Of a stretch of 63,041 nucleotides of DNA, positions 1 to 63,041 are shown one piece after another. The notes under the pieces are model-generated. The model had not been told where the DNA came from, made no database searches, and saw only the letters and a program-made list of their open reading frames with translations. Each line of letters opens with the position of its first letter. The first letter of the stretch is position 1. The translations under genes and the position numbers were made by a program. Origin of the DNA: Pirellulaceae bacterium (GTDB lineage Bacteria; Planctomycetota; Planctomycetia; Pirellulales; Pirellulaceae); the NCBI GenBank assembly GCA_022448315.1, contig JAKVCA010000033.1, forward strand, positions 1 to 63,041, in the 5' to 3' direction.

Positions 1-572
1 GTTTCAAATGCGGTCCCGTTGACCCAAGTATGGTCCCAGTGAACACTCAGATTGATGGACATCAGGTGACCTATAAGTCCGGAAGCGACGGCTTGTCTCA
101 TGTAACTAAAGTGGGGCGCCCAACGGCCATTCTGGTTCACGGCGAGAGTCACGTCATGCTGATCGGCTAAATCCACAAGGGCTTGGCCGACTTCGAGGTC
201 ATCTACAAATGGCTTCTGACTGAGGACATGTTTTCCGGCGAGAATGGCGTCCGAAATTACGGGAGGTCTGAAACGCGTATGGAGTGCGATGTCGACCACG
301 CCAACCTCCTCATTTCTCAGAAGATCTTTGTAGTCCGTGTAAGTTTTGGCCTCTGGAAAAAATTCGGAGCGACGATTCTCGGCCTTTTCGCGATCGAGGT
401 CGCACAGGGCAACCACGGGCCATCCTGCATCTCGGTAGGCTTTGAGGTGGATGCCGGTGATTCCGCCGCAACCGATCAAGCCAATCGATGGAGGAGTTTC
501 ACGGGGAACTTGTGGTTGATAGGCGAGCCGGAAGTCGTCAGGAAGTTGAGCGAAGGGCGTACTGGAAATCAT
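1..572 (-). CDS. Gfo/Idh/MocA family oxidoreductase, C-terminus cut by window edge
   Basis: The minus strand is open from an ATG at 572-570 to the left edge, giving about 190 N-terminal residues. A Rossmann dinucleotide-binding motif (IGLIGCGGITGIH) lies near residue 28, followed by VVALCDLD, the acidic end of the second strand. LSQKPFVDD matches the EKP-type lysine motif, and HWDHTWVNGT near the cut resembles the start of the C-terminal sugar-binding domain. The family reduces or oxidises sugar or polyol substrates with NAD(P); the substrate is not predictable. There is no signal peptide, unlike the second family member at 39568, so a cytoplasmic enzyme is likely. Family assignment is firm, function open. 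Confidence 0.85.
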   Translation of the reverse strand, partial: MISSTPFAQLPDDFRLAYQPQVPRETPPSIGLIGCGGITGIHLKAYRDAGWPVVALCDLDREKAENRRSEFFPEAKTYTDYKDLLRNEEVGVVDIALHTRFRPPVISDAILAGKHVLSQKPFVDDLEVGQALVDLADQHDVTLAVNQNGRWAPHFSYMRQAVASGLIGHLMSINLSVHWDHTWVNGTAFE

Positions 573-790
573 GGGGTTGAATGTTGGGTTTGGAGGAATC
601 CGACAGTGTGGAAATTGTGATAAAACCGTAAGGCAAAGGTTTCTACGGCTGTGTTTTTGGGAAAAATATTAAACAGTGACTTTGAGCCTCCGGTTGCATG
701 GAGCGGGAAGTATTACAGTCTTCATGGATGACATCACAGGACCGGCGTCTCGATTCGCTGAGTCACCATGAACCACCGCGGCAGGTTAGC

Positions 791-1123
791 ATGTATTCAT
801 CGTCAATGGCATCCCGTTTTATAATCGCGTTGCTTGTGACCGGCGTGATGTTCCCGGCAGTAGCTTCGGCAGCGTCTCCGGTGAGACAGGCAGGTGAGGT
901 CGAGACGCCCGAATCTGGAGTTACCGTGGAGTCGGTGACACCGGAGGAGGCAAATGTTTCAACGATCCCTGTTTTGCCGGGAGCGAACCAGCAGGCTTAT
1001 CGCCGTGAAGTCATGACGCTTGCTCTGATGGGAGGTATGGGTGTGGTCTGCACCGGGCTCGCCTGTTTCGCGGTCTGGATGTTGCATCGTAATTCGCATA
1101 CGCTTCCTCCCCGCTCGCCGTGA
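791..1123 (+). CDS. small secreted or membrane protein, unknown function
   Basis: About 110 residues beginning MYSSSMASRF. A signal peptide (RFIIALLVTGVMFPAVASAA) ends in an AxA cleavage site. It is followed by a Glu/Thr/Val-rich stretch and a second hydrophobic segment (LALMGGMGVVCTGLACFAVW) near the C-terminus, then a short basic tail. The expected product is a single-pass protein with its middle part outside the cytoplasm. The frame stays open upstream to 698, but the signal peptide places the start at 791 or 806. It converges on the topoisomerase VI genes and has no evident operon partner. I do not recognise a family. Confidence 0.55.
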   Translation: MYSSSMASRFIIALLVTGVMFPAVASAASPVRQAGEVETPESGVTVESVTPEEANVSTIPVLPGANQQAYRREVMTLALMGGMGVVCTGLACFAVWMLHRNSHTLPPRSP

Positions 1124-1258
1124 ATTTCGTGCGTAGACGCCTTGCAGTCGTAGTCATGTCCCTCCGGCCCCTAGTACGCGGCCGTCAATCGTTTTTCTTT
1201 CGGTACGTGGAACTTCAGGCGAGCCTGTCGCCAGTAAGCCGCATGGCTGCCGCCCGAG

Positions 1259-2422
1259 TTAATCGAGGAAGTCACGATCCTCCAGCCTGTCCGGTACATA
1301 CTGTTCCGTGACGTAACTGATGTCCTTGCTGATCAACGCTTCAACTTCCAGCTTAAATCCGTTTTTCAACATGGTCTGGATTTCTTTTTGCCAAGGCTTC
1401 TTGTCTTTGAACCAGGGATAGGATGCGATTTGTTTGGCCCGTTTGATGTCTTGATCGCTCAGCTTGATCGTGACCGAAGGGGTGAGCTCACAACGGTCAT
1501 AGTCTTTGCTGCGAAGGCCCATGAATTTTGCACCGGGTATGGCCATCCGCCGAGATTCATAGGCAAGGTTGATCGATCCTTGCTTGATGACGCTGTAGAT
1601 GTAGTAGCCCCACGGGTCATTATCTAGAAGGCAGTAGACGGGCAATTCCAGTTCGTGATGCATTCGATGGAGCAACCGTCTTACTCCGCGCGGCGGTTGT
1701 CCACCGCCATGGGTGAGGATGCAATTGTGGGTGCGCCAGAACTTGTCCTCATTGAAACGTCGCCACACGGTATCTTTTTCGACGTGGAGGATGAAGTCTG
1801 CTTCGCATTTTTTGAATTGGATGATGTCGGGTTCGCAGATCGACGGGATCGTGTATCCTCCCGAGCCCATCCGGGAACAATCGATCTCGTCCCCGCTGTC
1901 GTCAAAGACAAGATTGCCGACGATGGAACCTCGGTTGGATGCATAGACATGCAGTTCCTCTCGCAGTGCATTCAACGAGACCTCGACATCCTCGATCACA
2001 GGGTCGCATTCGGACTGTTCATTGAAGGTCTCTTCTTTGGTCCCTTCGATTGTATGCTTGAGCAGATAGTACATACCTCGAATGCTGGTCGATTTTCCCT
2101 GCTCGATAAGTTGTTTGCAGCCGGAAGCAACCAACATGGTTTGCATGTAACTTTTTGCCTGAGACAGGTTAAACAATTCCCGCTTGTTGGTTCCCTTTCC
2201 CATTTCGATGAAGCGTTTTGACTTGTTGAACTTGACGTTCGAAAGGGAGCGAGAAGGGATATCGAGGTGAGGCGCGCGACTCAGACCGGCGATTTTTACG
2301 ACACGATCACCCATGCCGACGATGGATTTGAGGGTCTTCTTGTCTTTGTCCGTCAACTTGACCGGCGCGTCAGCTGCGCGGCGTATTGGTGCTACCTTTT
2401 TCTTCCGTGCTCGTTTGGCCAT
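1259..2422 (-). CDS. top6A: DNA topoisomerase VI subunit A (type IIB)
   Basis: This is the cleavage subunit of an A2B2 type IIB topoisomerase, homologous to archaeal Top6A and eukaryotic Spo11. The 387-residue length fits the family. The 5Y-CAP region carries TSIRGMYYLLKH near residues 112-123, where Tyr118 or Tyr119 is the likely DNA-attacking residue. The Toprim domain follows, with VEKDTVWRRF (Glu215), the Gly/Pro motif GGGQPPRGVRR near 239-249, and the metal-binding pair in LLDNDPWGYY (Asp267, Asp269). The N-terminus is Lys/Arg-rich. It sits 17 bp downstream of subunit B in the same operon, the order usual in archaea. Top6 is rare in bacteria outside a few phyla. Confidence 0.93.
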   Translation of the reverse strand: MAKRARKKKVAPIRRAADAPVKLTDKDKKTLKSIVGMGDRVVKIAGLSRAPHLDIPSRSLSNVKFNKSKRFIEMGKGTNKRELFNLSQAKSYMQTMLVASGCKQLIEQGKSTSIRGMYYLLKHTIEGTKEETFNEQSECDPVIEDVEVSLNALREELHVYASNRGSIVGNLVFDDSGDEIDCSRMGSGGYTIPSICEPDIIQFKKCEADFILHVEKDTVWRRFNEDKFWRTHNCILTHGGGQPPRGVRRLLHRMHHELELPVYCLLDNDPWGYYIYSVIKQGSINLAYESRRMAIPGAKFMGLRSKDYDRCELTPSVTIKLSDQDIKRAKQIASYPWFKDKKPWQKEIQTMLKNGFKLEVEALISKDISYVTEQYVPDRLEDRDFLD

Positions 2423-2439
2423 CGTGGGATCTTTCCTGA

Positions 2440-4524
2440 TTATTCTTCCGTGGTGTTTTCATTCGGGTCGGGGGTCCTGGATTTGGACCGCTGAAGGAGT
2501 TCCTTTTCAAGTGACTCTTGATCTTCTTCCACAATCAAGACGTTTTCTCCATACACAGTATCTGGGTCCAATTTTCGGCCTTTTTCGTCAAGCTTGGTGT
2601 CGGCTTCGGCTGTTTTCCTTTTGGCCACTCGAAGAAGGTTCTCGTAGATTTCGTCTCGATCGACACCATTGATGGCATGGAGGGCGGAGGCCACTTCACC
2701 CAGATAACGAAGGAAAATACTCCGTCTTTCGCCTTCCTGCCGGATGGAATGGCGGCGACGAAGGAACATGCCCAGTTTGCGCCCGACAGTCTGAAGGGCG
2801 AGGCGTAGTTCCTTCTCAATTTCAGGATAGGCGGCGATTGCCTCTTTTGATTCACTCGTAAAAGGGACCCAGACGCTCGCCACATGCACCATAACAATGA
2901 CGGGTCCATTGGGAAGCGATCCTCGCGATTGGCTGAGACCGTACGATCTCCAGTTCATGCCGGATAAAGTCTGAGTGATGGCGCAATCTCTTTGTTTGAA
3001 CTGAAGTGGGACTCGATTTGCGTACCTTAGAACCGACATCCCCTGACCTTCGGAGAGATTGACATTTCGCATCGCTTCAAACAGACGTTGGCGATCTTTG
3101 GCCTTGAGTTTCGAAGGCGATTGGCGGGTGCTGAATTTACCTTCGCGGATAATCTTCTCTGCGCCATCCGGTCCCATGCCATCAAAGGTCACCACCAAAA
3201 ACTGCTTGAGCGTTCGAGCGTCACTTTCTTCAAGCAGTCGTTCCAAGACGTCGTAGGATATTTTCTGTGCCGTATTGGTTCCGCCATAGGCAAGGGCGAC
3301 TTCGATTTGAAACGGGTTGCCCCGGTAGACGGACGGGGGCCGCGTTGCGGCCGCGTAAAATTCACCCGGCAGCACGTGCCGTAGTCCTTCAAGCAGGAGT
3401 TCCTCGCCGATGGGGGCGATGCAGTCGGTTGTCGGGTTCTGGATCTTGGTTTCCTGAATGGCCCGATACAAGGTGTCTGCTTCTTCGCGTCCGATTCGTT
3501 TGGTGCGGGCCCGAGAGCTGAGTTTTGCTTGATCGCAAATCCTGCGGGCCACTGCGGCACTCACTCGTGAAAATGAGGTTGTCAAAAATTGCGAGAGCGT
3601 TCCACCCTTGAATTCCTTAAGCATGGTGACCAGGCGACCGAGTTCGACACCGTACGGATGCGGCTTGATTTCTTTGGCCTCGGGGGGCAGTTGATCGGTC
3701 GATCTAAAGTAGTGAGTTTCATTCCCATCCGGGTCAAGGAAATGAATGGTCACGTGCGGATTGGCGATTGCCGTCTGTTCAAGGTACTCGTCGACACTTC
3801 CCTTGCCGCGTTTGTAGATGCCCTCAAGTTCGATGGTGACTCGTGTGCCGCTCTTCAGAGGTTTTGGGGACTCTCCCTCCTGACCAGGGTAATGCGTTTC
3901 CCATTCAATCCCATGATCCTTAATGTAATTCTTGCCCTCATCACCGGCAGGGATGTCGACTCCATTGCCCTTGTTGTTAAGAATCTCGGGCGTGTTAACC
4001 TTGGTGTCGATCTGGATTTCGAAGTAGTGGGCCGCCTTGCGAGGACTGGTCTTTGAGACAATCTTGATCGGTTTTCCGGTGGTCAACTGTCCATACATTC
4101 CCGCCGCACTGATTCCGATACCCTGCTGGCCTCGGCTCATTCGCAGGCGATGGAATTTCGACCCGTAAAGCAGTTTCCCAAAGATGAGTGGGATCTGCTT
4201 TTTGACGATTCCCGGACCGTTGTCTTGAATTCCAATCTTGAACCGTTCTTTGCTGGTTCCCTCGATGTGAACCCAGATCTCTGGTGGAATTCCGGCCTCC
4301 TCGCAGGCGTCCAGGGAATTGTCGACCGCTTCCTTGACAGTCGTCAGCAATGCCTTTCGGGGATTGTCAAAACCAAGGAGATGTCTGTTTTTGGAGAAGA
4401 ACTCACTGACGCTGATCGACCGCTGTTGAGAAGCCATCTGCTCGGCGGTCGATCGACGACGCTTCGGACGGCTTTTCTTTTCATCGCCGGTAGCTTCTCT
4501 TGGCTGTGGAGTGGCAGTGGACAA
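2440..4524 (-). CDS. top6B: DNA topoisomerase VI subunit B (GHKL ATPase)
   Basis: This is the ATP-driven clamp subunit of topoisomerase VI. The GHKL ATPase fold shows the N-box (KEAVDNSLDACEEAG, Glu65/Asn69), the G1 box DNGPGI at 101-106 and a Gly-rich lid (SRGQQGIGISAAGMYG) near 129-145. The middle contains an H2TH-like region (VTFDGMGPDGAEKIIREG) and the transducer domain follows; a charged tail ends the 694-residue protein. Translation probably begins at TTG 4524, preceded by AAAGGAG at good spacing; ATG at 4437 is an alternative that would drop the charged leader. It lies first in the top6B-top6A operon. All ATPase motifs look intact. Confidence 0.93.
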   Translation of the reverse strand: MSTATPQPREATGDEKKSRPKRRRSTAEQMASQQRSISVSEFFSKNRHLLGFDNPRKALLTTVKEAVDNSLDACEEAGIPPEIWVHIEGTSKERFKIGIQDNGPGIVKKQIPLIFGKLLYGSKFHRLRMSRGQQGIGISAAGMYGQLTTGKPIKIVSKTSPRKAAHYFEIQIDTKVNTPEILNNKGNGVDIPAGDEGKNYIKDHGIEWETHYPGQEGESPKPLKSGTRVTIELEGIYKRGKGSVDEYLEQTAIANPHVTIHFLDPDGNETHYFRSTDQLPPEAKEIKPHPYGVELGRLVTMLKEFKGGTLSQFLTTSFSRVSAAVARRICDQAKLSSRARTKRIGREEADTLYRAIQETKIQNPTTDCIAPIGEELLLEGLRHVLPGEFYAAATRPPSVYRGNPFQIEVALAYGGTNTAQKISYDVLERLLEESDARTLKQFLVVTFDGMGPDGAEKIIREGKFSTRQSPSKLKAKDRQRLFEAMRNVNLSEGQGMSVLRYANRVPLQFKQRDCAITQTLSGMNWRSYGLSQSRGSLPNGPVIVMVHVASVWVPFTSESKEAIAAYPEIEKELRLALQTVGRKLGMFLRRRHSIRQEGERRSIFLRYLGEVASALHAINGVDRDEIYENLLRVAKRKTAEADTKLDEKGRKLDPDTVYGENVLIVEEDQESLEKELLQRSKSRTPDPNENTTEE

Positions 4525-4891
4525 AAGGGGTACTCCTTTACCTCAAATGCTGCGGGTATCAACCATTCAAACTCAAGATTCCGAGGGCTCGACAGAGCGG
4601 TCGTATGGAACCCGCCAATTGGTTATGGAATGGTCTCTGGGGAAACTGGGAGGATTATAACGGCCCGAGGCGAATCGGTGTAGCAGGATATACGGGTTGT
4701 AGTGCGAACGGGAATCCGTCGGCTCTTAAAGGCCTTGATTAGGCTCATTTAGGATCAAATGAGGTCCGAGTTAGCTTTAGGCCCAACTTCCCGCTCGCGG
4801 GACTTGGGGATGTCGAATGTTTAATCTTCGCCGACGATCGAGACGATCCGGCGTGTTTCCGCGATAAACCATCCACGGAGGGAGTGTTCCG
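4525..4891. other. intergenic region between divergent genes, with a small palindrome
   Basis: This stretch of about 370 bp separates top6B (minus) from the secreted gene at 4892 (plus) and should hold both promoters. The only clear structure is a perfect 7-bp inverted repeat, CTCATTT-aggatc-AAATGAG, at 4744-4763. It has no T-run, so it is more likely a protein-binding palindrome than a terminator. No coding potential was seen. Confidence 0.4.
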
Positions 4892-5395
4892 ATGACCTCA
4901 GTCCAATTGCGAGTGTTGGCCCTCAGCGGGCTTGTATTAGCCAGCACACTGTTATGTTCCAGCAGCACATTTGCCCAAGAAGCCCCAGCCGTTCTGCCGC
5001 AGTATGACGCATCGAAAAACCCTGCGGCCGACGTCTTCCACAACTTTTACCCCAACTCAACTTCGGGCGCCAACAGCGCGTCGCTCTACCCCTCGCCGGT
5101 ACCCACGCCAGTAAATGTCGGCCACACCTATTACACCTATCAGCCATTGATGCCCCACGAAATGTTGTATGCTCATAAGCGAACGTACTACACGCCAATG
5201 CCAGCGGCAGGTGGGTATTACACGGGCGGGAATGGTGTCGATCCGGGATACGGATATAATCGCACGACCATTTCATGGGGCCATCACGGCTTTTCTCGGG
5301 GTAATCTGTCTTTTGGTGGTTTATCACGTTTGCGAAGCGGCAACCCTGGATTGAATAAACGTTGTGGCATCTCTGGATGCAAGCCTTGCCGCTAA
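4892..5395 (+). CDS. secreted Tyr/Pro/Gly-rich protein
   Basis: The 167-residue product has a signal peptide (LALSGLVLASTLLCSSSTFA, cleavage before QEAPA). The mature part is rich in Tyr, Pro, Gly, Ser and Asn, with motifs such as GHTYYTYQPLMPHEMLY and GGYYTGGNG and a C-terminal Cys-containing tail (CGISGCKPCR). Low-complexity secreted proteins of this type are common in planctomycetes, but I know of no function. It starts 34 bp before the next, similar secreted protein and is probably co-transcribed with it, up to the terminator at 6001. A wall or surface-matrix role is a guess. Confidence 0.7.
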   Translation: MTSVQLRVLALSGLVLASTLLCSSSTFAQEAPAVLPQYDASKNPAADVFHNFYPNSTSGANSASLYPSPVPTPVNVGHTYYTYQPLMPHEMLYAHKRTYYTPMPAAGGYYTGGNGVDPGYGYNRTTISWGHHGFSRGNLSFGGLSRLRSGNPGLNKRCGISGCKPCR

Positions 5396-5429
5396 TCGTC
5401 CTCCACGAGCGAAAGAGAAGGATAAAGAA

Positions 5430-5948
5430 ATGAAGAACCCATGGTTTATTGCGGCGATGTTGCTCGGCGGAATGGCGTTCGGGCAGTTTGCGAATGCCGA
5501 TGACGGGGAGGGCGCGGTGGCACCTCAGCCAGAAGCAGAAAAATCTTCCGTGTCCGGTGGCTATATTGATGATCGCTCTGCGGTTTCTCGGGCCAACGTG
5601 ATGAAATATCATCCCGCACCTTTTTATGCTCTCGGACGACGCGGTCGTCGAGCAGCAGCAACGCATCAGTGGAATATGACTCAGGCTGAGGGACTGCCTT
5701 GGCATGGTCAGTACTACAACGCTCAGTACGGGGCGCCAGTGGCGCTGGTCGTTCCACCGACCGCGGCCTACATGTCCAATTATGGGTGGGGCGTTGGGAA
5801 CACGACGAGCACACCGATTTACCATCAATACGCGCGGCCTTATCCGGGTCAAGCTTCGGGTACGAAGGGCGGAACCTTCCATGCCACACCGCTTCGGCCC
5901 AGCGACACGCAGCAATACGGGTTTTACCCAGTTCGTGGTCCCTGGTAA
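5430..5948 (+). CDS. secreted Tyr/Pro/Gly-rich protein, second of a pair
   Basis: The 172-residue product starts at ATG 5430 after a purine-rich ribosome binding site (GAAAGAGAAGGA). The signal peptide is PWFIAAMLLGGMAFGQFANA. The mature region is rich in Ala, Tyr, Pro and Gly (for example GQYYNAQYGAPVALVVPPTA and the PRGPW end). It resembles its upstream neighbour in composition and in HxPxP/YY motifs rather than by clear alignment. An upstream extension of the frame to 5364 overlaps the previous gene and lacks a signal peptide, so it was not used. Function unknown. Confidence 0.7.
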   Translation: MKNPWFIAAMLLGGMAFGQFANADDGEGAVAPQPEAEKSSVSGGYIDDRSAVSRANVMKYHPAPFYALGRRGRRAAATHQWNMTQAEGLPWHGQYYNAQYGAPVALVVPPTAAYMSNYGWGVGNTTSTPIYHQYARPYPGQASGTKGGTFHATPLRPSDTQQYGFYPVRGPW

Positions 5949-6000
5949 CTCGGACCGCCTTGGTGTCATTACTAGATAATGATGCAAATTAATGCAGCAA

Positions 6001-6043
6001 AAGACGGGGAGATCGGGTCACCGAGTCTCCCTGTCTTCGTTTT
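6001..6043 (+). terminator. Rho-independent terminator after the secreted-protein pair
   Basis: A 12-bp stem (AAGACGGGGAGA pairing with TCTCCCTGTCTT, one G-U pair) continues into an inner TCGG/CCGA stem and is followed by CGTTTT. It lies 50 bp after the stop at 5948, on the plus strand. Confidence 0.8.
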
Positions 6044-6232
6044 ACAACGTCCGAGTCTACCCCTTGCTTCGCGAACTGGGGTCCGAGATGGTTGGCTCGT
6101 TGAACGCAGGTGATGAACATCGAAGTGGCAATGGCTCAACGAAATAGGATGATCCCATAGGCCAAAACGCGTATCCTAAGACGCCGTACGAAAAATGACT
6201 TCAGGGTTCGTTGGGTTAGTGGGGATGACATT

Positions 6233-7735
6233 GTGGACGATACTGTTCCGAGTCGATACGCGGTTTTCGGCCTTCTTGTCTGTATCGGTGCGGCCTGTTC
6301 GATTGATGTCGCGTCCTGTGAAGCGGAACAACCACCGAATTTCATCATCATTTCGTGCGATAATCTTGGGTACGGTGACATTGAGCCGTTCGGTTCGGTA
6401 CTACATCGGACACCCAATCTCTTGCGAATGGCCCGTGAAGGCAGGAAATTTTCCCACTTCTACTCCTCGTCAGGAGTCTGTACACCGTCTCGAGCGAGCC
6501 TGTTGACCGGTTGTTATGCTCAACGGGTTGGCATGCATTGGAACCCTCGTGACGGTCGTGTCTTGCGACCGCTTTCACCCTACGGACTTCATCCAGAAGA
6601 GACGACGCTCGCTGAGGCGTTAAAACCGTTGGGCTATCGGTCGGGGTTGGTCGGCAAATGGCATCTGGGTGATCAGCCCCCCTTTTTACCAACGCGACAG
6701 GGCTTCGAGTTTTTTTACGGAATACCCTACTCTGATGACATGACGGACGAAATTGGTCGCAAGCTGGGGAACCGATTTCAGGGGTCGTCTTGGCCGCCGC
6801 TCCCGTTGATGCAAGGGGAGTCCGTGGTTGCCGCGCCTGTCCAACGAGACCAATTGACGAAAGACTGTACGCATGCGGCAATTCGATTCATTGAGACGCA
6901 TCGGGAAACCCCGTTTTTTCTGTATTTTGCCCAACCGATGCCGGGGAGTACGGCGAGACCTTTCGCGAGTGAATTCTTCAAGGGTCGGTCCGCCAATGGA
7001 GCCTGGGGAGATGCGATTGAAGAGATTGACTGGTCAACGGGCTTGCTCCTCGACAAGCTTGTTGAGTTGGGTATCGATGATCGAACCTTGGTGATCTGGA
7101 CGAGCGATAATGGGGCACCGCTGGCCAAAAATCCGATGGAGTTGAGCCGGGGAAGTAATCTTCCGTTCGCTGGCCGAGGATACACGACGGCCGAGGGGGG
7201 CTTTCGAATTCCCACGCTGATGTGGTGGCCGGGGACGATAAAGAAAGGGACTCTCTGTTCGGAATTGGCATCGACCATCGACCTCTTTCCAACGTTGTTG
7301 GGATTCGCGGGCGGTAAGACCACGTCGTTACGAACGATCGATGGTTTGGATATCGGTCGGTTGATGACAGGAGAGGAGAAAGATAAATCCCCACGAGATC
7401 TGTTTTACTTTTACGAAGGTCAGCAATTGCAGGCGGTTCGTCGAGGTCCTTGGAAGCTGTTTCTACCGCTTGAATCTTTTGAACGACATCCATATTTCAG
7501 CAAAAATGAGAAGGCCAGAACGCTTCTCTTCAATGTTCGGGAGGATCCCTCATCGAGAAACGACCGAACTCAGGAATTTCCCGAGGTCGTTGCCAAGCTG
7601 ATGGCCGATGCGGAAGTTGCACGACAAGAACTCGGGGATTTGGGTCATTTTGGATCCCAACAGCGTGCCGCGGGTTACGCGGGGCAGGTGAGTGCGTTGC
7701 GGGTCTCGCAGGAAGGAAATTCAGAGGAACGTTAG
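6233..7735 (+). CDS. secreted sulfatase (formylglycine-type, S1 family)
   Basis: The 500-residue sulfatase probably hydrolyses sulfate esters of polysaccharides outside the cytoplasm. The N-terminus begins at GTG 6233 and holds a hydrophobic export segment with Cys residues (AVFGLLVCIGAACSIDVASC). The maturation motif CTPSRASLLTG (Cys83) is canonical for conversion to formylglycine. VGKWHLGD and the metal-binding WTSDNGAPL are present. The first metal-ligand motif reads CDNLGYGD where most sulfatases have ADDLGYGD, so the second Asp is Asn. The gene is solitary; an anaerobic-type sulfatase-maturing enzyme or FGE is not in the window. Substrate unknown. Confidence 0.92.
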   Translation: MDDTVPSRYAVFGLLVCIGAACSIDVASCEAEQPPNFIIISCDNLGYGDIEPFGSVLHRTPNLLRMAREGRKFSHFYSSSGVCTPSRASLLTGCYAQRVGMHWNPRDGRVLRPLSPYGLHPEETTLAEALKPLGYRSGLVGKWHLGDQPPFLPTRQGFEFFYGIPYSDDMTDEIGRKLGNRFQGSSWPPLPLMQGESVVAAPVQRDQLTKDCTHAAIRFIETHRETPFFLYFAQPMPGSTARPFASEFFKGRSANGAWGDAIEEIDWSTGLLLDKLVELGIDDRTLVIWTSDNGAPLAKNPMELSRGSNLPFAGRGYTTAEGGFRIPTLMWWPGTIKKGTLCSELASTIDLFPTLLGFAGGKTTSLRTIDGLDIGRLMTGEEKDKSPRDLFYFYEGQQLQAVRRGPWKLFLPLESFERHPYFSKNEKARTLLFNVREDPSSRNDRTQEFPEVVAKLMADAEVARQELGDLGHFGSQQRAAGYAGQVSALRVSQEGNSEER

Positions 7736-7939
7736 TTTTTGTTTGGGCATGGACGTGGCCTTCGAAAACCGTCCGCCTCATGTTGCCGCTTTGAACGCGA
7801 CGTTACACTGAAGAAGTGAAGTTTGCCCCCGATGATTAATGGTGCTGTTGGGGACCGACTTGCATCGAGCAAACGTGGCTCAAAAGTCGGGTCATTTCGA
7901 TCCGATTGAGCCTCTTGCCAGGAAAGTGACGGAAGAGAA

Positions 7940-9829
7940 GTGGACGCTTTAAAACAGATCGGCACTTGTTGGGCAACGTGGTTTTTGGGGGTATTGATCG
8001 CCTCTCCATGTTGGGCGCAAGAGACGAGCTACGTCGTGGAATTTCGTGATGGCAGTGTGGCGTCGCTAGAAATTCCCGACCACATGATTGAATGGCAATC
8101 GGTAGCCGTGGACGGTCGTATTACGCCCCAGTCCCTACCTTTTCGCGAGGTTCAGGAGCTCAAGCTGGTATTGAAACCGGTGACGCAGCGAGTCCGGCAG
8201 GTCCGGAAATGGATCGATAATCTTGGCGATCCCGATTACGAAGTGCGTGAGGCTGCCAGTCGGGAGTTAATGGCAAAAGCGGGTCCGTATCTTTCTGTGC
8301 TCAAAGCTTCTCGGGGCAGCAAAGACCCAGAAGTTGGCTGGCGTCTGGAAGTGGTTTACCGAGCCCTTCTTGAGGTTGCCAACGAGGCCGCAGAGCCGTC
8401 TTACGACGTCTTGAACTTAACGCCCTCATCATTGGCCGAAATCTCCGCGGGGGACGCGGGCGACTGGGAGATGATAGGGTCCTTTCGCGGACAGCAGGTA
8501 CGATTATCTCGGGAAAATGTGGCGTGCATTCGACAGGGGAAGCTTCCCGAGGCTCGACAACTCGCACAAGCCCGCGTCGGCGAACGGCTTTCAGAATCAG
8601 ATATTGGCCGCTTCCCCGAAAATCGCCAGCATTTGAATTTTGACGTGGACTCCAGTGGACAAGAGATCTCTCGGGGGACCGTCATCGACGATGAGTATTC
8701 AGACATGGGAGTCCGCTTCAGGTCGACTGTGGAAGACGGATATGTAGGGATTTTTTCCTATCCGGTTCGTGGAGGCTTGACTGAGAAAAATTCCGCTGGC
8801 GGACAGTGGGCCAAGGATCAGTCCAAGGACTATACGGGTATCTCGACCATTTCCTTCTGCAAACCCGGGGATATTCAAACTCCTGCGACGGTGAACTACT
8901 TCGGTTGTTTCCTGGCGATTGTCGTGAAGGATGGGACAATTCTGAAGTTCTTTGACTCCCAGGGTCGTTTGATCAGTGAGCAAGCGACGGATAATTCCAG
9001 GGAGGAGCAAAAAGACTTTGTTGGTTTCTATAGTCCAACTCCCATCGCACGCGTGGAGATTCATCCGACAGCGAAAGATGCGAACTACGCATTCGATGAC
9101 ATGCTTTTTGATCCCCCGCGCCCCATTTCGGAGGGAGAGTCGGCAAATCGCCTGACAGTCGTGACGAAGTCAGGTGAACGGATTGAAGGTCGAGGTTGGA
9201 GGATCGGGGAAGACACGGTCACCTTGTTCGAACTTACCCTTGGCGTGGAGCAACTCGAAATCCCCCGAGATCAGATTGTTGCAGTCATGCCTCAACGAGA
9301 TGGCGGCGTCACTGTCCCTTTGACTCAGGAATCATTCTGGGGCTGGACGTCTAATGGGAGCTTGCTTCGATTGTCTCGAACCAAGGGAAAGTTCGGCTTG
9401 ACCGCGCTGCCTGGGATTGAGAAATCTCCCGAAGAGTTCAGTTCGGTCTGGCTAGGTTTGGCGTCCGAAGGCCGGAAACTGATATGCGGACTCGAGGGTC
9501 AAATTAACGTGCCAGCGGTTTATTTTGAGGGAGAACTCTCGACAGTTAAAGAGATAGGGCTTTCGAGCGAAGGTTGGAATTGGGAAACGGAGAAAGGTGT
9601 CGCGGTTGCAGAGCCCGTTGAGGAAACGCCGGTGATCTTCTTTGATCAACCGTCGGTGGCGAACATCAACGAGGGCCAACTGGTGACCGTTGATGATCAG
9701 ATTCTGATCATTGATTCTGTGGGTTGCATACTTGAAGAATGGAATGGAGACCGGGTGGTTTTGAAGCTTGAAGGCAAGGAGCTTCGGTTGGCATGGGAGC
9801 AGGTTCGCAGCTTGCGGTTGCCCAAATAG
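7940..9829 (+). CDS. secreted protein with repeated short beta-motifs, unknown function
   Basis: The 629-residue protein starts at GTG 7940 and has a signal peptide (TWFLGVLIASPCWAQ). After a VVEFRDGSVASLEI motif comes a helical HEAT-like stretch around residues 85-140 (VRKWIDNLGDPDYEVREAAS). A beta-rich middle part contains YAFDDMLFD, reminiscent of jelly-roll carbohydrate-binding or PEP-CTERM-associated modules. The C-terminal half repeats a pattern of about 45 residues (V.L..G..I.G...I.....V.L.......IP...I..I) at least twice. The same pattern occurs in the NPCBM protein at 59526. No catalytic motif was seen. It is likely a periplasmic binding or scaffold protein; the exact family is not recognised. 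Confidence 0.7.
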   Translation: MDALKQIGTCWATWFLGVLIASPCWAQETSYVVEFRDGSVASLEIPDHMIEWQSVAVDGRITPQSLPFREVQELKLVLKPVTQRVRQVRKWIDNLGDPDYEVREAASRELMAKAGPYLSVLKASRGSKDPEVGWRLEVVYRALLEVANEAAEPSYDVLNLTPSSLAEISAGDAGDWEMIGSFRGQQVRLSRENVACIRQGKLPEARQLAQARVGERLSESDIGRFPENRQHLNFDVDSSGQEISRGTVIDDEYSDMGVRFRSTVEDGYVGIFSYPVRGGLTEKNSAGGQWAKDQSKDYTGISTISFCKPGDIQTPATVNYFGCFLAIVVKDGTILKFFDSQGRLISEQATDNSREEQKDFVGFYSPTPIARVEIHPTAKDANYAFDDMLFDPPRPISEGESANRLTVVTKSGERIEGRGWRIGEDTVTLFELTLGVEQLEIPRDQIVAVMPQRDGGVTVPLTQESFWGWTSNGSLLRLSRTKGKFGLTALPGIEKSPEEFSSVWLGLASEGRKLICGLEGQINVPAVYFEGELSTVKEIGLSSEGWNWETEKGVAVAEPVEETPVIFFDQPSVANINEGQLVTVDDQILIIDSVGCILEEWNGDRVVLKLEGKELRLAWEQVRSLRLPK

Positions 9830-10005
9830 CCTTTGAGATGCGCAAGCGTTGGTTTGGGCACGTTTCGATTTGTTACCACCTGTTCGAGACCCTTGGTTGA
9901 TATGTTTCAAAGCGTTACCTCTGGGGTGATTTGGAAAAGCCTGAGTTGAGCGTTAGGGACTCTCGTTGCAGACGGTCATGGTTCCGAATATCGAAAGAGT
10001 GGTTG

Positions 10006-10743
10006 ATGAGCGAAATTGATGAAACGCCGTACGATGTGGTCGCTGTCGGAGCGCATCCCGATGACGTGGAGATTGCCTGTGGAGGTACGCTCGCGAAACT
10101 TGTGAATCAAGGGTATCGGGTTGCGATCGTCGACCTGACGGATGGCGAGCCGACACCGCTTTCCCCAGGTCCGGAGGTCCGTTTGGAAGAAGCGAAGAAT
10201 GCAGCGAAAGTTTTGGGCGTTGAAACCCGAATCACGCTTGCGCTTCCTAATCGCAAGCTTTTTGATTGCTTTGAAAGCCGGGTTGAGCTGGCCAAGGTGT
10301 TTCGTCGGCTTCGTCCGAGGTTGGTGGTCGGTTTCGGAGATAAAACACCCATGGCTTCGCCAGATCATTGGCAAGCGATGCAGATTACGGAGGCGGCGAT
10401 TTTCTATTCGAGGTTGTGTAAATGGGAGCAGTATTTCGATGATCTCCCCGTTCACACCATCGAGAAACAGCTTTACTTTCGACTGGCGTTCGAACCCGCG
10501 ACACTCGACGGGTATCCGGGCCACTTCACTGAGGATATCTCCTCGACACTCGAGAAAAAACTGGAATCGGTGAAGTGTTACGTGACCCAGTTTCCGGAGA
10601 GCAAGGGATACGTGTTTGATCGCGTGCGAGCGGCGGCTGTCGTGGCGGGTACTGCCGCGGGTTTTTCGGCGGGTGAAGTCTTTGTGGCTCCCAAGCCGCT
10701 TGGGAGCGATGACCTCATGAAAACCATGATGCTCTCATCTTGA
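10006..10743 (+). CDS. PIG-L / BshB-type metal-dependent deacetylase
   Basis: The zinc-binding motif [13 protein letters not shown] lies at residues 12-24 of the 245-residue product. TDGE follows the third strand and SPDHWQA near residue 116 supplies the remaining His ligand. These are the hallmarks of LmbE/PIG-L N-deacetylases, which remove acetyl groups from GlcNAc-containing substrates such as the bacillithiol precursor (BshB1) or similar glycosides. The chosen ATG at 10006 begins [10 protein letters not shown], directly before the first strand; the frame is open further upstream but carries unrelated residues. No BshA or BshC partner is in the window, so the substrate is undetermined. Confidence 0.87.
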
Positions 10744-10754
10744 TACGGCTTCAC

Positions 10755-12443
10755 TCAAGATCCATGGTGAAAACAGACCAGACACATGTCGTCGCTTGGT
10801 GCTTCTCTTCCCAAGTGTTTCCGAACAGAAGCCACCATTGACTTTCCGGTGGTTTCGGCATCCGAGGAGGCGTGGGTCAAGAGTGACTTGACCCTTGCAA
10901 TGCCCAACTGATTTCCATTGGAATCCTCACTTTCGAAAATCCCGTCGGTCATCAGGATGACGGTATCTCCCTCGGCCAATTCGGTTTCGAATTTTTCGTA
11001 TTTGTAATCTTCAAGAATTCCAATCGGCAAGCCGGCCGTTTCTTTACACAATTCTTCCAGCGTTCCTTTCGCCGTTTGACGGAAAGGGGCAAGATGGCCG
11101 GCATTGACCACCTGAAGTTGGTGATTGGACGGGTCGATAAGCGCGATGACCATCGTGACAAAACGATCGAGTTGCAGGTCAACAATCGCCTGGTTGAGTC
11201 GGTTGAAGCAGGCGGCAAGGTCCGTTTCGGTGGCGAGTGAGAAACGGGTTTCCGCTGAGAGTTTCGCCATGAGTAACGCGGCCGCGATCCCGTGTCCCAC
11301 AACATCGGCAACAACAATTGCCACTCGGCCGTCTGGTAACTGAATATAGTCGTAGTAGTCGCCGCCGACATGGTTTGCCGGTTGGTAGAAATCGTAGAAA
11401 TCGTAGCCGTGGATGTCGGGCGCCTGAAGTGGAAGAAAACCATGTTGGACATCGGTAGCTAGCTCCAGATCGCGTTCCAGCTCGATTTGTTCCACCGCGG
11501 CCTGGTGAAGCTGGGCGTTGTCGATGGCGATGCCTGCCTGCAGGGCAACGGTTGCGAGTACTTCGAGGTCGCCTTCCGAAAAATGATTGGATGCGTCAAG
11601 CGTATCGATTTGGAGAAAACCGAGCAGGTTGCCCTCTCCATCCATGAGCGGTGCACACATGAAGGACCGGATTTGCAGGTTGGCGACGCTCTTGCTCGGA
11701 TTGAATCGCTCATCCGAAGCCGTGTTTTTAGACAGGATGGCTGTTTTCGTTGTCAAAACATGGTTCACGATCTGGCGACTGATTCGAAGGGTTTCTTCCT
11801 CGGTTTTATTACGAGTTTTACTCCATGTCGGGACAAGCTCTTGATCCTCGGACCTCATGATGATGAGACCGCGATCTGCTTGGGTGAAAATGGTAAACAG
11901 GGAATCCAGAACCCGCGGGAAGACATCTTCGAGAGTCAAAACCTTGCTTAATGCCTGAGCAATTTCCATGATCGCGCGAAGCTTGGCTTCGGGCGTCGTC
12001 GTCAATTTTGCTCGCTGATGCTGTGAGGAAACTTCGATTTTCGACATGATCGTCGAATGACCTGTCGAAATGATATCTTCATCGTCGATCAGGACCGTGT
12101 TTCGGCCAAAACGTTTCCGAAACAGGCTGCTTTGAGATCCGGTGTTTTCCGTATCGTCGATAAAACAAAGATCCACATCGCAGATGCGAATCGAATCGCC
12201 GTGTCGCAAGGGAGTTCGTCCCTGAATGACGCCGTCGTTGACATGCGTTCCGTTCCTGCTGTTCAGATCTTCAATCCAAAACCGTCGGGTTTTGTCATCA
12301 GACGAAATGGTTGCGTGCTTTCGGCTAACTGCGCGCACATCCAGAACGATTTCGCACTCGGGATGTCGCCCGATCGTTGATCGGGTTGCCAGGTCATACT
12401 CCCGACCCATTTGGGGACCGGATTCGACTCTCAATCTTGGCAT
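10755..12443 (-). CDS. FHA-GAF-SpoIIE (PP2C-type) phosphatase
   Basis: The 562-residue cytoplasmic regulator has three domains. An N-terminal FHA domain (residues 1-95: STIGRHPECEIVL, SRKHA, DLNSRNGTHVN) binds phosphothreonine. A GAF sensor domain spans about 165-320. A SpoIIE/RsbU-type PP2C domain spans about 345-560, with metal-binding motifs VGGDYYDYI, VADVVGHGIAAALLMAK, LMTDGIFES and SDDMCLVCF. Such phosphatases usually act on anti-sigma-factor antagonists in partner switching. It is divergently arranged with the FHA-GAF histidine kinase at 12884, whose N-terminal half has the same architecture, which points to a matched pair. It converges on the deacetylase at 10006. Confidence 0.92.
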   Translation of the reverse strand: MPRLRVESGPQMGREYDLATRSTIGRHPECEIVLDVRAVSRKHATISSDDKTRRFWIEDLNSRNGTHVNDGVIQGRTPLRHGDSIRICDVDLCFIDDTENTGSQSSLFRKRFGRNTVLIDDEDIISTGHSTIMSKIEVSSQHQRAKLTTTPEAKLRAIMEIAQALSKVLTLEDVFPRVLDSLFTIFTQADRGLIIMRSEDQELVPTWSKTRNKTEEETLRISRQIVNHVLTTKTAILSKNTASDERFNPSKSVANLQIRSFMCAPLMDGEGNLLGFLQIDTLDASNHFSEGDLEVLATVALQAGIAIDNAQLHQAAVEQIELERDLELATDVQHGFLPLQAPDIHGYDFYDFYQPANHVGGDYYDYIQLPDGRVAIVVADVVGHGIAAALLMAKLSAETRFSLATETDLAACFNRLNQAIVDLQLDRFVTMVIALIDPSNHQLQVVNAGHLAPFRQTAKGTLEELCKETAGLPIGILEDYKYEKFETELAEGDTVILMTDGIFESEDSNGNQLGIARVKSLLTHASSDAETTGKSMVASVRKHLGREAPSDDMCLVCFHHGS

Positions 12444-12883
12444 CTATCTTGCACCCAAGGCCACGGCCTTTTGGAAATATTGGTTGGGTTAAACTTACCT
12501 GTTGCCGTGCGGCGTCGTTCGACGGACAACGTGTCCGAATTCTACCAATGATCGTTGAGATGGTCGATTGGAAAGTCGAGTAGGGCAGGGGATGGCGAGT
12601 GCGAAAAGGTGATTTAGGTCTTCATGGCATGACCGGGAACAAAAAGGTGTCAGCGTCCCTTGCTTCTGATCATGATGAAGGGCAGTCCCAAGGGTATTCG
12701 GCCTTTACCTCTGTGGAGAAGCCGCCTTGAAGGATGTGAATGCGAGGAATCGAGGGTTGCTTTCGGTACTTTCGAAAAAAATTGCTTATCGGGTAAACTT
12801 GGCAGGTGTGGGACAGTCCGACAGCATCTGAAAACGGGTCGGTCGGGTAAACCCACGACATTGGATTAAGATCGGTTCGTGGT
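12444..12883. other. divergent regulatory region between the two FHA-GAF genes, with GGGT(T)AAAC boxes
   Basis: About 440 bp with no convincing gene. Three copies of a GGGT(T)AAAC word occur on the plus strand: GGGTTAAAC at 12486-12494, and GGGTAAAC at 12791-12798 and 12845-12852. Two lie within 95 bp of the kinase start, the third within 50 bp of the phosphatase start. They could be operator or promoter elements shared by both genes, but short words recur by chance. No -10/-35 pair could be called. Confidence 0.3.
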
Positions 12884-14605
12884 GTGGGGTGGAATGTGAC
12901 ATCGCTATACGTGGTCCGGGGGCGGGATCAAGGGATTCGATTTGAACTCGGCGGCGATCCTGTCGTGTCGATTGGACGAGATTCGTCGAATGATATCCAG
13001 GTTCACGATACCGAGATCTCAAGACGACATGCGCGGATTGTCTGCAAAGGGCATGTTTTTGTTTGGGAAGATTCAAAAAGTTCCAATGGGTCCTTTGTCA
13101 ACCAGAAACGCGTGGACCGTCACGAATTGAAGACTGGGGATCGTATCAGGTTAGGTCGAACGTGGTTGCTCTTTACGCAGACGACCGAAGCTCAAGACGG
13201 TTCTTCGGGACCCAGAGTTTCCATTGTGGATGAGGCCTCATCGGCCGAGGCCTCGAGGATCCTTGGGACCGCGCGGCCAGCGATTGGGCTGCCGGAATTA
13301 TCCGCGTCCGGTGACGAGGGAACGGTGGTCCGCATGCAACGCAATCTTCAGGTGATGGTTCGGACGTCTCAGGAGGTAAGTCATACACTCGATATCGAAG
13401 AACTCTGTATGAATCTGTTGCATCAGGTTGTCACCTCGATAGATGCCGACCGAGGCTGCATCATGTTGGTCGACGATGAGGGAAGCGACTTGCAGGTCAA
13501 AGCGAGTTTGGATCGAAACGACGAGGGTGGCGGAAAACCGATTCACCTCAGTCAGACAATCCTTGACTATGTGCTTCAGAATGAAGAAGGCGTCCTGACG
13601 AGTAACGCGGGTGAGGATGAACGTTGGGAGACGGCACCAAGTATTGTTCAGTTCGGTGTAAGAGAAGCCATCTGTGTCCCGATGACGGGGCGGTATAGCA
13701 ATGTTGGAATCCTTTACGTTGACACCGCAATTTCGACCAAGGCGTTGTTGGACGGTTCGGGGTCTCGTCGGTTTCATCAAGATCATCTCGAGTTGATGCT
13801 GGCCATCGGGCATCAGGCAGCGTTGGCGGTCGAAAACTCGACGTATTACTCTGCCTTGCTGCAATCGGAAAGGCTGGCTGCGGTTGGCCATACGGTAGCA
13901 ACGCTCTCTCACCACATCAAAAATATCTTGCAGGGCATGAAGGGCGGAGGTTTCTTGATCGAAGAAGGCTTGAAGCAGGGGGATACGGATGCTGCGATTC
14001 GTGGATGGAAAATGGTGGAGCGTAACCAGCAGAAGATCTCCGACCTTGTGCTGGACATGTTGACCTTCAGCAAAGCACGTCAGCCTGACCTTGGATGGCA
14101 TGACCTTGATGAGACGGTCGCCGAGGTCATTGATTTGATGAAACATCGTGCTGGAGAGTTGGCGGTGGATCTTGCGTGGTCCCCATCTGGTCAGGTCTCG
14201 AAAGTCGCGTTTGATGCGGAAGGAATGCAGCGTGCGGTCCTCAATTTAGTGACCAATGCGATTGATGCATGCGCGGGAATCGAGGGAGGGCGAGTCGAGG
14301 TGAGCACTGCGTGGGATGCGGCGCATCAAAGGGTCGAGGTGCTTGTTAAGGATAATGGTGAGGGCATTCCGTCGGCTCGGGTTGCCACGATTTTCAAGCC
14401 ATTTGAATCGACCAAGGGCAACCGAGGGACGGGGTTGGGGTTGCCAGCGGCTCGGAAAATTATTCGCGAGCATGGCGGAGACATTGTTGTTGAAAGCGAA
14501 ACGGGTAAGGGAAGCTTTTTTCGGCTCACTTTTCCTGTTCAAAGTCCGAGTTCCGGGCCCGAAGATCGGGATGGGGGTCAAACTCTGGTGCATGACATGA
14601 CTTGA
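12884..14605 (+). CDS. FHA-GAF sensor histidine kinase
   Basis: The 573-residue soluble kinase has an FHA domain at residues 5-100 (VVSIGRDSSNDIQVHD, SRRHARI, SKSSNGSFVN). A GAF domain follows at about 165-325 (DADRGCIMLVDDEG, ICVPMTG). The dimerisation helix carries ATLSHHIKN, with His343 or His344 as phosphoacceptor, and the HATPase domain shows NLVTNAIDAC, DNGEGIP and GTGLGLPAARKIIREHGG. There is no membrane segment or receiver domain. Start GTG 12884 is given; GTG 12896 is equally possible. No response regulator is adjacent; the divergent neighbour is the FHA-GAF phosphatase. The FHA domain suggests cross-talk with Ser/Thr kinases, which planctomycetes have in large numbers. Confidence 0.92.
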   Translation: MGWNVTSLYVVRGRDQGIRFELGGDPVVSIGRDSSNDIQVHDTEISRRHARIVCKGHVFVWEDSKSSNGSFVNQKRVDRHELKTGDRIRLGRTWLLFTQTTEAQDGSSGPRVSIVDEASSAEASRILGTARPAIGLPELSASGDEGTVVRMQRNLQVMVRTSQEVSHTLDIEELCMNLLHQVVTSIDADRGCIMLVDDEGSDLQVKASLDRNDEGGGKPIHLSQTILDYVLQNEEGVLTSNAGEDERWETAPSIVQFGVREAICVPMTGRYSNVGILYVDTAISTKALLDGSGSRRFHQDHLELMLAIGHQAALAVENSTYYSALLQSERLAAVGHTVATLSHHIKNILQGMKGGGFLIEEGLKQGDTDAAIRGWKMVERNQQKISDLVLDMLTFSKARQPDLGWHDLDETVAEVIDLMKHRAGELAVDLAWSPSGQVSKVAFDAEGMQRAVLNLVTNAIDACAGIEGGRVEVSTAWDAAHQRVEVLVKDNGEGIPSARVATIFKPFESTKGNRGTGLGLPAARKIIREHGGDIVVESETGKGSFFRLTFPVQSPSSGPEDRDGGQTLVHDMT

Positions 14606-14720
14606 TTGATTGGGGGGACGAAGTTGCGTTCAAGGGCGTTGCTCAAGCTCCTAGGCAATGATGGTTGCCGCAGCTTATAATTTAAGTAATGGCACCCCCA
14701 ACCCTTATGAGATACCGTCA

Positions 14721-15140
14721 ATGTTAGTCCCTGTCGAACTTTCCAGAATCATCATCAGTGAAATCAATGAGCAACAGATGATTTGGCTGAAAGAAGTCGA
14801 TGGTGAGAGGAAGTTCCCGATCATGATCGGGATCTTCGAGGCCACGAGCATCGATCGAAGGATCAAGGACATTCCGCGACCGCGTCCCCTGACTCATGAT
14901 TTGATCGTGAACACCATTCAGTCGCTGGGTGCCGAAATGGACAGCGTGGTCATTAGCTCGCTGAAGGACCACACTTATTTCGCGAGCTTGAAATTGAAGG
15001 TGGGTGATGGACTGGTTGAGGTCGATGCTCGTCCCTCAGATGCAATCGCGGTGGCGGTCACAAGTAACCCGTCGCTGCCTATTTTTGTTGATGAGGCGGT
15101 GCTTGAAGGTGCGGGATTGCCTACAGATCCCACGCTGTAA
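14721..15140 (+). CDS. DUF151 / bifunctional nuclease (BFN) domain protein
   Basis: A 139-residue single-domain protein. The family core is evident: VELSRIIISEINEQQMIWLK, FPIMIGIFEATSID, RPLTHDLI, the invariant-like VDARPSDAIAVAV near the C-terminus, and LPIFVDEAVLE. Members have been described as having DNase/RNase activity in plants and appear in thermophile structures, but bacterial function is poorly known. The frame is open to ATG 14658, but homologues begin at the MLVPVELSRI position, and a TATAAT-like word near 14675 would fall inside the longer version; 14721 is therefore preferred. It follows the histidine kinase by about 115 bp on the same strand. Confidence 0.85.
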   Translation: MLVPVELSRIIISEINEQQMIWLKEVDGERKFPIMIGIFEATSIDRRIKDIPRPRPLTHDLIVNTIQSLGAEMDSVVISSLKDHTYFASLKLKVGDGLVEVDARPSDAIAVAVTSNPSLPIFVDEAVLEGAGLPTDPTL

Positions 15141-15266
15141 CCCTGCGCCGGTCCAAAACTTTTCCACTCCCAACGGTCGGAAGGTTCAATTCGATAGGTT
15201 GGGAAATGGCGGCTCTCGTGCCTCGAATTCGATAAGGGTTGAAATTGGGTGAGCATTCGCCCGCGT

Positions 15267-15689
15267 CTAACCCTCTCCAAATCCCGTTACCATCAGGTGA
15301 CGGCTGCCACCATGATCGCGGTGTTCGCAAAGGTAAATTCCCTGCCAGGTTCCCAGGGCGAGTCGACCGGACGATATGGGGAGGCTGAGACTGTTTCCCA
15401 TCAAGGATGCTTTGATGTGAGCGGGCATGTCGTCGGGGCCCTCGAGCGTGTGCACAAATGGTAAGTTCTCGGGGCAAATGTGATTTAAAGCGGTTTCAAA
15501 ATCTGTTCTAACATCCGGATCGGCATTTTCGTTCAGAGTGAGGGATGCGGATGTGTGGAGGATAAAGACATGGCAGAGGCCACGGTCGATTTTCTGGATC
15601 TCTATGGCTTTTGCCAGAACTTCCTGCGTTACAAGATGACACCCTCGCCGCTGCGGCCTTAACGTGACATGGTGCTGAAACCAGATCAT
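15267..15689 (-). CDS. YjbQ family protein (UPF0047, secondary thiamine-phosphate synthase)
   Basis: The 140-residue product matches the UPF0047/YjbQ fold. Diagnostic motifs are RGCHLVT near the N-terminus, HTSASLTLNENADPDV in the middle, PFVHTLEGPDDMPAHIKASL and the C-terminal LGTWQGIYLCEHRD. The conserved His and Asp/Glu residues that form the anion- or metal-binding site are all visible. E. coli YjbQ has a weak thiamine-phosphate synthase activity, but the physiological role is uncertain. ATG 15689 (MIWFQHHV) is preferred to the in-frame ATG six codons earlier because homologues begin here. It is convergent with the DUF151 gene. Confidence 0.88.
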   Translation of the reverse strand: MIWFQHHVTLRPQRRGCHLVTQEVLAKAIEIQKIDRGLCHVFILHTSASLTLNENADPDVRTDFETALNHICPENLPFVHTLEGPDDMPAHIKASLMGNSLSLPISSGRLALGTWQGIYLCEHRDHGGSRHLMVTGFGEG

Positions 15690-15871
15690 GGCTTGGTTGA
15701 CTTTCAAGATGAGGACAGGGGGAATAAAAGGCGGCGAAAGGTGAATGGCGGTAAGCCGAACCTCATTTACAGGTTATCGGGAACGCCCGATGGAGCAAGC
15801 CATTGTGACTGAAATGGAGCGCCACGACCCATATTTCAATGTGGAAGGCTGGTTGCCTCTATCCACGGCGT

Positions 15872-15903
15872 AAAAAAAGCGGACGATAATGAATCGTCCG
15901 CTT
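15872..15903 (-). terminator. Rho-independent terminator of the parvulin gene
   Basis: A perfect 11-bp stem (AAGCGGACGAT / ATCGTCCGCTT) with a 5-nt loop is followed on the minus strand by a run of seven T. It lies about 60 bp beyond the stop of the gene at 15966. A second perfect stem, CCCGGGT/ACCCGGG at 15942-15960, directly follows the stop codon but has no T-run. Confidence 0.88.
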
Positions 15904-15965
15904 GGGAGACCGGCAAACACACCGGCCGAGCAGGAAGATGGCCCGGGTTGATCACCCGGGATGAT

Positions 15966-17816
15966 TTAATTTTTGGTCTGGAATGGGAGATTCGTCCCTC
16001 GGGCACTTCTCGGTTCTGAGGGGCTTTGAGTCGTCCCCGCAAGGAAGTTGTCGATTTGTGCGCTGGCGTAGATCTTCTCGAACTCCTGCGCCATCGCGAT
16101 CCTCAGTTTCTGTTCGCGGATATGGGATTGGAGTTCATCACGAACGTCCTCAATGTCGGTCACGATCGGTTCGGTTCGGCCGAGACATTTGATGATGACC
16201 CACGTGGGTCCGACGTTGATCAGTCCAGAGATTTCTCCCTCTTGAAGCCGGAAGGCTTCGTCTTCTAATTGTGGGCGGCCACTGTGTCTTGCGATTGGCG
16301 GAACGCTACCATAATTCGCTTTGGAGGCTGGTTCTTCGGAGTATTGCGATGCCAATTCGCCAAAGTGTTCATTAGTGGGAGACTCGGTGGCCATCTGCCA
16401 GACTCGTTGGGCGATGCGTTGATTCTGCATCACGATAGCCAACACCTCGACACGTTCTCCGTAATTGGCTTCAAAGCCGCTTTGAATATCTTGTTCGGTA
16501 ATGGTGACCTGATCATCGACAAGCTTTTTGAGAGCCACCGAGGGCCATACCGCATCACGGACATACAGGTCGACGGTTGCCCCTTCTGTTTCCAGAACAT
16601 GAGTTAGCCACTGATCAACGTCGGGAGAACCATCGCCCAGCGTGTAACCATTGGTTTCCGCGGCACGTTCAATCTCAACTTGAAGGTCAGCATCGGTGAC
16701 CCTCAGTTTGCGAGCTTGAAGTTGCTGCCGAAGCAGCGTCCGGTTCATTTCGCCGGTCAGCACTTCCATGCCGTACCTTGCGATGCATTCTTCTGAAAGT
16801 TCCCGCACAGTGATCTGGGCATTGTCGACGGTGGCCGCAATGCCAGGCATTGACTGGCTCAGTTCGGAATCATTGTAGACATTGACAATTTCGACTTGGG
16901 TCTGCAGCTGTTTGAGAAGTCGATCAGCCAATTCTCCAACCTTTTTGTCGGTCAGATAATCGACTATACGGTGTTCCGCCTGACGGCGCACGTCCGGCGT
17001 GATGGTTCGCGGTGGGATGATTCGTTCGCAGCGAACGATCAAGTACTGCGAGGCGACTTCGATAATCTCGCTGATTTCACCTTCGTTGAGTTGAAAAACG
17101 GCCCTTTCCAACTCTGGGTCACCTACATGTCGACGAATCGGGGGAATCAATCCTCGTGCAGAGGCGCTGTTTGGGTCTTCGGAGAAGTCTTTGGCCAATT
17201 TTCCGAAATCATCCGGGTTTGCCTTTGCGAGTTCCAAGACTTCTTCCGCGCGACTACGCGTCCTGAGGGAGATCATTCGAACCTGAACTTGAGCGCCAAT
17301 TTCCGCCTCCAGACGCTTGTCCACCTCGGCAGGATCGATGACTAGATCGGCAGCGGCGATTTTTCGTAGTGACAGTTCCATCCAGACCATTTGCTGGTAG
17401 CGATCGAGGGGAATGCCGCGTTCCTGTTCCAAAACCTCGAGCCAGCGGTCACGGGGCAGGCTGAATTTCTGTGCCATACGCTCGATTTCAGCGTCGACAT
17501 CGGTTTGACTGATATGGATGCCACGTCTTTGCGACTCGTTAAAAATGAGTTGTCGATTGATCATGGATTCGAGCGCATCCACGCCATATCTCGACAAACA
17601 CTCTTGGGCGAGTTGCTGGCGATTGATGGCCTCGCCATTGACAACGGCAAGTACGGTAATCTTGTTGGCCTGATTGCCATCCCCAATACTTTGCGTGTCA
17701 GGACCGACACGTGTCGCGGGAATTTGGGCCGTCGCTTCGATCGCGAGACCTGCATTCATGATTAAAACTAGGGCGGCGAGCCATCTCCAAGAAACGGATC
17801 GAATTACGACCGGCAT
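15966..17816 (-). CDS. periplasmic peptidyl-prolyl isomerase with duplicated SurA/PpiC-like unit
   Basis: The 616-residue protein has a signal peptide (RWLAALVLIMNAGLAIEATA). It contains two copies of a SurA-like unit. Each begins with a short motif (VVNGEAINRQQLAQECLSRY near 58 and VDNAQITVRELSEECIARY near 330), then an all-helical chaperone domain, then a parvulin domain. The parvulin domains lie at about 177-265 (SEDPNSASARG, LIPPIRRHVG, LNEGEISEII) and 455-545 (SEEPASKANYGSVPPIARHS, LQEGEISGLI). Such proteins isomerise X-Pro bonds and assist folding of exported proteins. The gene is monocistronic, ended by the terminator at 15872. The C-terminal tail is Ser/Pro/Arg-rich. Confidence 0.88.
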   Translation of the reverse strand: MPVVIRSVSWRWLAALVLIMNAGLAIEATAQIPATRVGPDTQSIGDGNQANKITVLAVVNGEAINRQQLAQECLSRYGVDALESMINRQLIFNESQRRGIHISQTDVDAEIERMAQKFSLPRDRWLEVLEQERGIPLDRYQQMVWMELSLRKIAAADLVIDPAEVDKRLEAEIGAQVQVRMISLRTRSRAEEVLELAKANPDDFGKLAKDFSEDPNSASARGLIPPIRRHVGDPELERAVFQLNEGEISEIIEVASQYLIVRCERIIPPRTITPDVRRQAEHRIVDYLTDKKVGELADRLLKQLQTQVEIVNVYNDSELSQSMPGIAATVDNAQITVRELSEECIARYGMEVLTGEMNRTLLRQQLQARKLRVTDADLQVEIERAAETNGYTLGDGSPDVDQWLTHVLETEGATVDLYVRDAVWPSVALKKLVDDQVTITEQDIQSGFEANYGERVEVLAIVMQNQRIAQRVWQMATESPTNEHFGELASQYSEEPASKANYGSVPPIARHSGRPQLEDEAFRLQEGEISGLINVGPTWVIIKCLGRTEPIVTDIEDVRDELQSHIREQKLRIAMAQEFEKIYASAQIDNFLAGTTQSPSEPRSARGTNLPFQTKN

Positions 17817-18125
17817 GCTGGTTACTCCCTTAACCTGATGACAGAATTCCTACTCGGTTGTGGGAACGGTATCAAGGTTCGCGAAAGCGGTCAACGTGAA
17901 TTCAGCGAGAGTGCATCTTCGATCGTTGCCCGGCGGGCTGGGCGGCTCGCAACCGTCATCCTGTTGGGTCGTCCTACGCAAGGGAGATTTGCGGAGACTA
18001 CGGGCCGGTTGACTCATGATGATGGCGAGCGTTAAAACGTGAAAGCCTTTGGTAGGACTTTGCTAGCTTGTTTGTGCAGTCACTCGCTGGGGGCAGCCGT
18101 TTGGAAACATTAGGTCCGATAGGCG
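17817..18125. other. intergenic region upstream of the parvulin and esterase genes
   Basis: About 310 bp between the divergent parvulin and esterase genes, up to the tandem repeat at 18126. I saw no conserved RNA, palindrome or coding potential; it presumably holds the two promoters. Confidence 0.3.
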
Positions 18126-18170
18126 CAGTGCGGCGGGAGACAGTGCGGCGGGAGACAGTGCGGCGGGAGA
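18126..18170 (+). repeat. three perfect tandem copies of a 15-bp unit before the esterase gene
   Basis: CAGTGCGGCGGGAGA occurs three times without mismatch (18126-18140, 18141-18155, 18156-18170), followed by a partial copy CAGTG. The unit contains a purine-rich GGGAGA word resembling a ribosome binding site, and the array ends 13 bp before the esterase ATG. Unit length is a multiple of three, and in the esterase frame it would read Ser-Ala-Ala-Gly-Asp repeats, but no standard start codon precedes it after the in-frame stop at 18064. Confidence 0.95.
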
Positions 18171-18183
18171 CAGTGAGGTGATG

Positions 18184-18927
18184 ATGTCGGCGAGTCGAAA
18201 AATGGGCGGTTTGGATTGTACGGTCATCGACCATCAAGTCGGGGCTTCGGGGCCAGATGTGGGTGTGATTCTGTGTCACGGCTACGGCGCGCCAGGGACG
18301 GATCTGGTCCCTCTTGCTTCGGTGATAGCAGCAAGTCTTCCCGCGGACGTCCGAGTTCGTTTTTTGTTTCCCAAGGCACCAATTCTCATGGAATCTTTTG
18401 GTGAATACGATAGTCGAGCATGGTGGGAATTGAGCATCAATTCGCTGTTGACAGCAATCGAAAGTGGCCAAATTGATGTGCTGAAAACCGTTCGTCCGGA
18501 TGGTCTTGATCAGGCTAGAACCCTGCTGGGGGCCGCCTGTGAGGAGTTTCTCGAAGAATCGGGACTGACGTGGTCCAACAGTTTGCTGGGAGGGTTTTCT
18601 CAAGGGGCGATGCTTACGACAGACCTCGCGCTGAGATTGGAGGAAAGACCGGCGCACCTCGCGGTTTTGTCCGGAACGTTGCTAAATGAACCGGAGTGGT
18701 CCACGCTGGCCGGTGAAGGGTCAGCCATGAAGGTCCTGCAGAGCCATGGCCAATTGGATCCTGTTCTTCCGTTTGCAGCCTCTCTCTGGCTCCGTGATCT
18801 TTTCGCGGAAAATCGACATGAGGTTGAATTTTTGGACTTCGCTGGACCGCATACCATCCCAGAAGGGGCGATCGCCGGTTTAGCTCAACGCGTCGAGGAA
18901 ACGGCTCGGCAGAAATTATCAGACTGA
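18184..18927 (+). CDS. phospholipase/carboxylesterase-type alpha/beta hydrolase
   Basis: The 247-residue serine hydrolase resembles the YpfH/carboxylesterase group. The oxyanion-hole region reads VILCHGYGAPGTDL, the nucleophile elbow is LLGGFSQGAML (GxSxG), the acid lies in SHGQLDPVLPF and the catalytic His in FAGPHTIP. It has no signal peptide. Three consecutive start codons (GTG 18178, ATG 18181, ATG 18184) follow GTGAGG; the last gives the best spacing. The tandem 15-bp repeat directly upstream may affect its expression. It converges on ygfZ with a 1-bp gap. Substrate is probably a short-chain ester or lysophospholipid, by family only. Confidence 0.85.
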   Translation: MSASRKMGGLDCTVIDHQVGASGPDVGVILCHGYGAPGTDLVPLASVIAASLPADVRVRFLFPKAPILMESFGEYDSRAWWELSINSLLTAIESGQIDVLKTVRPDGLDQARTLLGAACEEFLEESGLTWSNSLLGGFSQGAMLTTDLALRLEERPAHLAVLSGTLLNEPEWSTLAGEGSAMKVLQSHGQLDPVLPFAASLWLRDLFAENRHEVEFLDFAGPHTIPEGAIAGLAQRVEETARQKLSD

Positions 18928-18928
18928 A

Positions 18929-19858
18929 TCAGGAGACCGGCGGAAGGATCGACACCGATTGCCCGTCGACACTCAGACGATTCTCGTCTTTCACGGCCCC
19001 CCGCTGGAGTGTTGCTGTGCCTTGCCAGGTGGAGTCGCCGTCAATGGAGGCGGCCGACGTGATTTTACCCACGACTTGATCTGGGGAAGTGACATCGCGA
19101 GGAAGCTCTCTGGGGCAAGGCCCTTGACCTTGCAGTGAGCAAAGCAGTCGGTTGACGTGCCCCAACGCGTCGATGCGAGCGACGGTCTCTTGACCCAGAT
19201 AGCAACCCTTGGTGAATGAAATAGCGATGGAATCGCGTTGAAGTTCCTGTGGAAGATTGTTCTCGGAGAGGTCGAGCCCAAAACGCGGGTACTGATTGCG
19301 TTGGCGAATTTGCTCGAGCGTTTCAGATGAAAGTAAGGTTTCTCCACATCCAACAAGCGTTTCCTGCAATTCGTCGGTGCCGGCCATCAACCAGAGGCCA
19401 TGCTCGCCAAGTTCTCGGGAAGATAAAACGAGAGGGTTCGAAGTACCTTCCTTGGATCCCGGCATCGTCTCAGGTGGAGTGGCATTCAAAGGCTTTAGAA
19501 GTTCCGTCAGGTTGGAGCCGACCAGCACGAGAACCGACGTGGACTCCGACAAATCTTTGAACTGGACATCTTCTCGAACAACGTAGCGATCCAAATGGGT
19601 CTGCAGGGTTGCAGATTGTCCCGGTGACCCGAACAGTAGCCAACGCTCTTTTAGTCGATAGACCTCAACAAATCCAACGAGTTTGCCCTTGGCATTCAGA
19701 AACATCGCCTCGCGACCCTCACCGCACTCAAGATCGGAAAGATCGGCCGTGCAAAACCGCTGAAGATGTTGTGCCGCGTCTTGACCTTGCACTTCAAGAA
19801 CGCTGCGAGGAACGTTTGGAATGAACCCGGATTCGTTGTCACTCGTTGTATTCGTCAT
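18929..19858 (-). CDS. ygfZ: YgfZ/GcvT-family folate-binding protein
   Basis: The 309-residue protein matches the YgfZ family, which uses tetrahydrofolate to support assembly or repair of iron-sulfur clusters. The signature KGCYLGQETVARIDALGHVN contains the invariant Cys. The N-terminal half has the GcvT-like fold (LQRFCTADLSDL, FLNAKGKLVGF, HLDRYVVREDVQF). The C-terminal barrel includes VGKITSAAS. It is the second gene of a likely two-gene operon, 43 bp after the LarA-like gene at 19902-21155. Nothing is missing compared with the family. Confidence 0.88.
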   Translation of the reverse strand: MTNTTSDNESGFIPNVPRSVLEVQGQDAAQHLQRFCTADLSDLECGEGREAMFLNAKGKLVGFVEVYRLKERWLLFGSPGQSATLQTHLDRYVVREDVQFKDLSESTSVLVLVGSNLTELLKPLNATPPETMPGSKEGTSNPLVLSSRELGEHGLWLMAGTDELQETLVGCGETLLSSETLEQIRQRNQYPRFGLDLSENNLPQELQRDSIAISFTKGCYLGQETVARIDALGHVNRLLCSLQGQGPCPRELPRDVTSPDQVVGKITSAASIDGDSTWQGTATLQRGAVKDENRLSVDGQSVSILPPVS

Positions 19859-19901
19859 CCTGTGTTTCCATCTTAAAAACCTTGGGCCAATTCAATCTGG
19901 T

Positions 19902-21155
19902 TCAGCCAAGTTGGCCCGCCAACAACGACGTTCCACAGACCAGTTGCCGATCGTCAAAGCGGTCGAGAAGTTTGTCGGCCTCTGATTCGGAATCGAGCCA
20001 GAACCAGCCAGGAATTTCGGCGAGTTTTTCAACTTTAGGACCGAGGACCCAAAGGTCTCCCTCCGTCCCAACTCTCTCGCAAACCATTTTTATCCATTCT
20101 GCGAGAGCCTCGTCGGCTGTCTCTGGGGATTCGTTGTCATGGTGAGTGATCGGCCATGGGGGAAGTTCCCCATGAAGCAGGATTTTTGGAGGCTCAGGTT
20201 GCTCGCAACGAAGTCGGTCGATTGCAGCCAGCCAATGCGGCCAATTCCAGTCAAGTTTCTTAGGGACATCTAAAACTATCATTTGGGGAACTGGACTGGT
20301 GCTCGGCGTTGAATAATTACTGTAGCTGGCCTCGCGCGCAACGCTCAAGCTCTTACGGTCTCCCGATAGGAGTGTCTGAATCTGACCGTTTGGGTGATGC
20401 AAGCATTCGATCCAAAAGATGATGCCTAGCCATTCTTCTGATTCCACCACTTCGGCTTGCCAACCTTTTTTATCCGGAACCTGCGCATAGGTTTGGAAGA
20501 GTCGGGACCAGGTCTCGAAATTCGTGAACTGTGGATAGAGTTCACAGGCCATGGCAATCGCCTGTGCTTCGGGATGCGGAGACAGGGGGGATCGAATGGC
20601 GATAACCACGTCTGCGTCAACCAGTACCCGATTGATGTAGATGGGACTGGCAGCAGCATTGGCGGCAAGGTACGAAGAGCCTTGCGGGTCTTGAGGGTCG
20701 TGTTTTACCCAGTGTACGCCTTCGTGTGCTGCTTGAACCCGTTCAAATTGGCAGAGGGTCGCGGGTGGAATCGTGCCCATGGGCAAAACCACGGCGACAT
20801 GTTCGGATTGGACCGCCTGAGTTGCCAGCCAGTGGAGTAACTCATCGAGAATTGCAGCAACGGACGGGTTAAGGTCGACGATTGCAATACCGATTAAATC
20901 ACCGGCAACCAACATCTGTTGGAGCGGAGGGAGGCCACTGGGATGGCTGACACAGCTTGATAAGGAGCTTCGGAGTTGGGTTTCAGGATCTCCCTGCCAT
21001 GCGTGGCCTTGGAGTTGGGCCGTCGATTCTACCCAGGTCATCTGTTTTGCCTGTTTTGCGAGCGGGTTGGGGCATATGGACTGATCAGGTGAAGTCGTGT
21101 GTTGTGGCTGACCGATCTTACTAGGGATGTCGTGTCGCCACGTGAACTTCATCAC
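19902..21155 (-). CDS. LarA-like (DUF2088) protein, degenerate
   Basis: A 417-residue protein. The middle section resembles the N-terminal domain of nickel-pincer lactate racemase LarA. VAVVLPMGTIPPATLCQFER matches the strand-loop before the first catalytic His in LarA, VHWVKHDPQD matches the HD motif, and INRVLVDADVVIAIRSPLSPHPE matches the strand leading to the second His. The usual SGG-K sequence after that His is absent, so racemase activity is doubtful. The first 60 residues are poorly conserved in appearance, and the true start may be later than 21155. It precedes ygfZ in one operon. Assignment is from motif spacing only and moderately sure. Confidence 0.55.
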   Translation of the reverse strand: MMKFTWRHDIPSKIGQPQHTTSPDQSICPNPLAKQAKQMTWVESTAQLQGHAWQGDPETQLRSSLSSCVSHPSGLPPLQQMLVAGDLIGIAIVDLNPSVAAILDELLHWLATQAVQSEHVAVVLPMGTIPPATLCQFERVQAAHEGVHWVKHDPQDPQGSSYLAANAAASPIYINRVLVDADVVIAIRSPLSPHPEAQAIAMACELYPQFTNFETWSRLFQTYAQVPDKKGWQAEVVESEEWLGIIFWIECLHHPNGQIQTLLSGDRKSLSVAREASYSNYSTPSTSPVPQMIVLDVPKKLDWNWPHWLAAIDRLRCEQPEPPKILLHGELPPWPITHHDNESPETADEALAEWIKMVCERVGTEGDLWVLGPKVEKLAEIPGWFWLDSESEADKLLDRFDDRQLVCGTSLLAGQLG

Positions 21156-21256
21156 TATCAGGTTACCAGACCGCGTTCGTGACGATAATGCCCCGCTGCG
21201 CTTGGTTTAGGGACGGCTTCCCGCCTCGCAATGCACCCTTCAAAACAGGTTGAGAG

Positions 21257-23728
21257 ATGAAATTCATTCTTCTGACGCGCGTCACATTAGTGAGTGTCAC
21301 GCTTCTTGCTGCAGGGTGCCAACCTTCACTACCAAGTCAATCCCGTACTACTGAGTTTGAAGAGGATGCCCAGGCTCTTCTCGACAAAGTCCGTGAGGTC
21401 TATCGGACTCAGAGGGCCTACAGTGACGACGGCGTGCTCTTGTTGTCTTATAACTTGAATGGCGCCGCACAGTTGGAAAAACATCCGTTTTCCGTCGCCT
21501 TTGAGGAAAGGGAAAACCATGACATTCGTCTTTTTCACGGACGTTTCAATGGTCGTGACGGGCGGCAGGTGATCGCAATTTTTGATCCCCAAACCAATAA
21601 TGTTGATAACCAGGTTTTGGTCCGTGATCGCATTAGTTTTCGCCAAGCCCTTGATCTGCCCGCCGATCCCATTCTTCGTCATTTTTGCGATGGTGCGGCG
21701 GATTTGCCGTTGTCCAATCGCCGGGGAACGCGCGCTTGGTTTATACCATTACCTTACCTGCTGGCTTCCGATATTGACCGTCAACCCTGGTTTGAAGGGT
21801 CACTTCAATTGTTGGATCCGAGTTTCATTAAGGGGCAACGTTGTCAACGCATGCGTGTGAAAACGGAGGCGGGCAATACGGTCCTCTGGATTGACGCTGA
21901 AACTTATCTGGTGAGACGTGTTGAGTATCCGAATTCCCTTCTGAACGAAAGGTTGCTCAAGGAGTCTCAGATTGGTCCGTGCAAGCTCACGGCCGAATTT
22001 CGCAATGCTTCATGGAGAGTCTCCGACGACAAAGGTCGCTTGTCCTGGAAGCCAGTCCGGGGTGCTCGTAGAGTTCGGCACTTTGTCTCTTTGCCCGCGC
22101 CCTTTCCGTCCGAATTGATTGGGGACGTCGCCCCTCCGTTTGAGACATTGTCCATTGATGGACGCCGTGTTCAGCGGGGGGGAGATGGTAAAAGCGTCTC
22201 GGCATGGCTTTGGACAAGTACGGATCCAATATGTCGGGAGCCTTTGGCCCAATTCGATCGCGTCGCAGAATCGATGAAGACGGACGTTCGGTTTTACAAT
22301 GTTTCCACGGATTTGGTTTCTAGGGTCTCGAATACCCAGCTGAAGGCCCTGATGGGGCAATGGAAAATCAATTCGGTTACCACCGTTCGCGACTGGAAAG
22401 AATCTGGACGGCAGCACTTTGATATCAAACTTTTGCCTACCCTTGTGGTATTGGATTCTGCAGGTGTCATTCAATACTTCAAAGTGATCGATGATGGCCA
22501 GGTTGAGGCAGCACTTCAAGCCGTCCTGTCACGGGTGCTTCGGGGCGATGACGTCGCTCAGGAAATGCGGTCGGAGTATGCGAGTTATCTCGAGCAATAT
22601 CGCCAACAACTTGCCGATGCGTCCTGGAGCAAAGGTCAATCTTCAAGAGCTATCCGTCCAACGACTGCTCCGATCCGTCGCTTGCCGACTCAATACCAGC
22701 TCACGCCTCTATGGGTGAATCGCGAACTGGTGGCTCCGGGGAATATGGCCGTGTGGGATCAGAGAGGCGAGGTCGCCCATTCCTCCGCCAGCGGGAACTG
22801 CATCGCAGTGTTGGACGGTTATCAGACGCTCATGTTGCTCAATGACAAAGGGCAGGTGCAACGAAGGATTACGTTAGGAGAGGGTCCGAAGGATATTTTT
22901 AATCACATCAAACCTCTAAGGAACGGTCGCTTGGCCGGGTGGGGAGTGAGTTCCGTACTGGGAACTCGGCTGAAGTATGTTGATGGGAATGGAGTGGTCG
23001 AGGAAATACTGGATGCCGAAGCGGGTTTGATTCGTGACTTTCTGGTGGTGAAAGACGGACAGGAGGCAGGCCCTCTTTTTTATGTGGGCTTCTGGGATGG
23101 CAAAGGGCTTCAGAGATACACCCGCACCGGCGGTCTTGAGGCCCAGATTGGCGAGATCCCCAACATCAATGGATTGGCTTTAACACCAAACAGTCAGACC
23201 GGAAGTTCCAAAATTTTGGGGGTCGGACGAGAGGGCGGGTTATTTCGAACCGACTTCGAAATGAGCGGCGCGGTGCCGGCCGCCGTGAGGGGGATGAAGG
23301 TCGACCAGGTTTATTCGGCTGATGCGGCAAGTTCCGACGGAGCCATGATCTGTGTGGTTGGGCTGACGGACGGTGGTAAATCCGTCGCTCGTGGTTTGAG
23401 CGAGAACTGGGACGTGTGCTGGGAGATACCGATTTCGGAAGAAACGAATGATGAGCACGTTCAATGGGTGAAAAGTGGCCGGCTGGATGAAGGCACAATC
23501 TGGGCCATGGCTCGACCCGGTGGGGATATCCACCTGATTTCAGGCAGCGGGGCCAGAAAAGATATCTTTGCGACAGGGATGGAAATTCGAGGCATGGCGA
23601 TTCGGAGTCAGGGTGGGGTGACTCAATTATTGGTGGCCACAGAAGAAGGCGTGCATGCGTGGCGGATCGAAGCTGTCCTAAAGCAGGCTCGTCTTGAGTC
23701 AGCAACATCAACGGGAACTCTAGAGTAA
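21257..23728 (+). CDS. lipoprotein with LolA-like, thioredoxin-like and propeller-like parts
   Basis: The 823-residue protein has a lipobox (VTLLAAGC, Cys21). Residues 40-260 look like a LolA/DUF2092 beta-sheet fold (QRMRVKTEAG, LWIDAETYLVRRVEYPNS). Residues 285-430 resemble a thioredoxin fold (APPFETLSIDGRRV, AWLWTSTDPICREPLAQF, FDIKLLPTLVVLDSAG) with one Cys instead of CxxC, so redox activity is unlikely. Residues 500-815 read as repeated beta-strands of a propeller. This combination suggests an anchored envelope sensor or binding protein. It is monocistronic and converges on the sulfatase at 23756. Function unknown. Confidence 0.72.
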   Translation: MKFILLTRVTLVSVTLLAAGCQPSLPSQSRTTEFEEDAQALLDKVREVYRTQRAYSDDGVLLLSYNLNGAAQLEKHPFSVAFEERENHDIRLFHGRFNGRDGRQVIAIFDPQTNNVDNQVLVRDRISFRQALDLPADPILRHFCDGAADLPLSNRRGTRAWFIPLPYLLASDIDRQPWFEGSLQLLDPSFIKGQRCQRMRVKTEAGNTVLWIDAETYLVRRVEYPNSLLNERLLKESQIGPCKLTAEFRNASWRVSDDKGRLSWKPVRGARRVRHFVSLPAPFPSELIGDVAPPFETLSIDGRRVQRGGDGKSVSAWLWTSTDPICREPLAQFDRVAESMKTDVRFYNVSTDLVSRVSNTQLKALMGQWKINSVTTVRDWKESGRQHFDIKLLPTLVVLDSAGVIQYFKVIDDGQVEAALQAVLSRVLRGDDVAQEMRSEYASYLEQYRQQLADASWSKGQSSRAIRPTTAPIRRLPTQYQLTPLWVNRELVAPGNMAVWDQRGEVAHSSASGNCIAVLDGYQTLMLLNDKGQVQRRITLGEGPKDIFNHIKPLRNGRLAGWGVSSVLGTRLKYVDGNGVVEEILDAEAGLIRDFLVVKDGQEAGPLFYVGFWDGKGLQRYTRTGGLEAQIGEIPNINGLALTPNSQTGSSKILGVGREGGLFRTDFEMSGAVPAAVRGMKVDQVYSADAASSDGAMICVVGLTDGGKSVARGLSENWDVCWEIPISEETNDEHVQWVKSGRLDEGTIWAMARPGGDIHLISGSGARKDIFATGMEIRGMAIRSQGGVTQLLVATEEGVHAWRIEAVLKQARLESATSTGTLE

Positions 23729-23755
23729 CCCGGGGCGAACGCGAAACGTTCCTGA

Positions 23756-25102
23756 TCAAGGGGTTGGGAACTTCAAGAGGGACTGGCCCTCAGCTGGCAT
23801 GGAATTCAATACCTTCAACAGTTTCTCGTAGATGACACGAGTCTCGTCGTTGAGAGAGTCCGTCGGGAGACGGGTCTCCTCAAGCGGGTCCATCGCTACA
23901 TGATAAAATCGTCCATCGCCGTAAAGTTTATGGGTCTTGTCCCTCGCAAATCGGACCGGCGGGGTCTTTTCTGGTCTCGGGCAGTAAAAACAAAAAAATG
24001 ATTCACGGGGCGTTCCCGGTAATCCTTGTAACTGCGGCCAGAATGTGCGGCCATCAAGGTGTTGGGGAACTTTCTGCCGTGCTGCCTCGAGCAGGGTTGG
24101 AAGGAAGTCGGAGCAATCGATCAGGTCTGTGGACACTTTTCCTTTGGGGATTGTTTCAGGCCACATTGCCACCATTGGGACACGCATGCCTGCATCCGTC
24201 GTCAAACCTTTACCCCCTTGAATCACTCTGCCGTTGAGCGTGGATTTGATCCTCTGATGTGTTCCATTGTCGCCCGTGAAGATGATCAGCGTGTTCTTGC
24301 CCAAACCGGCGTCCTCGACCGCGTCAACAATCCGTCCGACGAGATGATCGACATAAGCCACCATGTCTTCAAAATTTTGCTGCTGGTTTTTGTTTGTTTG
24401 CTTTTTGCTGTTAGGTGTGGGAACGAAAGGACTATGCGGCAAGATCATCGGGTAGTAGGCGAAAAAGGGTTTTTCCTTTTGAGAGGTTATGAAATCGATC
24501 AGGTAATCCGTGGCAACGTCAGGACCAAAAGTCCCCTTCTCGAACTGCTTGTTTTCATCGTCAATCCACATCAGAGGCCCGCGATATCGCTGCCCCTGAA
24601 GATCAACTTGCCAAAGGCATGCATTTTCAAAACCTGCGTCGAGGGGCATGGTACCCTTCTCTCGAAACTTATCCGGGTAGTGTTCCGCTCCGAAGAGCTG
24701 CCACTTGCCGACGATGGCGGTCGAATAGCCCGCGTCTTTGAAGTAATGTCCGATCGTTTTCTGATCTCGGTTGAGCACTGAGAACGCGGAGTAATTCCGA
24801 GCATTCGAAATTCCGGTCATCAATTTGACCCGTGTTGGTGTGCAGAGCGGTTGCGAGTAGCAATGCTCAAACCGCATACCCTGACGTGCCATTCGATCGA
24901 TGTTTGGGGTTTTGTATTGTTGGCTGCCGTAACAACCAAAACATTCGTACCCCACATCATCGGCCATAATCAAGATGATGTTGGGCGACTGCTGATGTTT
25001 CGTAATGGGAATCCCGGCAGCATTCAGTGAGGCTTCAAAATTTATGCCAAGGACGGCAAGGAGGAGAAAGAGACCACGGCCGTTATTTTCGCGTCGCATC
25101 AA
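23756..25102 (-). CDS. secreted sulfatase with CTPTR maturation motif
   Basis: The 448-residue sulfatase has an export signal (GLFLLLAVLGINFEASLNAAG). The metal motif NIILIMADDVGYECFGCYG is complete. The maturation site reads CTPTRVKLMTG with Cys87, so the usual Ser of CxPSR is Thr; this variant recurs in planctomycete sulfatases and is probably functional. IVGKWQL and FTGDNGTHQ supply later active-site residues. It lies 56 bp after the DUF1080 gene on the same strand, so both are probably co-transcribed for polysaccharide breakdown. Substrate unknown. Confidence 0.92.
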   Translation of the reverse strand: MMRRENNGRGLFLLLAVLGINFEASLNAAGIPITKHQQSPNIILIMADDVGYECFGCYGSQQYKTPNIDRMARQGMRFEHCYSQPLCTPTRVKLMTGISNARNYSAFSVLNRDQKTIGHYFKDAGYSTAIVGKWQLFGAEHYPDKFREKGTMPLDAGFENACLWQVDLQGQRYRGPLMWIDDENKQFEKGTFGPDVATDYLIDFITSQKEKPFFAYYPMILPHSPFVPTPNSKKQTNKNQQQNFEDMVAYVDHLVGRIVDAVEDAGLGKNTLIIFTGDNGTHQRIKSTLNGRVIQGGKGLTTDAGMRVPMVAMWPETIPKGKVSTDLIDCSDFLPTLLEAARQKVPQHLDGRTFWPQLQGLPGTPRESFFCFYCPRPEKTPPVRFARDKTHKLYGDGRFYHVAMDPLEETRLPTDSLNDETRVIYEKLLKVLNSMPAEGQSLLKFPTP

Positions 25103-25158
25103 GGTTCAATCCAATTCTGATCAAAAAGAGGCAGTAGTCTCATTCCCTGTTGGTGCAA

Positions 25159-25896
25159 TTATTCGAAATGCTTGATCCTTATGTCTTTGAACTCCACCCA
25201 CATTGGCTTTCCGGCATGAAGTTGCAAGGCCAGTTTTCCATCCAGCAATGCTCGCTCCGGAGTCGCGTCGGTGAAGTCCAAAATAAGGCGCCCGTTCATG
25301 AAGTGCTGAATATGATTTCCTTTGGCGATGATGATAACGTCATTCCAATCATCGAGTTTGAACAGCTTGGGCCATTCCTCTGCGGTAATCAGTTGGCCCG
25401 TCACCTTTTTGCCATCATCATTCCAAATCGCCTTCTCACCGGCGAGACAGATGCGACCCCGTTTGCCGCCTTCGTCATAGATGAAGCCAGCAACGTTCGG
25501 CATTTTCGATTCATTCCGGATCTCGTGCTGATAGCCACGGACGACCCAAGGATTTCTCGGTTTGCCCTCGATGATGTGTCGGGACCGATATTGGATTCCG
25601 GAATTGTTGGTGGCGTTGCACCGGAACGACAATCGCAATTCAAAATCTTTCGTTCCGCCATCCTGCCAGATCAGAAACGTATTCCCATTGGCCTGGTTGT
25701 CCGGTGTGGTTTCACCATGGATCGCCCCGCCTTTGACTGACCAGAGTCGGGAATCTCCATCCCAGCCTTCGAGGCTCTTGCCATCGAATATTCGCTTCAT
25801 GTCCGAGGGCTCTTCAGGAGCCGTCTGAGCCTCCTGCGCCACGAGGGTCATCGAGAGCATCAAGAAACAGGGGGCAAAAATCCAGCACCGCTTCAT
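25159..25896 (-). CDS. secreted DUF1080 protein (3-keto-disaccharide hydrolase family)
   Basis: The 245-residue product has a signal peptide (CWIFAPCFLMLSMTLVAQEA). The mature domain is a concanavalin-like jelly roll of the DUF1080 family: MKRIFDGKSLEGWDGD at the start, WSVKGGAIHGE, FELRLSFRC, NSGIQYRSR, and a C-terminal VEFKDIRIK strand. Some members cleave 3-keto-glycosides produced by Gfo/Idh/MocA oxidoreductases, others only bind sugars. It is the first gene of a probable operon with the sulfatase at 23756. The window also contains Gfo/Idh/MocA genes at 1 and 39568, but they are not adjacent. Confidence 0.92.
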   Translation of the reverse strand: MKRCWIFAPCFLMLSMTLVAQEAQTAPEEPSDMKRIFDGKSLEGWDGDSRLWSVKGGAIHGETTPDNQANGNTFLIWQDGGTKDFELRLSFRCNATNNSGIQYRSRHIIEGKPRNPWVVRGYQHEIRNESKMPNVAGFIYDEGGKRGRICLAGEKAIWNDDGKKVTGQLITAEEWPKLFKLDDWNDVIIIAKGNHIQHFMNGRLILDFTDATPERALLDGKLALQLHAGKPMWVEFKDIRIKHFE

Positions 25897-26296
25897 TACC
25901 GACTCCTACTTAACGGAAAGTTTGTGAAGTAAGCAATTATGGTCGGATCAGCTGCGAGTCTCAAACCGGCCTGACGCGAAAGTTTTTATTTTTCAGCAGG
26001 GCCGCAAGCAGGAACTTTCCAACCGTCCGTTTCACCCATTTCGCGTGGTCCGCTGTCGCCGCAACCTTTTCGCGTCCGGTTTTTGTGCGTTATTAGGCCA
26101 GATGGGTGCTGCGAGATGGGAACCTGGTGGCCGAGGCGAAGTGAAACTGAAAAGTCGGGCCCTGCGGTGTTTGGATCCACCGTGGGCCCGACTGCAAACC
26201 CTATCTATTCAATCAGTACCTTTTCTATGGCCAGAAGCAAATGACTTTGCGGCAAACCCCGTCAGATTGAAAAATGGTGTGCCGGTGCCTTGAGGG
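25897..26296. other. gene-poor intergenic region
   Basis: About 400 bp upstream of the DUF1080 gene. It probably contains the promoter of the DUF1080-sulfatase operon. A 64-codon minus-strand frame at 25986-26180 has two Cys but no recognisable domain and was not accepted. No repeat or RNA structure stands out. Confidence 0.3.
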
Positions 26297-26584
26297 TCAT
26301 GCCATTGAAACTTGTAGCCTTCCGAGTAGATTCAGAAGCACGTGAAGTTCTTGTTCGATTTGGTCAGGCAATTGGATCACGATACAGGACCTTTCCAGTT
26401 TCTTTGCGGCCTCAGTCACCTGCTGGAATCCGTGGGATCCGGCCGAGCCTGTTACTTGAGGTGCGATGGACGCCAAATCACTTCAAGCTTTCTGGTTGAA
26501 CGCAGTCGTGAGTTGTTTCATGAAATCTTTGGCGTCTTCCACGTACATCACAATCAAATCAAGAAGAAAGAGATCACTCCCCAT
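26297..26584 (-). pseudogene. decayed histidine phosphotransfer (Hpt) domain gene
   Basis: Reading the minus strand from ATG 26584 through one in-frame TGA at 26485-26483 (codon 34) gives 95 codons that align along an Hpt domain. Before the stop comes LLDLIVMYVEDAKDFMKQL, the first helix pair. After it comes SDLASIAPQVTGSAGSHGF and QQVTEAAKKLE, the core helices, then a last helix rich in Leu. In functional Hpt domains the core reads AHQLKGSAG, so the phosphorylated His is Pro here and the Lys is Thr. The stop sits where Hpt proteins usually carry the Trp of a DWE-like motif, so TGG to TGA is the simplest explanation. No kinase or response regulator is adjacent. Confidence 0.72.
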
Positions 26585-26839
26585 TGAGAATTAGCTGGGC
26601 GTAGAATCTCGGGGGCTTTGCATGGACTTGAAGACGCTGAAAAACGGGGCAAGGTGATTCCTCAGGCGAAAGTTCATTTCAGTGACCGGCTATCACAACG
26701 TACCCTTCGCGTCAAAAAACTCCAGATGGAAATCCGGGGAGAATTCAGTACCATTCTATGTTGAAGACCGCACGCATGGTTTGGGAGGTTGGCGACTCTC
26801 ATCTCCGAGGCTTTCCGATCGGTTGTTGTCGAGGTCCTG

Positions 26840-27823
26840 ATGACTTGGTTACCCATCCCTGAATTTAAGCCACTTCATTTTCTCAGGTCTGGGCATGCAC
26901 AGACGATTTTGGGTTCCATATGGCCCTCATCCAATAATGATTTTGAGCCTCAGGTTCGCAAGGTGACTTTGGAGGATGGCGACCGGCTGGTCGTGTTCGA
27001 TGATAAGCCTCAAGGCTGGAAGACTCCTGGTCAGGCAGTCCTGCTCGTTCACGGACTGGGTGGTGAGGTCCGCAAAGGTCCATTGGAACGACTCACGCGA
27101 CTTCTCGTTGGCCGCGGGATTCGTGTCTTCAGAATGGAGCTCCGCGGTGTTGGTTCCGGCATGTTGGAAGCGCGAGGTTGGACCCATGCCGGGAGATCCG
27201 AGGACATTGCGTCGACCTTGCGTGATATCGAGTCTTGGATCCCCGGATCGCCTCTTTCGCTGGTTGGGTTGTCCATGGGAGGCAATCAAATTCTCAAGTT
27301 GTTGGGGGAGATGGGGCGGCGGCCACTGACCCAGATCCGTAAGGCGATTGCAATTGCACCTCCCATCTGTTTGCATACGTGTTCCCGTTCGATCTCCCAT
27401 GGCCTGAATCGAATCTACGACCTTAACTTTGTGCGCTCCCTCAATCGCCAGGTGCAAAAGCGGAAGGCGCAACTGGGACTTCCGATCCCACCGTCCCGTC
27501 GAGGACCTTTTAGGCTGAGACAATTTGATGAAATGTTCACCGCGAGAGCCTGCGGATTCAAAAGTGTCGACGACTATTACACGCGGGCGAGTTCACGTCC
27601 TCTGTTGCCAGAGATTCAGGTCCCGACCTTGATCCTTGCTGCCGACAACGATCCCATCGTCCCCATCGAGAGTTTTGATTCAGTCGAGGTATCTTCGTCG
27701 GTGACCGTTCAGGTTACCCATGGTGGAGGGCACTTGGGATACCTGGCTCGCAAGAACGGTGATGCGGATTTTCGGTGGTTAGACTGGAGACTTTTGGAAC
27801 AACTCTGTTACGAATCCCACTGA
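26840..27823 (+). CDS. YheT-family alpha/beta hydrolase
   Basis: The 327-residue hydrolase matches the YheT (UPF0017) group. The N-terminus reads FLRSGHAQTILGSIWP, typical of the family. The oxyanion region is VLLVHGLGGE, the nucleophile elbow LVGLSMGGNQILKLLGE (GxSxG), the acid is in ILAADNDPIVP and the His in VTHGGGHLGYL. ATG 26840 (MTWLPIPEF) is preferred to a TTG 17 codons upstream because homologues start there. Its stop codon overlaps the next gene start (TGATG at 27821-27825), implying translational coupling with the dehydrogenase. Family members hydrolyse short esters in vitro; the natural substrate is unknown. Confidence 0.88.
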   Translation: MTWLPIPEFKPLHFLRSGHAQTILGSIWPSSNNDFEPQVRKVTLEDGDRLVVFDDKPQGWKTPGQAVLLVHGLGGEVRKGPLERLTRLLVGRGIRVFRMELRGVGSGMLEARGWTHAGRSEDIASTLRDIESWIPGSPLSLVGLSMGGNQILKLLGEMGRRPLTQIRKAIAIAPPICLHTCSRSISHGLNRIYDLNFVRSLNRQVQKRKAQLGLPIPPSRRGPFRLRQFDEMFTARACGFKSVDDYYTRASSRPLLPEIQVPTLILAADNDPIVPIESFDSVEVSSSVTVQVTHGGGHLGYLARKNGDADFRWLDWRLLEQLCYESH

Positions 27824-28923
27824 TGGGTTCGGAGGACACCTTGAAAGCAATTGCGGCGTTTTGTGGGCAGCAAGATCCACATTTGATTGATATCGAAGAT
27901 GTCGGGCAGGCCGCAAACAATCAGGTGCGTTGCCGGACTGTCGTCTTGGGTATTTGTGGCACGGATCGAGACATTCTTGCTTCTGGTTCGCCCTGGGTTC
28001 CAGAGGGGGAAGATCATCTCGTGCTCGGTCATGAGTGTTTAGCGCAGGTCGAGGAGGTCGGGAAGGAAGTGACCGGCTTCGAGGAGGGCGACTGGGTCGT
28101 TCCCTTAGTACGAAGAGCCAAGGGTAATGGGGCAGGCCGCCCCGACCTTTTGCCACCTGGACAATATCTTGAGCGAGGCATTTATGGGGCTCATGGCTTC
28201 GCCTGTTCCCACTTCAATGACGCGCCGGAGTTTCTGCTTCATGTGCCTGAGGCCATCCTTGATATTGCGGTATTGTCGGAACCGGTTTCGATTACTGAGA
28301 AAGCGGTGCGAGAAGCGACCCAGTTGGCGCGAGCGCGCTTGCCGGATGTTCGGAAGTATCAGCCGAGAGTTCTCGTGACAGGGCAGGGCCCCATCGCGAT
28401 GGCCGCTGTGTTGACGGTCAGATCGCGAGGTTGGGAGTGTGTCATGCTCGGCCGCGAAGGTCCAGAGGAACCCCGCGCATTGCTCGCGGCAGATCTTGGG
28501 GCCGACTACCAACCACTGTCAGACTGGGTGCAAGAGCACCATGAATACAATTCCGCGGCAGAAACTCGAGGCTTCGACCTGATTTTGGAATGCACGGGCA
28601 GTGAACGAGTCATGGTGAACGTTGCTTTATGGTTGAGAGCGTTGGGGACGATGGTCTGGGTCGGGGCACCTTGGGTTCCGGAGAAAACATCGTTGCCCGT
28701 CGGAGCGATGATGAGAGACGCCATACTGCGAAACCAATTGTTCCTGGGAACGGTCAACTCGGCCAGCACGGATTTCGAAGCCGCTTTTGAGACTCTTTAC
28801 TGGTTCGTTGGACAAGGTATCTCAACCGAGCGATTGATCACGGAAAGAACCACGCTTGAGAAAAGTCTGCCGCTTTACATGATGCGACCGAAGAACGGCA
28901 TCAAATCGGTGGTGACGTTCTGA
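27823..28923 (+). CDS. zinc-type alcohol/glucose dehydrogenase (MDR family)
   Basis: A 366-residue medium-chain dehydrogenase close to archaeal-type glucose 1-dehydrogenases. The catalytic zinc site is LGICGTDRDIL and DHLVLGHECLAQV. The Rossmann motif is VLVTGQGPIAMAAVLTVRSRGW, with Gln in place of the middle Gly of GxGxxG. The structural-zinc Cys cluster of classical alcohol dehydrogenases is missing, as in many glucose dehydrogenases. ILECTGS and LGTMVWVGAP follow. The start ATG 27823 overlaps the stop of the YheT gene. It probably oxidises a sugar with NAD(P), by family inference. A hairpin at 28970 may terminate the pair. Confidence 0.88.
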   Translation: MGSEDTLKAIAAFCGQQDPHLIDIEDVGQAANNQVRCRTVVLGICGTDRDILASGSPWVPEGEDHLVLGHECLAQVEEVGKEVTGFEEGDWVVPLVRRAKGNGAGRPDLLPPGQYLERGIYGAHGFACSHFNDAPEFLLHVPEAILDIAVLSEPVSITEKAVREATQLARARLPDVRKYQPRVLVTGQGPIAMAAVLTVRSRGWECVMLGREGPEEPRALLAADLGADYQPLSDWVQEHHEYNSAAETRGFDLILECTGSERVMVNVALWLRALGTMVWVGAPWVPEKTSLPVGAMMRDAILRNQLFLGTVNSASTDFEAAFETLYWFVGQGISTERLITERTTLEKSLPLYMMRPKNGIKSVVTF

Positions 28924-28969
28924 ATTGTGAGACGATGCCGCTCATTGTGACGTCTGATGCTTGGAAAGT

Positions 28970-29002
28970 GTGCCGTGGATGTGGAGTCCACCGCACAGTT
29001 TT
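28970..29002 (+). terminator. possible terminator after the dehydrogenase
   Basis: A 10-bp stem with one mismatch (GTGCCGTGGA / TCCACCGCAC) and a 7-nt loop is followed by AGTTTTCC. It lies 47 bp after the stop at 28923. The short T-run makes it uncertain. Confidence 0.4.
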
Positions 29003-29134
29003 CCAAACGTTACCTTAGGTAAACCGTGGCTGTCGAATGGCCTTAACGGTCGCGTCTTGATGCCCCCGAGTGGCTGACTCGGCGAAAATGGCCTGTTCGC
29101 ATGCTGCGTGGGTGGCGTGATGGTCTTAGCGCAT

Positions 29135-29167
29135 AAAAAAGGGAGAGGGTCCAATGACTCCTCTCCC
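29135..29167 (-). terminator. Rho-independent terminator of the sigma factor gene
   Basis: A perfect 8-bp stem (GGGAGAGG / CCTCTCCC) with an 11-nt loop is followed on the minus strand by six T. It begins 9 bp past the sigma factor stop. Confidence 0.88.
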
Positions 29168-29175
29168 GTGGCGGG

Positions 29176-30165
29176 TCAAGATTCGACACGCTTTCGCCGT
29201 CGCCTCTTTCTGCCGAGTTCGTCTCGATCACGAGGGTCGCGAATTCCATCGCCCAGTTTTCGCAAAGCCTCAGTTTCAATTTGTCGTACGCGTTCCCTTG
29301 TCAAGCCAAGTTCTTCGCCGATTTCTTTAAGCGTATGCGGGTCGAAATCGTCGAGGCCAAATCGCATGCGGAGGACAGTGGCCTCTCGTGAATCCATCAT
29401 GTGGATCATTTCCATGACGGTTTTCAAGATGTCGGTCTCCAGCAATTCGTCCTCCGGACTCTTGGACCGTTCATCCATCACCATTTCGCCAAGTGACCAG
29501 CCCGCTTCAGCCTGGTCAGTTTGGGGCGTCGAGTTGTAAATCTTGATCGCCTTTTTGATGATCGGAAGCTTCTTTTTGGGAAGTCCCAGAAGGCGAGCAA
29601 TTTCTTCCGGTGTTGGGGTTCGGCCCAGATCTTCCGAGAGTCGCGCGGTGGCTCGTCGCCATTTAGAAAGGAGTTCGACCATGTACGCGGGGATGCGAAT
29701 CGTCTTGGCAGAATTGATCAATGCGCGTTTAATCGACTGCTTGATCCAGTAACTCGCGTAAGTGCTGAATCGGGTACCGACCTCTGGGTCGTAACCCTCG
29801 ACGGCACGAAGCAAACCAAGGTTGCCCTCTTCGATAAGGTCCTGCAATCCGAGTCCTTTCCCCGTGTAACCCCGGGCGATATTCACAACGAGACGTAGGT
29901 TCGCGCGAACCATTCGGTCTCTCGCACGCACGTCTCCCTGTGCGATCTGCTGTGCCAACTCTTTTTCTTCCTGAGCATTCAGGAGTTTGGTTTCGTTGAT
30001 TTCACGCAGGTAGGTTTCCAGTGGGCTTTGTAACGACGAGCTGCAATCAAGAGGATTGGTTGTGCCTTCTTCGTAGGGGTCAAAAGAAAGTTCAACCCGA
30101 GTTTTGCGTTCGTTTTCCATAATTTGATCTTCTCGTGTCGGAAGCGGTGTTTCGAGGTCGGACAT
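29176..30165 (-). CDS. sigma-70 family RNA polymerase sigma factor (RpoD/SigA-like, group 2 size)
   Basis: The 329-residue factor has region 1.2 (PLETYLREINETKLLNAQEE) near 47-66. Region 2 shows NLRLVVNIARGYTG, LQDLIEEGNLGLLRAVEGYD and TRFSTYASYWIKQSIKRALI, which recognise the -10 element and melt DNA. Region 3 is followed by region 4 (LKEIGEELGLTRERVRQIE), the -35 reader. It lacks the long acidic region 1.1 and non-conserved insert of a full RpoD, so it is either a group 2 factor or a compact primary factor. The C-terminal tail is Arg/Lys-rich (GRKRRRRKRVES). ATG 30165 is given; ATG 30120 is an alternative. Monocistronic. Confidence 0.93.
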   Translation of the reverse strand: MSDLETPLPTREDQIMENERKTRVELSFDPYEEGTTNPLDCSSSLQSPLETYLREINETKLLNAQEEKELAQQIAQGDVRARDRMVRANLRLVVNIARGYTGKGLGLQDLIEEGNLGLLRAVEGYDPEVGTRFSTYASYWIKQSIKRALINSAKTIRIPAYMVELLSKWRRATARLSEDLGRTPTPEEIARLLGLPKKKLPIIKKAIKIYNSTPQTDQAEAGWSLGEMVMDERSKSPEDELLETDILKTVMEMIHMMDSREATVLRMRFGLDDFDPHTLKEIGEELGLTRERVRQIETEALRKLGDGIRDPRDRDELGRKRRRRKRVES

Positions 30166-30570
30166 TTCGATATTTCGAAATTCCTAGGGAGGTCAGGTGA
30201 CGAGTCGCCGCACCAGGTCATTGAGCGAGTCGTCTAGTCATTCCTGCATGCAAGTCGGGCGACAAGTAGACTATCGACGAACCTTGGTCGGGGACTCTAC
30301 CGCTTGGGCAAACCGGCGCAATGGATGAAATTTATTGAGGAGATCAGAGATGCCGGATGTTCCGGTGAATCACACCGGCCAACCTATATTCGCTACAGCC
30401 GGAATGCATCGAGGTGCACTCAATGCGCTGGCTCGCAAGGTTGATGCCGCTTTTTGGCAAAACAACGGCAAAGCGACCCCGAGGTGGAGATGGGAAAGGG
30501 CGTAGCGATCTGCGCAGGCGTTCGGTACCTTGAGTCTGCATGTGGTTTAGCGGACTTCTCAGGCCGGCAT
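30166..30570. other. intergenic region between sigma factor and rpsA
   Basis: About 405 bp between the sigma factor start and the rpsA terminator. It must contain the sigma factor promoter. I see no gene, no conserved RNA and only weak GC-rich inverted repeats such as the imperfect GCCGG...CCGGC pairing near 30352-30382. Confidence 0.3.
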
Positions 30571-30607
30571 AAAAAAACAGGTCCTTCCCGGGTTGGGAAA
30601 GACCTGT
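30571..30607 (-). terminator. Rho-independent terminator of rpsA
   Basis: A 13-bp stem with one mismatch (ACAGGTCTTTCCC / GGGAAGGACCTGT on the minus strand) encloses a 5-nt loop and is followed by seven T. It lies 36 bp after the rpsA stop. Confidence 0.9.
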
Positions 30608-30642
30608 CATTTCGCTGGTGGTCGGATGAAGCGCAGATCCAA

Positions 30643-32463
<1,821 letters not shown>

Positions 32464-32713
32464 GGAAACTCTCTAATGACACAAGCTGGCAGCACGGTGC
32501 CGCCGCTCTCGGAAAAGTTCCACCCGTCGTTAGCCCTGCGAGCACGGCCGACGATGAATGAATGTTTAAAAGTATCTGTCCCACGCGAAATGGACGGTCA
32601 ACACAACCGTCAATGCCAGCACTCCACATAGAATTCGCTAAAACTATCAGTTTTCGTTTTTTCTAACAAGGTGTATCGGCGCTTCTAAGTGCCGCTGTAG
32701 CAACTGTTTTCGG

Positions 32714-33571
32714 TTATTCCGGTAAGGCTCCTCCTTTGAGGGAACCCGGTGCCCCGTTGGAACGGGGGGGATGTCGCTGCCGATTCCATTCATACAGCAT
32801 GATCCCTGCGGCGCTGGAGACGTTTAGCGAGTCCACTTCGGACTGGATAGGGATAGTGACACGATGCTGGCACAAATGCTTAAGGTCGGTGCTTAGCCCC
32901 TCCGTTTCGTTGCCGAGCACGAGAATACTACGGTCCCTAACCGGGAGTTCTGCAATGGCTGGCGCATCTGGGTCACAAACCGTGGCAAACAGGGTAAAGC
33001 CATAGTTGGATCGAAGTGCTTGAAGGTGCTCGCCGATCCGAGGCGATTCGAAAAGGGACAGTTTCAACACGGCGCCGATTGAAAGCCTCAGGCAGCGTCG
33101 GGAGAAAGGATCGCTTGAGGAGGTGCTCAGGATCATCTTTCGAACACCGAGTGCCGCCGCGGTACGTGCAATAAGACCGACATTATCCGGGTCGTTTGTT
33201 TGGGGAAGGGCGACCACCGGTTCGTCCGGCAGGAAGTTTTCAGCCCATTTTTCGAATGTTGTACGTTTGGGGCGTTGTGCTGCCGCCAGGATTCCAGCGT
33301 GAAAATTGAACCCGACCAATTCCTCACACGTTTTCGGGTCGACGACGAGTAGGGGCACCTCTTTGGGAACCAACGACTGGTGGGCTTCAAGTTTGTCTTC
33401 GCTGATCAAGACGGATTCGATCGTGAGGGAACTCTGGAGCAACCGTTCCGTAACTCTCCAGCCTTCGGCAATGACGAATCGCTTCCAACGGGTTCGTGAC
33501 GACTGTTTGAGGTCTCGGTAGGGATCTAATCTTGGGTCATTAATCGTTTCAATGTTGAATCTTGGGTTCAT
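32714..33571 (-). CDS. TrmH/SpoU-family RNA 2'-O-methyltransferase
   Basis: The 285-residue protein has an N-terminal substrate-binding part (RFVIAEGWRVTERLLQSS) and a C-terminal SPOUT methyltransferase domain with the trefoil knot. Motif 1 is represented by TNDPDNVGLIARTAAALGV, where the usual invariant Asn-Arg reads N-x-x-x-x-A-R. Motif 2 is SILVLGNETEGLS and motif 3 IPIQSEVDSLNVSSAAGIMLYE, which bind S-adenosylmethionine. The substrate is rRNA or tRNA ribose, not decidable here. ATG 33571 (MNPRFN) is preferred to TTG 33586. The C-terminal tail is Pro/Arg-rich and probably flexible. Confidence 0.9.
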   Translation of the reverse strand: MNPRFNIETINDPRLDPYRDLKQSSRTRWKRFVIAEGWRVTERLLQSSLTIESVLISEDKLEAHQSLVPKEVPLLVVDPKTCEELVGFNFHAGILAAAQRPKRTTFEKWAENFLPDEPVVALPQTNDPDNVGLIARTAAALGVRKMILSTSSSDPFSRRCLRLSIGAVLKLSLFESPRIGEHLQALRSNYGFTLFATVCDPDAPAIAELPVRDRSILVLGNETEGLSTDLKHLCQHRVTIPIQSEVDSLNVSSAAGIMLYEWNRQRHPPRSNGAPGSLKGGALPE

Positions 33572-33810
33572 GCGACGTTCGGGCAAAAAAAGGTTCAGTG
33601 GTCAACCAATCCGTGTGATCGGGATTAATCGTTGGAAACCTCCGCGTCGATATGCGGTTGCGAAATGAATTTCTCGATGAGGATCTCAGGAGGTGTCAAT
33701 TCTGGAGGCCAGCAATTACCATGCAAACGATGTGTGTTGCGTACCCATCGTATCCAATTTTCAGCAATCGTCTTACGCCCAACGCACAGATTCAACCCTG
33801 AGGACCCACC

Positions 33811-36516
33811 ATGAGCCGTGTTCTGCAACGACTGCCCATCATGACCAGATTTCGGGCTGCGTCTTTTTTTTCCTCTCGTCACTTCGGAATCTGTTTTTGC
33901 GCGGTCGTCATATATCTGACTGGCGTCGTGCAAGCGGTTCCCCTTCAAACGAAAGAAGCGACGGAGAAGCAACAAGGCGATTCGCTCACTCTGGAAAAGC
34001 TCTTTCCGGAAAAAAGTCTGTTCGGACCGCGGGCCTCACGCCCCGCTTTTTCGTCCGATGGTCGTTATGCGGCTTATCTCTATCGCCCTTACAACGAGCG
34101 TCGACATGGGAGCGATATTTTTCTTTATGACTTTGAGACCGGTGAGACCAAGCGGTTGACGAGCGCGTCGGTGATGGCCGAGTTTCATGACTCGGCTCGT
34201 AAAGTTCAGAAGGACCGCACCAAAAAAGCGGCTGATGCGAACAAGGGTGTGGATGAGGAAAGCAAGTCGAGCGAGAAGGCGGCGAAAAGCCGGACCAAAG
34301 ATAAGGGTGGTCAAGGAAAGAGCGATACAAAGAAGGGCGACAAAGAGAAGGGTCAGCGTCAAGAGCAAGGAGATTGGGTTTCCGAGAAAGATGCTGATGA
34401 CGAGAAGGCCCCACGTTATTCGGGCGTCTCGAGCTTTACCTGGTCACCCATCGGTAATGAAATGCTGGTGAGCTCTCAGGGAGATATCTTTCGTTTACAG
34501 GTCGAGGGTAAGACGCCAGGGATTCAACGTCTCACCCGGACCACGAATTCGGAACGATCGATTCGCTACCTTCCCGACGGTCTTGGCTATACCTATATGG
34601 CAGATGATCGTTTGTACCGTGTCCGTTTTGACAACTCGTTCATTGAACAGATTGATCCCAAACTTCCTTCGGGTCATACGATGAGGGATTACGAACTTTC
34701 TCCAAATGGAGAGAGGCTGGTTCTGGTCTCGACCCGCGGCGATGCGCCGTTCTCGAGTGAACGGAAAATCAAGATCGTGAATTACCGCAATCGGTTTGCC
34801 GAGGTTCGAGAATTCACGAGAGTCGTGGCGGATGATCCCAAGAAGAAACAGGATATCCATGTTCATTTCTATGACCTGGCCGGGCATCGCGATGAAATGT
34901 CGGAACTGGTGGAAATCCATCACCATCAATTGACCGGCCCGCGGGATGTTTTTTCAACGCCACAGTGGTCCCTGGATTCAACCCAAGTGGTCTTTGCGAA
35001 GTTTGATCAGGCCTCCTCTCAGGTGCATATCCTGACGGCCCTTTTTCCCGAGTCGGAAGTCGCGAAATCCTCAGGTAAGGAAAAAGAAAAAGAGGACGAT
35101 GAGCAAAAGCTTGATGCGTCAGCGGATTCGACCCAGGCCAAAGTGGTGCACCGGTATCTTCATAATGGAGGACCGAACACGCCACGAATGTTGGACCCGC
35201 ATTTCATCGAGGATCATCGCCACATTGTCCTGCTGACAGAACAGACCGGCTTCCGTCACCTTTACTTGTTGGATCCGCTCTACGAGACGATGACGCCACT
35301 AACCTCAGGAGCTTTCGAAGTTTACCAGGAAGAATTGTCTCGAGATCGCAAGTCGATGCTGGTGACGAGCACAAAAAGTGATCCGAGTCGGACCGAGGTT
35401 TTTCGCGTCGATTTCGAAAGCCGAGAAATGATCGCGATGTCTCAGGAATCGGGTTCCTACAGTGGCGTCGCAATGAGTCCCGATGGTCAACGGCTCATGG
35501 CGAGTTTTGTTCGATTCGGCCTCGGTCAAGAGTTGATCGCCGTCGAACTGGGAGCAAAAAAATCAAAACAGGTGACCCTGACTGATTCCCATCCGGAATC
35601 AACTTTAGAACTGATCCAACCGACCCCGGAGCTTTTTTCCTACGAGAATCGACATGGGCATCGAATTCATGGGCACATGTTCAAGCCCGATGATTGGAAA
35701 AAAGGGGATCGACGACCCTTGCTCATCTACGTTTACGGCGGTCCATTGGGTACACGAAAGATGGTTGTCGACGGGAGCTATTCCTCCGACAGTTACTTCT
35801 TTGCCTACTACATGGCCAAAAAGCATGGCTATGTCACGGTCACGATTGATCCTCGGGGCGTGTCAGGCTACGGGGGCCTCTTCGAGAAATCGAACTACGA
35901 GCAGATCGGTCGGCCTCAGGTCGAAGATCTAACAGATGGCGTGAAGTACCTGATCCGAGAGGTCGGTGTTGATCCGAAAAAGGTGGGAATTCACGGTTGG
36001 AGTTTTGGTGGGTTTCAGACGCAAATGTGTCTTTACCTTGAACCCTCCGTGTTCCAGCTCGGTATCGCGGGAGCCGGACCAACGGAGTGGGAAAACTACA
36101 ATGCGTGGTACACGACCGGCACGGTAGGCCCAAGTCGCGAAGGAGAGACGGATCAGGAGAAATATTCTCTGTTGAAGCTTGCCAAGAATCTCGAGGGCAA
36201 GTTGCTACTGATTCACGGAATGGAAGATAGCAATGTGCTGTACCAAGACACCGTCCGGGTTTACCGTGAATTGCTCAAGGCGGGGAAAGAGACACTGGTT
36301 GAGCTCTTCCTCGATCCCACTGGAGGTCATTCTCTGGGGGGGGATGTGAAACGGCTTGGGCGTTTCAAAAAGTATGAAGAATTTCTCACTCGCAACTTGG
36401 GCTCTCGGCCGCCGAAACCGCAGCCGGAAACCAAGAGCAAGCCGGCACCCAAGCGTAAGCCTTCTGGCAAAAAGCCGGCCGATGGTAAAGACTCGGGAGC
36501 GAAATCCAAAAAGTAG
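33811..36516 (+). CDS. S9 family prolyl oligopeptidase/DPP IV-like peptidase, secreted
   Basis: The 901-residue enzyme begins with a long signal sequence (FGICFCAVVIYLTGVVQAV). A beta-propeller occupies about residues 70-600, and the alpha/beta-hydrolase domain follows. The triad is visible: Ser731 in HGWSFGGFQ, Asp806 in HGMEDSNVLY and His840 in GGHSLGG. YVYGGPLG supplies the oxyanion hole. Unusual features are a Lys/Glu-rich insert of about 65 residues in the propeller (about 128-195), and a Lys/Pro-rich C-terminal tail (about 40 residues after the catalytic domain). It cleaves peptides, probably near Pro, outside the cytoplasm. Monocistronic. Confidence 0.92.
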   Translation: MSRVLQRLPIMTRFRAASFFSSRHFGICFCAVVIYLTGVVQAVPLQTKEATEKQQGDSLTLEKLFPEKSLFGPRASRPAFSSDGRYAAYLYRPYNERRHGSDIFLYDFETGETKRLTSASVMAEFHDSARKVQKDRTKKAADANKGVDEESKSSEKAAKSRTKDKGGQGKSDTKKGDKEKGQRQEQGDWVSEKDADDEKAPRYSGVSSFTWSPIGNEMLVSSQGDIFRLQVEGKTPGIQRLTRTTNSERSIRYLPDGLGYTYMADDRLYRVRFDNSFIEQIDPKLPSGHTMRDYELSPNGERLVLVSTRGDAPFSSERKIKIVNYRNRFAEVREFTRVVADDPKKKQDIHVHFYDLAGHRDEMSELVEIHHHQLTGPRDVFSTPQWSLDSTQVVFAKFDQASSQVHILTALFPESEVAKSSGKEKEKEDDEQKLDASADSTQAKVVHRYLHNGGPNTPRMLDPHFIEDHRHIVLLTEQTGFRHLYLLDPLYETMTPLTSGAFEVYQEELSRDRKSMLVTSTKSDPSRTEVFRVDFESREMIAMSQESGSYSGVAMSPDGQRLMASFVRFGLGQELIAVELGAKKSKQVTLTDSHPESTLELIQPTPELFSYENRHGHRIHGHMFKPDDWKKGDRRPLLIYVYGGPLGTRKMVVDGSYSSDSYFFAYYMAKKHGYVTVTIDPRGVSGYGGLFEKSNYEQIGRPQVEDLTDGVKYLIREVGVDPKKVGIHGWSFGGFQTQMCLYLEPSVFQLGIAGAGPTEWENYNAWYTTGTVGPSREGETDQEKYSLLKLAKNLEGKLLLIHGMEDSNVLYQDTVRVYRELLKAGKETLVELFLDPTGGHSLGGDVKRLGRFKKYEEFLTRNLGSRPPKPQPETKSKPAPKRKPSGKKPADGKDSGAKSKK

Positions 36517-36583
36517 GATTTCATGCGGGAGAGCTTCGCACGCGATACCGGCGGCTGAGTCGATTCCGTTGGTCAGCAACAGG

Positions 36584-37237
36584 TCAAGTTGCATGGCCCT
36601 GCGAGGATGATCGCTTCTTGCGTTTGCCCAGTCGCATGGTAAGTGAGCCACAGGCAATACCCACGGCGGCTCCAGCCAACACGTCGCTCGGAAAATGGGC
36701 TCCGGACTCGATTCGCTGCAGGCCAGCAAGTGTGGCGAGAATCGCGAACCACCATCGAGCTTTGGGATACGTTTGGCTCAAGCAGGTTGCAAGTGCCGCT
36801 GCCGTTGCGGTGTGGCCCGACGGGAACGATTGAAGGCTGCGGTCAATCCAGCCCTCCCAGCCCTGGAGCCATGGGAAAGGCGCTTGCCATCCGATGGTCC
36901 AGTCCTGCGTCTGCAGCGTCTCCATCGATTTTGGGCGAAAACGGGCGACGTTCAACTTGATGACGTTGGCCATGATGCCGCTGAATCCCGTCCCGAGAGC
37001 TGTCAAAAGGGTTGCCCGGCGATGAGTCGGATCGATCAAGACCAGAGTGATGATGATCGCGCCGATGCCGATCCCATGCGCGAAGGTTTCGGCGAGGTCC
37101 AGAATCTTCTCCAGATCGCCGGGAAACTTGTCCTGATGGAACCATTCGGAAATCTTGGCGTCCCACGGTAGCACCAGCACCGCGGCGATCAGGAGTAACC
37201 CGATTGGAACTGCGATGGAATGTCGGTATGACTTCAT
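36584..37237 (-). CDS. PAP2-family membrane phosphatase
   Basis: A 217-residue multi-pass protein. The three PAP2 phosphatase motifs are present: KLNVARFRP, SFPSGHTAT and RIESGAHFPSDVLAG, supplying the two catalytic His residues and phosphate-binding Arg/Lys. Hydrophobic segments such as VPIGLLLIAAVLVLP and IGAIIITLVLI frame them. Relatives dephosphorylate undecaprenyl pyrophosphate or phosphatidic acid at the membrane. ATG 37237 (MKSYRHS) is chosen because the hydrophobic first helix follows at once; the frame extends 31 codons upstream without membrane character. The C-terminus is basic (GKRKKRSSSQ). Convergent with the S9 peptidase. Confidence 0.9.
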   Translation of the reverse strand: MKSYRHSIAVPIGLLLIAAVLVLPWDAKISEWFHQDKFPGDLEKILDLAETFAHGIGIGAIIITLVLIDPTHRRATLLTALGTGFSGIMANVIKLNVARFRPKSMETLQTQDWTIGWQAPFPWLQGWEGWIDRSLQSFPSGHTATAAALATCLSQTYPKARWWFAILATLAGLQRIESGAHFPSDVLAGAAVGIACGSLTMRLGKRKKRSSSQGHAT

Positions 37238-37514
37238 TGCGAAGCCCCCTCCCAAAAGGCACTCTCGGACGGTCCAATTGCATTGACCTTCAGCGGCGGG
37301 ATCATAGACGGGAATCGCGATTCGAGGCAATGTGAATCCGCCGCGGCGTTTTCAAGTGGCGGGGCCGCAGTGCTAGCGGTTTTTGGTGCCGTTTTCGGCC
37401 GTTGACGTGTGGCGGGTGCTGAGAGTGGTGAAGTGGGAGGCTCTCAAATGACATTGCATGAGATTTTAGTTTGTTACTAAACTGATGACCGCTCGAATGT
37501 GAAAGGAGTCACGA

Positions 37515-39371
37515 TTGAGTAAGCAAACCACAACTCATGTACTGGTTCTCTTGGCGGTTTGTGGGGCCGTGTTCTTTCTGAATCTTGGAACACCCAAGCT
37601 TTGGGATCGAGACGAACCACGAAATGCTGGTTGTGCGAAGGAAATGATGGAGCGGGGCGATTGGGTCACGCCCATATTCAATGATGAACTTCGCGAACAG
37701 AAACCCGTTCTCCTCTACTGGTTGATGATGTCGGCCTACACCGTCTTTGGTTTCGGCGAGTTCGGTGCGAGGTTCTGGTCGGCGTTGCTGGCGACGGGGT
37801 CCTGCTTCTGGGTTTACATCAGCGCTCGACGCCTCTTCGATGCCAATTCGGCCTTATGGTCCGCTTTAATGCTCGCGACCTGCTTGATGTTCGGTGTGGC
37901 GGGACGTGCTGCGACACCGGATTCCGTATTGATTTTCTGTGGCGCGAGCGCCATCGGCTGCTGGATTCTTGGGACGTTTAAGAGCAATCGGGAGCAGGTG
38001 ACGAGGACCTGGGGAGAACCCGGGCTGAAGCAACGGGGAGTTTGGTTTCCCCGTGACTGGCGTTTCGCGACCGCGATTTATGCGTTCATGGGACTGGGCG
38101 TTCTTGCAAAAGGACCCATCGGGTTCGTGATGCCGGTGGCGATTCTCGGGCTTTTCAACTTGCTCGGCCGCTTACCGGAATCGAAGGTCAATAACAGGAC
38201 CGGAGGTGTCCTGGCGAGGCGAATGATGGGCATGGCACGACCTTGGATGCCGTCGCATTTTCTAAAGACGACGTGGTCGATGAGGCCATTTTTGGCAGCT
38301 GTTGTCGTTTTGGTCGTTGCTGCCCCGTGGTACATCTTGGTGGGCTTGCGGACCGAAGGTGATTTTTTGGAGCAGTTCTTTTTGAAAGAACATTTTGGCC
38401 GAGCGACGACCGCGATGGAAAATCACTCGGGAGGGTTCTGGTTTTATCCCATGGCCTTGTTGTTAGGGACATTTCCGTGGTCCATCCTGGCTTTGCCCTT
38501 GGGACTGTTCGTCGACCGACAACTTTCCAAGGATCGTGGTGAACGTCCGCTGGGTCTGGTATTAGGGCTGATCTGGTTGGTGCTCTACCTAATTGTGTTC
38601 AGCTTGGCGAAGACGAAGCTTCCGAGTTATATCTCCCCCTGTTATCCGGGAGTTGCCCTGCTTGGCGGCTACTTTGTTTCAAGACTTGGCGTGGGGACGA
38701 CGCAGATGGATCGGCGCTGGTGGGGCGCCGCTCTTGGTGTGCTTTCAATCGTAGGTGTCGGGATGATCTTTGGGGTTCCCCTCGCGGCCAACGAGGTACT
38801 CCCAGGAGCGGGGTGGCTAGGTGTGATTGGGATGATCCCGATTGTGGGTGCGGTCGTTCTCGGAATATTGGTGGTCAGGCAACGGGATCGGTTCATTCCG
38901 ACGGCGTTGGGGACGACTGCGGTGGTTTTCAGTACCGCGCTGTTCGGAATTGGCACCGTTGCTGTTGATCGCTATCAACGTCTTCCAGAGTTGTTGGAGG
39001 TGGTCAATGGCGATCCGAACGCCAGGATCGCTTCATTTGGTGTGCTTGAGTCCAGTTGGGTTTTCTATAGTGGGCGCCCCGTATTTGAGTTGAATCGACA
39101 GGGTAAAGAGGGAGAGATCAGCCGGGATCCCGATCGCGGTTGGTTGCCAAAGCCCCGGATGAACGTGGAACAGTTTCTTTCCCAGAACGGCCATCATTAC
39201 GTCGTGACGACGGAAAGTCGATTGGATGAGCTTCAAGATCAGGCGGATGACGCCTTGTCTGAGGTGGCACGTATCCCGTATTTTCTGAACAACGAGAATC
39301 TCGTGCTCTTGACGCTTTCGCCCAGTCTGGCGGATCGTGTCGACCGAGTCGACGCCACATCGCACCGTTAA
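37515..39371 (+). CDS. ArnT/GT39-type membrane glycosyltransferase
   Basis: The 618-residue polytopic protein uses a polyprenyl-phosphate sugar donor on the outer face of the membrane. The first periplasmic loop has the catalytic Asp-Glu pair in LWDRDEPRNAG, followed by GDWVTPIFNDELREQKPVLLYWL, the classic ArnT-family signature (shown only in part). At least ten hydrophobic segments follow. KTKLPSYISPCYPG matches the conserved KLP..Y..P motif of GT39/GT83 enzymes. The C-terminal 130 residues are soluble. Start is TTG 37515, with GAAAGGAG 8 bp upstream. Its acceptor (lipid A, glycoprotein or polysaccharide) cannot be told. Confidence 0.9.
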   Translation: MSKQTTTHVLVLLAVCGAVFFLNLGTPKLWDRDEPRNAGCAKEMMERGDWVTPIFNDELREQKPVLLYWLMMSAYTVFGFGEFGARFWSALLATGSCFWVYISARRLFDANSALWSALMLATCLMFGVAGRAATPDSVLIFCGASAIGCWILGTFKSNREQVTRTWGEPGLKQRGVWFPRDWRFATAIYAFMGLGVLAKGPIGFVMPVAILGLFNLLGRLPESKVNNRTGGVLARRMMGMARPWMPSHFLKTTWSMRPFLAAVVVLVVAAPWYILVGLRTEGDFLEQFFLKEHFGRATTAMENHSGGFWFYPMALLLGTFPWSILALPLGLFVDRQLSKDRGERPLGLVLGLIWLVLYLIVFSLAKTKLPSYISPCYPGVALLGGYFVSRLGVGTTQMDRRWWGAALGVLSIVGVGMIFGVPLAANEVLPGAGWLGVIGMIPIVGAVVLGILVVRQRDRFIPTALGTTAVVFSTALFGIGTVAVDRYQRLPELLEVVNGDPNARIASFGVLESSWVFYSGRPVFELNRQGKEGEISRDPDRGWLPKPRMNVEQFLSQNGHHYVVTTESRLDELQDQADDALSEVARIPYFLNNENLVLLTLSPSLADRVDRVDATSHR

Positions 39372-39567
39372 TTCAATCCAGTCCTTTGGATGTCGATGCG
39401 TGAGTGAGCTTCACTTGGTGGTTCCAATCGTGAATGGAACCCTCTGAGGGCGTGCCCGGTCTGGTCGCGTCTATCGTCGGCTTTGATTACAATCCGGTAA
39501 CGGTCGCGTCACTGTGACGCATTGTTTCGTGGGATTGGCTCTTGTCTTCGAGTAGGGTGAAAATAAG

Positions 39568-40920
39568 ATGCGCCGCCGGGAATTCTTGCATGGTACGGCA
39601 GCTGGATTGACCTCACTGGCAGCCGGTGGTTACCACCTGAGCTACGGTCAGGAATCCAAACCCAAACGCGTGGCACTGATTGGGTGTGGCTGGTACGGGA
39701 AGTGTGACCTGCTTCGGCTGCTTCAGGTCGAACCGGTCGATGTCGTTGCTCTTTGTGATGTCGACAAAAATATGTTGAACGAAGCGGGTGACATCGTTTC
39801 CACAAGGCAGAAGTCGAATCGCAAGCCCGAGTTGTTTGGAGACTATCGAGAGCTTCTTTCTCAGGCAGAGCCGGAATTGGTTCTGGTCAACACACCGGAT
39901 CATTGGCACGCTCTGCCGATGATTGCTTCGGTCGAATCGGGTGCGGACGTTTGGGTTCAAAAACCGATCAGCGTTGACATCATGGAAGGTCAAGCGATGC
40001 TTGCTGCGTCACGAAAGCATGACAGCGTCGTCCAGGTTGGAACCCAACGCCGCAGTACACCGCACCTTATCGACGCAAAAAAGAAATACATCGATACCGG
40101 GCGTCTTGGAAAGATCGGCCTGGTGGAAATCTATTGTTACTACCATATGCGTGCGCGGGGGAAAGTCGTGAACCAGGCTCCTCCCGCTCACCTGGATTAC
40201 GAGATGTGGACAGGACCGGCACCCATGCGACCTTACAACGAATGGGTGCACCCCCGACGTTGGCGGTCGTTCATGGAATATGGCAACGGCATTGTGGGTG
40301 ACATGTGCATCCACATGTTGGATACGGTCCGATGGATGATGAAGTTGGGCTGGCCAATTCGCGTGACTTCACAAGGAGGAATCCTTGTCGATCGTGAGAG
40401 TTCGGCGAATATAAGTGACACCCAGACGGCGCAGTTTGATTTTGGCGATACCCAGGTGGTCTGGCAGCATCGAACGTGGGGTAAAAGTCCTGATTCAAAA
40501 TACCCATGGGGCGCGACGTTTTACGGTGAGAACGGCACGCTCAAGGTGAGTGTCAAGAGTTACGACTTCATTCCCCGTCGTGGAGAGCCGGAACACGCAG
40601 ATGCGGTCATGGAACTCGATGAGTACCCCGAAGATCGAACTGAAAAGGATCTCGAGCAGCATGTCGCCCCTGCAATTCGTGGTCACATGAACGATTGGCT
40701 CAAATGCACTGAGTCTCGGGAACGACCGGTGGCCGATATTGAAGAAGGCCACATCAGCACGGCCAGTTGTATCCTCGCCAACCTGTCGATGGACCTCGGC
40801 AGGAGTTTGGAATGGGACGCACCGCATGGTCAGGTAGCGGGAGATGCTCAGGCCAATGAACGGCTTGCCCGAGATTACCGGGCCGATTGGGTGCATCCGA
40901 CTCCAGAAGATCATCTCTAA
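39568..40920 (+). CDS. Tat-exported Gfo/Idh/MocA oxidoreductase
   Basis: The 450-residue oxidoreductase begins MRRREFLHGTAAGLTSLAAGG (Arg-Arg plus FLxG), a twin-arginine signal, so it is exported folded with its cofactor. The Rossmann motif VALIGCGWYG (residues 32-41) is intact. VNTPDHWH and VQKPISVDI are the family EKP-like motif and its partner. The C-terminal domain contains GNGIVGDMCIHMLDTVRWMM, with the family's conserved Asp-His pair. Planctomycetes carry dozens of these exported members, thought to act on sugars in the periplasm together with DUF1080-type lyases. Start ATG follows a weak SD (TAGGGTGA). Substrate unknown. Confidence 0.92.
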   Translation: MRRREFLHGTAAGLTSLAAGGYHLSYGQESKPKRVALIGCGWYGKCDLLRLLQVEPVDVVALCDVDKNMLNEAGDIVSTRQKSNRKPELFGDYRELLSQAEPELVLVNTPDHWHALPMIASVESGADVWVQKPISVDIMEGQAMLAASRKHDSVVQVGTQRRSTPHLIDAKKKYIDTGRLGKIGLVEIYCYYHMRARGKVVNQAPPAHLDYEMWTGPAPMRPYNEWVHPRRWRSFMEYGNGIVGDMCIHMLDTVRWMMKLGWPIRVTSQGGILVDRESSANISDTQTAQFDFGDTQVVWQHRTWGKSPDSKYPWGATFYGENGTLKVSVKSYDFIPRRGEPEHADAVMELDEYPEDRTEKDLEQHVAPAIRGHMNDWLKCTESRERPVADIEEGHISTASCILANLSMDLGRSLEWDAPHGQVAGDAQANERLARDYRADWVHPTPEDHL

Positions 40921-40953
40921 CGAGACGCCCCTATTTGGGTACCAAAATCGGTG

Positions 40954-41489
40954 TTAATAGCCAAGGTTAGGGGCGAGCCAGCGCTCCACTTCTTTCACTC
41001 ATGTCTTTTTCCGAACGGCATAATTCCCGACTTGGTCTTTCGTGATTCTGTCGACGGCAAAGTAACTTGCTTGAGGGTGGGGGAAATAAAATCCACTACC
41101 GCTTGCGGCGGGCCACATGGCGAACGATTCGGTTAAACTTACGCCCATCCTCTCTTCCGCTCCAATCAGTTTGGAACGCTTTTGTTTTTCAATGTGATCG
41201 GGACAGGCAGGATATCCCGGTGTGGGGCGAATGCCCCAGTATTTCTCGTCGATCAATTCGTCATTGGTGAAGGATTCTTCCCGGCCGAAATCCCGATCGT
41301 TGCGGGCTTGCTGACGAAGTTTTCCAGCAAAAGCTTCGGCCAATCGTTCTGCGATGACTTGGAGGAGGATGGCGTTGTAGTCATCCTTTTCATCCTTGAA
41401 TTTCTGTGCCAACTCCTCAACTTCATGGCCGGCGATAACCACGAAAGATAATCTTTAAGGCCAGTGTCTGCCGGTGTGACAAGAGGACC
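40954..41489 (-). pseudogene. metH: remnant of the C-terminal activation domain of methionine synthase
   Basis: The minus strand encodes recognisable MetH activation-domain sequence but in pieces. GPLVTPADTGLKDYL (41489-41445) is in one frame, and FVVIAGHEVEELAQKF continues in another; loss of one T from a CTTTTC run near 41445 explains the shift. The strongest block is YWGIRPTPGYPACPDHIEK, then LTESFAMWPAASGSGFYF, the AdoMet-binding region. An in-frame TGA at 41001-40999 interrupts the end, after which VKEVERWLAPNLGY restores the normal MetH C-terminus and stops at 40956-40954. About 1000 upstream residues (homocysteine, folate and cobalamin domains) are absent from the window. Confidence 0.82.
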
Positions 41490-41816
41490 TCGAACATCTG
41501 CATGTTGTTGGATTCAGCTGCTGTGGATATCGCAAAATATTTCCTTGGGAACGGACCCGCGAGAGGAATGTCGAGGGTAACCCTTGAGTCGTTTAAAGTC
41601 AGGGACAGATTTGACCGCCCAGGGACCCCTTGCCTGGGTGGGCGGTGGCGAGACTCTAGTGGGGTCGTCAGTAGGGGCGTGGAAGCATTCAACGGACCCG
41701 AAGACGCGGCTCCAGGCCTGCAACGTAGCTAGGCCTCAAGATCCGCACAATCGGAACCGATACCCTAACAGGAATGGGGCGGCGTTAACGCGACCGTACT
41801 CTTCCGTGACTGCGGA
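41490..41816. other. breakpoint region between the metH remnant and the next gene
   Basis: About 330 bp. It contains the REP-like palindrome at 41598-41645. A minus-strand frame at 41736-41969, rich in Trp, Tyr and His, runs across it but matches nothing I know. The metH homology fades just beyond 41489, so the deletion that removed the rest of metH probably ended here. Confidence 0.4.
41598..41645 (+). repeat. REP-like element with CCGCCCA/TGGGCGG palindrome
   Basis: The stretch starts with GTCAGGGACAGATTTGAC (41598-41615). It overlaps a perfect 7-bp inverted repeat, CCGCCCA (41615-41621) and TGGGCGG (41639-41645), with a 17-nt GC-rich spacer that can pair further (AGG/CCT). A tetranucleotide-like head plus hairpin is typical of REP sequences mobilised by REP-associated transposases. 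Only one copy was found in the window, so the repeat nature is inferred. Confidence 0.4.
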
Positions 41817-42692
41817 ATGGTGGTTGATCCAGTAGTTCCATTGAGAGGTGTCGTAAACGTGGGTGAGCCGAAAACGGAAGGCAAAGACGAAATGGCGACG
41901 GATGCCGCGGATCCATGGGTTGTAAGAGTGCGGTTGGATGAAAGCCGTTTTGCGGCCACCATGAGTCACTCAAGCCTCTTTTCTTCGCCGAATACGGAAA
42001 TCACATCAGTTACGCCCCAGCCGCAAATTCGGCTATCGCAAGCACTCCGCGACCATATTACTGCGCTGCAGCAGAAGTCCGTGACGACCTGTGGGCCGAG
42101 CCAATTTGCTGAAGTGGAAATCCCGGCTCCCTTGACTGCCTCGGCCTGTCCAGAATTGGTCTTTGAAGACTTGGTAGAAGCTGTATCAGCCGCCAATTTT
42201 TCGGCTTCCAGAGCGTTGCTGTCGTCGGAAGTTCCGCCGTCGATGGGTGGCCCCGGTCCTGAAACCCACTCCGCAGCCTCTTCGCCCGTCCCGCGGTCTA
42301 TTGAACACCGGTACCCAACTGGATGGAGTGCTCGTCTCAAGTCTCGTCGTTGGTGGTTTGATCTGTCATGGAATCTCGCGAGCGTCGTCGCCATGATCGT
42401 CATCGCATTGGTTGTTCGTAATTGGCTATTTAATGGCTCTCGGAATGCCGACGCCGACGCGAGGCGTCTTCCAGTGGTGAATTCCGAATTGGCCACGACG
42501 GGCATTGAGAATGACGCAACACCGCGTATCGCTAACCTGCAAGAGCCTGCATCTCGGATTACGGAGCTGCTCCCTATGGAACAGGATAATGAAGCCATGA
42601 CAGGACCTTTGACCGAGGGTGCTTTTGGGGAATACCAGTCACAACCGGACTGGGAAGGGCGGGGGCTTGAGGTCATGGGAGTGATGCGATGA
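41817..42692 (+). CDS. single-pass membrane protein, unknown function, first of a CpsD-like operon
   Basis: The product of up to 291 residues has one transmembrane segment (LASVVAMIVIALVVRNWLF) near residue 200. A Ser/Pro/Thr-rich N-terminal part precedes it and an acidic, Glu-rich tail follows. No family is recognised. Alternative starts are ATG 41892 and ATG 41961; the latter would avoid overlap with the unusual minus-strand frame at 41736-41969. The stop codon overlaps the next start (ATGA, 42689-42692), so it is translationally coupled to the CpsD-like ATPase. By analogy with CapA/CapB pairs it might be a membrane partner of that ATPase, but it lacks a Wzz domain. Confidence 0.6.
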   Translation: MVVDPVVPLRGVVNVGEPKTEGKDEMATDAADPWVVRVRLDESRFAATMSHSSLFSSPNTEITSVTPQPQIRLSQALRDHITALQQKSVTTCGPSQFAEVEIPAPLTASACPELVFEDLVEAVSAANFSASRALLSSEVPPSMGGPGPETHSAASSPVPRSIEHRYPTGWSARLKSRRWWFDLSWNLASVVAMIVIALVVRNWLFNGSRNADADARRLPVVNSELATTGIENDATPRIANLQEPASRITELLPMEQDNEAMTGPLTEGAFGEYQSQPDWEGRGLEVMGVMR

Positions 42693-44044
42693 GTCTGGAT
42701 CCCGAAAGGACTCAGAACGACGACAGACATAAGAAACCAAGTTACGCACTGAATGATTCGATGCGTTCCATGAAATCCGATTGGCTTAAAGGCCAAACAA
42801 TGGTCGATCAATCTTTCTTCTTTGTTGGGAATGGAGGATTCGGCGAGAAACCTTCTGACCACAATCCGTTGGGAAACGTTCCAACAGAGTTGAAGTTGGT
42901 GGTGCGCGCCAGCCACGAATTCGAGGGTCCATTTCTGACCGGGGTTCCGTCAACTAATGCCCTGCGTTCAGCCACCGAGCTTTATGAAGGTTTGGATACT
43001 TTTGGAGCTGCAGTCGAACCGCGGGAGGAAACCGCTGAGCAACAAGTCCATCGGGCCTCCGTAGAAGTTGAGATGACTAACTTCACCAAACAAAATGCCG
43101 TCAAAGCGCACCACGAAAAAAGGCAGTTGGAAACCATGGGATTTCAGGGACAGGACAGCCTCGACAGCAAGATAAAGTTTCTGGAACAGAGTGAAGGGAT
43201 GGATTGCGTGGCGCCATCAAGCATTCCGGAAATTGTGCTCGTCGATGTGGATGCAATCCAGAAACAGACTCCTGATCCTGATCAAAAAAGGGTTCGGCAG
43301 GACGTTTTAGTCGACGGTGGGACACCATCGACCGGTGACACCGATTTTTCTCCAGACAAAGAGGGTTCGACCTCTTCGGGAATTCTTCCCGCTTGGGAAG
43401 TGGACGCGTTTCAGTGGCCCGCCATCACTTCTGACTTGATCGAAGCTCAGTCAAAAGTGTTCGAGGAATTGGTCACTTCGCTGGACAAGCTTCCGGGGGA
43501 ATCAAAAACGATGGCCGTGACGAGCCTTCGGTCCGGCGACGGCCGTTCGGTCATGTCCATTTGTATCGCCCGTTGGGCCGCCCAGCAGGGCATCAAAACC
43601 CTTCTTGTTGACGCTGATTTTTCAAGGGCCGGGTTAGTGGCGAGTGCAGGTCTCGAGTTTGGTCTCGGCTGGCAGCAGATGGTAACCGAATCGGTTCCGC
43701 TTGCCGAGTTCCTCGTCGCGAGTGAAAATGTTCCGTTGACGATCATGTGCCTTCAGCCCAGTTCGATCACGAGCCAGAATCGTTCCCGCGTTTCAAAGAT
43801 TTTTATAGACAACCTTCGTTTTTTAAAGCCAAACTTCGACCTGATTGTGGTTGATAGCGGCATTACACGAGAGTTGGAATGGCTTTTTGAAGGCACTCAA
43901 CATCCCGCAGACCTCGGTGTTTTTGTCTGCAATCTCAGGCGTTCGGAAGCCTCTGATGTACTAGAAGGCCGCCGTCACTTGGACGCTGCAGGTTTACAGC
44001 ATCTTGGGCTGGCCGAGAATTTCGGCCGACCCAAAGCGGCGTGA
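42689..44044 (+). CDS. CpsD/CapB-like MinD-type ATPase with altered P-loop
   Basis: The 451-residue protein has a poorly conserved, charged N-terminal region (1-265), then an ATPase domain of the bacterial tyrosine kinase (BY-kinase)/MinD type. The P-loop position reads VTSLRSGDGRSVMS, where the usual GK[ST] has Arg for Lys. The second Walker motif is KTLLVDADFSRAGL and Walker B is FDLIVVDSGI. There is no Tyr-rich C-terminal tail, so autokinase activity is doubtful. Relatives control exopolysaccharide chain length. It overlaps the upstream membrane protein gene by 4 bp and precedes a GT39-like transferase, supporting an envelope polysaccharide role. Confidence 0.72.
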   Translation: MSLDPERTQNDDRHKKPSYALNDSMRSMKSDWLKGQTMVDQSFFFVGNGGFGEKPSDHNPLGNVPTELKLVVRASHEFEGPFLTGVPSTNALRSATELYEGLDTFGAAVEPREETAEQQVHRASVEVEMTNFTKQNAVKAHHEKRQLETMGFQGQDSLDSKIKFLEQSEGMDCVAPSSIPEIVLVDVDAIQKQTPDPDQKRVRQDVLVDGGTPSTGDTDFSPDKEGSTSSGILPAWEVDAFQWPAITSDLIEAQSKVFEELVTSLDKLPGESKTMAVTSLRSGDGRSVMSICIARWAAQQGIKTLLVDADFSRAGLVASAGLEFGLGWQQMVTESVPLAEFLVASENVPLTIMCLQPSSITSQNRSRVSKIFIDNLRFLKPNFDLIVVDSGITRELEWLFEGTQHPADLGVFVCNLRRSEASDVLEGRRHLDAAGLQHLGLAENFGRPKAA

Positions 44045-44163
44045 GCCTCAACGCCCAACGGCCGGTTCATGGTAAACTTTGTGGGTGAGCTGGTTTCCTG
44101 GGTTCCTCGCTCGTTCCAAACGACTTGGTCGTCACGGACGGTTGCCACGGCTCGCTAGGTTTC

Positions 44164-45927
44164 ATGGTTGCCGAGTGGGGCTGCTTTGGACTTGTGTTCG
44201 TCGTGTGTTCGTCAGAGGGTAGGGCGTTGCGAGTATGGTGTTGGCTAGTTTTGATCGTGGGCGTGCTTTTTGGATCCGGCGTCCGATATCTTCATTGGCA
44301 TGAGCCATTGTGGGTGGATGAACTGCATACAAGTTGGTGTGCGGTTGGCGATTGGTTTCAGGTCTGGGATCGGTCTGCCGTCGGAAACCAACCGCCCCTC
44401 TATTTTCTGTTGCAAAATATCGTTGTCGATGTGACGGGTGATGCTGGCCGTGGTCTGCGTTGGCCCAGCTTGCTCTCTGGCTTGGGCTTGATTCTCGGTT
44501 GCGGATGGATGGTGGCCCGGTGGACACAATCGCCGGCGGCGGTTTTCGTGACCGCTGGCTTTGTTGCCATCGATTCCAACGTCGTGTTTTATGCAGTTGA
44601 AGCCAGACCTTACGGCATTTTGATGTTCGCGAGCATTCTTCACCTGTTGCTTGGCTATTCTCGGTTTCATTTGGTGGATACACGAAGTCAAGGAGACGCG
44701 AATCGGGCGGTTCCTCAACCAAAGAACGTGTTGAATCGTCAAAGTGCGATTCGGCTGGGTTGGGTTCTCAGTGGTGTCTTGATGGTGCATCTCCATTTAA
44801 CGGCCGGCCTTGTTCTGGGCTTGGAGATGGTCGTGTTGGTCGGAGGCGGAATGATGCCGCTTCGCTTAATTCATTTTTTGGTTTTGGATCGCGAATTGAG
44901 CAGGCGGTGGAACGGGAGAGACTGGCTCAGATTGTTTGTTGATGTTCTGGTGATGGGCCTTTTTCTTGTTCCTTTGGTGCCGCAAATGATGGAAGTGGGC
45001 GGTCGGCGAGGGGCGTGGAGTCAATTTGTGACGGGCTCGTGGGATCAGGCAGTCCCGCTGATCAGGATGATTTTACTCATGTTGATACTCCCTGGGCTCG
45101 GTGTCCTGATCAGTGGTGTCTGGCGTTGGTTTGCAGGCGATGGCCAAAAAGAAAGAACGACGCGATTAAGCCCACCGAGGCAGGTGACGGTGGGAGTAGA
45201 CACTTGCCTCTGGTTCACATGCATTGGCCTCGGAACCTTGGTTTTGTCCGCACTGATGACTTATTTGGATGTCGCACCGGTGATGCTGGTCCGTTACCTG
45301 ACGGCCGCGTTACCCGCGATTGCGGTCGCAGGTGGATTATGGATCGGGCGAATCACGGATCCCTGGCTTCGGCTTGCGACGACGCTTCTCTGTTTGGGCG
45401 GCATGGTGGCGAGCGAACCGTCTTTGAAAACCTTCTGGCAGTCTGGAAGCTGGCCGGAAGCGAGGATCGAGGGTTGGGAGGAGTGTGTCTCGGTCATTAA
45501 CCGCACCGCGCCCGACAAGTGGCCCATCGTTTTATCCTCTGGTTTGATAGAGGAACAACGACCGGATGCCGATTCGGACCCTGAATTGATCGATTACCTG
45601 AAGTTTCCACTTGCAGGTGAGTACATGGTGCGTGGCGAATCGAGCCGGGTGATTCCGCTGGGTTCGCCCACTCGCGGACATTTCCCGCCTGAGGCGATTC
45701 AGGGTCTTGGGCGAACCGGGGGGCTTTGGGTGGTGGTTCGAGATCATCCTGTGGATTCGGTGACCCTGTGGCGTGTGATGGCCTTGATCAACAAGTCACT
45801 CTCAACCGTCCAAGGTGCCAAATTCACGATCGATCGAGATCAGTTTGGTGCCGTGCATCTTCTTAGGGTAAGACGTTTGGGCACCGGTGACCGATCGCTT
45901 TCCGACGAGGAACCTAAAAGGCCCTGA
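44164..45927 (+). CDS. GT39-like membrane glycosyltransferase
   Basis: A polytopic protein of about 587 residues with roughly ten hydrophobic segments. The first loop has HEPLWVDELHTSWCAVGDW, with the Asp-Glu pair used by GT39 (PMT-like) enzymes, and GNQPPLYFLLQ, the equivalent of the family P-x-x-Y motif. VEARPYGILMF follows the next loop. Such enzymes move sugars from polyprenyl phosphate to acceptors outside the membrane. Start could be TTG 44125 or ATG 44164; the latter is chosen. It is 80-120 bp after the CpsD-like gene and may share its transcript. The C-terminal 130 residues form a soluble tail. Confidence 0.75.
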   Translation: MVAEWGCFGLVFVVCSSEGRALRVWCWLVLIVGVLFGSGVRYLHWHEPLWVDELHTSWCAVGDWFQVWDRSAVGNQPPLYFLLQNIVVDVTGDAGRGLRWPSLLSGLGLILGCGWMVARWTQSPAAVFVTAGFVAIDSNVVFYAVEARPYGILMFASILHLLLGYSRFHLVDTRSQGDANRAVPQPKNVLNRQSAIRLGWVLSGVLMVHLHLTAGLVLGLEMVVLVGGGMMPLRLIHFLVLDRELSRRWNGRDWLRLFVDVLVMGLFLVPLVPQMMEVGGRRGAWSQFVTGSWDQAVPLIRMILLMLILPGLGVLISGVWRWFAGDGQKERTTRLSPPRQVTVGVDTCLWFTCIGLGTLVLSALMTYLDVAPVMLVRYLTAALPAIAVAGGLWIGRITDPWLRLATTLLCLGGMVASEPSLKTFWQSGSWPEARIEGWEECVSVINRTAPDKWPIVLSSGLIEEQRPDADSDPELIDYLKFPLAGEYMVRGESSRVIPLGSPTRGHFPPEAIQGLGRTGGLWVVVRDHPVDSVTLWRVMALINKSLSTVQGAKFTIDRDQFGAVHLLRVRRLGTGDRSLSDEEPKRP

Positions 45928-46013
45928 CTTCGGTGCCAAGAACGTGCATAGGGGACCGACCGAGAGTACGTGAGGCCCGCTAAACAGGTGAACCTTTTGT
46001 GCGTAGACGTCGA

Positions 46014-46373
46014 CTACTTGGTCGTACGACGACGCTCTTTGAGGCGAACTGCTTTGCCGACGCGGTCCCGTAGGAAGTAGAGTTTTGCTCGACGGACAAC
46101 GCCGGAACGTTTCACTTCCACCTTGGCAACTCGCGGCGAGTGAATGGGGAACTTACGTTCCACGCCCTCGCCAGCAACCATGCGTCGGACGGTGAAAGTC
46201 TCCCTCACACCTTGGCCACTTCGAGCGATCACCGTTCCGGTGAAAACCTGAACTCGCTCTTTTTGACCTTCCAGAATTTTGGTGTGAACATCGACAGTGT
46301 CACCGATTTCGAACTGAGGGGCCTCCGCCTTCAGGCTCGATTGTTCAACCAAATTAATCAACTCTTGGCTCAT
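46014..46373 (-). CDS. rplS: 50S ribosomal protein L19
   Basis: A 119-residue ribosomal protein at the 30S-50S interface. Family motifs are FEIGDTVDVHTKI, ERVQVFTGTVIARSGQGV, ETFTVRRM, GEGVERKFPIHSPRVAKVEV and GVVRRAKLYFLRDRVGKAVR. Length is normal (about 115-120). It is the last gene of the ffh-rpsP-trmD-rplS operon, 74 bp after trmD. No terminator hairpin was identified downstream. Confidence 0.96.
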   Translation of the reverse strand: MSQELINLVEQSSLKAEAPQFEIGDTVDVHTKILEGQKERVQVFTGTVIARSGQGVRETFTVRRMVAGEGVERKFPIHSPRVAKVEVKRSGVVRRAKLYFLRDRVGKAVRLKERRRTTK

Positions 46374-46447
46374 TACAGTTCTTCCTTACGCTCAGCCAAC
46401 GCGTGCGTCAGCGCCGTGTTCGTCAATTTCTGGATAAATTCGACGGT

Positions 46448-47161
46448 TTACCCGTTGGGGTCAAGGTCAGATGAATCCTCGTGATCCATCAAATCCTTTC
46501 GTCGCTCTTGTGTCCGTTTCTTTCCTTGTTCTTCTCGCCACTGATGGATTCGATCGTGATTCCCACTGAGGAGGATCTCAGGGACTCTCAAACCACGATA
46601 TTCTGCGGGTCGCGTGTAGTGAGGATATTCCAATCCTCGATTTCCGGACGAGAAAGAGTCATCAATGTGACTTTTCTCATCTCCCAGCGTCCCTGGTATC
46701 AGTCGCATCACCGCGTCGATGATTGCCATCGCCGCAACTTCACCACCGTTGAGTACAAAATCTCCCAACGAGACTTCTTCGGGCTCGAGTACGTCGACAA
46801 CGCGCTGGTCAAACCCTTCGTATCGACCACAGAGCAACGTCAGCCTCGGTAATTTGGCAAATCGCTCTACGGTCTTCTGGTCGAGTCGTTTCCCTTGGGG
46901 GCTCAACAAGACCAGATGGTTTGGAGGCCCCTCGTTTTGAAGGTCCTCGAAACAACGGACGACTGGATCGGCCATGATGACCATGCCCGGGCCACCGCCG
47001 TAAGGGCGGTCGTCGACCTTTTTATGCTTATCTGTAGTCCAGTTTCGAAAGTCGTGCAGTTGCACATCAATCAAATTTCGCTGGATCGCTTTTTTGACCA
47101 GGCTCTCCCCGAGATATCCCGAGAACAGGTCCGGGAAGAGCGTCAAAACGTCAAACCGCAT
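46448..47161 (-). CDS. trmD: tRNA (guanine-N1)-methyltransferase TrmD
   Basis: TrmD methylates G37 of tRNAs next to the anticodon, preventing +1 frameshifting. The 237-residue SPOUT enzyme shows MRFDVLTLFPDLFSGYLGES, DDRPYGGGPGMVI, VLLSPQGKRLDQ, LLCGRYEGFDQRV and SLGDFVLNGGEVAAMAIIDA, the knot that binds AdoMet. The C-terminal domain (LEYPHYTRPAEYRG, LLSGNHDRIHQWR) carries the catalytic Asp. It lies between rpsP and rplS; the usual rimM gene between rpsP and trmD is absent (42-bp gap only). Confidence 0.96.
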   Translation of the reverse strand: MRFDVLTLFPDLFSGYLGESLVKKAIQRNLIDVQLHDFRNWTTDKHKKVDDRPYGGGPGMVIMADPVVRCFEDLQNEGPPNHLVLLSPQGKRLDQKTVERFAKLPRLTLLCGRYEGFDQRVVDVLEPEEVSLGDFVLNGGEVAAMAIIDAVMRLIPGTLGDEKSHIDDSFSSGNRGLEYPHYTRPAEYRGLRVPEILLSGNHDRIHQWREEQGKKRTQERRKDLMDHEDSSDLDPNG

Positions 47162-47203
47162 GCACTCCTCGTCAGTAGGCTAGAGTGGCCCATGGCCTCT
47201 CGC

Positions 47204-47749
47204 CTACTCTTCCGTCTTTTCCTCTGACTCAGCGGTGTCAACTTCCGCTTCTGCAGTCGGTGTTTCGGCCTCTTCGGTTGCCTCTGTACCCTCGGCGGCG
47301 TCTGCTTCAGCCTCGGCGGCTGCTGCTTCTGCTGCGGCCTTGGCCGCGGCTTCTTCCTCGGCTTTCTTGGCCGCTGCGGCTTCTTCTTCCGCTTTCAATT
47401 TCTCGGCCAGAGCCCGCTGTGCATTGGCGGCCGCGACAGCTGCCTGCTGTTTGCGATTGGAAATCTGCTCCAAAGCGGCCTTCTGCTGCTCCAGGTGAGT
47501 GCCGTTGCTCCCGTACTTTTTGATCAGTACTGCAACTTTGTCCGAAGGTTGAGCTCCTACTCCCAGCCAGTAGTCGATACGTTCGCCGTTCAAAATGGCC
47601 CGAGCATCCGTATCTCTCACCATGGGATCGTAGTAACCCAGTTCTTCGATCACCCGGCCGTCGCGAGGCGTCCTCGCATCGGTTGCACAAACACGGAAAA
47701 AGGGTTTGTGTTTGCGACCCATTTTTTTCAGGCGGATACGAACTGCCAC
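47204..47749 (-). CDS. rpsP: 30S ribosomal protein S16 with long Ala/Glu-rich C-terminal extension
   Basis: The N-terminal 85 residues are a normal S16 (VRIRLKKMGRKHKPFFRV, DGRVIEELGYYDP, GERIDYWLGVGAQPSD). A C-terminal extension of about 95 residues follows, first Gln/Ala/Lys-rich, then Ala/Glu-rich with Lys and Thr (EEAAAAKKAEEEAAAKAA and similar). Translation starts at GTG 47749, preceded by GAGGAG; an in-frame ATG 11 codons upstream does not match S16 homologues. S16 is needed for 30S assembly. The extension is probably helical and surface exposed. It lies between ffh and trmD in the operon. Confidence 0.94.
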   Translation of the reverse strand: MAVRIRLKKMGRKHKPFFRVCATDARTPRDGRVIEELGYYDPMVRDTDARAILNGERIDYWLGVGAQPSDKVAVLIKKYGSNGTHLEQQKAALEQISNRKQQAAVAAANAQRALAEKLKAEEEAAAAKKAEEEAAAKAAAEAAAAEAEADAAEGTEATEEAETPTAEAEVDTAESEEKTEE

Positions 47750-47840
47750 GAAATTCTCCTCGTGAATCACTACTGCTGACAAATTTTGTCTGTCGAAACG
47801 GAACAGATTACCGCAAAGTGGGGTGTTTCGGAAAGGGCTT

Positions 47841-49316
47841 TCAGCGATTTTTTTTCTTTTTACGCAAACGGTTCCGTAGCATTTTTTCCCGCTCTTTCTT
47901 CTGTTTCTTTTTATCCGATGCGGAAAGTCGCTTACCGGTTCCCTTTTTGGTCTTCATGGTGCGGCCCGGGTTGGCCATTTGCTGCTGCATTTCCTGCACC
48001 ATCGCCATTTTTTCCTTCATGCTCCCCGGTTGGGCCATGCTGGTGAACATCGGTTTCATCATCTCGAACTGCTTGATCAGTTCGTTGACCTGTTGGGGTT
48101 GAACCCCCGCCCCTGCTGCAATTCGCTTTCTCCGCGAAATATCGATGACCTTGGGATTCTTGCGTTCAACCGCTGTCATCGAATCGATGATGCCGATCAG
48201 TCGACGGGTCTCCTGTCCCGTGTCTACCTGATTCATGGCGTCTTTAAGTTGAGCACCCCCCGGGAGTAGGCCCATCATTTTCTGCATCAGGCCGGGACGG
48301 GCGATCTTGTTGATCTGGTCCCGAAAATCATCCAGCGTGAATTGGCCGGAGGCCATTTTCTGCTCGAGGGCCTCTCGCTCTTTGGTATCGATGAGTTTCT
48401 GTGCCTCATCGACCAGAGCGACAACATCACCCATCCCCAGAATTCGGCTTGCCATTCCATCCGGACGGAAAGGCTCGAGCGCGTCCATCTGCTCGCCCGT
48501 TCCAATGAATTTCAGGGGGACGCCGGTTACATGGCGAACACTTAACAGGGCACCGCCTCGGGCGTCTCCGTCAAGCTTGGTCATGATGACGCCGTCGAGC
48601 GTCAGAGCTTCGTTGAAAGCGGCGGCGCTGTTGACCGCGTCTTGTCCGGTCATGCCATCCACCACAAGGAAGACCTGATCGGGCTGAACTCGCTTGTCGA
48701 TCAGAACAAGCTGGTCCATCAACTCTTGGTCAATGGCGAGGCGTCCTGCCGTATCGAGGATGACCACCTCGATCTCATCTTGTTTTGCTTTTGCGACTGC
48801 ATTCCGGCAGACGGATACAGGGTCTTTTTCCCCGGGTTCCGAGTAGACAGGAACGCCCAGCTGGTCTCCGAGGACATGAAGTTGCTGAATGGCGGCTGGG
48901 CGTTGTAGGTCGGCGGCGACCAACATGCATTTCAGGTTTTGACGCTTCAACAGCTGAGTCAGCTTGCCGCAGGTGGTTGTCTTTCCCGATCCCTGAAGGC
49001 CGCACATCATCAAGACGTTGGTGCCAGGTTTGAGGCGAATGCCCTCTTCACCTTTTCCCAGAAGGGACAGCAACTCTTCGTTGACAATACCGACCAGTTG
49101 TTGGTCGGGTGAGAGGGAGCCGAGGACTTTTTCACCCAAAGCCCTCTGGGACACCTGCTTCATGAAGTCTTGAACGACCGTATAGCTGACGTCCGCTTCA
49201 AGAAGCGCATTCTCGACCATTTTCAGGCCGTCACGCATGTTGGATTCGGTCAGCTTTGCTCGGCCGGAAATCGATTTGAATGCGTCGCGAAGTCCGTCTT
49301 GGAGGGATTCGAACAT
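47841..49316 (-). CDS. ffh: signal recognition particle protein Ffh (SRP54)
   Basis: The 491-residue GTPase of the signal recognition particle binds SRP RNA and signal sequences of nascent membrane proteins. The N domain begins MFESLQDGLRDAFKSISGRA, which fixes the start at 49316 rather than 18 codons upstream. G-domain motifs are CGLQGSGKTTTCGKL (G1), DTAGRL (G3), TKLDGDARGG (G4). The C-terminal M domain is Met-rich (MKPMFTSMAQPGSMKEKMAM) and ends in a long Lys/Arg tail. It is the first gene of the ffh-rpsP-trmD-rplS operon. The SRP RNA gene was not found in the window. Confidence 0.96.
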   Translation of the reverse strand: MFESLQDGLRDAFKSISGRAKLTESNMRDGLKMVENALLEADVSYTVVQDFMKQVSQRALGEKVLGSLSPDQQLVGIVNEELLSLLGKGEEGIRLKPGTNVLMMCGLQGSGKTTTCGKLTQLLKRQNLKCMLVAADLQRPAAIQQLHVLGDQLGVPVYSEPGEKDPVSVCRNAVAKAKQDEIEVVILDTAGRLAIDQELMDQLVLIDKRVQPDQVFLVVDGMTGQDAVNSAAAFNEALTLDGVIMTKLDGDARGGALLSVRHVTGVPLKFIGTGEQMDALEPFRPDGMASRILGMGDVVALVDEAQKLIDTKEREALEQKMASGQFTLDDFRDQINKIARPGLMQKMMGLLPGGAQLKDAMNQVDTGQETRRLIGIIDSMTAVERKNPKVIDISRRKRIAAGAGVQPQQVNELIKQFEMMKPMFTSMAQPGSMKEKMAMVQEMQQQMANPGRTMKTKKGTGKRLSASDKKKQKKEREKMLRNRLRKKKKNR

Positions 49317-49802
49317 GTCGGGTCCATCGAAAGTTAAAAAGAGGGTGACACCGAGTCGAAGCTGACTCAAAGCCCTCGTCGTTGGCAGTACACAAACGAC
49401 CAGTTTAATGGATTGCGAACAGACACGTAAGACGCGGCTGCGTGCCTCAGTTTGAAGCGTTGGCTTTTAGCATTGACGTTAGACGGGCGAACGGGACGTT
49501 AACGAGAGTTGACACTTGACTAAACTTCCTCGCCAGCGTTGAAGCCAATCATCAACTACCTTTGATGCCCGTTGTCAAACGGTGACCGTAGTAACGGAAG
49601 GCTTCCCGGGCTGCGTGCAAAAACGCATGGGCAACGAATAGGCGTTGGGGTCAACGTTCAAGATGGATGTAAAAACGACATCATCGCGAACCATCCCGGA
49701 GCACCAAGAGTTGGTGAATTTTTACAATTGTCAGGCCATTGATCGATCTTCCAAACGCACCGGTCGGCGTTTGGGAGCAAGTTGGGGCCAAAGATGAAGT
49801 GA
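49317..49802. other. intergenic region upstream of ffh
   Basis: About 485 bp between the DUF4105 gene end and the ffh start, both on the minus strand. It should contain the promoter of the ribosomal operon. I looked for an SRP RNA signature and did not find one. A small inverted repeat GCGT-gcaaaa-ACGC lies at 49613-49626. Nothing else is supported. Confidence 0.3.
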
Positions 49803-50972
49803 TCAGCGATATCGTTTCGACCAGGATTCGAATGGAAGCCATCTCAAGTTGCTGGGACGCTCGTTCTTCGAATCAAATTTGCGTGGCGGTACGGCGGCAG
49901 GCCTTTTGGGATGACGTTTGGCCGTATCCACGTCGGACCGACTGTTTGTTCGCCGTTGAGAGGGGAAGCTGGTTCGCTTTACCCATGCGTCCCGTCGAAT
50001 GCTTTCCGGTGTGTCGGAAACCTTGTCGCTCGGCGACGAAATCGTGGTCGCTTTATCACTTTCGGTTGCCACCGGCTGCAAGTCCCAATCCGGAGTTGCG
50101 ACGCGTAGACGAATCTTTTGGGAAAACTCGGGGTCCTCAAAGTAACGTGAGGCAAGATCATTGATCCACGATCGTTGCTTGAGTAATGGAAAGGGAAGAC
50201 TCTGATCAAGGATTCCGAGGTCGTAAGCGTATTCGTCCGCGTAGCCAGGCAGGAGAACACCGAGGCTGTAAGGAACTCGGTTAGGGGCGATTTCATTGAC
50301 ATGCTGGACAAGATTGGTCGTGCAGTTGTTTTTGACCGTGTTGTAGAACTCAGGCGTCTCCGCCAGCTCATTCATTCGCTGCGAGATACTTTGGAACAGG
50401 CGTTTTGAGAGTTCTGGGGTCGCGAGCGTCCGGTAAAGGTAGACGTCCGCATTCCGATGCTTGGTTCGTAGACGGATCAGGTCGCGTTCATCCGCCGCGA
50501 CATAGGTGAGCTCATATTGGCGGGAGATGCCCAGAAGGGGCGAATAAGATTCACCCCTCTCGGTGCGAATCTCAGATGAAATGGCAAGGTAATCTCCACC
50601 TTTAAACCCAAAGCTCAGCATGGTGTGAGCAATTATCGGAATTTTGGAAAAGGGGACGCAGATGAAATCGACGGTTTGGAGATCACTCAATTTATAGGTG
50701 CGGTCTTCAAAATCGAGTACGTAATCGGCTTCCGTCACGTACGACGTGTTTCGAACATTCCGAACGGTCACCTGGTCTCCCATGATCTCCACCGTGGGAA
50801 CCACCGAAAACTCGGGTGACCAATCGCGGTAATTGCTCGGCATCACAATGTCCGTCAGGTCATTGCTTGGGACCGTAGCACAGCCTGAAACCCCGACGAG
50901 AAAAGTTGCTAGCAGCCAGCCACGCCACTTGCGTAAGCGAAAAGGTTCTAGATGAGGTGGCGTCAGAGTCAT
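49803..50972 (-). CDS. lipoprotein with DUF4105 (Lnb N-terminal-like) domain
   Basis: The 389-residue protein has a lipobox (LLATFLVGVSGC, Cys31), so it is anchored to a membrane. The DUF4105 domain spans about 75-290. Hallmarks are IAHTMLSFGFKGGDYLAIS, where HT-S-F matches the catalytic His region, and FYNTVKNNCTTNLVQHVNEI, with the family's Asn-Asn-Cys-Thr motif carrying the presumed catalytic Cys. Some DUF4105 proteins form the N-terminal part of Lnb-type lipoprotein N-acyltransferases, so a lipid-modification role is possible. A basic Ser/Arg-rich tail ends the protein. It is divergent from comF with 36 bp between starts. Confidence 0.85.
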   Translation of the reverse strand: MTLTPPHLEPFRLRKWRGWLLATFLVGVSGCATVPSNDLTDIVMPSNYRDWSPEFSVVPTVEIMGDQVTVRNVRNTSYVTEADYVLDFEDRTYKLSDLQTVDFICVPFSKIPIIAHTMLSFGFKGGDYLAISSEIRTERGESYSPLLGISRQYELTYVAADERDLIRLRTKHRNADVYLYRTLATPELSKRLFQSISQRMNELAETPEFYNTVKNNCTTNLVQHVNEIAPNRVPYSLGVLLPGYADEYAYDLGILDQSLPFPLLKQRSWINDLASRYFEDPEFSQKIRLRVATPDWDLQPVATESDKATTISSPSDKVSDTPESIRRDAWVKRTSFPSQRRTNSRSDVDTAKRHPKRPAAVPPRKFDSKNERPSNLRWLPFESWSKRYR

Positions 50973-51008
50973 GGTGGTAATTCCGGTCGAGGATTCTCGA
51001 TGGAGTGA

Positions 51009-51926
51009 ATGTCAGTTTCAATGAGTCGGATACTTGGTTTTCAGAATTGGATCAAGGTCGCTTCGGGCACTATGCAGCGAGGTGCTAGCGAAAAACGAGG
51101 CGAACGCCCTTCTTTATGGCGGGACTTCGAGCGTTTCTGTTTTCCCTCCGTGTGCCGAAACTGTCGGCGAAATCTGGATCCTATGAATTCGGAGGATCGA
51201 TGGTGCTCGGAGTGTCGAATTGAAATCGCGGGGCGCACCCGGCAGTTCTGTGGTAGGTGCGGTGCTGTGTTGGCCCTGCTGTCCGGACATGAAGCGGAGG
51301 GAGGCCGGCTAGAGAGGAACCCGCCTCCCATGATCAATTCAGGGTGTTGCTATTGCCAACACCTGGCGTTCCCTTTTCAGGATGTGGTGTCCGTTGGGAA
51401 CTACGAAGGACGACTTCGTCGAGCAATTATGCGTGTCAAGAGTTCTTTGGATGAGCCTCTCATGTTCGGGTTAGCAGAAGAAATGGCGGAACGCATCGAA
51501 GCGCAACACTGGTTCGCCAGGTTGGATGGGATCGTGGCCGTTCCGTCTTACTGGTTGCGTCGACTGAAACGAGGTTTTCATGTGTCGGACTGGTTGGCGA
51601 CAAGCTTGGCTTCGCGCTGGAATTGTCCCTATTTTCACGGGGCGATCGGGCTGAATCGCGCCACACGCAAGCAGGGCCTTTTGACGATGAGGCAAAGACG
51701 GCTGAATTTGAAACATGCCATGCGTTTTCGCAACCAACCGCGACACGAGGGGGCAAAGGTCAAAGAAGTTCTCTTGGTCGACGACGTCATGACCTCGGGA
51801 GCAACCGCATGCGAGGCCACTCGCGTCCTGAAGAAGCACTTTTGTGAGGTCGTTCATGTCGCGGTTATTGCTCGAGGCGTTCGAGGCGATTCGGTTTCCT
51901 TTCGTCGGGTCTCCGTGGGAGGCTAA
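51009..51926 (+). CDS. comF: ComF-family phosphoribosyltransferase-like protein
   Basis: The 305-residue protein has an N-terminal zinc-binding part with four Cys pairs (CRNCRRNL, CSEC, CGRCGA, CCYC) between residues 40 and 120. The C-terminal domain is a type I phosphoribosyltransferase: FQDVVSVGNYEG, LRRAIMRVK, LDGIVAVPSYWLRRLKRGF and the PRPP-binding motif VLLVDDVMTSGATACEA. In competent bacteria ComF helps process imported single-stranded DNA; elsewhere its role is unclear. No other competence gene is nearby. It is divergent from the DUF4105 lipoprotein. Length is a little above the usual 220-250 because of the N-terminus. Confidence 0.9.
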   Translation: MSVSMSRILGFQNWIKVASGTMQRGASEKRGERPSLWRDFERFCFPSVCRNCRRNLDPMNSEDRWCSECRIEIAGRTRQFCGRCGAVLALLSGHEAEGGRLERNPPPMINSGCCYCQHLAFPFQDVVSVGNYEGRLRRAIMRVKSSLDEPLMFGLAEEMAERIEAQHWFARLDGIVAVPSYWLRRLKRGFHVSDWLATSLASRWNCPYFHGAIGLNRATRKQGLLTMRQRRLNLKHAMRFRNQPRHEGAKVKEVLLVDDVMTSGATACEATRVLKKHFCEVVHVAVIARGVRGDSVSFRRVSVGG

Positions 51927-52203
51927 GTGTTTTATTCGAGCCCCTGAGCGATCGACTCATTCCTCACGGCAATCGGGCTACAAAAGTCAGGTCGTCTCTT
52001 GTCGTATTGAGAGTAAAGAGTAACTACCGCTCTGAATGATCAAGATAAGTTCCTGCTATCCAAATGTTTCTGGCTTAATGATGGTGAAAACTCAGAGCGG
52101 ATTTCAGCAATTCCCGGGGTCTCGACGGTGAGAGAATTCGGTAACATGTATCGCAGGAGTTAGTCGACACTGGAGAGGTCTTGTTGCAGCACAGAGGAAT
52201 TCC

Positions 52204-53214
52204 ATGAACCAACACCTGTCCCCCGACGCCAAAGAGACGACGGTGCGCCCGAAACCGTTTCGTAAGGCCGTGTTGAAAGGACTGGCGTTGATCGCGCCAC
52301 CACTTCTGACCTTAGTCCTTTTTCTATGGGCGTGGAATACGATCGAAGGCTATATACTCCGGCCCTTGGAAAATACCGCGAGATACCTGATCTTTGTTTC
52401 CATCAACGACATTAAAACGGAGCCGCCCGGCCGACCGGTGGAAGCCTCCGCGGATTCCGTCGGTCGCCCAAAGTTTGCAGACGAAAAGGGGGCGGTCTGG
52501 GTCAAAATTAGAAACAATTACATCCCGGTTGAGGTTTACGAGTGGGTGGAGTCGCGCTCGGGGGATGAAGCGCCCGCAACCGCGACGGCCTATTATTTCC
52601 GTTACATCGAAACCAGCTATCTTCGCCGGACTGTGGTGATTCCCGTCTTTTTGCTGGTTTTCGTGCTGGCCCTTTATGTTCTGGGCAAGTTTATTGCGGC
52701 CGGTATCGGTCGTATGATCTGGAATTCGATTGAGCAATTGATTGCCCGTCTGCCGATCATTAGCAATGTCTATTCGTCCGTGAAACAGGTTACTGATTTT
52801 GCATTTAACGATTCGGAAATTCAATTCACTCGAGTGGTGGCTGTGCAGTATCCACGCAAGGGTGTCTGGTCGATGGGGTTCGTCACGGGTGAGGGAATGC
52901 TGGATGTTCGCAGGTCGGCGGATGAGCCGATCGTGAGTGTCTTGATGCCGACCTCCCCAATGCCTGCAACCGGCTTCACGATCATGGTACCGAAAAGTGA
53001 AACCATTGATCTGAACATCAGCATGGATCAAGCAATCCAGTTTTGTGTGAGCTGTGGCGTCGTGATCCCAACACCCCAACAGGGTACGATCCAAGTTCCG
53101 CCTCCTTCGCCTGCCACTCTTGAGGGCGACACCGGCCGACCTTCCGGGGACGGAGAGACGGGCCAGTCGGGGTCTCATGAGGCGGAGGATCCAAGGGGTC
53201 CCAGTCCCACTTAA
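52204..53214 (+). CDS. DUF502 family membrane protein
   Basis: The 336-residue protein has two transmembrane helices (LIAPPLLTLVLFLWAW near 33-48, and VVIPVFLLVFVLALYVLGKF near 145-165). The family signature follows: IPIISNVYSSVKQ-like RLPIISNVYSSVKQVTDF, VVAVQYPRKGVWSMGFVTGE, VLMPTSPMPATGF and VSCGVVIP. DUF502 proteins are widespread and of unknown function. The region between the helices (about 60 residues) is an insert on the outer face, richer than in short homologues. The Pro/Gly-rich tail is not conserved. It ends 15 bp before hemC and probably shares a transcript with it. Confidence 0.88.
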   Translation: MNQHLSPDAKETTVRPKPFRKAVLKGLALIAPPLLTLVLFLWAWNTIEGYILRPLENTARYLIFVSINDIKTEPPGRPVEASADSVGRPKFADEKGAVWVKIRNNYIPVEVYEWVESRSGDEAPATATAYYFRYIETSYLRRTVVIPVFLLVFVLALYVLGKFIAAGIGRMIWNSIEQLIARLPIISNVYSSVKQVTDFAFNDSEIQFTRVVAVQYPRKGVWSMGFVTGEGMLDVRRSADEPIVSVLMPTSPMPATGFTIMVPKSETIDLNISMDQAIQFCVSCGVVIPTPQQGTIQVPPPSPATLEGDTGRPSGDGETGQSGSHEAEDPRGPSPT

Positions 53215-53229
53215 ACGAAAGAAATTGAA

Positions 53230-54204
53230 ATGACGTTGGATCGACCGATTCGTCTAGGGACTCGTGCCAGTCAACTCGCGCTTTGGCAGGCGAACTGGAC
53301 TGCGAACGCATTGCGGAATCATGGATACGAGGTCGAAATCCTTGAATTGACCACGACGGGCGATACGGATCGACGTCCTCTTGCGCAACTTGGTGGTGAG
53401 GGCGTTTTTACGAAGAGAATTCAGGAAGCGCTGTTGGCCGATGAGGTGGATCTCGCGGTTCATAGTTTGAAAGATCTGCCAACGATCGAGGTTCCCGAGT
53501 TGACCTTGGCCGCGGTCCCGCCACGCGAAGACGTGCACGATTGGTTGGTGAGCAAAGACGGGGTTTCTCTCCAGGATATCGTAGAGAATGCGAAAGTCGG
53601 CACAGGCAGTCTTCGTCGCCAAGCCCAGTTGCTTCACCATCGCCCTGATCTTGATGTTTTGCCCATTCGCGGCAATGTTGAAACCCGGCTGGACAAGGTA
53701 AAAATTGGCGAATGCGATGCCGTAGTTCTGGCGGCGGCCGGCCTGAAAAGACTGGAACTGACCGAGGTTCAGGCGTGGTCCATTCCACTGGAAATGATGG
53801 TCCCGGCAGTTGGGCAGGGAGCCCTCGGATTGGAGGTGCTTGCCTCAGATCAATTGATCTGTGAGGCGGTACGGACTCTAAATGATCCCGTGACCGAGAT
53901 GGCGGTACTCGCAGAACGTAGTTTGCTGAAACAGCTGCTGGCCGGGTGCTTAGCCCCTGTCGGTGGGTATGCGACGCTCGCTGATGGGACGCTGACGCTG
54001 ACTGCGACCGTGCTTGATGCGGATGGATCCGAACGCCTTACGCACGTAGGAGAAATGTCTGGAGATGACTTGAGCGTTGGGGACGCGGTGGAGCTCGGCA
54101 AAGAGGTTGCCGAAGCGCTCCTCGAAAGAGGCGCGGATGCCCTCATTCAAAAATGTCGTTCCAATCAAAAAGATGACCCGCCTACCGAAGCCGCGGAAAG
54201 TTAG
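53230..54204 (+). CDS. hemC: porphobilinogen deaminase (hydroxymethylbilane synthase)
   Basis: HemC joins four porphobilinogen units into hydroxymethylbilane in the tetrapyrrole pathway. The 324-residue enzyme shows RLGTRASQLALWQANW, GGEGVFTKRIQEALL, EVDLAVHSLKDLPT (catalytic Asp), VGTGSLRRQAQL (substrate-binding Arg pair) and QGALGLEV. Cys240 in LAGCLAPVGGYA holds the dipyrromethane cofactor. The C-terminal 20 residues are an unconserved tail. It lies 15 bp after the DUF502 gene; no other heme gene is in the window. Confidence 0.96.
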   Translation: MTLDRPIRLGTRASQLALWQANWTANALRNHGYEVEILELTTTGDTDRRPLAQLGGEGVFTKRIQEALLADEVDLAVHSLKDLPTIEVPELTLAAVPPREDVHDWLVSKDGVSLQDIVENAKVGTGSLRRQAQLLHHRPDLDVLPIRGNVETRLDKVKIGECDAVVLAAAGLKRLELTEVQAWSIPLEMMVPAVGQGALGLEVLASDQLICEAVRTLNDPVTEMAVLAERSLLKQLLAGCLAPVGGYATLADGTLTLTATVLDADGSERLTHVGEMSGDDLSVGDAVELGKEVAEALLERGADALIQKCRSNQKDDPPTEAAES

Positions 54205-54271
54205 CCGGTCGTGCCCCCTGTCGACCCCTTGAAACGCAATGGATCCCACTTTTTCGGAACCGTTCCTGAAA

Positions 54272-54643
54272 TCAGTTTTTTTGGGACGGTTTCTTCGGCG
54301 GCGACTGGTTCGGTGCGGATGTTCGAAGAAAGACATCCGTAATTTTGAAGAATACCAGCACAAAAAAGAATACGGCGACGATCAGTAGAAGGTTTCTTTG
54401 AATTGCGGCGGCGGCGAGTGCGGCGGCAGCCGTGAGCCAAACCCACTTCGGAAAGTACTTGAAGAGGCCTGTTAAGCTCGGTAGCGCAAACCAGAGGACG
54501 ACCAGCAAGGCGCCCGTGCGTGTTAATAGGCCCACGAGGAAAATTCGCGAGTCGCCTGGGCCAGCGAAACATTGCAACGCGAGGGCCGCGGCTAGGAAAC
54601 CGGCACCTGTGGTTCCGAGTAGATGTCGGCGAAGGTTACTCAT
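54272..54643 (-). CDS. small multi-pass membrane protein, unknown function
   Basis: The 123-residue product is largely hydrophobic, with about four membrane segments (GAGFLAAALALQCFA, ALLVVLWFALPSL, VWLTAAAALAAAAI, LLLIVAVFFFVLVFFKI), and a Lys/Pro-rich C-terminal tail. It begins MSNLRRHLLG. It lies 35 bp downstream of the HtrA-like operon on the same strand and may be its last gene. No family recognised. The segments and codon use look genuine, but the evidence is only compositional. Confidence 0.6.
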   Translation of the reverse strand: MSNLRRHLLGTTGAGFLAAALALQCFAGPGDSRIFLVGLLTRTGALLVVLWFALPSLTGLFKYFPKWVWLTAAAALAAAAIQRNLLLIVAVFFFVLVFFKITDVFLRTSAPNQSPPKKPSQKN

Positions 54644-54678
54644 GCCAGATCAAGTGTTGTAGTAAGCTTCGGAGGGGA

Positions 54679-56637
54679 TTAGAGGCGATCGAGGGTCATT
54701 AGCCAAGCCGCAAGTTCATCTCTCGACGGCTCGCCTTGCGGATCGTCGGAAACAAGAAACGTGGTCGGTAGGCCTGCGTTAGTCAATTGTGCTTTGACGT
54801 CGTTCCCTTCGATCTGTTGCATTTGGGTATCGGAAAGCCAGCATGCGGCCAAAAGTCGCTTGATCGGCTGGTTCTCTGGAAGTGGGCGATTCACGGGGAC
54901 GGGCAATCCCATCATGCCGACGCCTTGGACGGGACGGGAGTCATCTGAAGCGACTCGCCAGGCGAGGTTGCGTCCCGCTCCCTCACCGGCCACTGCCGTT
55001 TTGCGGGGGTCCAATTGATAGTCTTGCAGGGCACGTTGGATCATCCCATTGACGATCTCGATGTCTGCCGGAGTCCAGCGACGGTCCTCACTCGAGTGGG
55101 GCGAGATGATTACGACTCGATTTTTTCCGGCGATCTGCTCCCAGTCATTCTTCAGCGTCGGCTGATCATGCTGGCCTGGGATTCCAAGCCAAACCAACAT
55201 CCCAAATTTTCCATTTGGTTCGAATCCTGCAGGGATCACAACGTCGCAGGCGTTGGGGAATTGCTCAAGTTGGAACTGCTCCACCGTGGCCTCACCCGCC
55301 GCTTCACCCGAGTTGGGTTCAGGAAGGTCACTGGAAAGTGCGGCGAGGCGTACTTCGACTTCTCGGGTGGTCCCGGATCGCTCAACGGTCAGACGGCAAG
55401 ATTCATTAAGCTCAAATCGGGCGAGTGAGAGAGCGATGTCCTGATAGTTGTCGACATCGCGCTCATCGATTTGACGAATGGAATCACCCACTTGAAGGCC
55501 AGCCAATTCTGCCGGACTGCCTGGAAAAACATACTTGATCACCACTCCTTTTTCGTTTGATCTAGCCTCCGGAAGGATTCCTATCCAGATCAACCTCAGT
55601 GGCTCTATTGTCTTTGCAAGCTTGACCTGGGTTCTGTAAAGCTCTTCGCCTCGCCGCAAGATGATGTCCACCACTTCCCCTGCGTAACGACGATTGAGCG
55701 CATGTTGAAGGTCTGGAAAACGGCGAATCGGTCGACCATCCACGGAGGTGATGATGTCATCCACTTCGATGCCTGCTTCTTTGGCGGGGGATTTAACGCC
55801 AACTTTTGCAACGGTAACCGGCGAGGAAAACTGCTCGGTACTCGCCGGGGAAATTCCGAGTTTGCCGGGGTAAAGATCCTCGGGAAGACTCCAACGCTGG
55901 AGTCTTGCCATGATATCGCTCATCGGCACAGCAAAACCAATGCCGGAGTCGTACCAGTCGACACCTGCGAATGCCTCGTTGGACCGTGGGGAGATCGCAC
56001 AAAGAACTCCCATGACTCTGCCCTGGGCATCCACAAGCGGACCACCGTAGTTGTTTGGAGAAACCTTGGCGTCGGTTTGCAAAACCTTCCCGAGGACGCG
56101 GTCCTTGGCGCTAACGATGCCCACGTTGGTATTGATCTGATCGGGCTGAAAGGTTCTTCCAATCGCGACGGCCCATTGTCCGACAAGAATCCGATCCTCA
56201 CGAATCATCTCAGCGACTGGAAGTTCCGAAACATTACTCGCTCGCAGGAGGACCAGACCGCGGGCGTGGTCGGTGGCGATCTTCTCAGCCGCCCGGCGTT
56301 CTCCATTCGCGAAACGCACAAGGATCGTCGTCGGTTGATGAAGCAATGCATACGCACTGGTCACGATCAGTCCATCTTCGGACAAGATGGTTCCAGTGGA
56401 GGGACCCGCGGCGTAGTAGTTCCCCTCGACTCGTTCGAGGCCTCCCAACGTTTCGATCTGGACGACACTCGGGGCCACTTTCTCGGCAGCTTTCCGCATC
56501 AGGCTCCAGACCTCGAGCGAATCGGATGCAGCCTGTCCAAAGGAAAGTTGTGGAAGCAACGCATACGACGCGGCAACCAACACGAGGGCGAATGCTCCAA
56601 GGTCTTTGAAGTGGGTTGTCAGATGGCGTGAAAGCAT
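54679..56637 (-). CDS. HtrA-like pseudoprotease with two PDZ domains and an alpha/beta-hydrolase-like tail
   Basis: The 652-residue exported protein has a signal segment (FALVLVAASYALLPQLSFGQ). Residues 50-245 keep the S1C trypsin fold (GTILSEDGLIVTSAYAL, ILVGQWAVAIGRT, NTNVGIVSA), but none of the triad: His is Tyr96, Asp is Gly127 and Ser is Tyr197 in SPNNYGGPL. Two PDZ domains follow (VKSPAKEAGIEVDDIITSVD and FPGSPAELAGLQVGDSIRQI). The C-terminal 190 residues resemble an esterase fold (FGMLVWLGIPG, VVIISPHS, KTAVAGEGAGRNLAWRVAS), where the nucleophile elbow reads GEGAG and so lacks Ser. It is the last of three HtrA paralogues in the operon. A catalytic role seems excluded; scaffold or peptide binding is likely. 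Confidence 0.88.
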   Translation of the reverse strand: MLSRHLTTHFKDLGAFALVLVAASYALLPQLSFGQAASDSLEVWSLMRKAAEKVAPSVVQIETLGGLERVEGNYYAAGPSTGTILSEDGLIVTSAYALLHQPTTILVRFANGERRAAEKIATDHARGLVLLRASNVSELPVAEMIREDRILVGQWAVAIGRTFQPDQINTNVGIVSAKDRVLGKVLQTDAKVSPNNYGGPLVDAQGRVMGVLCAISPRSNEAFAGVDWYDSGIGFAVPMSDIMARLQRWSLPEDLYPGKLGISPASTEQFSSPVTVAKVGVKSPAKEAGIEVDDIITSVDGRPIRRFPDLQHALNRRYAGEVVDIILRRGEELYRTQVKLAKTIEPLRLIWIGILPEARSNEKGVVIKYVFPGSPAELAGLQVGDSIRQIDERDVDNYQDIALSLARFELNESCRLTVERSGTTREVEVRLAALSSDLPEPNSGEAAGEATVEQFQLEQFPNACDVVIPAGFEPNGKFGMLVWLGIPGQHDQPTLKNDWEQIAGKNRVVIISPHSSEDRRWTPADIEIVNGMIQRALQDYQLDPRKTAVAGEGAGRNLAWRVASDDSRPVQGVGMMGLPVPVNRPLPENQPIKRLLAACWLSDTQMQQIEGNDVKAQLTNAGLPTTFLVSDDPQGEPSRDELAAWLMTLDRL

Positions 56638-56679
56638 AGCGGGTCCAGAGGATATTGAATGGAGTAAAGGCCTGAAGCA

Positions 56680-57714
56680 CTAGCGGGTTTCAAGGTCGAC
56701 GGTGATGATTTCCTGGCCACGTTGGACCGTGAGCGTGACGGGATCGTCACGGTGGATCCAGGATAATTCCGCTTCGACATGAGAGCAGGACGCCACCAGT
56801 TTGTCATTCACGAACAGAATGAGATCATCTTTGCGCAGATTGGTCGCTGATGCGGAACCTTGGGGGATAAGCCGGTCGATAAAGGGTGGTGTTTTTCCAA
56901 TGACATCAGGAACCAAGGAAAATCCGAGAAGTTCGAGTGTCATGGGTTCGCCGGGAGGTTGCCGATCTTGATCCAAGGACCCCGCGATCAATTTTCCAGA
57001 AAGAATGTCGTCGATCGATTGCTGCATGGCCTTGATCGGCATTCCATAATTCATCCAGATATTCTGGTTTCCTCGCTTCAAGTCTTTGCCAACCACCGCG
57101 ATCAGCTTACCCGCACGATCGATCAGAGCGCCTCCGGCCGTTCCGGGGTTGCTCGTCATGGCATCGACGACGTAGACCGGTCCTTTGTACGGCAGGCGGC
57201 CACCCACCCTCTCGCCGTCCAGAGGCGAAACGGCCGTTACAGTTCCCAACTGGACGCTGACCGGTTCGTTCCCCGTGGCGACACCATATAAATTAGTCAG
57301 GGCCAGTATCACATCGCCGGGCGACGCATTCGTCGTCTCATCGAGATTGAAATAGGAAACGGCCTCGGCATCAATTTTCAGGATCGCGATCTCGACACGT
57401 GGGTCGTGCCCCACGTAACGAGCTTCAAAGCGCCGGCCATCGTCTAATACCACGGCGATGACATCGGAATCGAGGACATGACTCCAAGATGTCAGAACGT
57501 GACCATTGTCAGAGATGAGGATGCCCGTCTGGTAATCTTCAAGGCCGCTGAATCCACCGGCCCCGTAAATTTTGCACATCTTCGTTTTCGCGTCTGCAAT
57601 CGTCTCAACCAGTCCTTGGCCGTGAGACGTTGCGGTCCAACCAAGGTTGAGGACCGCCGCGGATACAAGCACCACGCCAAACAATAAATTTGATTTGAGA
57701 TAGCAAAAAGTCAT
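56680..57714 (-). CDS. HtrA-like (S1C) pseudoprotease with PDZ domain
   Basis: The 344-residue exported protein has a signal peptide (LLFGVVLVSAAVLNLGWTATS). The S1C fold is clear: TGILISDNGHVLTSWSHVL keeps the His (His79), VEIAILKI has Glu108 where Asp is expected, and SNPGTAGGALID has Ala193 in place of the nucleophile Ser of GNSGG. It is therefore probably proteolytically dead. A single PDZ domain occupies about 255-344 (PQGSASATNLRKDDLILFVN). Its ATG overlaps the stop of the upstream active HtrA gene (ATGA at 57711-57714), so the two are translationally coupled and likely work together. Confidence 0.9.
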   Translation of the reverse strand: MTFCYLKSNLLFGVVLVSAAVLNLGWTATSHGQGLVETIADAKTKMCKIYGAGGFSGLEDYQTGILISDNGHVLTSWSHVLDSDVIAVVLDDGRRFEARYVGHDPRVEIAILKIDAEAVSYFNLDETTNASPGDVILALTNLYGVATGNEPVSVQLGTVTAVSPLDGERVGGRLPYKGPVYVVDAMTSNPGTAGGALIDRAGKLIAVVGKDLKRGNQNIWMNYGMPIKAMQQSIDDILSGKLIAGSLDQDRQPPGEPMTLELLGFSLVPDVIGKTPPFIDRLIPQGSASATNLRKDDLILFVNDKLVASCSHVEAELSWIHRDDPVTLTVQRGQEIITVDLETR

Positions 57715-59486
57715 TGGTTAATCCCCCCGCCAGTTCCAACCTGGTAGGACTGGATGGTGAGTGTCTGGTAGGCTTGATCACCGTTTGAGATTTGCCACTG
57801 GTAGGGCAGGACAAGGCCGTCGACTTCACGGTAGTCACCGAATTCAATCACGCATGGGTCGGCCGAAAGATCGCCGTAGCTTTCGAGGCGTGTAAGCCTG
57901 CCACTGATGGGGTCGAAAAAGAAAAGAGATTTGACCGATTGCAGAGTGGCTGAGAGCACGTCTTCGAGTTGATCAAAGTTGCCTCGAGGGGCGAGGCCCA
58001 CGTAAGTGACTTCGCCCACTTTTCTCGATTGACCGACACTCAATCGTTGCCAATGATAAGCCGCGAGAAGGAGGCCGCCACTTCCTTCGGGAAGTCTTTG
58101 GTCAGAAAGGTCGTTCTCGAAATCGAGAATCTGGACATCGCTAGGGCTCTGCCATGCCGCCACTTCGGGGCCCAGTGCCAATTCAACCACCTCGCCCTTG
58201 GATGTGGTGGCGGTGACCTTCCATGTGTTCGTCACAAGAGGGTCGGCCTCATCCAGTTCATATCCCTGAATCAGCCGTTTCTGATGCTGCTGATTAAAAA
58301 AGTAATTGGCGTAGCCACGACGAGCGACAAATTGGGCCTTCACCTCTTCTGGGAACAGGTCGGGTTTGTCTGGGGCGGGCGCGGGTGCCTCCTCGAGCGG
58401 TTTAGGATTCTCAGGATTGGGCTCAGGCAATTCCTCAGGCCGTGATTCTCCTTGTGCCGGGCCCTGAACCAAATCGATAAGTTCCTGATCAGAGTGCAAA
58501 CCGGCCAGTCGGACGGACGTGGTGAGTGTCTTGCCGTCTCGTCGAATCTTGACTGGGATTCTCCATCCCTTCGGGAAGATGCCAAGCACATTCTTGAAGC
58601 CGTTGGGAGTATCGATGCGGCGACCGCCGAAACTTACCAATTCGTCGTCATAACGGAGGCCTCTTCGATAGGCGTCCGAAGATTGGAGGACGTCGCCAAT
58701 AATGACCCGGTCATCCTCGGAGGAAGTCACGGTCGCGCCGAGGGTTGCATGATCAACAAGTCGTCCGCTTTTCAGGTACCCCATGAAATGCTTGACCTGA
58801 TTACTGGAAATGGCATAGCCCACGCCGACATTGACTCGCCCCCTTTTTTCCAGTGAGATACGTCCATTGATCCCGATCACCTGCCCGCGGTCGTTGAAAA
58901 GTGGGCCGCCCGAGTTGCCTGGATTGATGGCGGCGTCCGTCTGAATGCAGTCGGTATACTCCAGTAATGTCCCAGAAGGCTCCTGATATCGATGGATGCC
59001 AGAGACGAGTCCCCAAGTGACCGTGGGTTGCAGATTGGTTGCGAGCAGAAACGGGTTTCCAATGGCAAAACAGGGTTGGCCTAATTGCACTTGATTGCTG
59101 TCGGCGAGTTCGGCGGTTGGAAAGTCGTCCCTCCCTTGAAGCTTGATCAACGCGACGTCCCCGGTTGCATCGATGCCAACAATGACCGCGTCATAAACCA
59201 CGCCATCGTCCAATCCGCACTTCATGAACGGACCGCAAGGCTTGACCACGTGATAGTTGGTGACGGCAAACCCGTCGGGCGAGATCAGGACACCCGAACC
59301 GCCGCCTCGTCCATCCGCACTGAAAACGGCGACCGTTGCCGCACGGGCTGTCATGATGGTTTGAATTCGTTGTTCCTGAAGTTTCAGGAGTGCAGCAACG
59401 TCATCGTTCGAGGGGGCCCGTTGGGGCGTGAAGGCGACGATGGCGATAAGAATTAGCGGAATTTTGATTCCGAGGTAGGAGGTCAT
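57711..59486 (-). CDS. HtrA-like (S1C) serine protease fused to a LolA-like domain
   Basis: The 591-residue exported protease has a signal peptide (IPLILIAIVAFTPQ). The S1C domain is complete: His79 in VTNYHVV, Asp110 in TGDVALIKL and Ser192 in NPGNSGGPLFN. One PDZ domain follows at about 245-335 (LQSSDAYRRGLRYDDELVSF). A Pro/Glu-rich linker (PNPENPKPLEEAPAPAP) leads to a C-terminal domain of about 210 residues resembling LolA/outer-membrane lipoprotein sorting folds (FFFDPISGRLTRLESYGD, GDYREVDGLVLPYQWQ). It is the only member of the trio with an intact triad. It is fourth in the operon and overlaps the next gene by 4 bp. Natural substrates unknown. Confidence 0.92.
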   Translation of the reverse strand: MTSYLGIKIPLILIAIVAFTPQRAPSNDDVAALLKLQEQRIQTIMTARAATVAVFSADGRGGGSGVLISPDGFAVTNYHVVKPCGPFMKCGLDDGVVYDAVIVGIDATGDVALIKLQGRDDFPTAELADSNQVQLGQPCFAIGNPFLLATNLQPTVTWGLVSGIHRYQEPSGTLLEYTDCIQTDAAINPGNSGGPLFNDRGQVIGINGRISLEKRGRVNVGVGYAISSNQVKHFMGYLKSGRLVDHATLGATVTSSEDDRVIIGDVLQSSDAYRRGLRYDDELVSFGGRRIDTPNGFKNVLGIFPKGWRIPVKIRRDGKTLTTSVRLAGLHSDQELIDLVQGPAQGESRPEELPEPNPENPKPLEEAPAPAPDKPDLFPEEVKAQFVARRGYANYFFNQQHQKRLIQGYELDEADPLVTNTWKVTATTSKGEVVELALGPEVAAWQSPSDVQILDFENDLSDQRLPEGSGGLLLAAYHWQRLSVGQSRKVGEVTYVGLAPRGNFDQLEDVLSATLQSVKSLFFFDPISGRLTRLESYGDLSADPCVIEFGDYREVDGLVLPYQWQISNGDQAYQTLTIQSYQVGTGGGINQ

Positions 59487-59525
59487 GCGAGGCTCATCCG
59501 TTGAATGTTTTCGGCAGTTGGAGGA

Positions 59526-60800
59526 TCACTTCACAGCGCGTAATTCGATTAAGTGAAGACGGTCACCAAGGTCTCCAGCTTCACCGAAGAGGATTTGTAT
59601 CGAAAGGCGGCGGACGCCCTCGATTTCGAGGTCAATCTTGACAGGTTCTGGCGATTCGCCATCGACAGTAGAGGAAAAAAGAGCCTGCCCATCACCCTCA
59701 ATCAAGAGGGAGACGTTTCCGCGAGGCCGAACAGCCGGGTCGATTCCAGCCCAGCCGATTAGTCTTTTGAAGCCCTCGGGAACTCGGTAGACAAGACGGC
59801 TTTGGCTTCGTAAGGCCATTCCTCGAGTGAAGGTTCGGGTTTCGGTCGTTCCGCTGCCAAAACCGGTTTCACTGTAGAGTGACAGCGGTTTGCCGGAGAA
59901 TGTCGAGTTTCTCGTCATGGCAAACAGATTCTGAAGATGGTTGGCTTCGAGGGTTCCACCGACAAACGGTGTCCACTCAAAGGTGGAAGATTCGACGTCC
60001 GCAAAGTGAAGGACCCGTCCTACTTCAAGGTCGAGTTCGACGATATCTGCGATGCGGCTAGGGAGGTCCACGTTGGAAAGCGTCTTCGCAACGAAGGTCT
60101 CGGAATCAACACGCCAATCTCTCAGGTAGAGAACCTGTCCAAAACGGTCGACGAGTTTGGCTTGAACCTCCGGAAGCTTTCGTCCAACCGGGTGATAATA
60201 TCTCAACGTGTCAAGTCTTTCACGCTCAACTTCAACCTCATTGTCGTCGAATTTGAAAGCGAGTGAAGTTTCGGAAAGCGTTCCCAGAACACCTTCGACA
60301 CCGCTGAGCGTTAAAACGTCGTCGACCTCTCGTCGAACAATAAGTAAGTCTCCCGCTTCGGTGGATTCCATGATTTCGGACCAGTCCGTTTCGAGGTCCG
60401 AGCCTTGCGGGATGGTCTTGAAGCGAATCCAGCGGATATTGCGAGTCGGTATGGTTGCCGTGAGTCCTGTGATGAGCTGTACCGTTGCGACGGAGTCTTC
60501 AACGGTTACCTGTTGTGCGAGGAGTTTGGTGTCGTCCACGAGTTCAAGCGAGAGGGTGGTTCCCGGAATCTCGGCGGCGTCCGTTTTGAGCCACTCAATT
60601 TTTGCGATTTCAGAGATGGTTAACGCCTTCAGTTCGCCAGACTGCAACGATAGGTTGGCGGATTCCTCAGTGATTTCCAGCTGTTGCCCCGCAACCGCCT
60701 CACCTGACATCGTGATCACCCGAACGGTTTGGCCATTGACAACCGTATTGGACATTGCAATCGCGGTGAGGAGCAGTAACATCACGCGGAAATTGATCAT
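59526..60800 (-). CDS. secreted NPCBM-domain protein with repeated short beta-motifs
   Basis: The 424-residue exported protein starts at ATG 60800 with a signal peptide (VMLLLLTAIAMSNTVVNGQ). Three copies of a short beta-motif lie in residues 20-200 (for example VITMSGEAVAGQQLEI, LSLQSGELKALTISEIAKIEW, VEGVLGTLSETSLAFKF), similar to motifs in the protein at 7940. The C-terminal 130 residues form an NPCBM/NEW2 carbohydrate-binding module (LRSQSRLVYRVPEGFKRL, GWAGIDPAVRPRGNVSLLI, DRLHLIELRAVK). It lies 39 bp before the active HtrA gene in the same operon. NPCBM modules bind galactose-like sugars in glycoside hydrolases, but no hydrolase domain is present. Confidence 0.82.
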   Translation of the reverse strand: MINFRVMLLLLTAIAMSNTVVNGQTVRVITMSGEAVAGQQLEITEESANLSLQSGELKALTISEIAKIEWLKTDAAEIPGTTLSLELVDDTKLLAQQVTVEDSVATVQLITGLTATIPTRNIRWIRFKTIPQGSDLETDWSEIMESTEAGDLLIVRREVDDVLTLSGVEGVLGTLSETSLAFKFDDNEVEVERERLDTLRYYHPVGRKLPEVQAKLVDRFGQVLYLRDWRVDSETFVAKTLSNVDLPSRIADIVELDLEVGRVLHFADVESSTFEWTPFVGGTLEANHLQNLFAMTRNSTFSGKPLSLYSETGFGSGTTETRTFTRGMALRSQSRLVYRVPEGFKRLIGWAGIDPAVRPRGNVSLLIEGDGQALFSSTVDGESPEPVKIDLEIEGVRRLSIQILFGEAGDLGDRLHLIELRAVK

Positions 60801-60922
60801 CAGTTGTTGCCTTATATTCCGTGTTGGCAATTTCACGTTTCAATGAAGTCCGTGTTGGAAGAGATTCCTGTCTCAGCGCTTTGCAAACTAAGGTCCATTC
60901 TTGGTTTGACGCGAATCTTTTA

Positions 60923-61981
60923 CTACTGATCCGTGCTGTTGGGGTCTTCCGCAAGTTTCCGGTAGTATTCTTCGATAAGTTCGCGGTAATGGGCCGGAAG
61001 ATCTTTGGCGAGCTCGGCCATCGCAGCCGCCCGTTCCTTCGCGGGCAGATCCCCCCAGTCTTCTCCAGGTCCCTGAGCTTTTTGGTCGACGTCTCCTTCT
61101 GCCGGTCCACCCTTCAAGGTGCTGTCTTGAGCTGGTGAGGCGGGTGAGTTTGACGCACTTGCGGCCATTTGTTGTTGTTGCTGTTGTTGTTCAAGATCTT
61201 CGATCAGCTTGTCCAATTTTTGAATGACGTCGTCCTCTTCTTTTCGCACACGTGTGCCGGAACGGTGCAGAGTTTGCCGCCGGCGGATGTCATCCATCAT
61301 CCGAGAGATTTCATCGAGTGAATCGGATTCAAGTGGCTGTAGATCGGCCACAACAAGTTTTGAGACGTCTCGATACCGACGAGGCAATTCTTCTTCTCGC
61401 TCCAGCAGTTGAGTGAGATCACTCAATGCGGGCTCTTTCTGAATGACCTGTTGGTAGGCGATTCCACGGTAAAACAGTAATGCTACCGGATCGATCACCT
61501 CTGCCGGGGTTAGAGCAGACAACAATTCGATCGACTCGTCATAGAGTTGGTGTTGGGCGTACCAGATTCCGGTCGCCAATGACAATTGAGATCGAAGCCA
61601 GGCAGGAATCCTTTCGTCGGTCAACGGCAGTAAGTCAAGCTGCACAAACGGCGTTTGTGAGGATTCCAGTGTCGAGACGAGCGTGGCAGTTTCTGGAACG
61701 ATCAGGGTTGCAGATTTCAAGCCGACTTGAAGCAGGTCGAAAGAATTTTCGGCTTGTTGCGAATCAGACCATAGCTGTTGCAGAATTCCTGTGGTCGCTT
61801 CATCGAGCTGCTTTTCTTCGGCTAGCGCCGCGAACTGACTCTCGACGGCCGCGATGTCCGGTAGTTTCCATGTCGCTTCCTCGGCAAGCTCGCTCTGAGC
61901 AAAGCCAAGTGTTGCGGGCAATGTGGCCATGCTGATGGCCACAAGGAGGAGATGTCGACGAACCCTTGTTAAGACATTCAT
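60923..61981 (-). CDS. secreted helical Gln-rich protein, unknown function
   Basis: The 352-residue exported protein starts at ATG 61981 with a signal peptide (HLLLVAISMATLPATLGFAQ). The body is mostly helical, with a TPR-like section (ESIELLSALTPAEV, LLFYRGIAYQQVIQKE) around 115-180. A coiled-coil segment near 200-260 ends in a poly-Gln run (eight Q, at about 61160-61190), then a Ser/Ala/Pro-rich linker and a helical end (ERAAAMAELAKDLPAHYREL). It lies 13 bp after the coiled-coil gene at 61995, so it is probably co-transcribed. No family is recognised; the small tail motif YRELIEEYYRKLAE recurs in planctomycete proteins of this neighbourhood type. Confidence 0.72.
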   Translation of the reverse strand: MNVLTRVRRHLLLVAISMATLPATLGFAQSELAEEATWKLPDIAAVESQFAALAEEKQLDEATTGILQQLWSDSQQAENSFDLLQVGLKSATLIVPETATLVSTLESSQTPFVQLDLLPLTDERIPAWLRSQLSLATGIWYAQHQLYDESIELLSALTPAEVIDPVALLFYRGIAYQQVIQKEPALSDLTQLLEREEELPRRYRDVSKLVVADLQPLESDSLDEISRMMDDIRRRQTLHRSGTRVRKEEDDVIQKLDKLIEDLEQQQQQQQMAASASNSPASPAQDSTLKGGPAEGDVDQKAQGPGEDWGDLPAKERAAAMAELAKDLPAHYRELIEEYYRKLAEDPNSTDQ

Positions 61982-61994
61982 ATGTCGCCCAATA

Positions 61995-63041
61995 CTATTG
62001 GTTTTTCCCGAGGACCACGTCTCGGGTGATTTGTTGAAGTTTGTCTTCACGATCCGCGAGTTTCTGGAGTGCCTCTTGAATGTCAGGATCGGAGGATTCA
62101 CCCAGCAGGTCATCCGGATCGTCGAGAAGTCTTGAATACCGTTGATGACGTTTATTGATCCGATATTGGAGCCCTCGAATCATTTTCAGTTCCTGAATCT
62201 GATCAACGAGTGGCATATCGCCGGGGTCCATGGGAGGGGATTGCTGGGGCGGACTCTGTTGTTGTTCCTGTAAATCTTGTTGCGCCTGCACTAAGGCTTC
62301 GATGACATAGTCCAGCGTATCAATGATATCTTCTTCAATCTCCTGAGTGATGCGACCCGGATTGCCTTCTGAGAGACGGCCAGAAACCTGAATCATGTCG
62401 TCACGCATCTGCTCGACCACTTCGGGGAAGGCGATTGATGTGCCCTCGTCGAGCAAAAGCGTAAGAGCGCGGTCAGCATCGGTTGCAACTTCTCGCTGTT
62501 GGACACCGAGTTTTCCGGTTTGGATTAAGTACTCTCCACGACGTTGCTCCGGCACCGTGCGGTCAAGTCGCTTGGTTGACTCGTAGATTCGAATTTCCGC
62601 TTCAAGCATTTTGCGGAAACGACTCTCAAGCATCGCGAGGGTTCGGCCAATTTCCTCTTCTCGTAGTTGTCGAAGAATTTCTTCAAGCTCCTTCCGAGCT
62701 TGTGCGAGTTCGCGTTCTGCGTCCTCCATATCCTGAACCGATTCCTCTCGCCTCGCCTGCTCCAGCTTGAGTTGTGCGTCTTTCATTTTTTCTTCCGCAG
62801 CTTTCAATCGCTGCTGGACCGGATCCTGCGGTTCGGAGGGGGGCGTCGGGGGCGTGGGGCCGTTTTGGCTATCTCCCTCGGGCTCTCCCTCGCTGGGCTC
62901 TCCCTCGCTGGGCTGGCCTTCGCTGGGCTCTCCCTCGCTGGGCTCTCCCTCGCTGGGTTCCCCTTCGCTGGGTTCCCCTTCGCTGGGTTCCCCTTCGCTG
63001 GGTTCCCCTTCGCTGGGTTCCCCTTCGCTGGGTTCCCCTTC
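61995..63041 (-). CDS. coiled-coil protein with EGEPS repeats, N-terminus cut by window edge
   Basis: The minus strand is open from the right edge to the stop at 61995, giving 348 codons of a larger protein. It starts with a (EGEPS)n low-complexity array, then [13 protein letters not shown], then a long heptad-rich coiled coil ([39 protein letters not shown]) and a Gln/Pro-rich stretch ([19 protein letters not shown]). The end is again helical. This resembles the C-terminal part of DUF4175-like proteins found near BatA/DUF58 genes, but that is a guess. It is the first visible gene of the HtrA operon; stop to next start is 13 bp. Confidence 0.75.
62876..63041 (-). repeat. tandem 15-bp repeat coding for Glu-Gly-Glu-Pro-Ser
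   Basis: About eleven copies of a 15-bp unit (GAAGGGGAACCCAGC on the minus strand) run to the right edge. The outer copies are nearly identical and those toward the gene middle diverge (GAGGGAGAGCCCAGC, one with Gln). It encodes a flexible acidic linker within the coiled-coil protein. The true repeat number is unknown because the window ends inside it. Confidence 0.95.

What the first reader, a model, noticed from the sequence alone, without database searches (positions are those of the whole stretch)
54679..56637. Pseudoprotease joined to an alpha/beta-hydrolase-like domain that also lost its nucleophile
The last 190 residues of the triad-less HtrA protein read like an esterase fold, with the strand VVIISPHS and the elbow AVAGEGAG. 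In active hydrolases the elbow is GxSxG; here the central Ser is Gly. One polypeptide would therefore combine two dead enzyme folds with two PDZ domains, a pure binding device.
Basis: partly seen in the sequence, partly recalled or inferred. Interest (0 to 1): 0.65.

Follow-up and report, generated by a model that had tools for sequence, protein, structure and literature searches.

The report
Doubly dead HtrA–hydrolase fusion in planctomycetes
A probably secreted planctomycete protein joins two enzyme folds that have both lost their catalytic residues to two PDZ binding domains, and its gene follows one intact and one other dead HtrA protease gene, so it most likely works as a binding and regulatory partner rather than as an enzyme.

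Summary
The gene, on the minus strand, encodes 652 aa: signal-like peptide, trypsin/HtrA fold, two PDZ domains, alpha/beta-hydrolase (ABH) fold. The ABH domain is confirmed by profile (LC-Est1 esterase, E 2e-12) and model (pLDDT 90.9, VIA Z 18.2). Its nucleophile is Gly here and Ser in 3 of 76 homologues found without use of a motif; one other homologue, L129, may keep a whole triad. The protease Ser column is Tyr in 76 of 77, never Ser. This is a conserved family, not one gene's decay. It ends a three-HtrA block: an intact HtrA, a second dead one, then this. In 12 of 16 further relatives a MoxR–DUF58–BatA–VWA gene run lies upstream. Best reading: a non-catalytic periplasmic partner of the adjacent active HtrA, working like MamO with MamE. 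Fold, lost catalytic residues, conservation and gene context are shown; the partnership is inferred, and rate covariation gave no support for direct pairing of the two protease domains. The paper searches made (listings partly capped) showed no description.

The parts
54679..56637 (-). Gene of the doubly dead HtrA-PDZ-PDZ-ABH fusion protein (652 aa)
   Evidence: in 45 of 60 relative genomes (own included) one match reaches residue 590 or beyond
56533..56637 (-). Signal-peptide-like N-terminus (residues 1-35), read by eye, no predictor run
   Evidence: sequence; inference
55909..56502 (-). Pseudo-trypsin (HtrA) domain, residues 46-243
   Evidence: Trypsin_2 hit; triad columns lost; full-length model matches DegP/DegQ
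56047..56049 (-). Tyr197 codon in the place of the catalytic Ser (SPxNYGG motif)
   Evidence: Tyr in 81 of 81 (part of that set was found with this motif) and 76 of 77 found without it
55618..55884 (-). PDZ1, residues 252-340
55342..55590 (-). PDZ2, residues 350-432
54682..55275 (-). Pseudo-alpha/beta-hydrolase domain, residues 455-652
54973..54987 (-). Nucleophile elbow GEGAG, residues 551-555, with Gly553 in place of Ser
56680..57714 (-). Second degenerate HtrA (344 aa, one PDZ): Ser column Ala, Asp column Glu
57711..59486 (-). HtrA with intact His-Asp-Ser triad (591 aa); its C-terminal part has no Pfam or PDB match; overlaps the next gene by 4 bases
59526..60836 (-). NPCBM-domain protein, conserved neighbour
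60923..62113 (-). Conserved neighbour without confident Pfam match
61995..62807 (-). Conserved neighbour without confident Pfam match; shorter than its relatives and probably cut by the contig end

Best explanation
A probably secreted, catalytically dead HtrA-type adaptor. Shown: the trypsin fold has lost all three triad residues in the window protein, with a nearly invariant Tyr at the Ser site and almost never Gly at the oxyanion-hole position; the ABH fold has lost its nucleophile; the family is conserved in several families of the window's class and in at least one genome outside it; its gene follows an intact HtrA and a second dead HtrA, usually behind a MoxR-DUF58-BatA-VWA gene run. Inferred: the dead protease fold, the PDZ domains and the ABH domain bind clients or envelope partners and present them to, or control, the adjacent active HtrA, possibly in a mixed HtrA oligomer. 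It would work like MamO, the pseudoprotease that activates MamE without catalysis.
For: Found without a motif: Ser column Tyr 76 of 77 (Val 1), His column no His in 77, Asp column Asp in 1 of 77, oxyanion position Gly in 1 of 77; motif-aided set: Tyr 81 of 81. Intact neighbour: His 65 of 65 and Asp 65 of 65 (4 of 69 rows gapped there), Ser 69 of 69. Gene order: second dead HtrA upstream in 72 of 73 loci, intact HtrA in 64 of 64, NPCBM gene in 56 of 56 with enough upstream sequence; the six-gene order in 12 of 12 stretches picked from three other families of the class (L191-L202). The dead protease domain is still constrained: mean pairwise identity 0.61, against 0.75 for the intact one and 0.38 for the ABH domain. 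Each of the three HtrAs (10 rows each) is one side of a branch (SH-aLRT 95-100), stems 2.35 and 2.5 for the dead ones, 0.77 for the intact one. MamO precedent: degenerate triad, non-Gly 193, bulky Trp in loop L1, activates MamE (passages of PMC4794232).
Against: No interaction data. With two operon neighbours regressed out, the rate correlation between the intact and this protease domain was only 0.06, so direct pairing gets no support; this protein's PDZ domains do correlate with the intact protease domain (0.51), and so does the other dead protease domain (0.44). In MamO, activation needed its TauE domain and no physical contact with MamE had been found, so the analogy does not prove a shared oligomer.
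Confidence: 0.55

Rival explanations
1. A stand-alone binding or chaperone protein: the dead protease fold and PDZ domains hold unfolded proteins or C-terminal peptides and the ABH domain docks on a wall or membrane component. It does not regulate the active HtrA; the genes are together because they serve one pathway.
For: No support for pairing of the two protease domains in rate covariation.
Against: Near-fixed adjacency with an intact HtrA (64 of 64) and a second dead HtrA (72 of 73) suggests a functional set.
Confidence: 0.25
2. Periplasmic arm of the MoxR-DUF58-BatA-VWA module: the three HtrAs act as client receptor and protease for a membrane AAA+/VWA chaperone, and this protein is the adaptor to the VWA proteins.
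For: MoxR, DUF58, BatA and VWA homologues upstream, in that order and on the same strand, in 12 of 16 stretches, besides the relative that supplied the queries; in the window's own genome they lie on contig C85, which ends shortly after the next gene of the run.
Against: Not found in 3 of 16 (L205, L210, L217) and only partly in 1 of 16 (L216). Operon company does not show contact.
Confidence: 0.15
3. The ABH or protease domain retains unusual catalysis with another residue.
For: L129 has Ser with an Asp and a His near the expected places; some distant homologues keep Asp and His with Gly or Ala at the nucleophile.
Against: The nucleophile column varies freely (Q, G, E, A, R, K, D, S, T, N); no residue of catalytic type is conserved at triad positions of the ABH domain; no His in 77 at the protease His column, one in 26 in the sampled joint alignment.
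Confidence: 0.04
4. An inactive decoy or effector of a MoxR-vWA conflict system of the kind in PMC7159879, where effector trypsin domains are nearly all inactive.
For: MoxR and VWA genes nearby; passages on inactive trypsin effectors.
Against: Those effectors are variable (passages); this protein is a conserved, colinear gene, and the MoxR read here matches AAA_3 (5.5e-64) far better than bpMoxR (2.9e-10).
Confidence: 0.03

Closest known systems
MamO (magnetosome pseudo-HtrA, with MamE)
   Same: Trypsin/HtrA fold, degenerate triad, non-Gly oxyanion position, bulky residue in loop L1, extra C-terminal domain, acts with an active HtrA (passages of PMC4794232)
   Different: Two PDZ domains and a dead ABH domain instead of a TauE domain; planctomycetes; two dead HtrAs per block; MamO model score only 30.2 against 800 bits
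DegP/DegQ (HtrA, Do family)
   Same: Protease plus two PDZ domains; best structural matches of the full-length model; TIGR02037 hit E 8.9e-54
   Different: Triad lost; 183 bits against a curated cut-off of 416.2; extra ABH domain
LC-Est1 C-terminal esterase, PHB depolymerase and feruloyl esterase folds
   Same: Fold and sequence profile
   Different: Nucleophile Ser replaced; fused to a pseudo-HtrA
DPP10 (4wjl, titled a modulator of Kv4 channels); that its site is dead is recalled
   Same: ABH fold serving modulation
   Different: Unrelated architecture and organism

Membership tests
HtrA/Do-family serine protease (enzyme) | Trypsin-like domain followed by PDZ domain(s) | tested here: met
HtrA/Do-family serine protease (enzyme) | His-Asp-Ser triad | tested here: not met
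   all three replaced in the window protein; Ser column Tyr in 76 of 77
HtrA/Do-family serine protease (enzyme) | Curated family score (TIGR02037) | tested here: not met
   183 against 416.2 bits; note that the intact neighbour also stays below it (220.4)
Alpha/beta-hydrolase superfamily (fold) | ABH fold | tested here: met
   VIA Z 18.2 to 3wyd, profile E 2e-12
Serine esterase (LC-Est1/PHB-depolymerase type) | GxSxG nucleophile | tested here: not met
   GEGAG in the window; Ser in 4 of 132 and 3 of 76 homologues
Serine esterase (LC-Est1/PHB-depolymerase type) | Catalytic His | tested here: not met
   no His in the aligned region of the window protein; His with Asp in a minority of distant homologues
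Serine esterase (LC-Est1/PHB-depolymerase type) | Catalytic acid | tested here: inconclusive
   the window protein has an Asp within the aligned region, but the column is variable
MamO-type pseudo-HtrA (works like) | Degenerate triad and non-Gly oxyanion site | tested here: met
   MamO features from passages
MamO-type pseudo-HtrA (works like) | Non-catalytic activation of a partner HtrA | not testable with these tools
   needs protein or genetic work
MamO-type pseudo-HtrA (member) | MamO family score; TauE C-terminal domain | tested here: not met
   30.2 against 800 bits; C-terminal domain is ABH

The most novel reading that the evidence does not exclude
A planctomycete envelope machine, conserved through much of a class, in which a MoxR AAA+/DUF58/BatA-VWA module is coupled to a mixed HtrA complex of one active and two obligately dead HtrAs, the last carrying a dead hydrolase as a docking arm. 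Dead HtrA subunits would then be an ancient, core part of protein quality control and not a magnetosome oddity.
Probability: 0.3. Interest if true: 0.75.

Novelty: new variant of a known kind. Interest (0 to 1): 0.6.

Why it matters
The pseudo-HtrA that my searches turned up with tested function is MamO of magnetosomes. A conserved set of one active and two dead HtrAs, one of them fused to a second dead enzyme and lying behind a MoxR/VWA gene run, offers a natural system for asking what dead protease subunits do. It also warns that calling these proteins serine proteases or esterases would be wrong for nearly the whole family.

Tried and rejected
Rejected: decay of a single gene (open frames, strong conservation, 579 related stretches in genome contigs). 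Rejected: chance resemblance to esterases. Rejected as a gene: antisense ORF 55702-56631 (+), which recurs in 11 of 20 relatives but mirrors a conserved coding strand.

Led nowhere: rate covariation over 49 of 53 loci that hold all five genes compared. A profile of only 4 C-terminal parts of the intact HtrA found nothing significant in PDB (best E 0.25). NCBIfam gave nothing for the NPCBM gene. One search read wrong table columns and is replaced; one search took the wrong strand for one locus and is replaced. Two TAL-effector rows (E 7.6e-07 and 1.9e-04) were set aside as composition artefacts because no stretch of theirs passed on its own.

Bias and dropped rows: the 80 loci were found with patterns that include the NYGG motif, so Tyr 81 of 81 is partly built in; one search recounts 77 homologues found without a motif (of which 23 are also among the 81). 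One search kept 69, 75 and 81 of at most 81 rows (cut-offs 300, 150, 300 bits). One search required a motif and kept 51 rows (50 NY, 1 NV), left out 27 duplicates and 8 without the motif: L177 and L178 are members with FYGG, L021 has an in-frame stop, five are other proteins. A2 used 78 and A3 61 of 80 usable rows. The stretches were picked by me from genomes with good matches and long contigs, not at random.

Papers: searches listed no title or abstract opening describing this fusion or a MoxR-DUF58-HtrA operon; two searches were capped (15 of 18, 10 of 79 listed), and the library lacks most subscription papers. PMC4794232, PMC6411480 and PMC7159879 were seen as listing plus passages; all others as listings.

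Full report
What is there. The interval holds a 652-codon gene on the minus strand. It encodes a signal-like N-terminus (read by eye), a trypsin-like HtrA domain, two PDZ domains and a C-terminal domain that Pfam does not call above cut-off. The finding gave no strand; the plus-strand frame is not open.

The C-terminal domain is an alpha/beta hydrolase. A profile of 78 homologous domains finds LC-Est1C esterase (3wyd, E 2e-12), a PHB depolymerase (8daj, 6.5e-10) and feruloyl esterases. The AlphaFold2 model has mean pLDDT 90.9 and pTM 0.90. The 50 Foldseek matches listed are, by title, esterases, thioesterases, lipases and DPP-type peptidases or their relatives, and VIA-align gives Z 18.2 to 3wyd over 179 residues. 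The full-length model (pLDDT 92.7) matches DegP and DegQ best.

Both folds have lost catalytic residues. In a joint alignment with the intact HtrA next door the three triad columns of this family hold mostly N, M and Y instead of H, D and S. Among 77 homologues found by whole-protein or C-terminal-profile search, without a motif, the Ser column is Tyr in 76 and Val in 1, the His column never His, the Asp column Asp once, and the oxyanion position Gly once. In the set found partly by the motif the Tyr is 81 of 81. In the ABH domain the nucleophile column is Gln 36, Glu 18, Gly 11, Arg 6, Ser 1 and others of 81; Ser 3 of 51 further homologues; Ser 3 of the 76 with a residue there in the motif-free set, which overlaps the others. 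Against a clean story: of the four with Ser (L129, L137, L143, L152), L129 also has an Asp and a His near the expected places and could be active, and six others have Asp and His in those regions with Gly or Ala at the nucleophile (L121, L144, L150, L151, L164, L165). This suggests that the Ser went first and the rest decayed later (inference).

It is a conserved family. In 45 of 60 relative genomes (own included) one match reaches residue 590 or beyond; three more have it in two pieces. 579 stretches in the genome collection encode relatives; the 80 kept are planctomycetes by title, except L105, titled only 'bacterium'. In a 148-genome sample of the class, strong C-terminal matches occur in other unnamed families (f22, f23, f26 and more weakly f24). 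One family, f21, appears to lack the system: in 16 genomes the best match to the second dead HtrA is E 8e-17 or weaker, or absent, against 1e-34 to 1e-59 in f24, and the four C-terminal-profile hits of f21 that I read lie in other proteins. In a 246-genome phylum sample 26 had a match at 1e-20, 15 of them of the window's class; of the other 11, G317 (E 9e-33) is a member with both partners beside it, and the rest are weaker.

Gene context. Directly upstream lie a second degenerate HtrA and an intact one. In the second, the Ser column is Ala in 63 of 75 and never Ser; the Asp column is Glu in 63 and still Asp in 7; at the likely His site Tyr 60, His 12, but that site's alignment is ambiguous. 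The intact one has His 65 of 65, Asp 65 of 65 and Ser 69 of 69 (4 rows gapped at the first two). With enough upstream sequence, the second dead HtrA is there in 72 of 73 loci, the intact one in 64 of 64 and the NPCBM gene in 56 of 56. The exception, L063, has 1.5 kb upstream. The six-gene order also holds in 12 of 12 stretches picked from families f22, f23 and f26 (L191-L202). Further upstream in one relative lie PQQ/BamB-like, squalene-cyclase-like, MoxR AAA_3, DUF58, BatA and VWA-like genes. MoxR, DUF58, BatA and VWA homologues follow in that order in 12 of 16 further stretches; none in L205, L210 and L217, and only the VWA gene and its follower in L216.

Constraint and history. Mean pairwise identity is 0.61 for this dead protease domain, 0.62 for the other dead one, 0.75 for the intact one and 0.38 for the ABH domain. 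In a quick tree of 54 protease domains (10 of each of the three plus 24 other HtrAs) each of the three is one side of a branch (SH-aLRT 95 to 100), with very long stems for the dead ones; the two dead ones do not group, but the deep branches are weak and long branches meet.

Mechanism. I propose a non-catalytic periplasmic partner of the intact HtrA (0.55). The precedent is MamO, with a degenerate triad, a non-Gly 193 and a bulky Trp in loop L1, which activates MamE without catalysis (passages of PMC4794232). Shown here are fold, lost catalytic residues, conservation and gene company. Inferred are secretion, the partnership, client binding and any link to the MoxR/VWA module. Rate covariation gave no support for direct pairing of this and the intact protease domain (0.06), though this protein's PDZ domains (0.51) and the other dead protease domain (0.44) correlate with the intact one.

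Novelty. Pseudo-HtrAs and dead ABH proteins are both known kinds. Neither this fusion nor this operon appeared in the paper searches made (listings, two of them capped). A 2019 survey of microbial PDZ proteins (PMC6411480, passages) notes many PDZ proteins in planctomycetes, and its text has no occurrence of 'inactive', 'catalytic triad', 'esterase', 'hydrolase' or 'fusion'.

Noticed in passing
L253-L261; L174, L175, L179, L180, L190, L262-L266: Planctomycetes carry two further kinds of ABH-like protein with a non-Ser elbow: small ones of about 250-350 aa (8 of 9 elbows read, none with Ser; that of L260 was not displayed) and ones of about 755-1174 aa (10 of 10 read, none with Ser). L267, L269 and L270, from elsewhere in the phylum, keep Ser and a His.
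   Followed up: partly
window 57711-59486: The intact HtrA carries a conserved C-terminal part of about 240 aa without a match in Pfam or PDB.
   Followed up: partly
window 54679-57714: The window's copies of the two dead HtrAs have the longest tip branches among the 10 of each kind in the tree (0.82 and 0.78); but the intact copy's protease domain is also second most divergent of 49, so the lineage may be fast in general.
   Followed up: partly
window 54682-55275: Two Cys positions (464 and 503) of the ABH domain: both Cys in 40, exactly one in 41 of 81 rows; the window has only the first. A disulfide is possible in some members.
   Followed up: no
window 55702-56631 (+): A 309-codon antisense ORF recurs in 11 of 20 relatives; probably a shadow of the coding strand.
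   Followed up: no
window 59526-62807: Three conserved neighbouring proteins, one with an NPCBM domain and two without confident Pfam match.
   Followed up: partly
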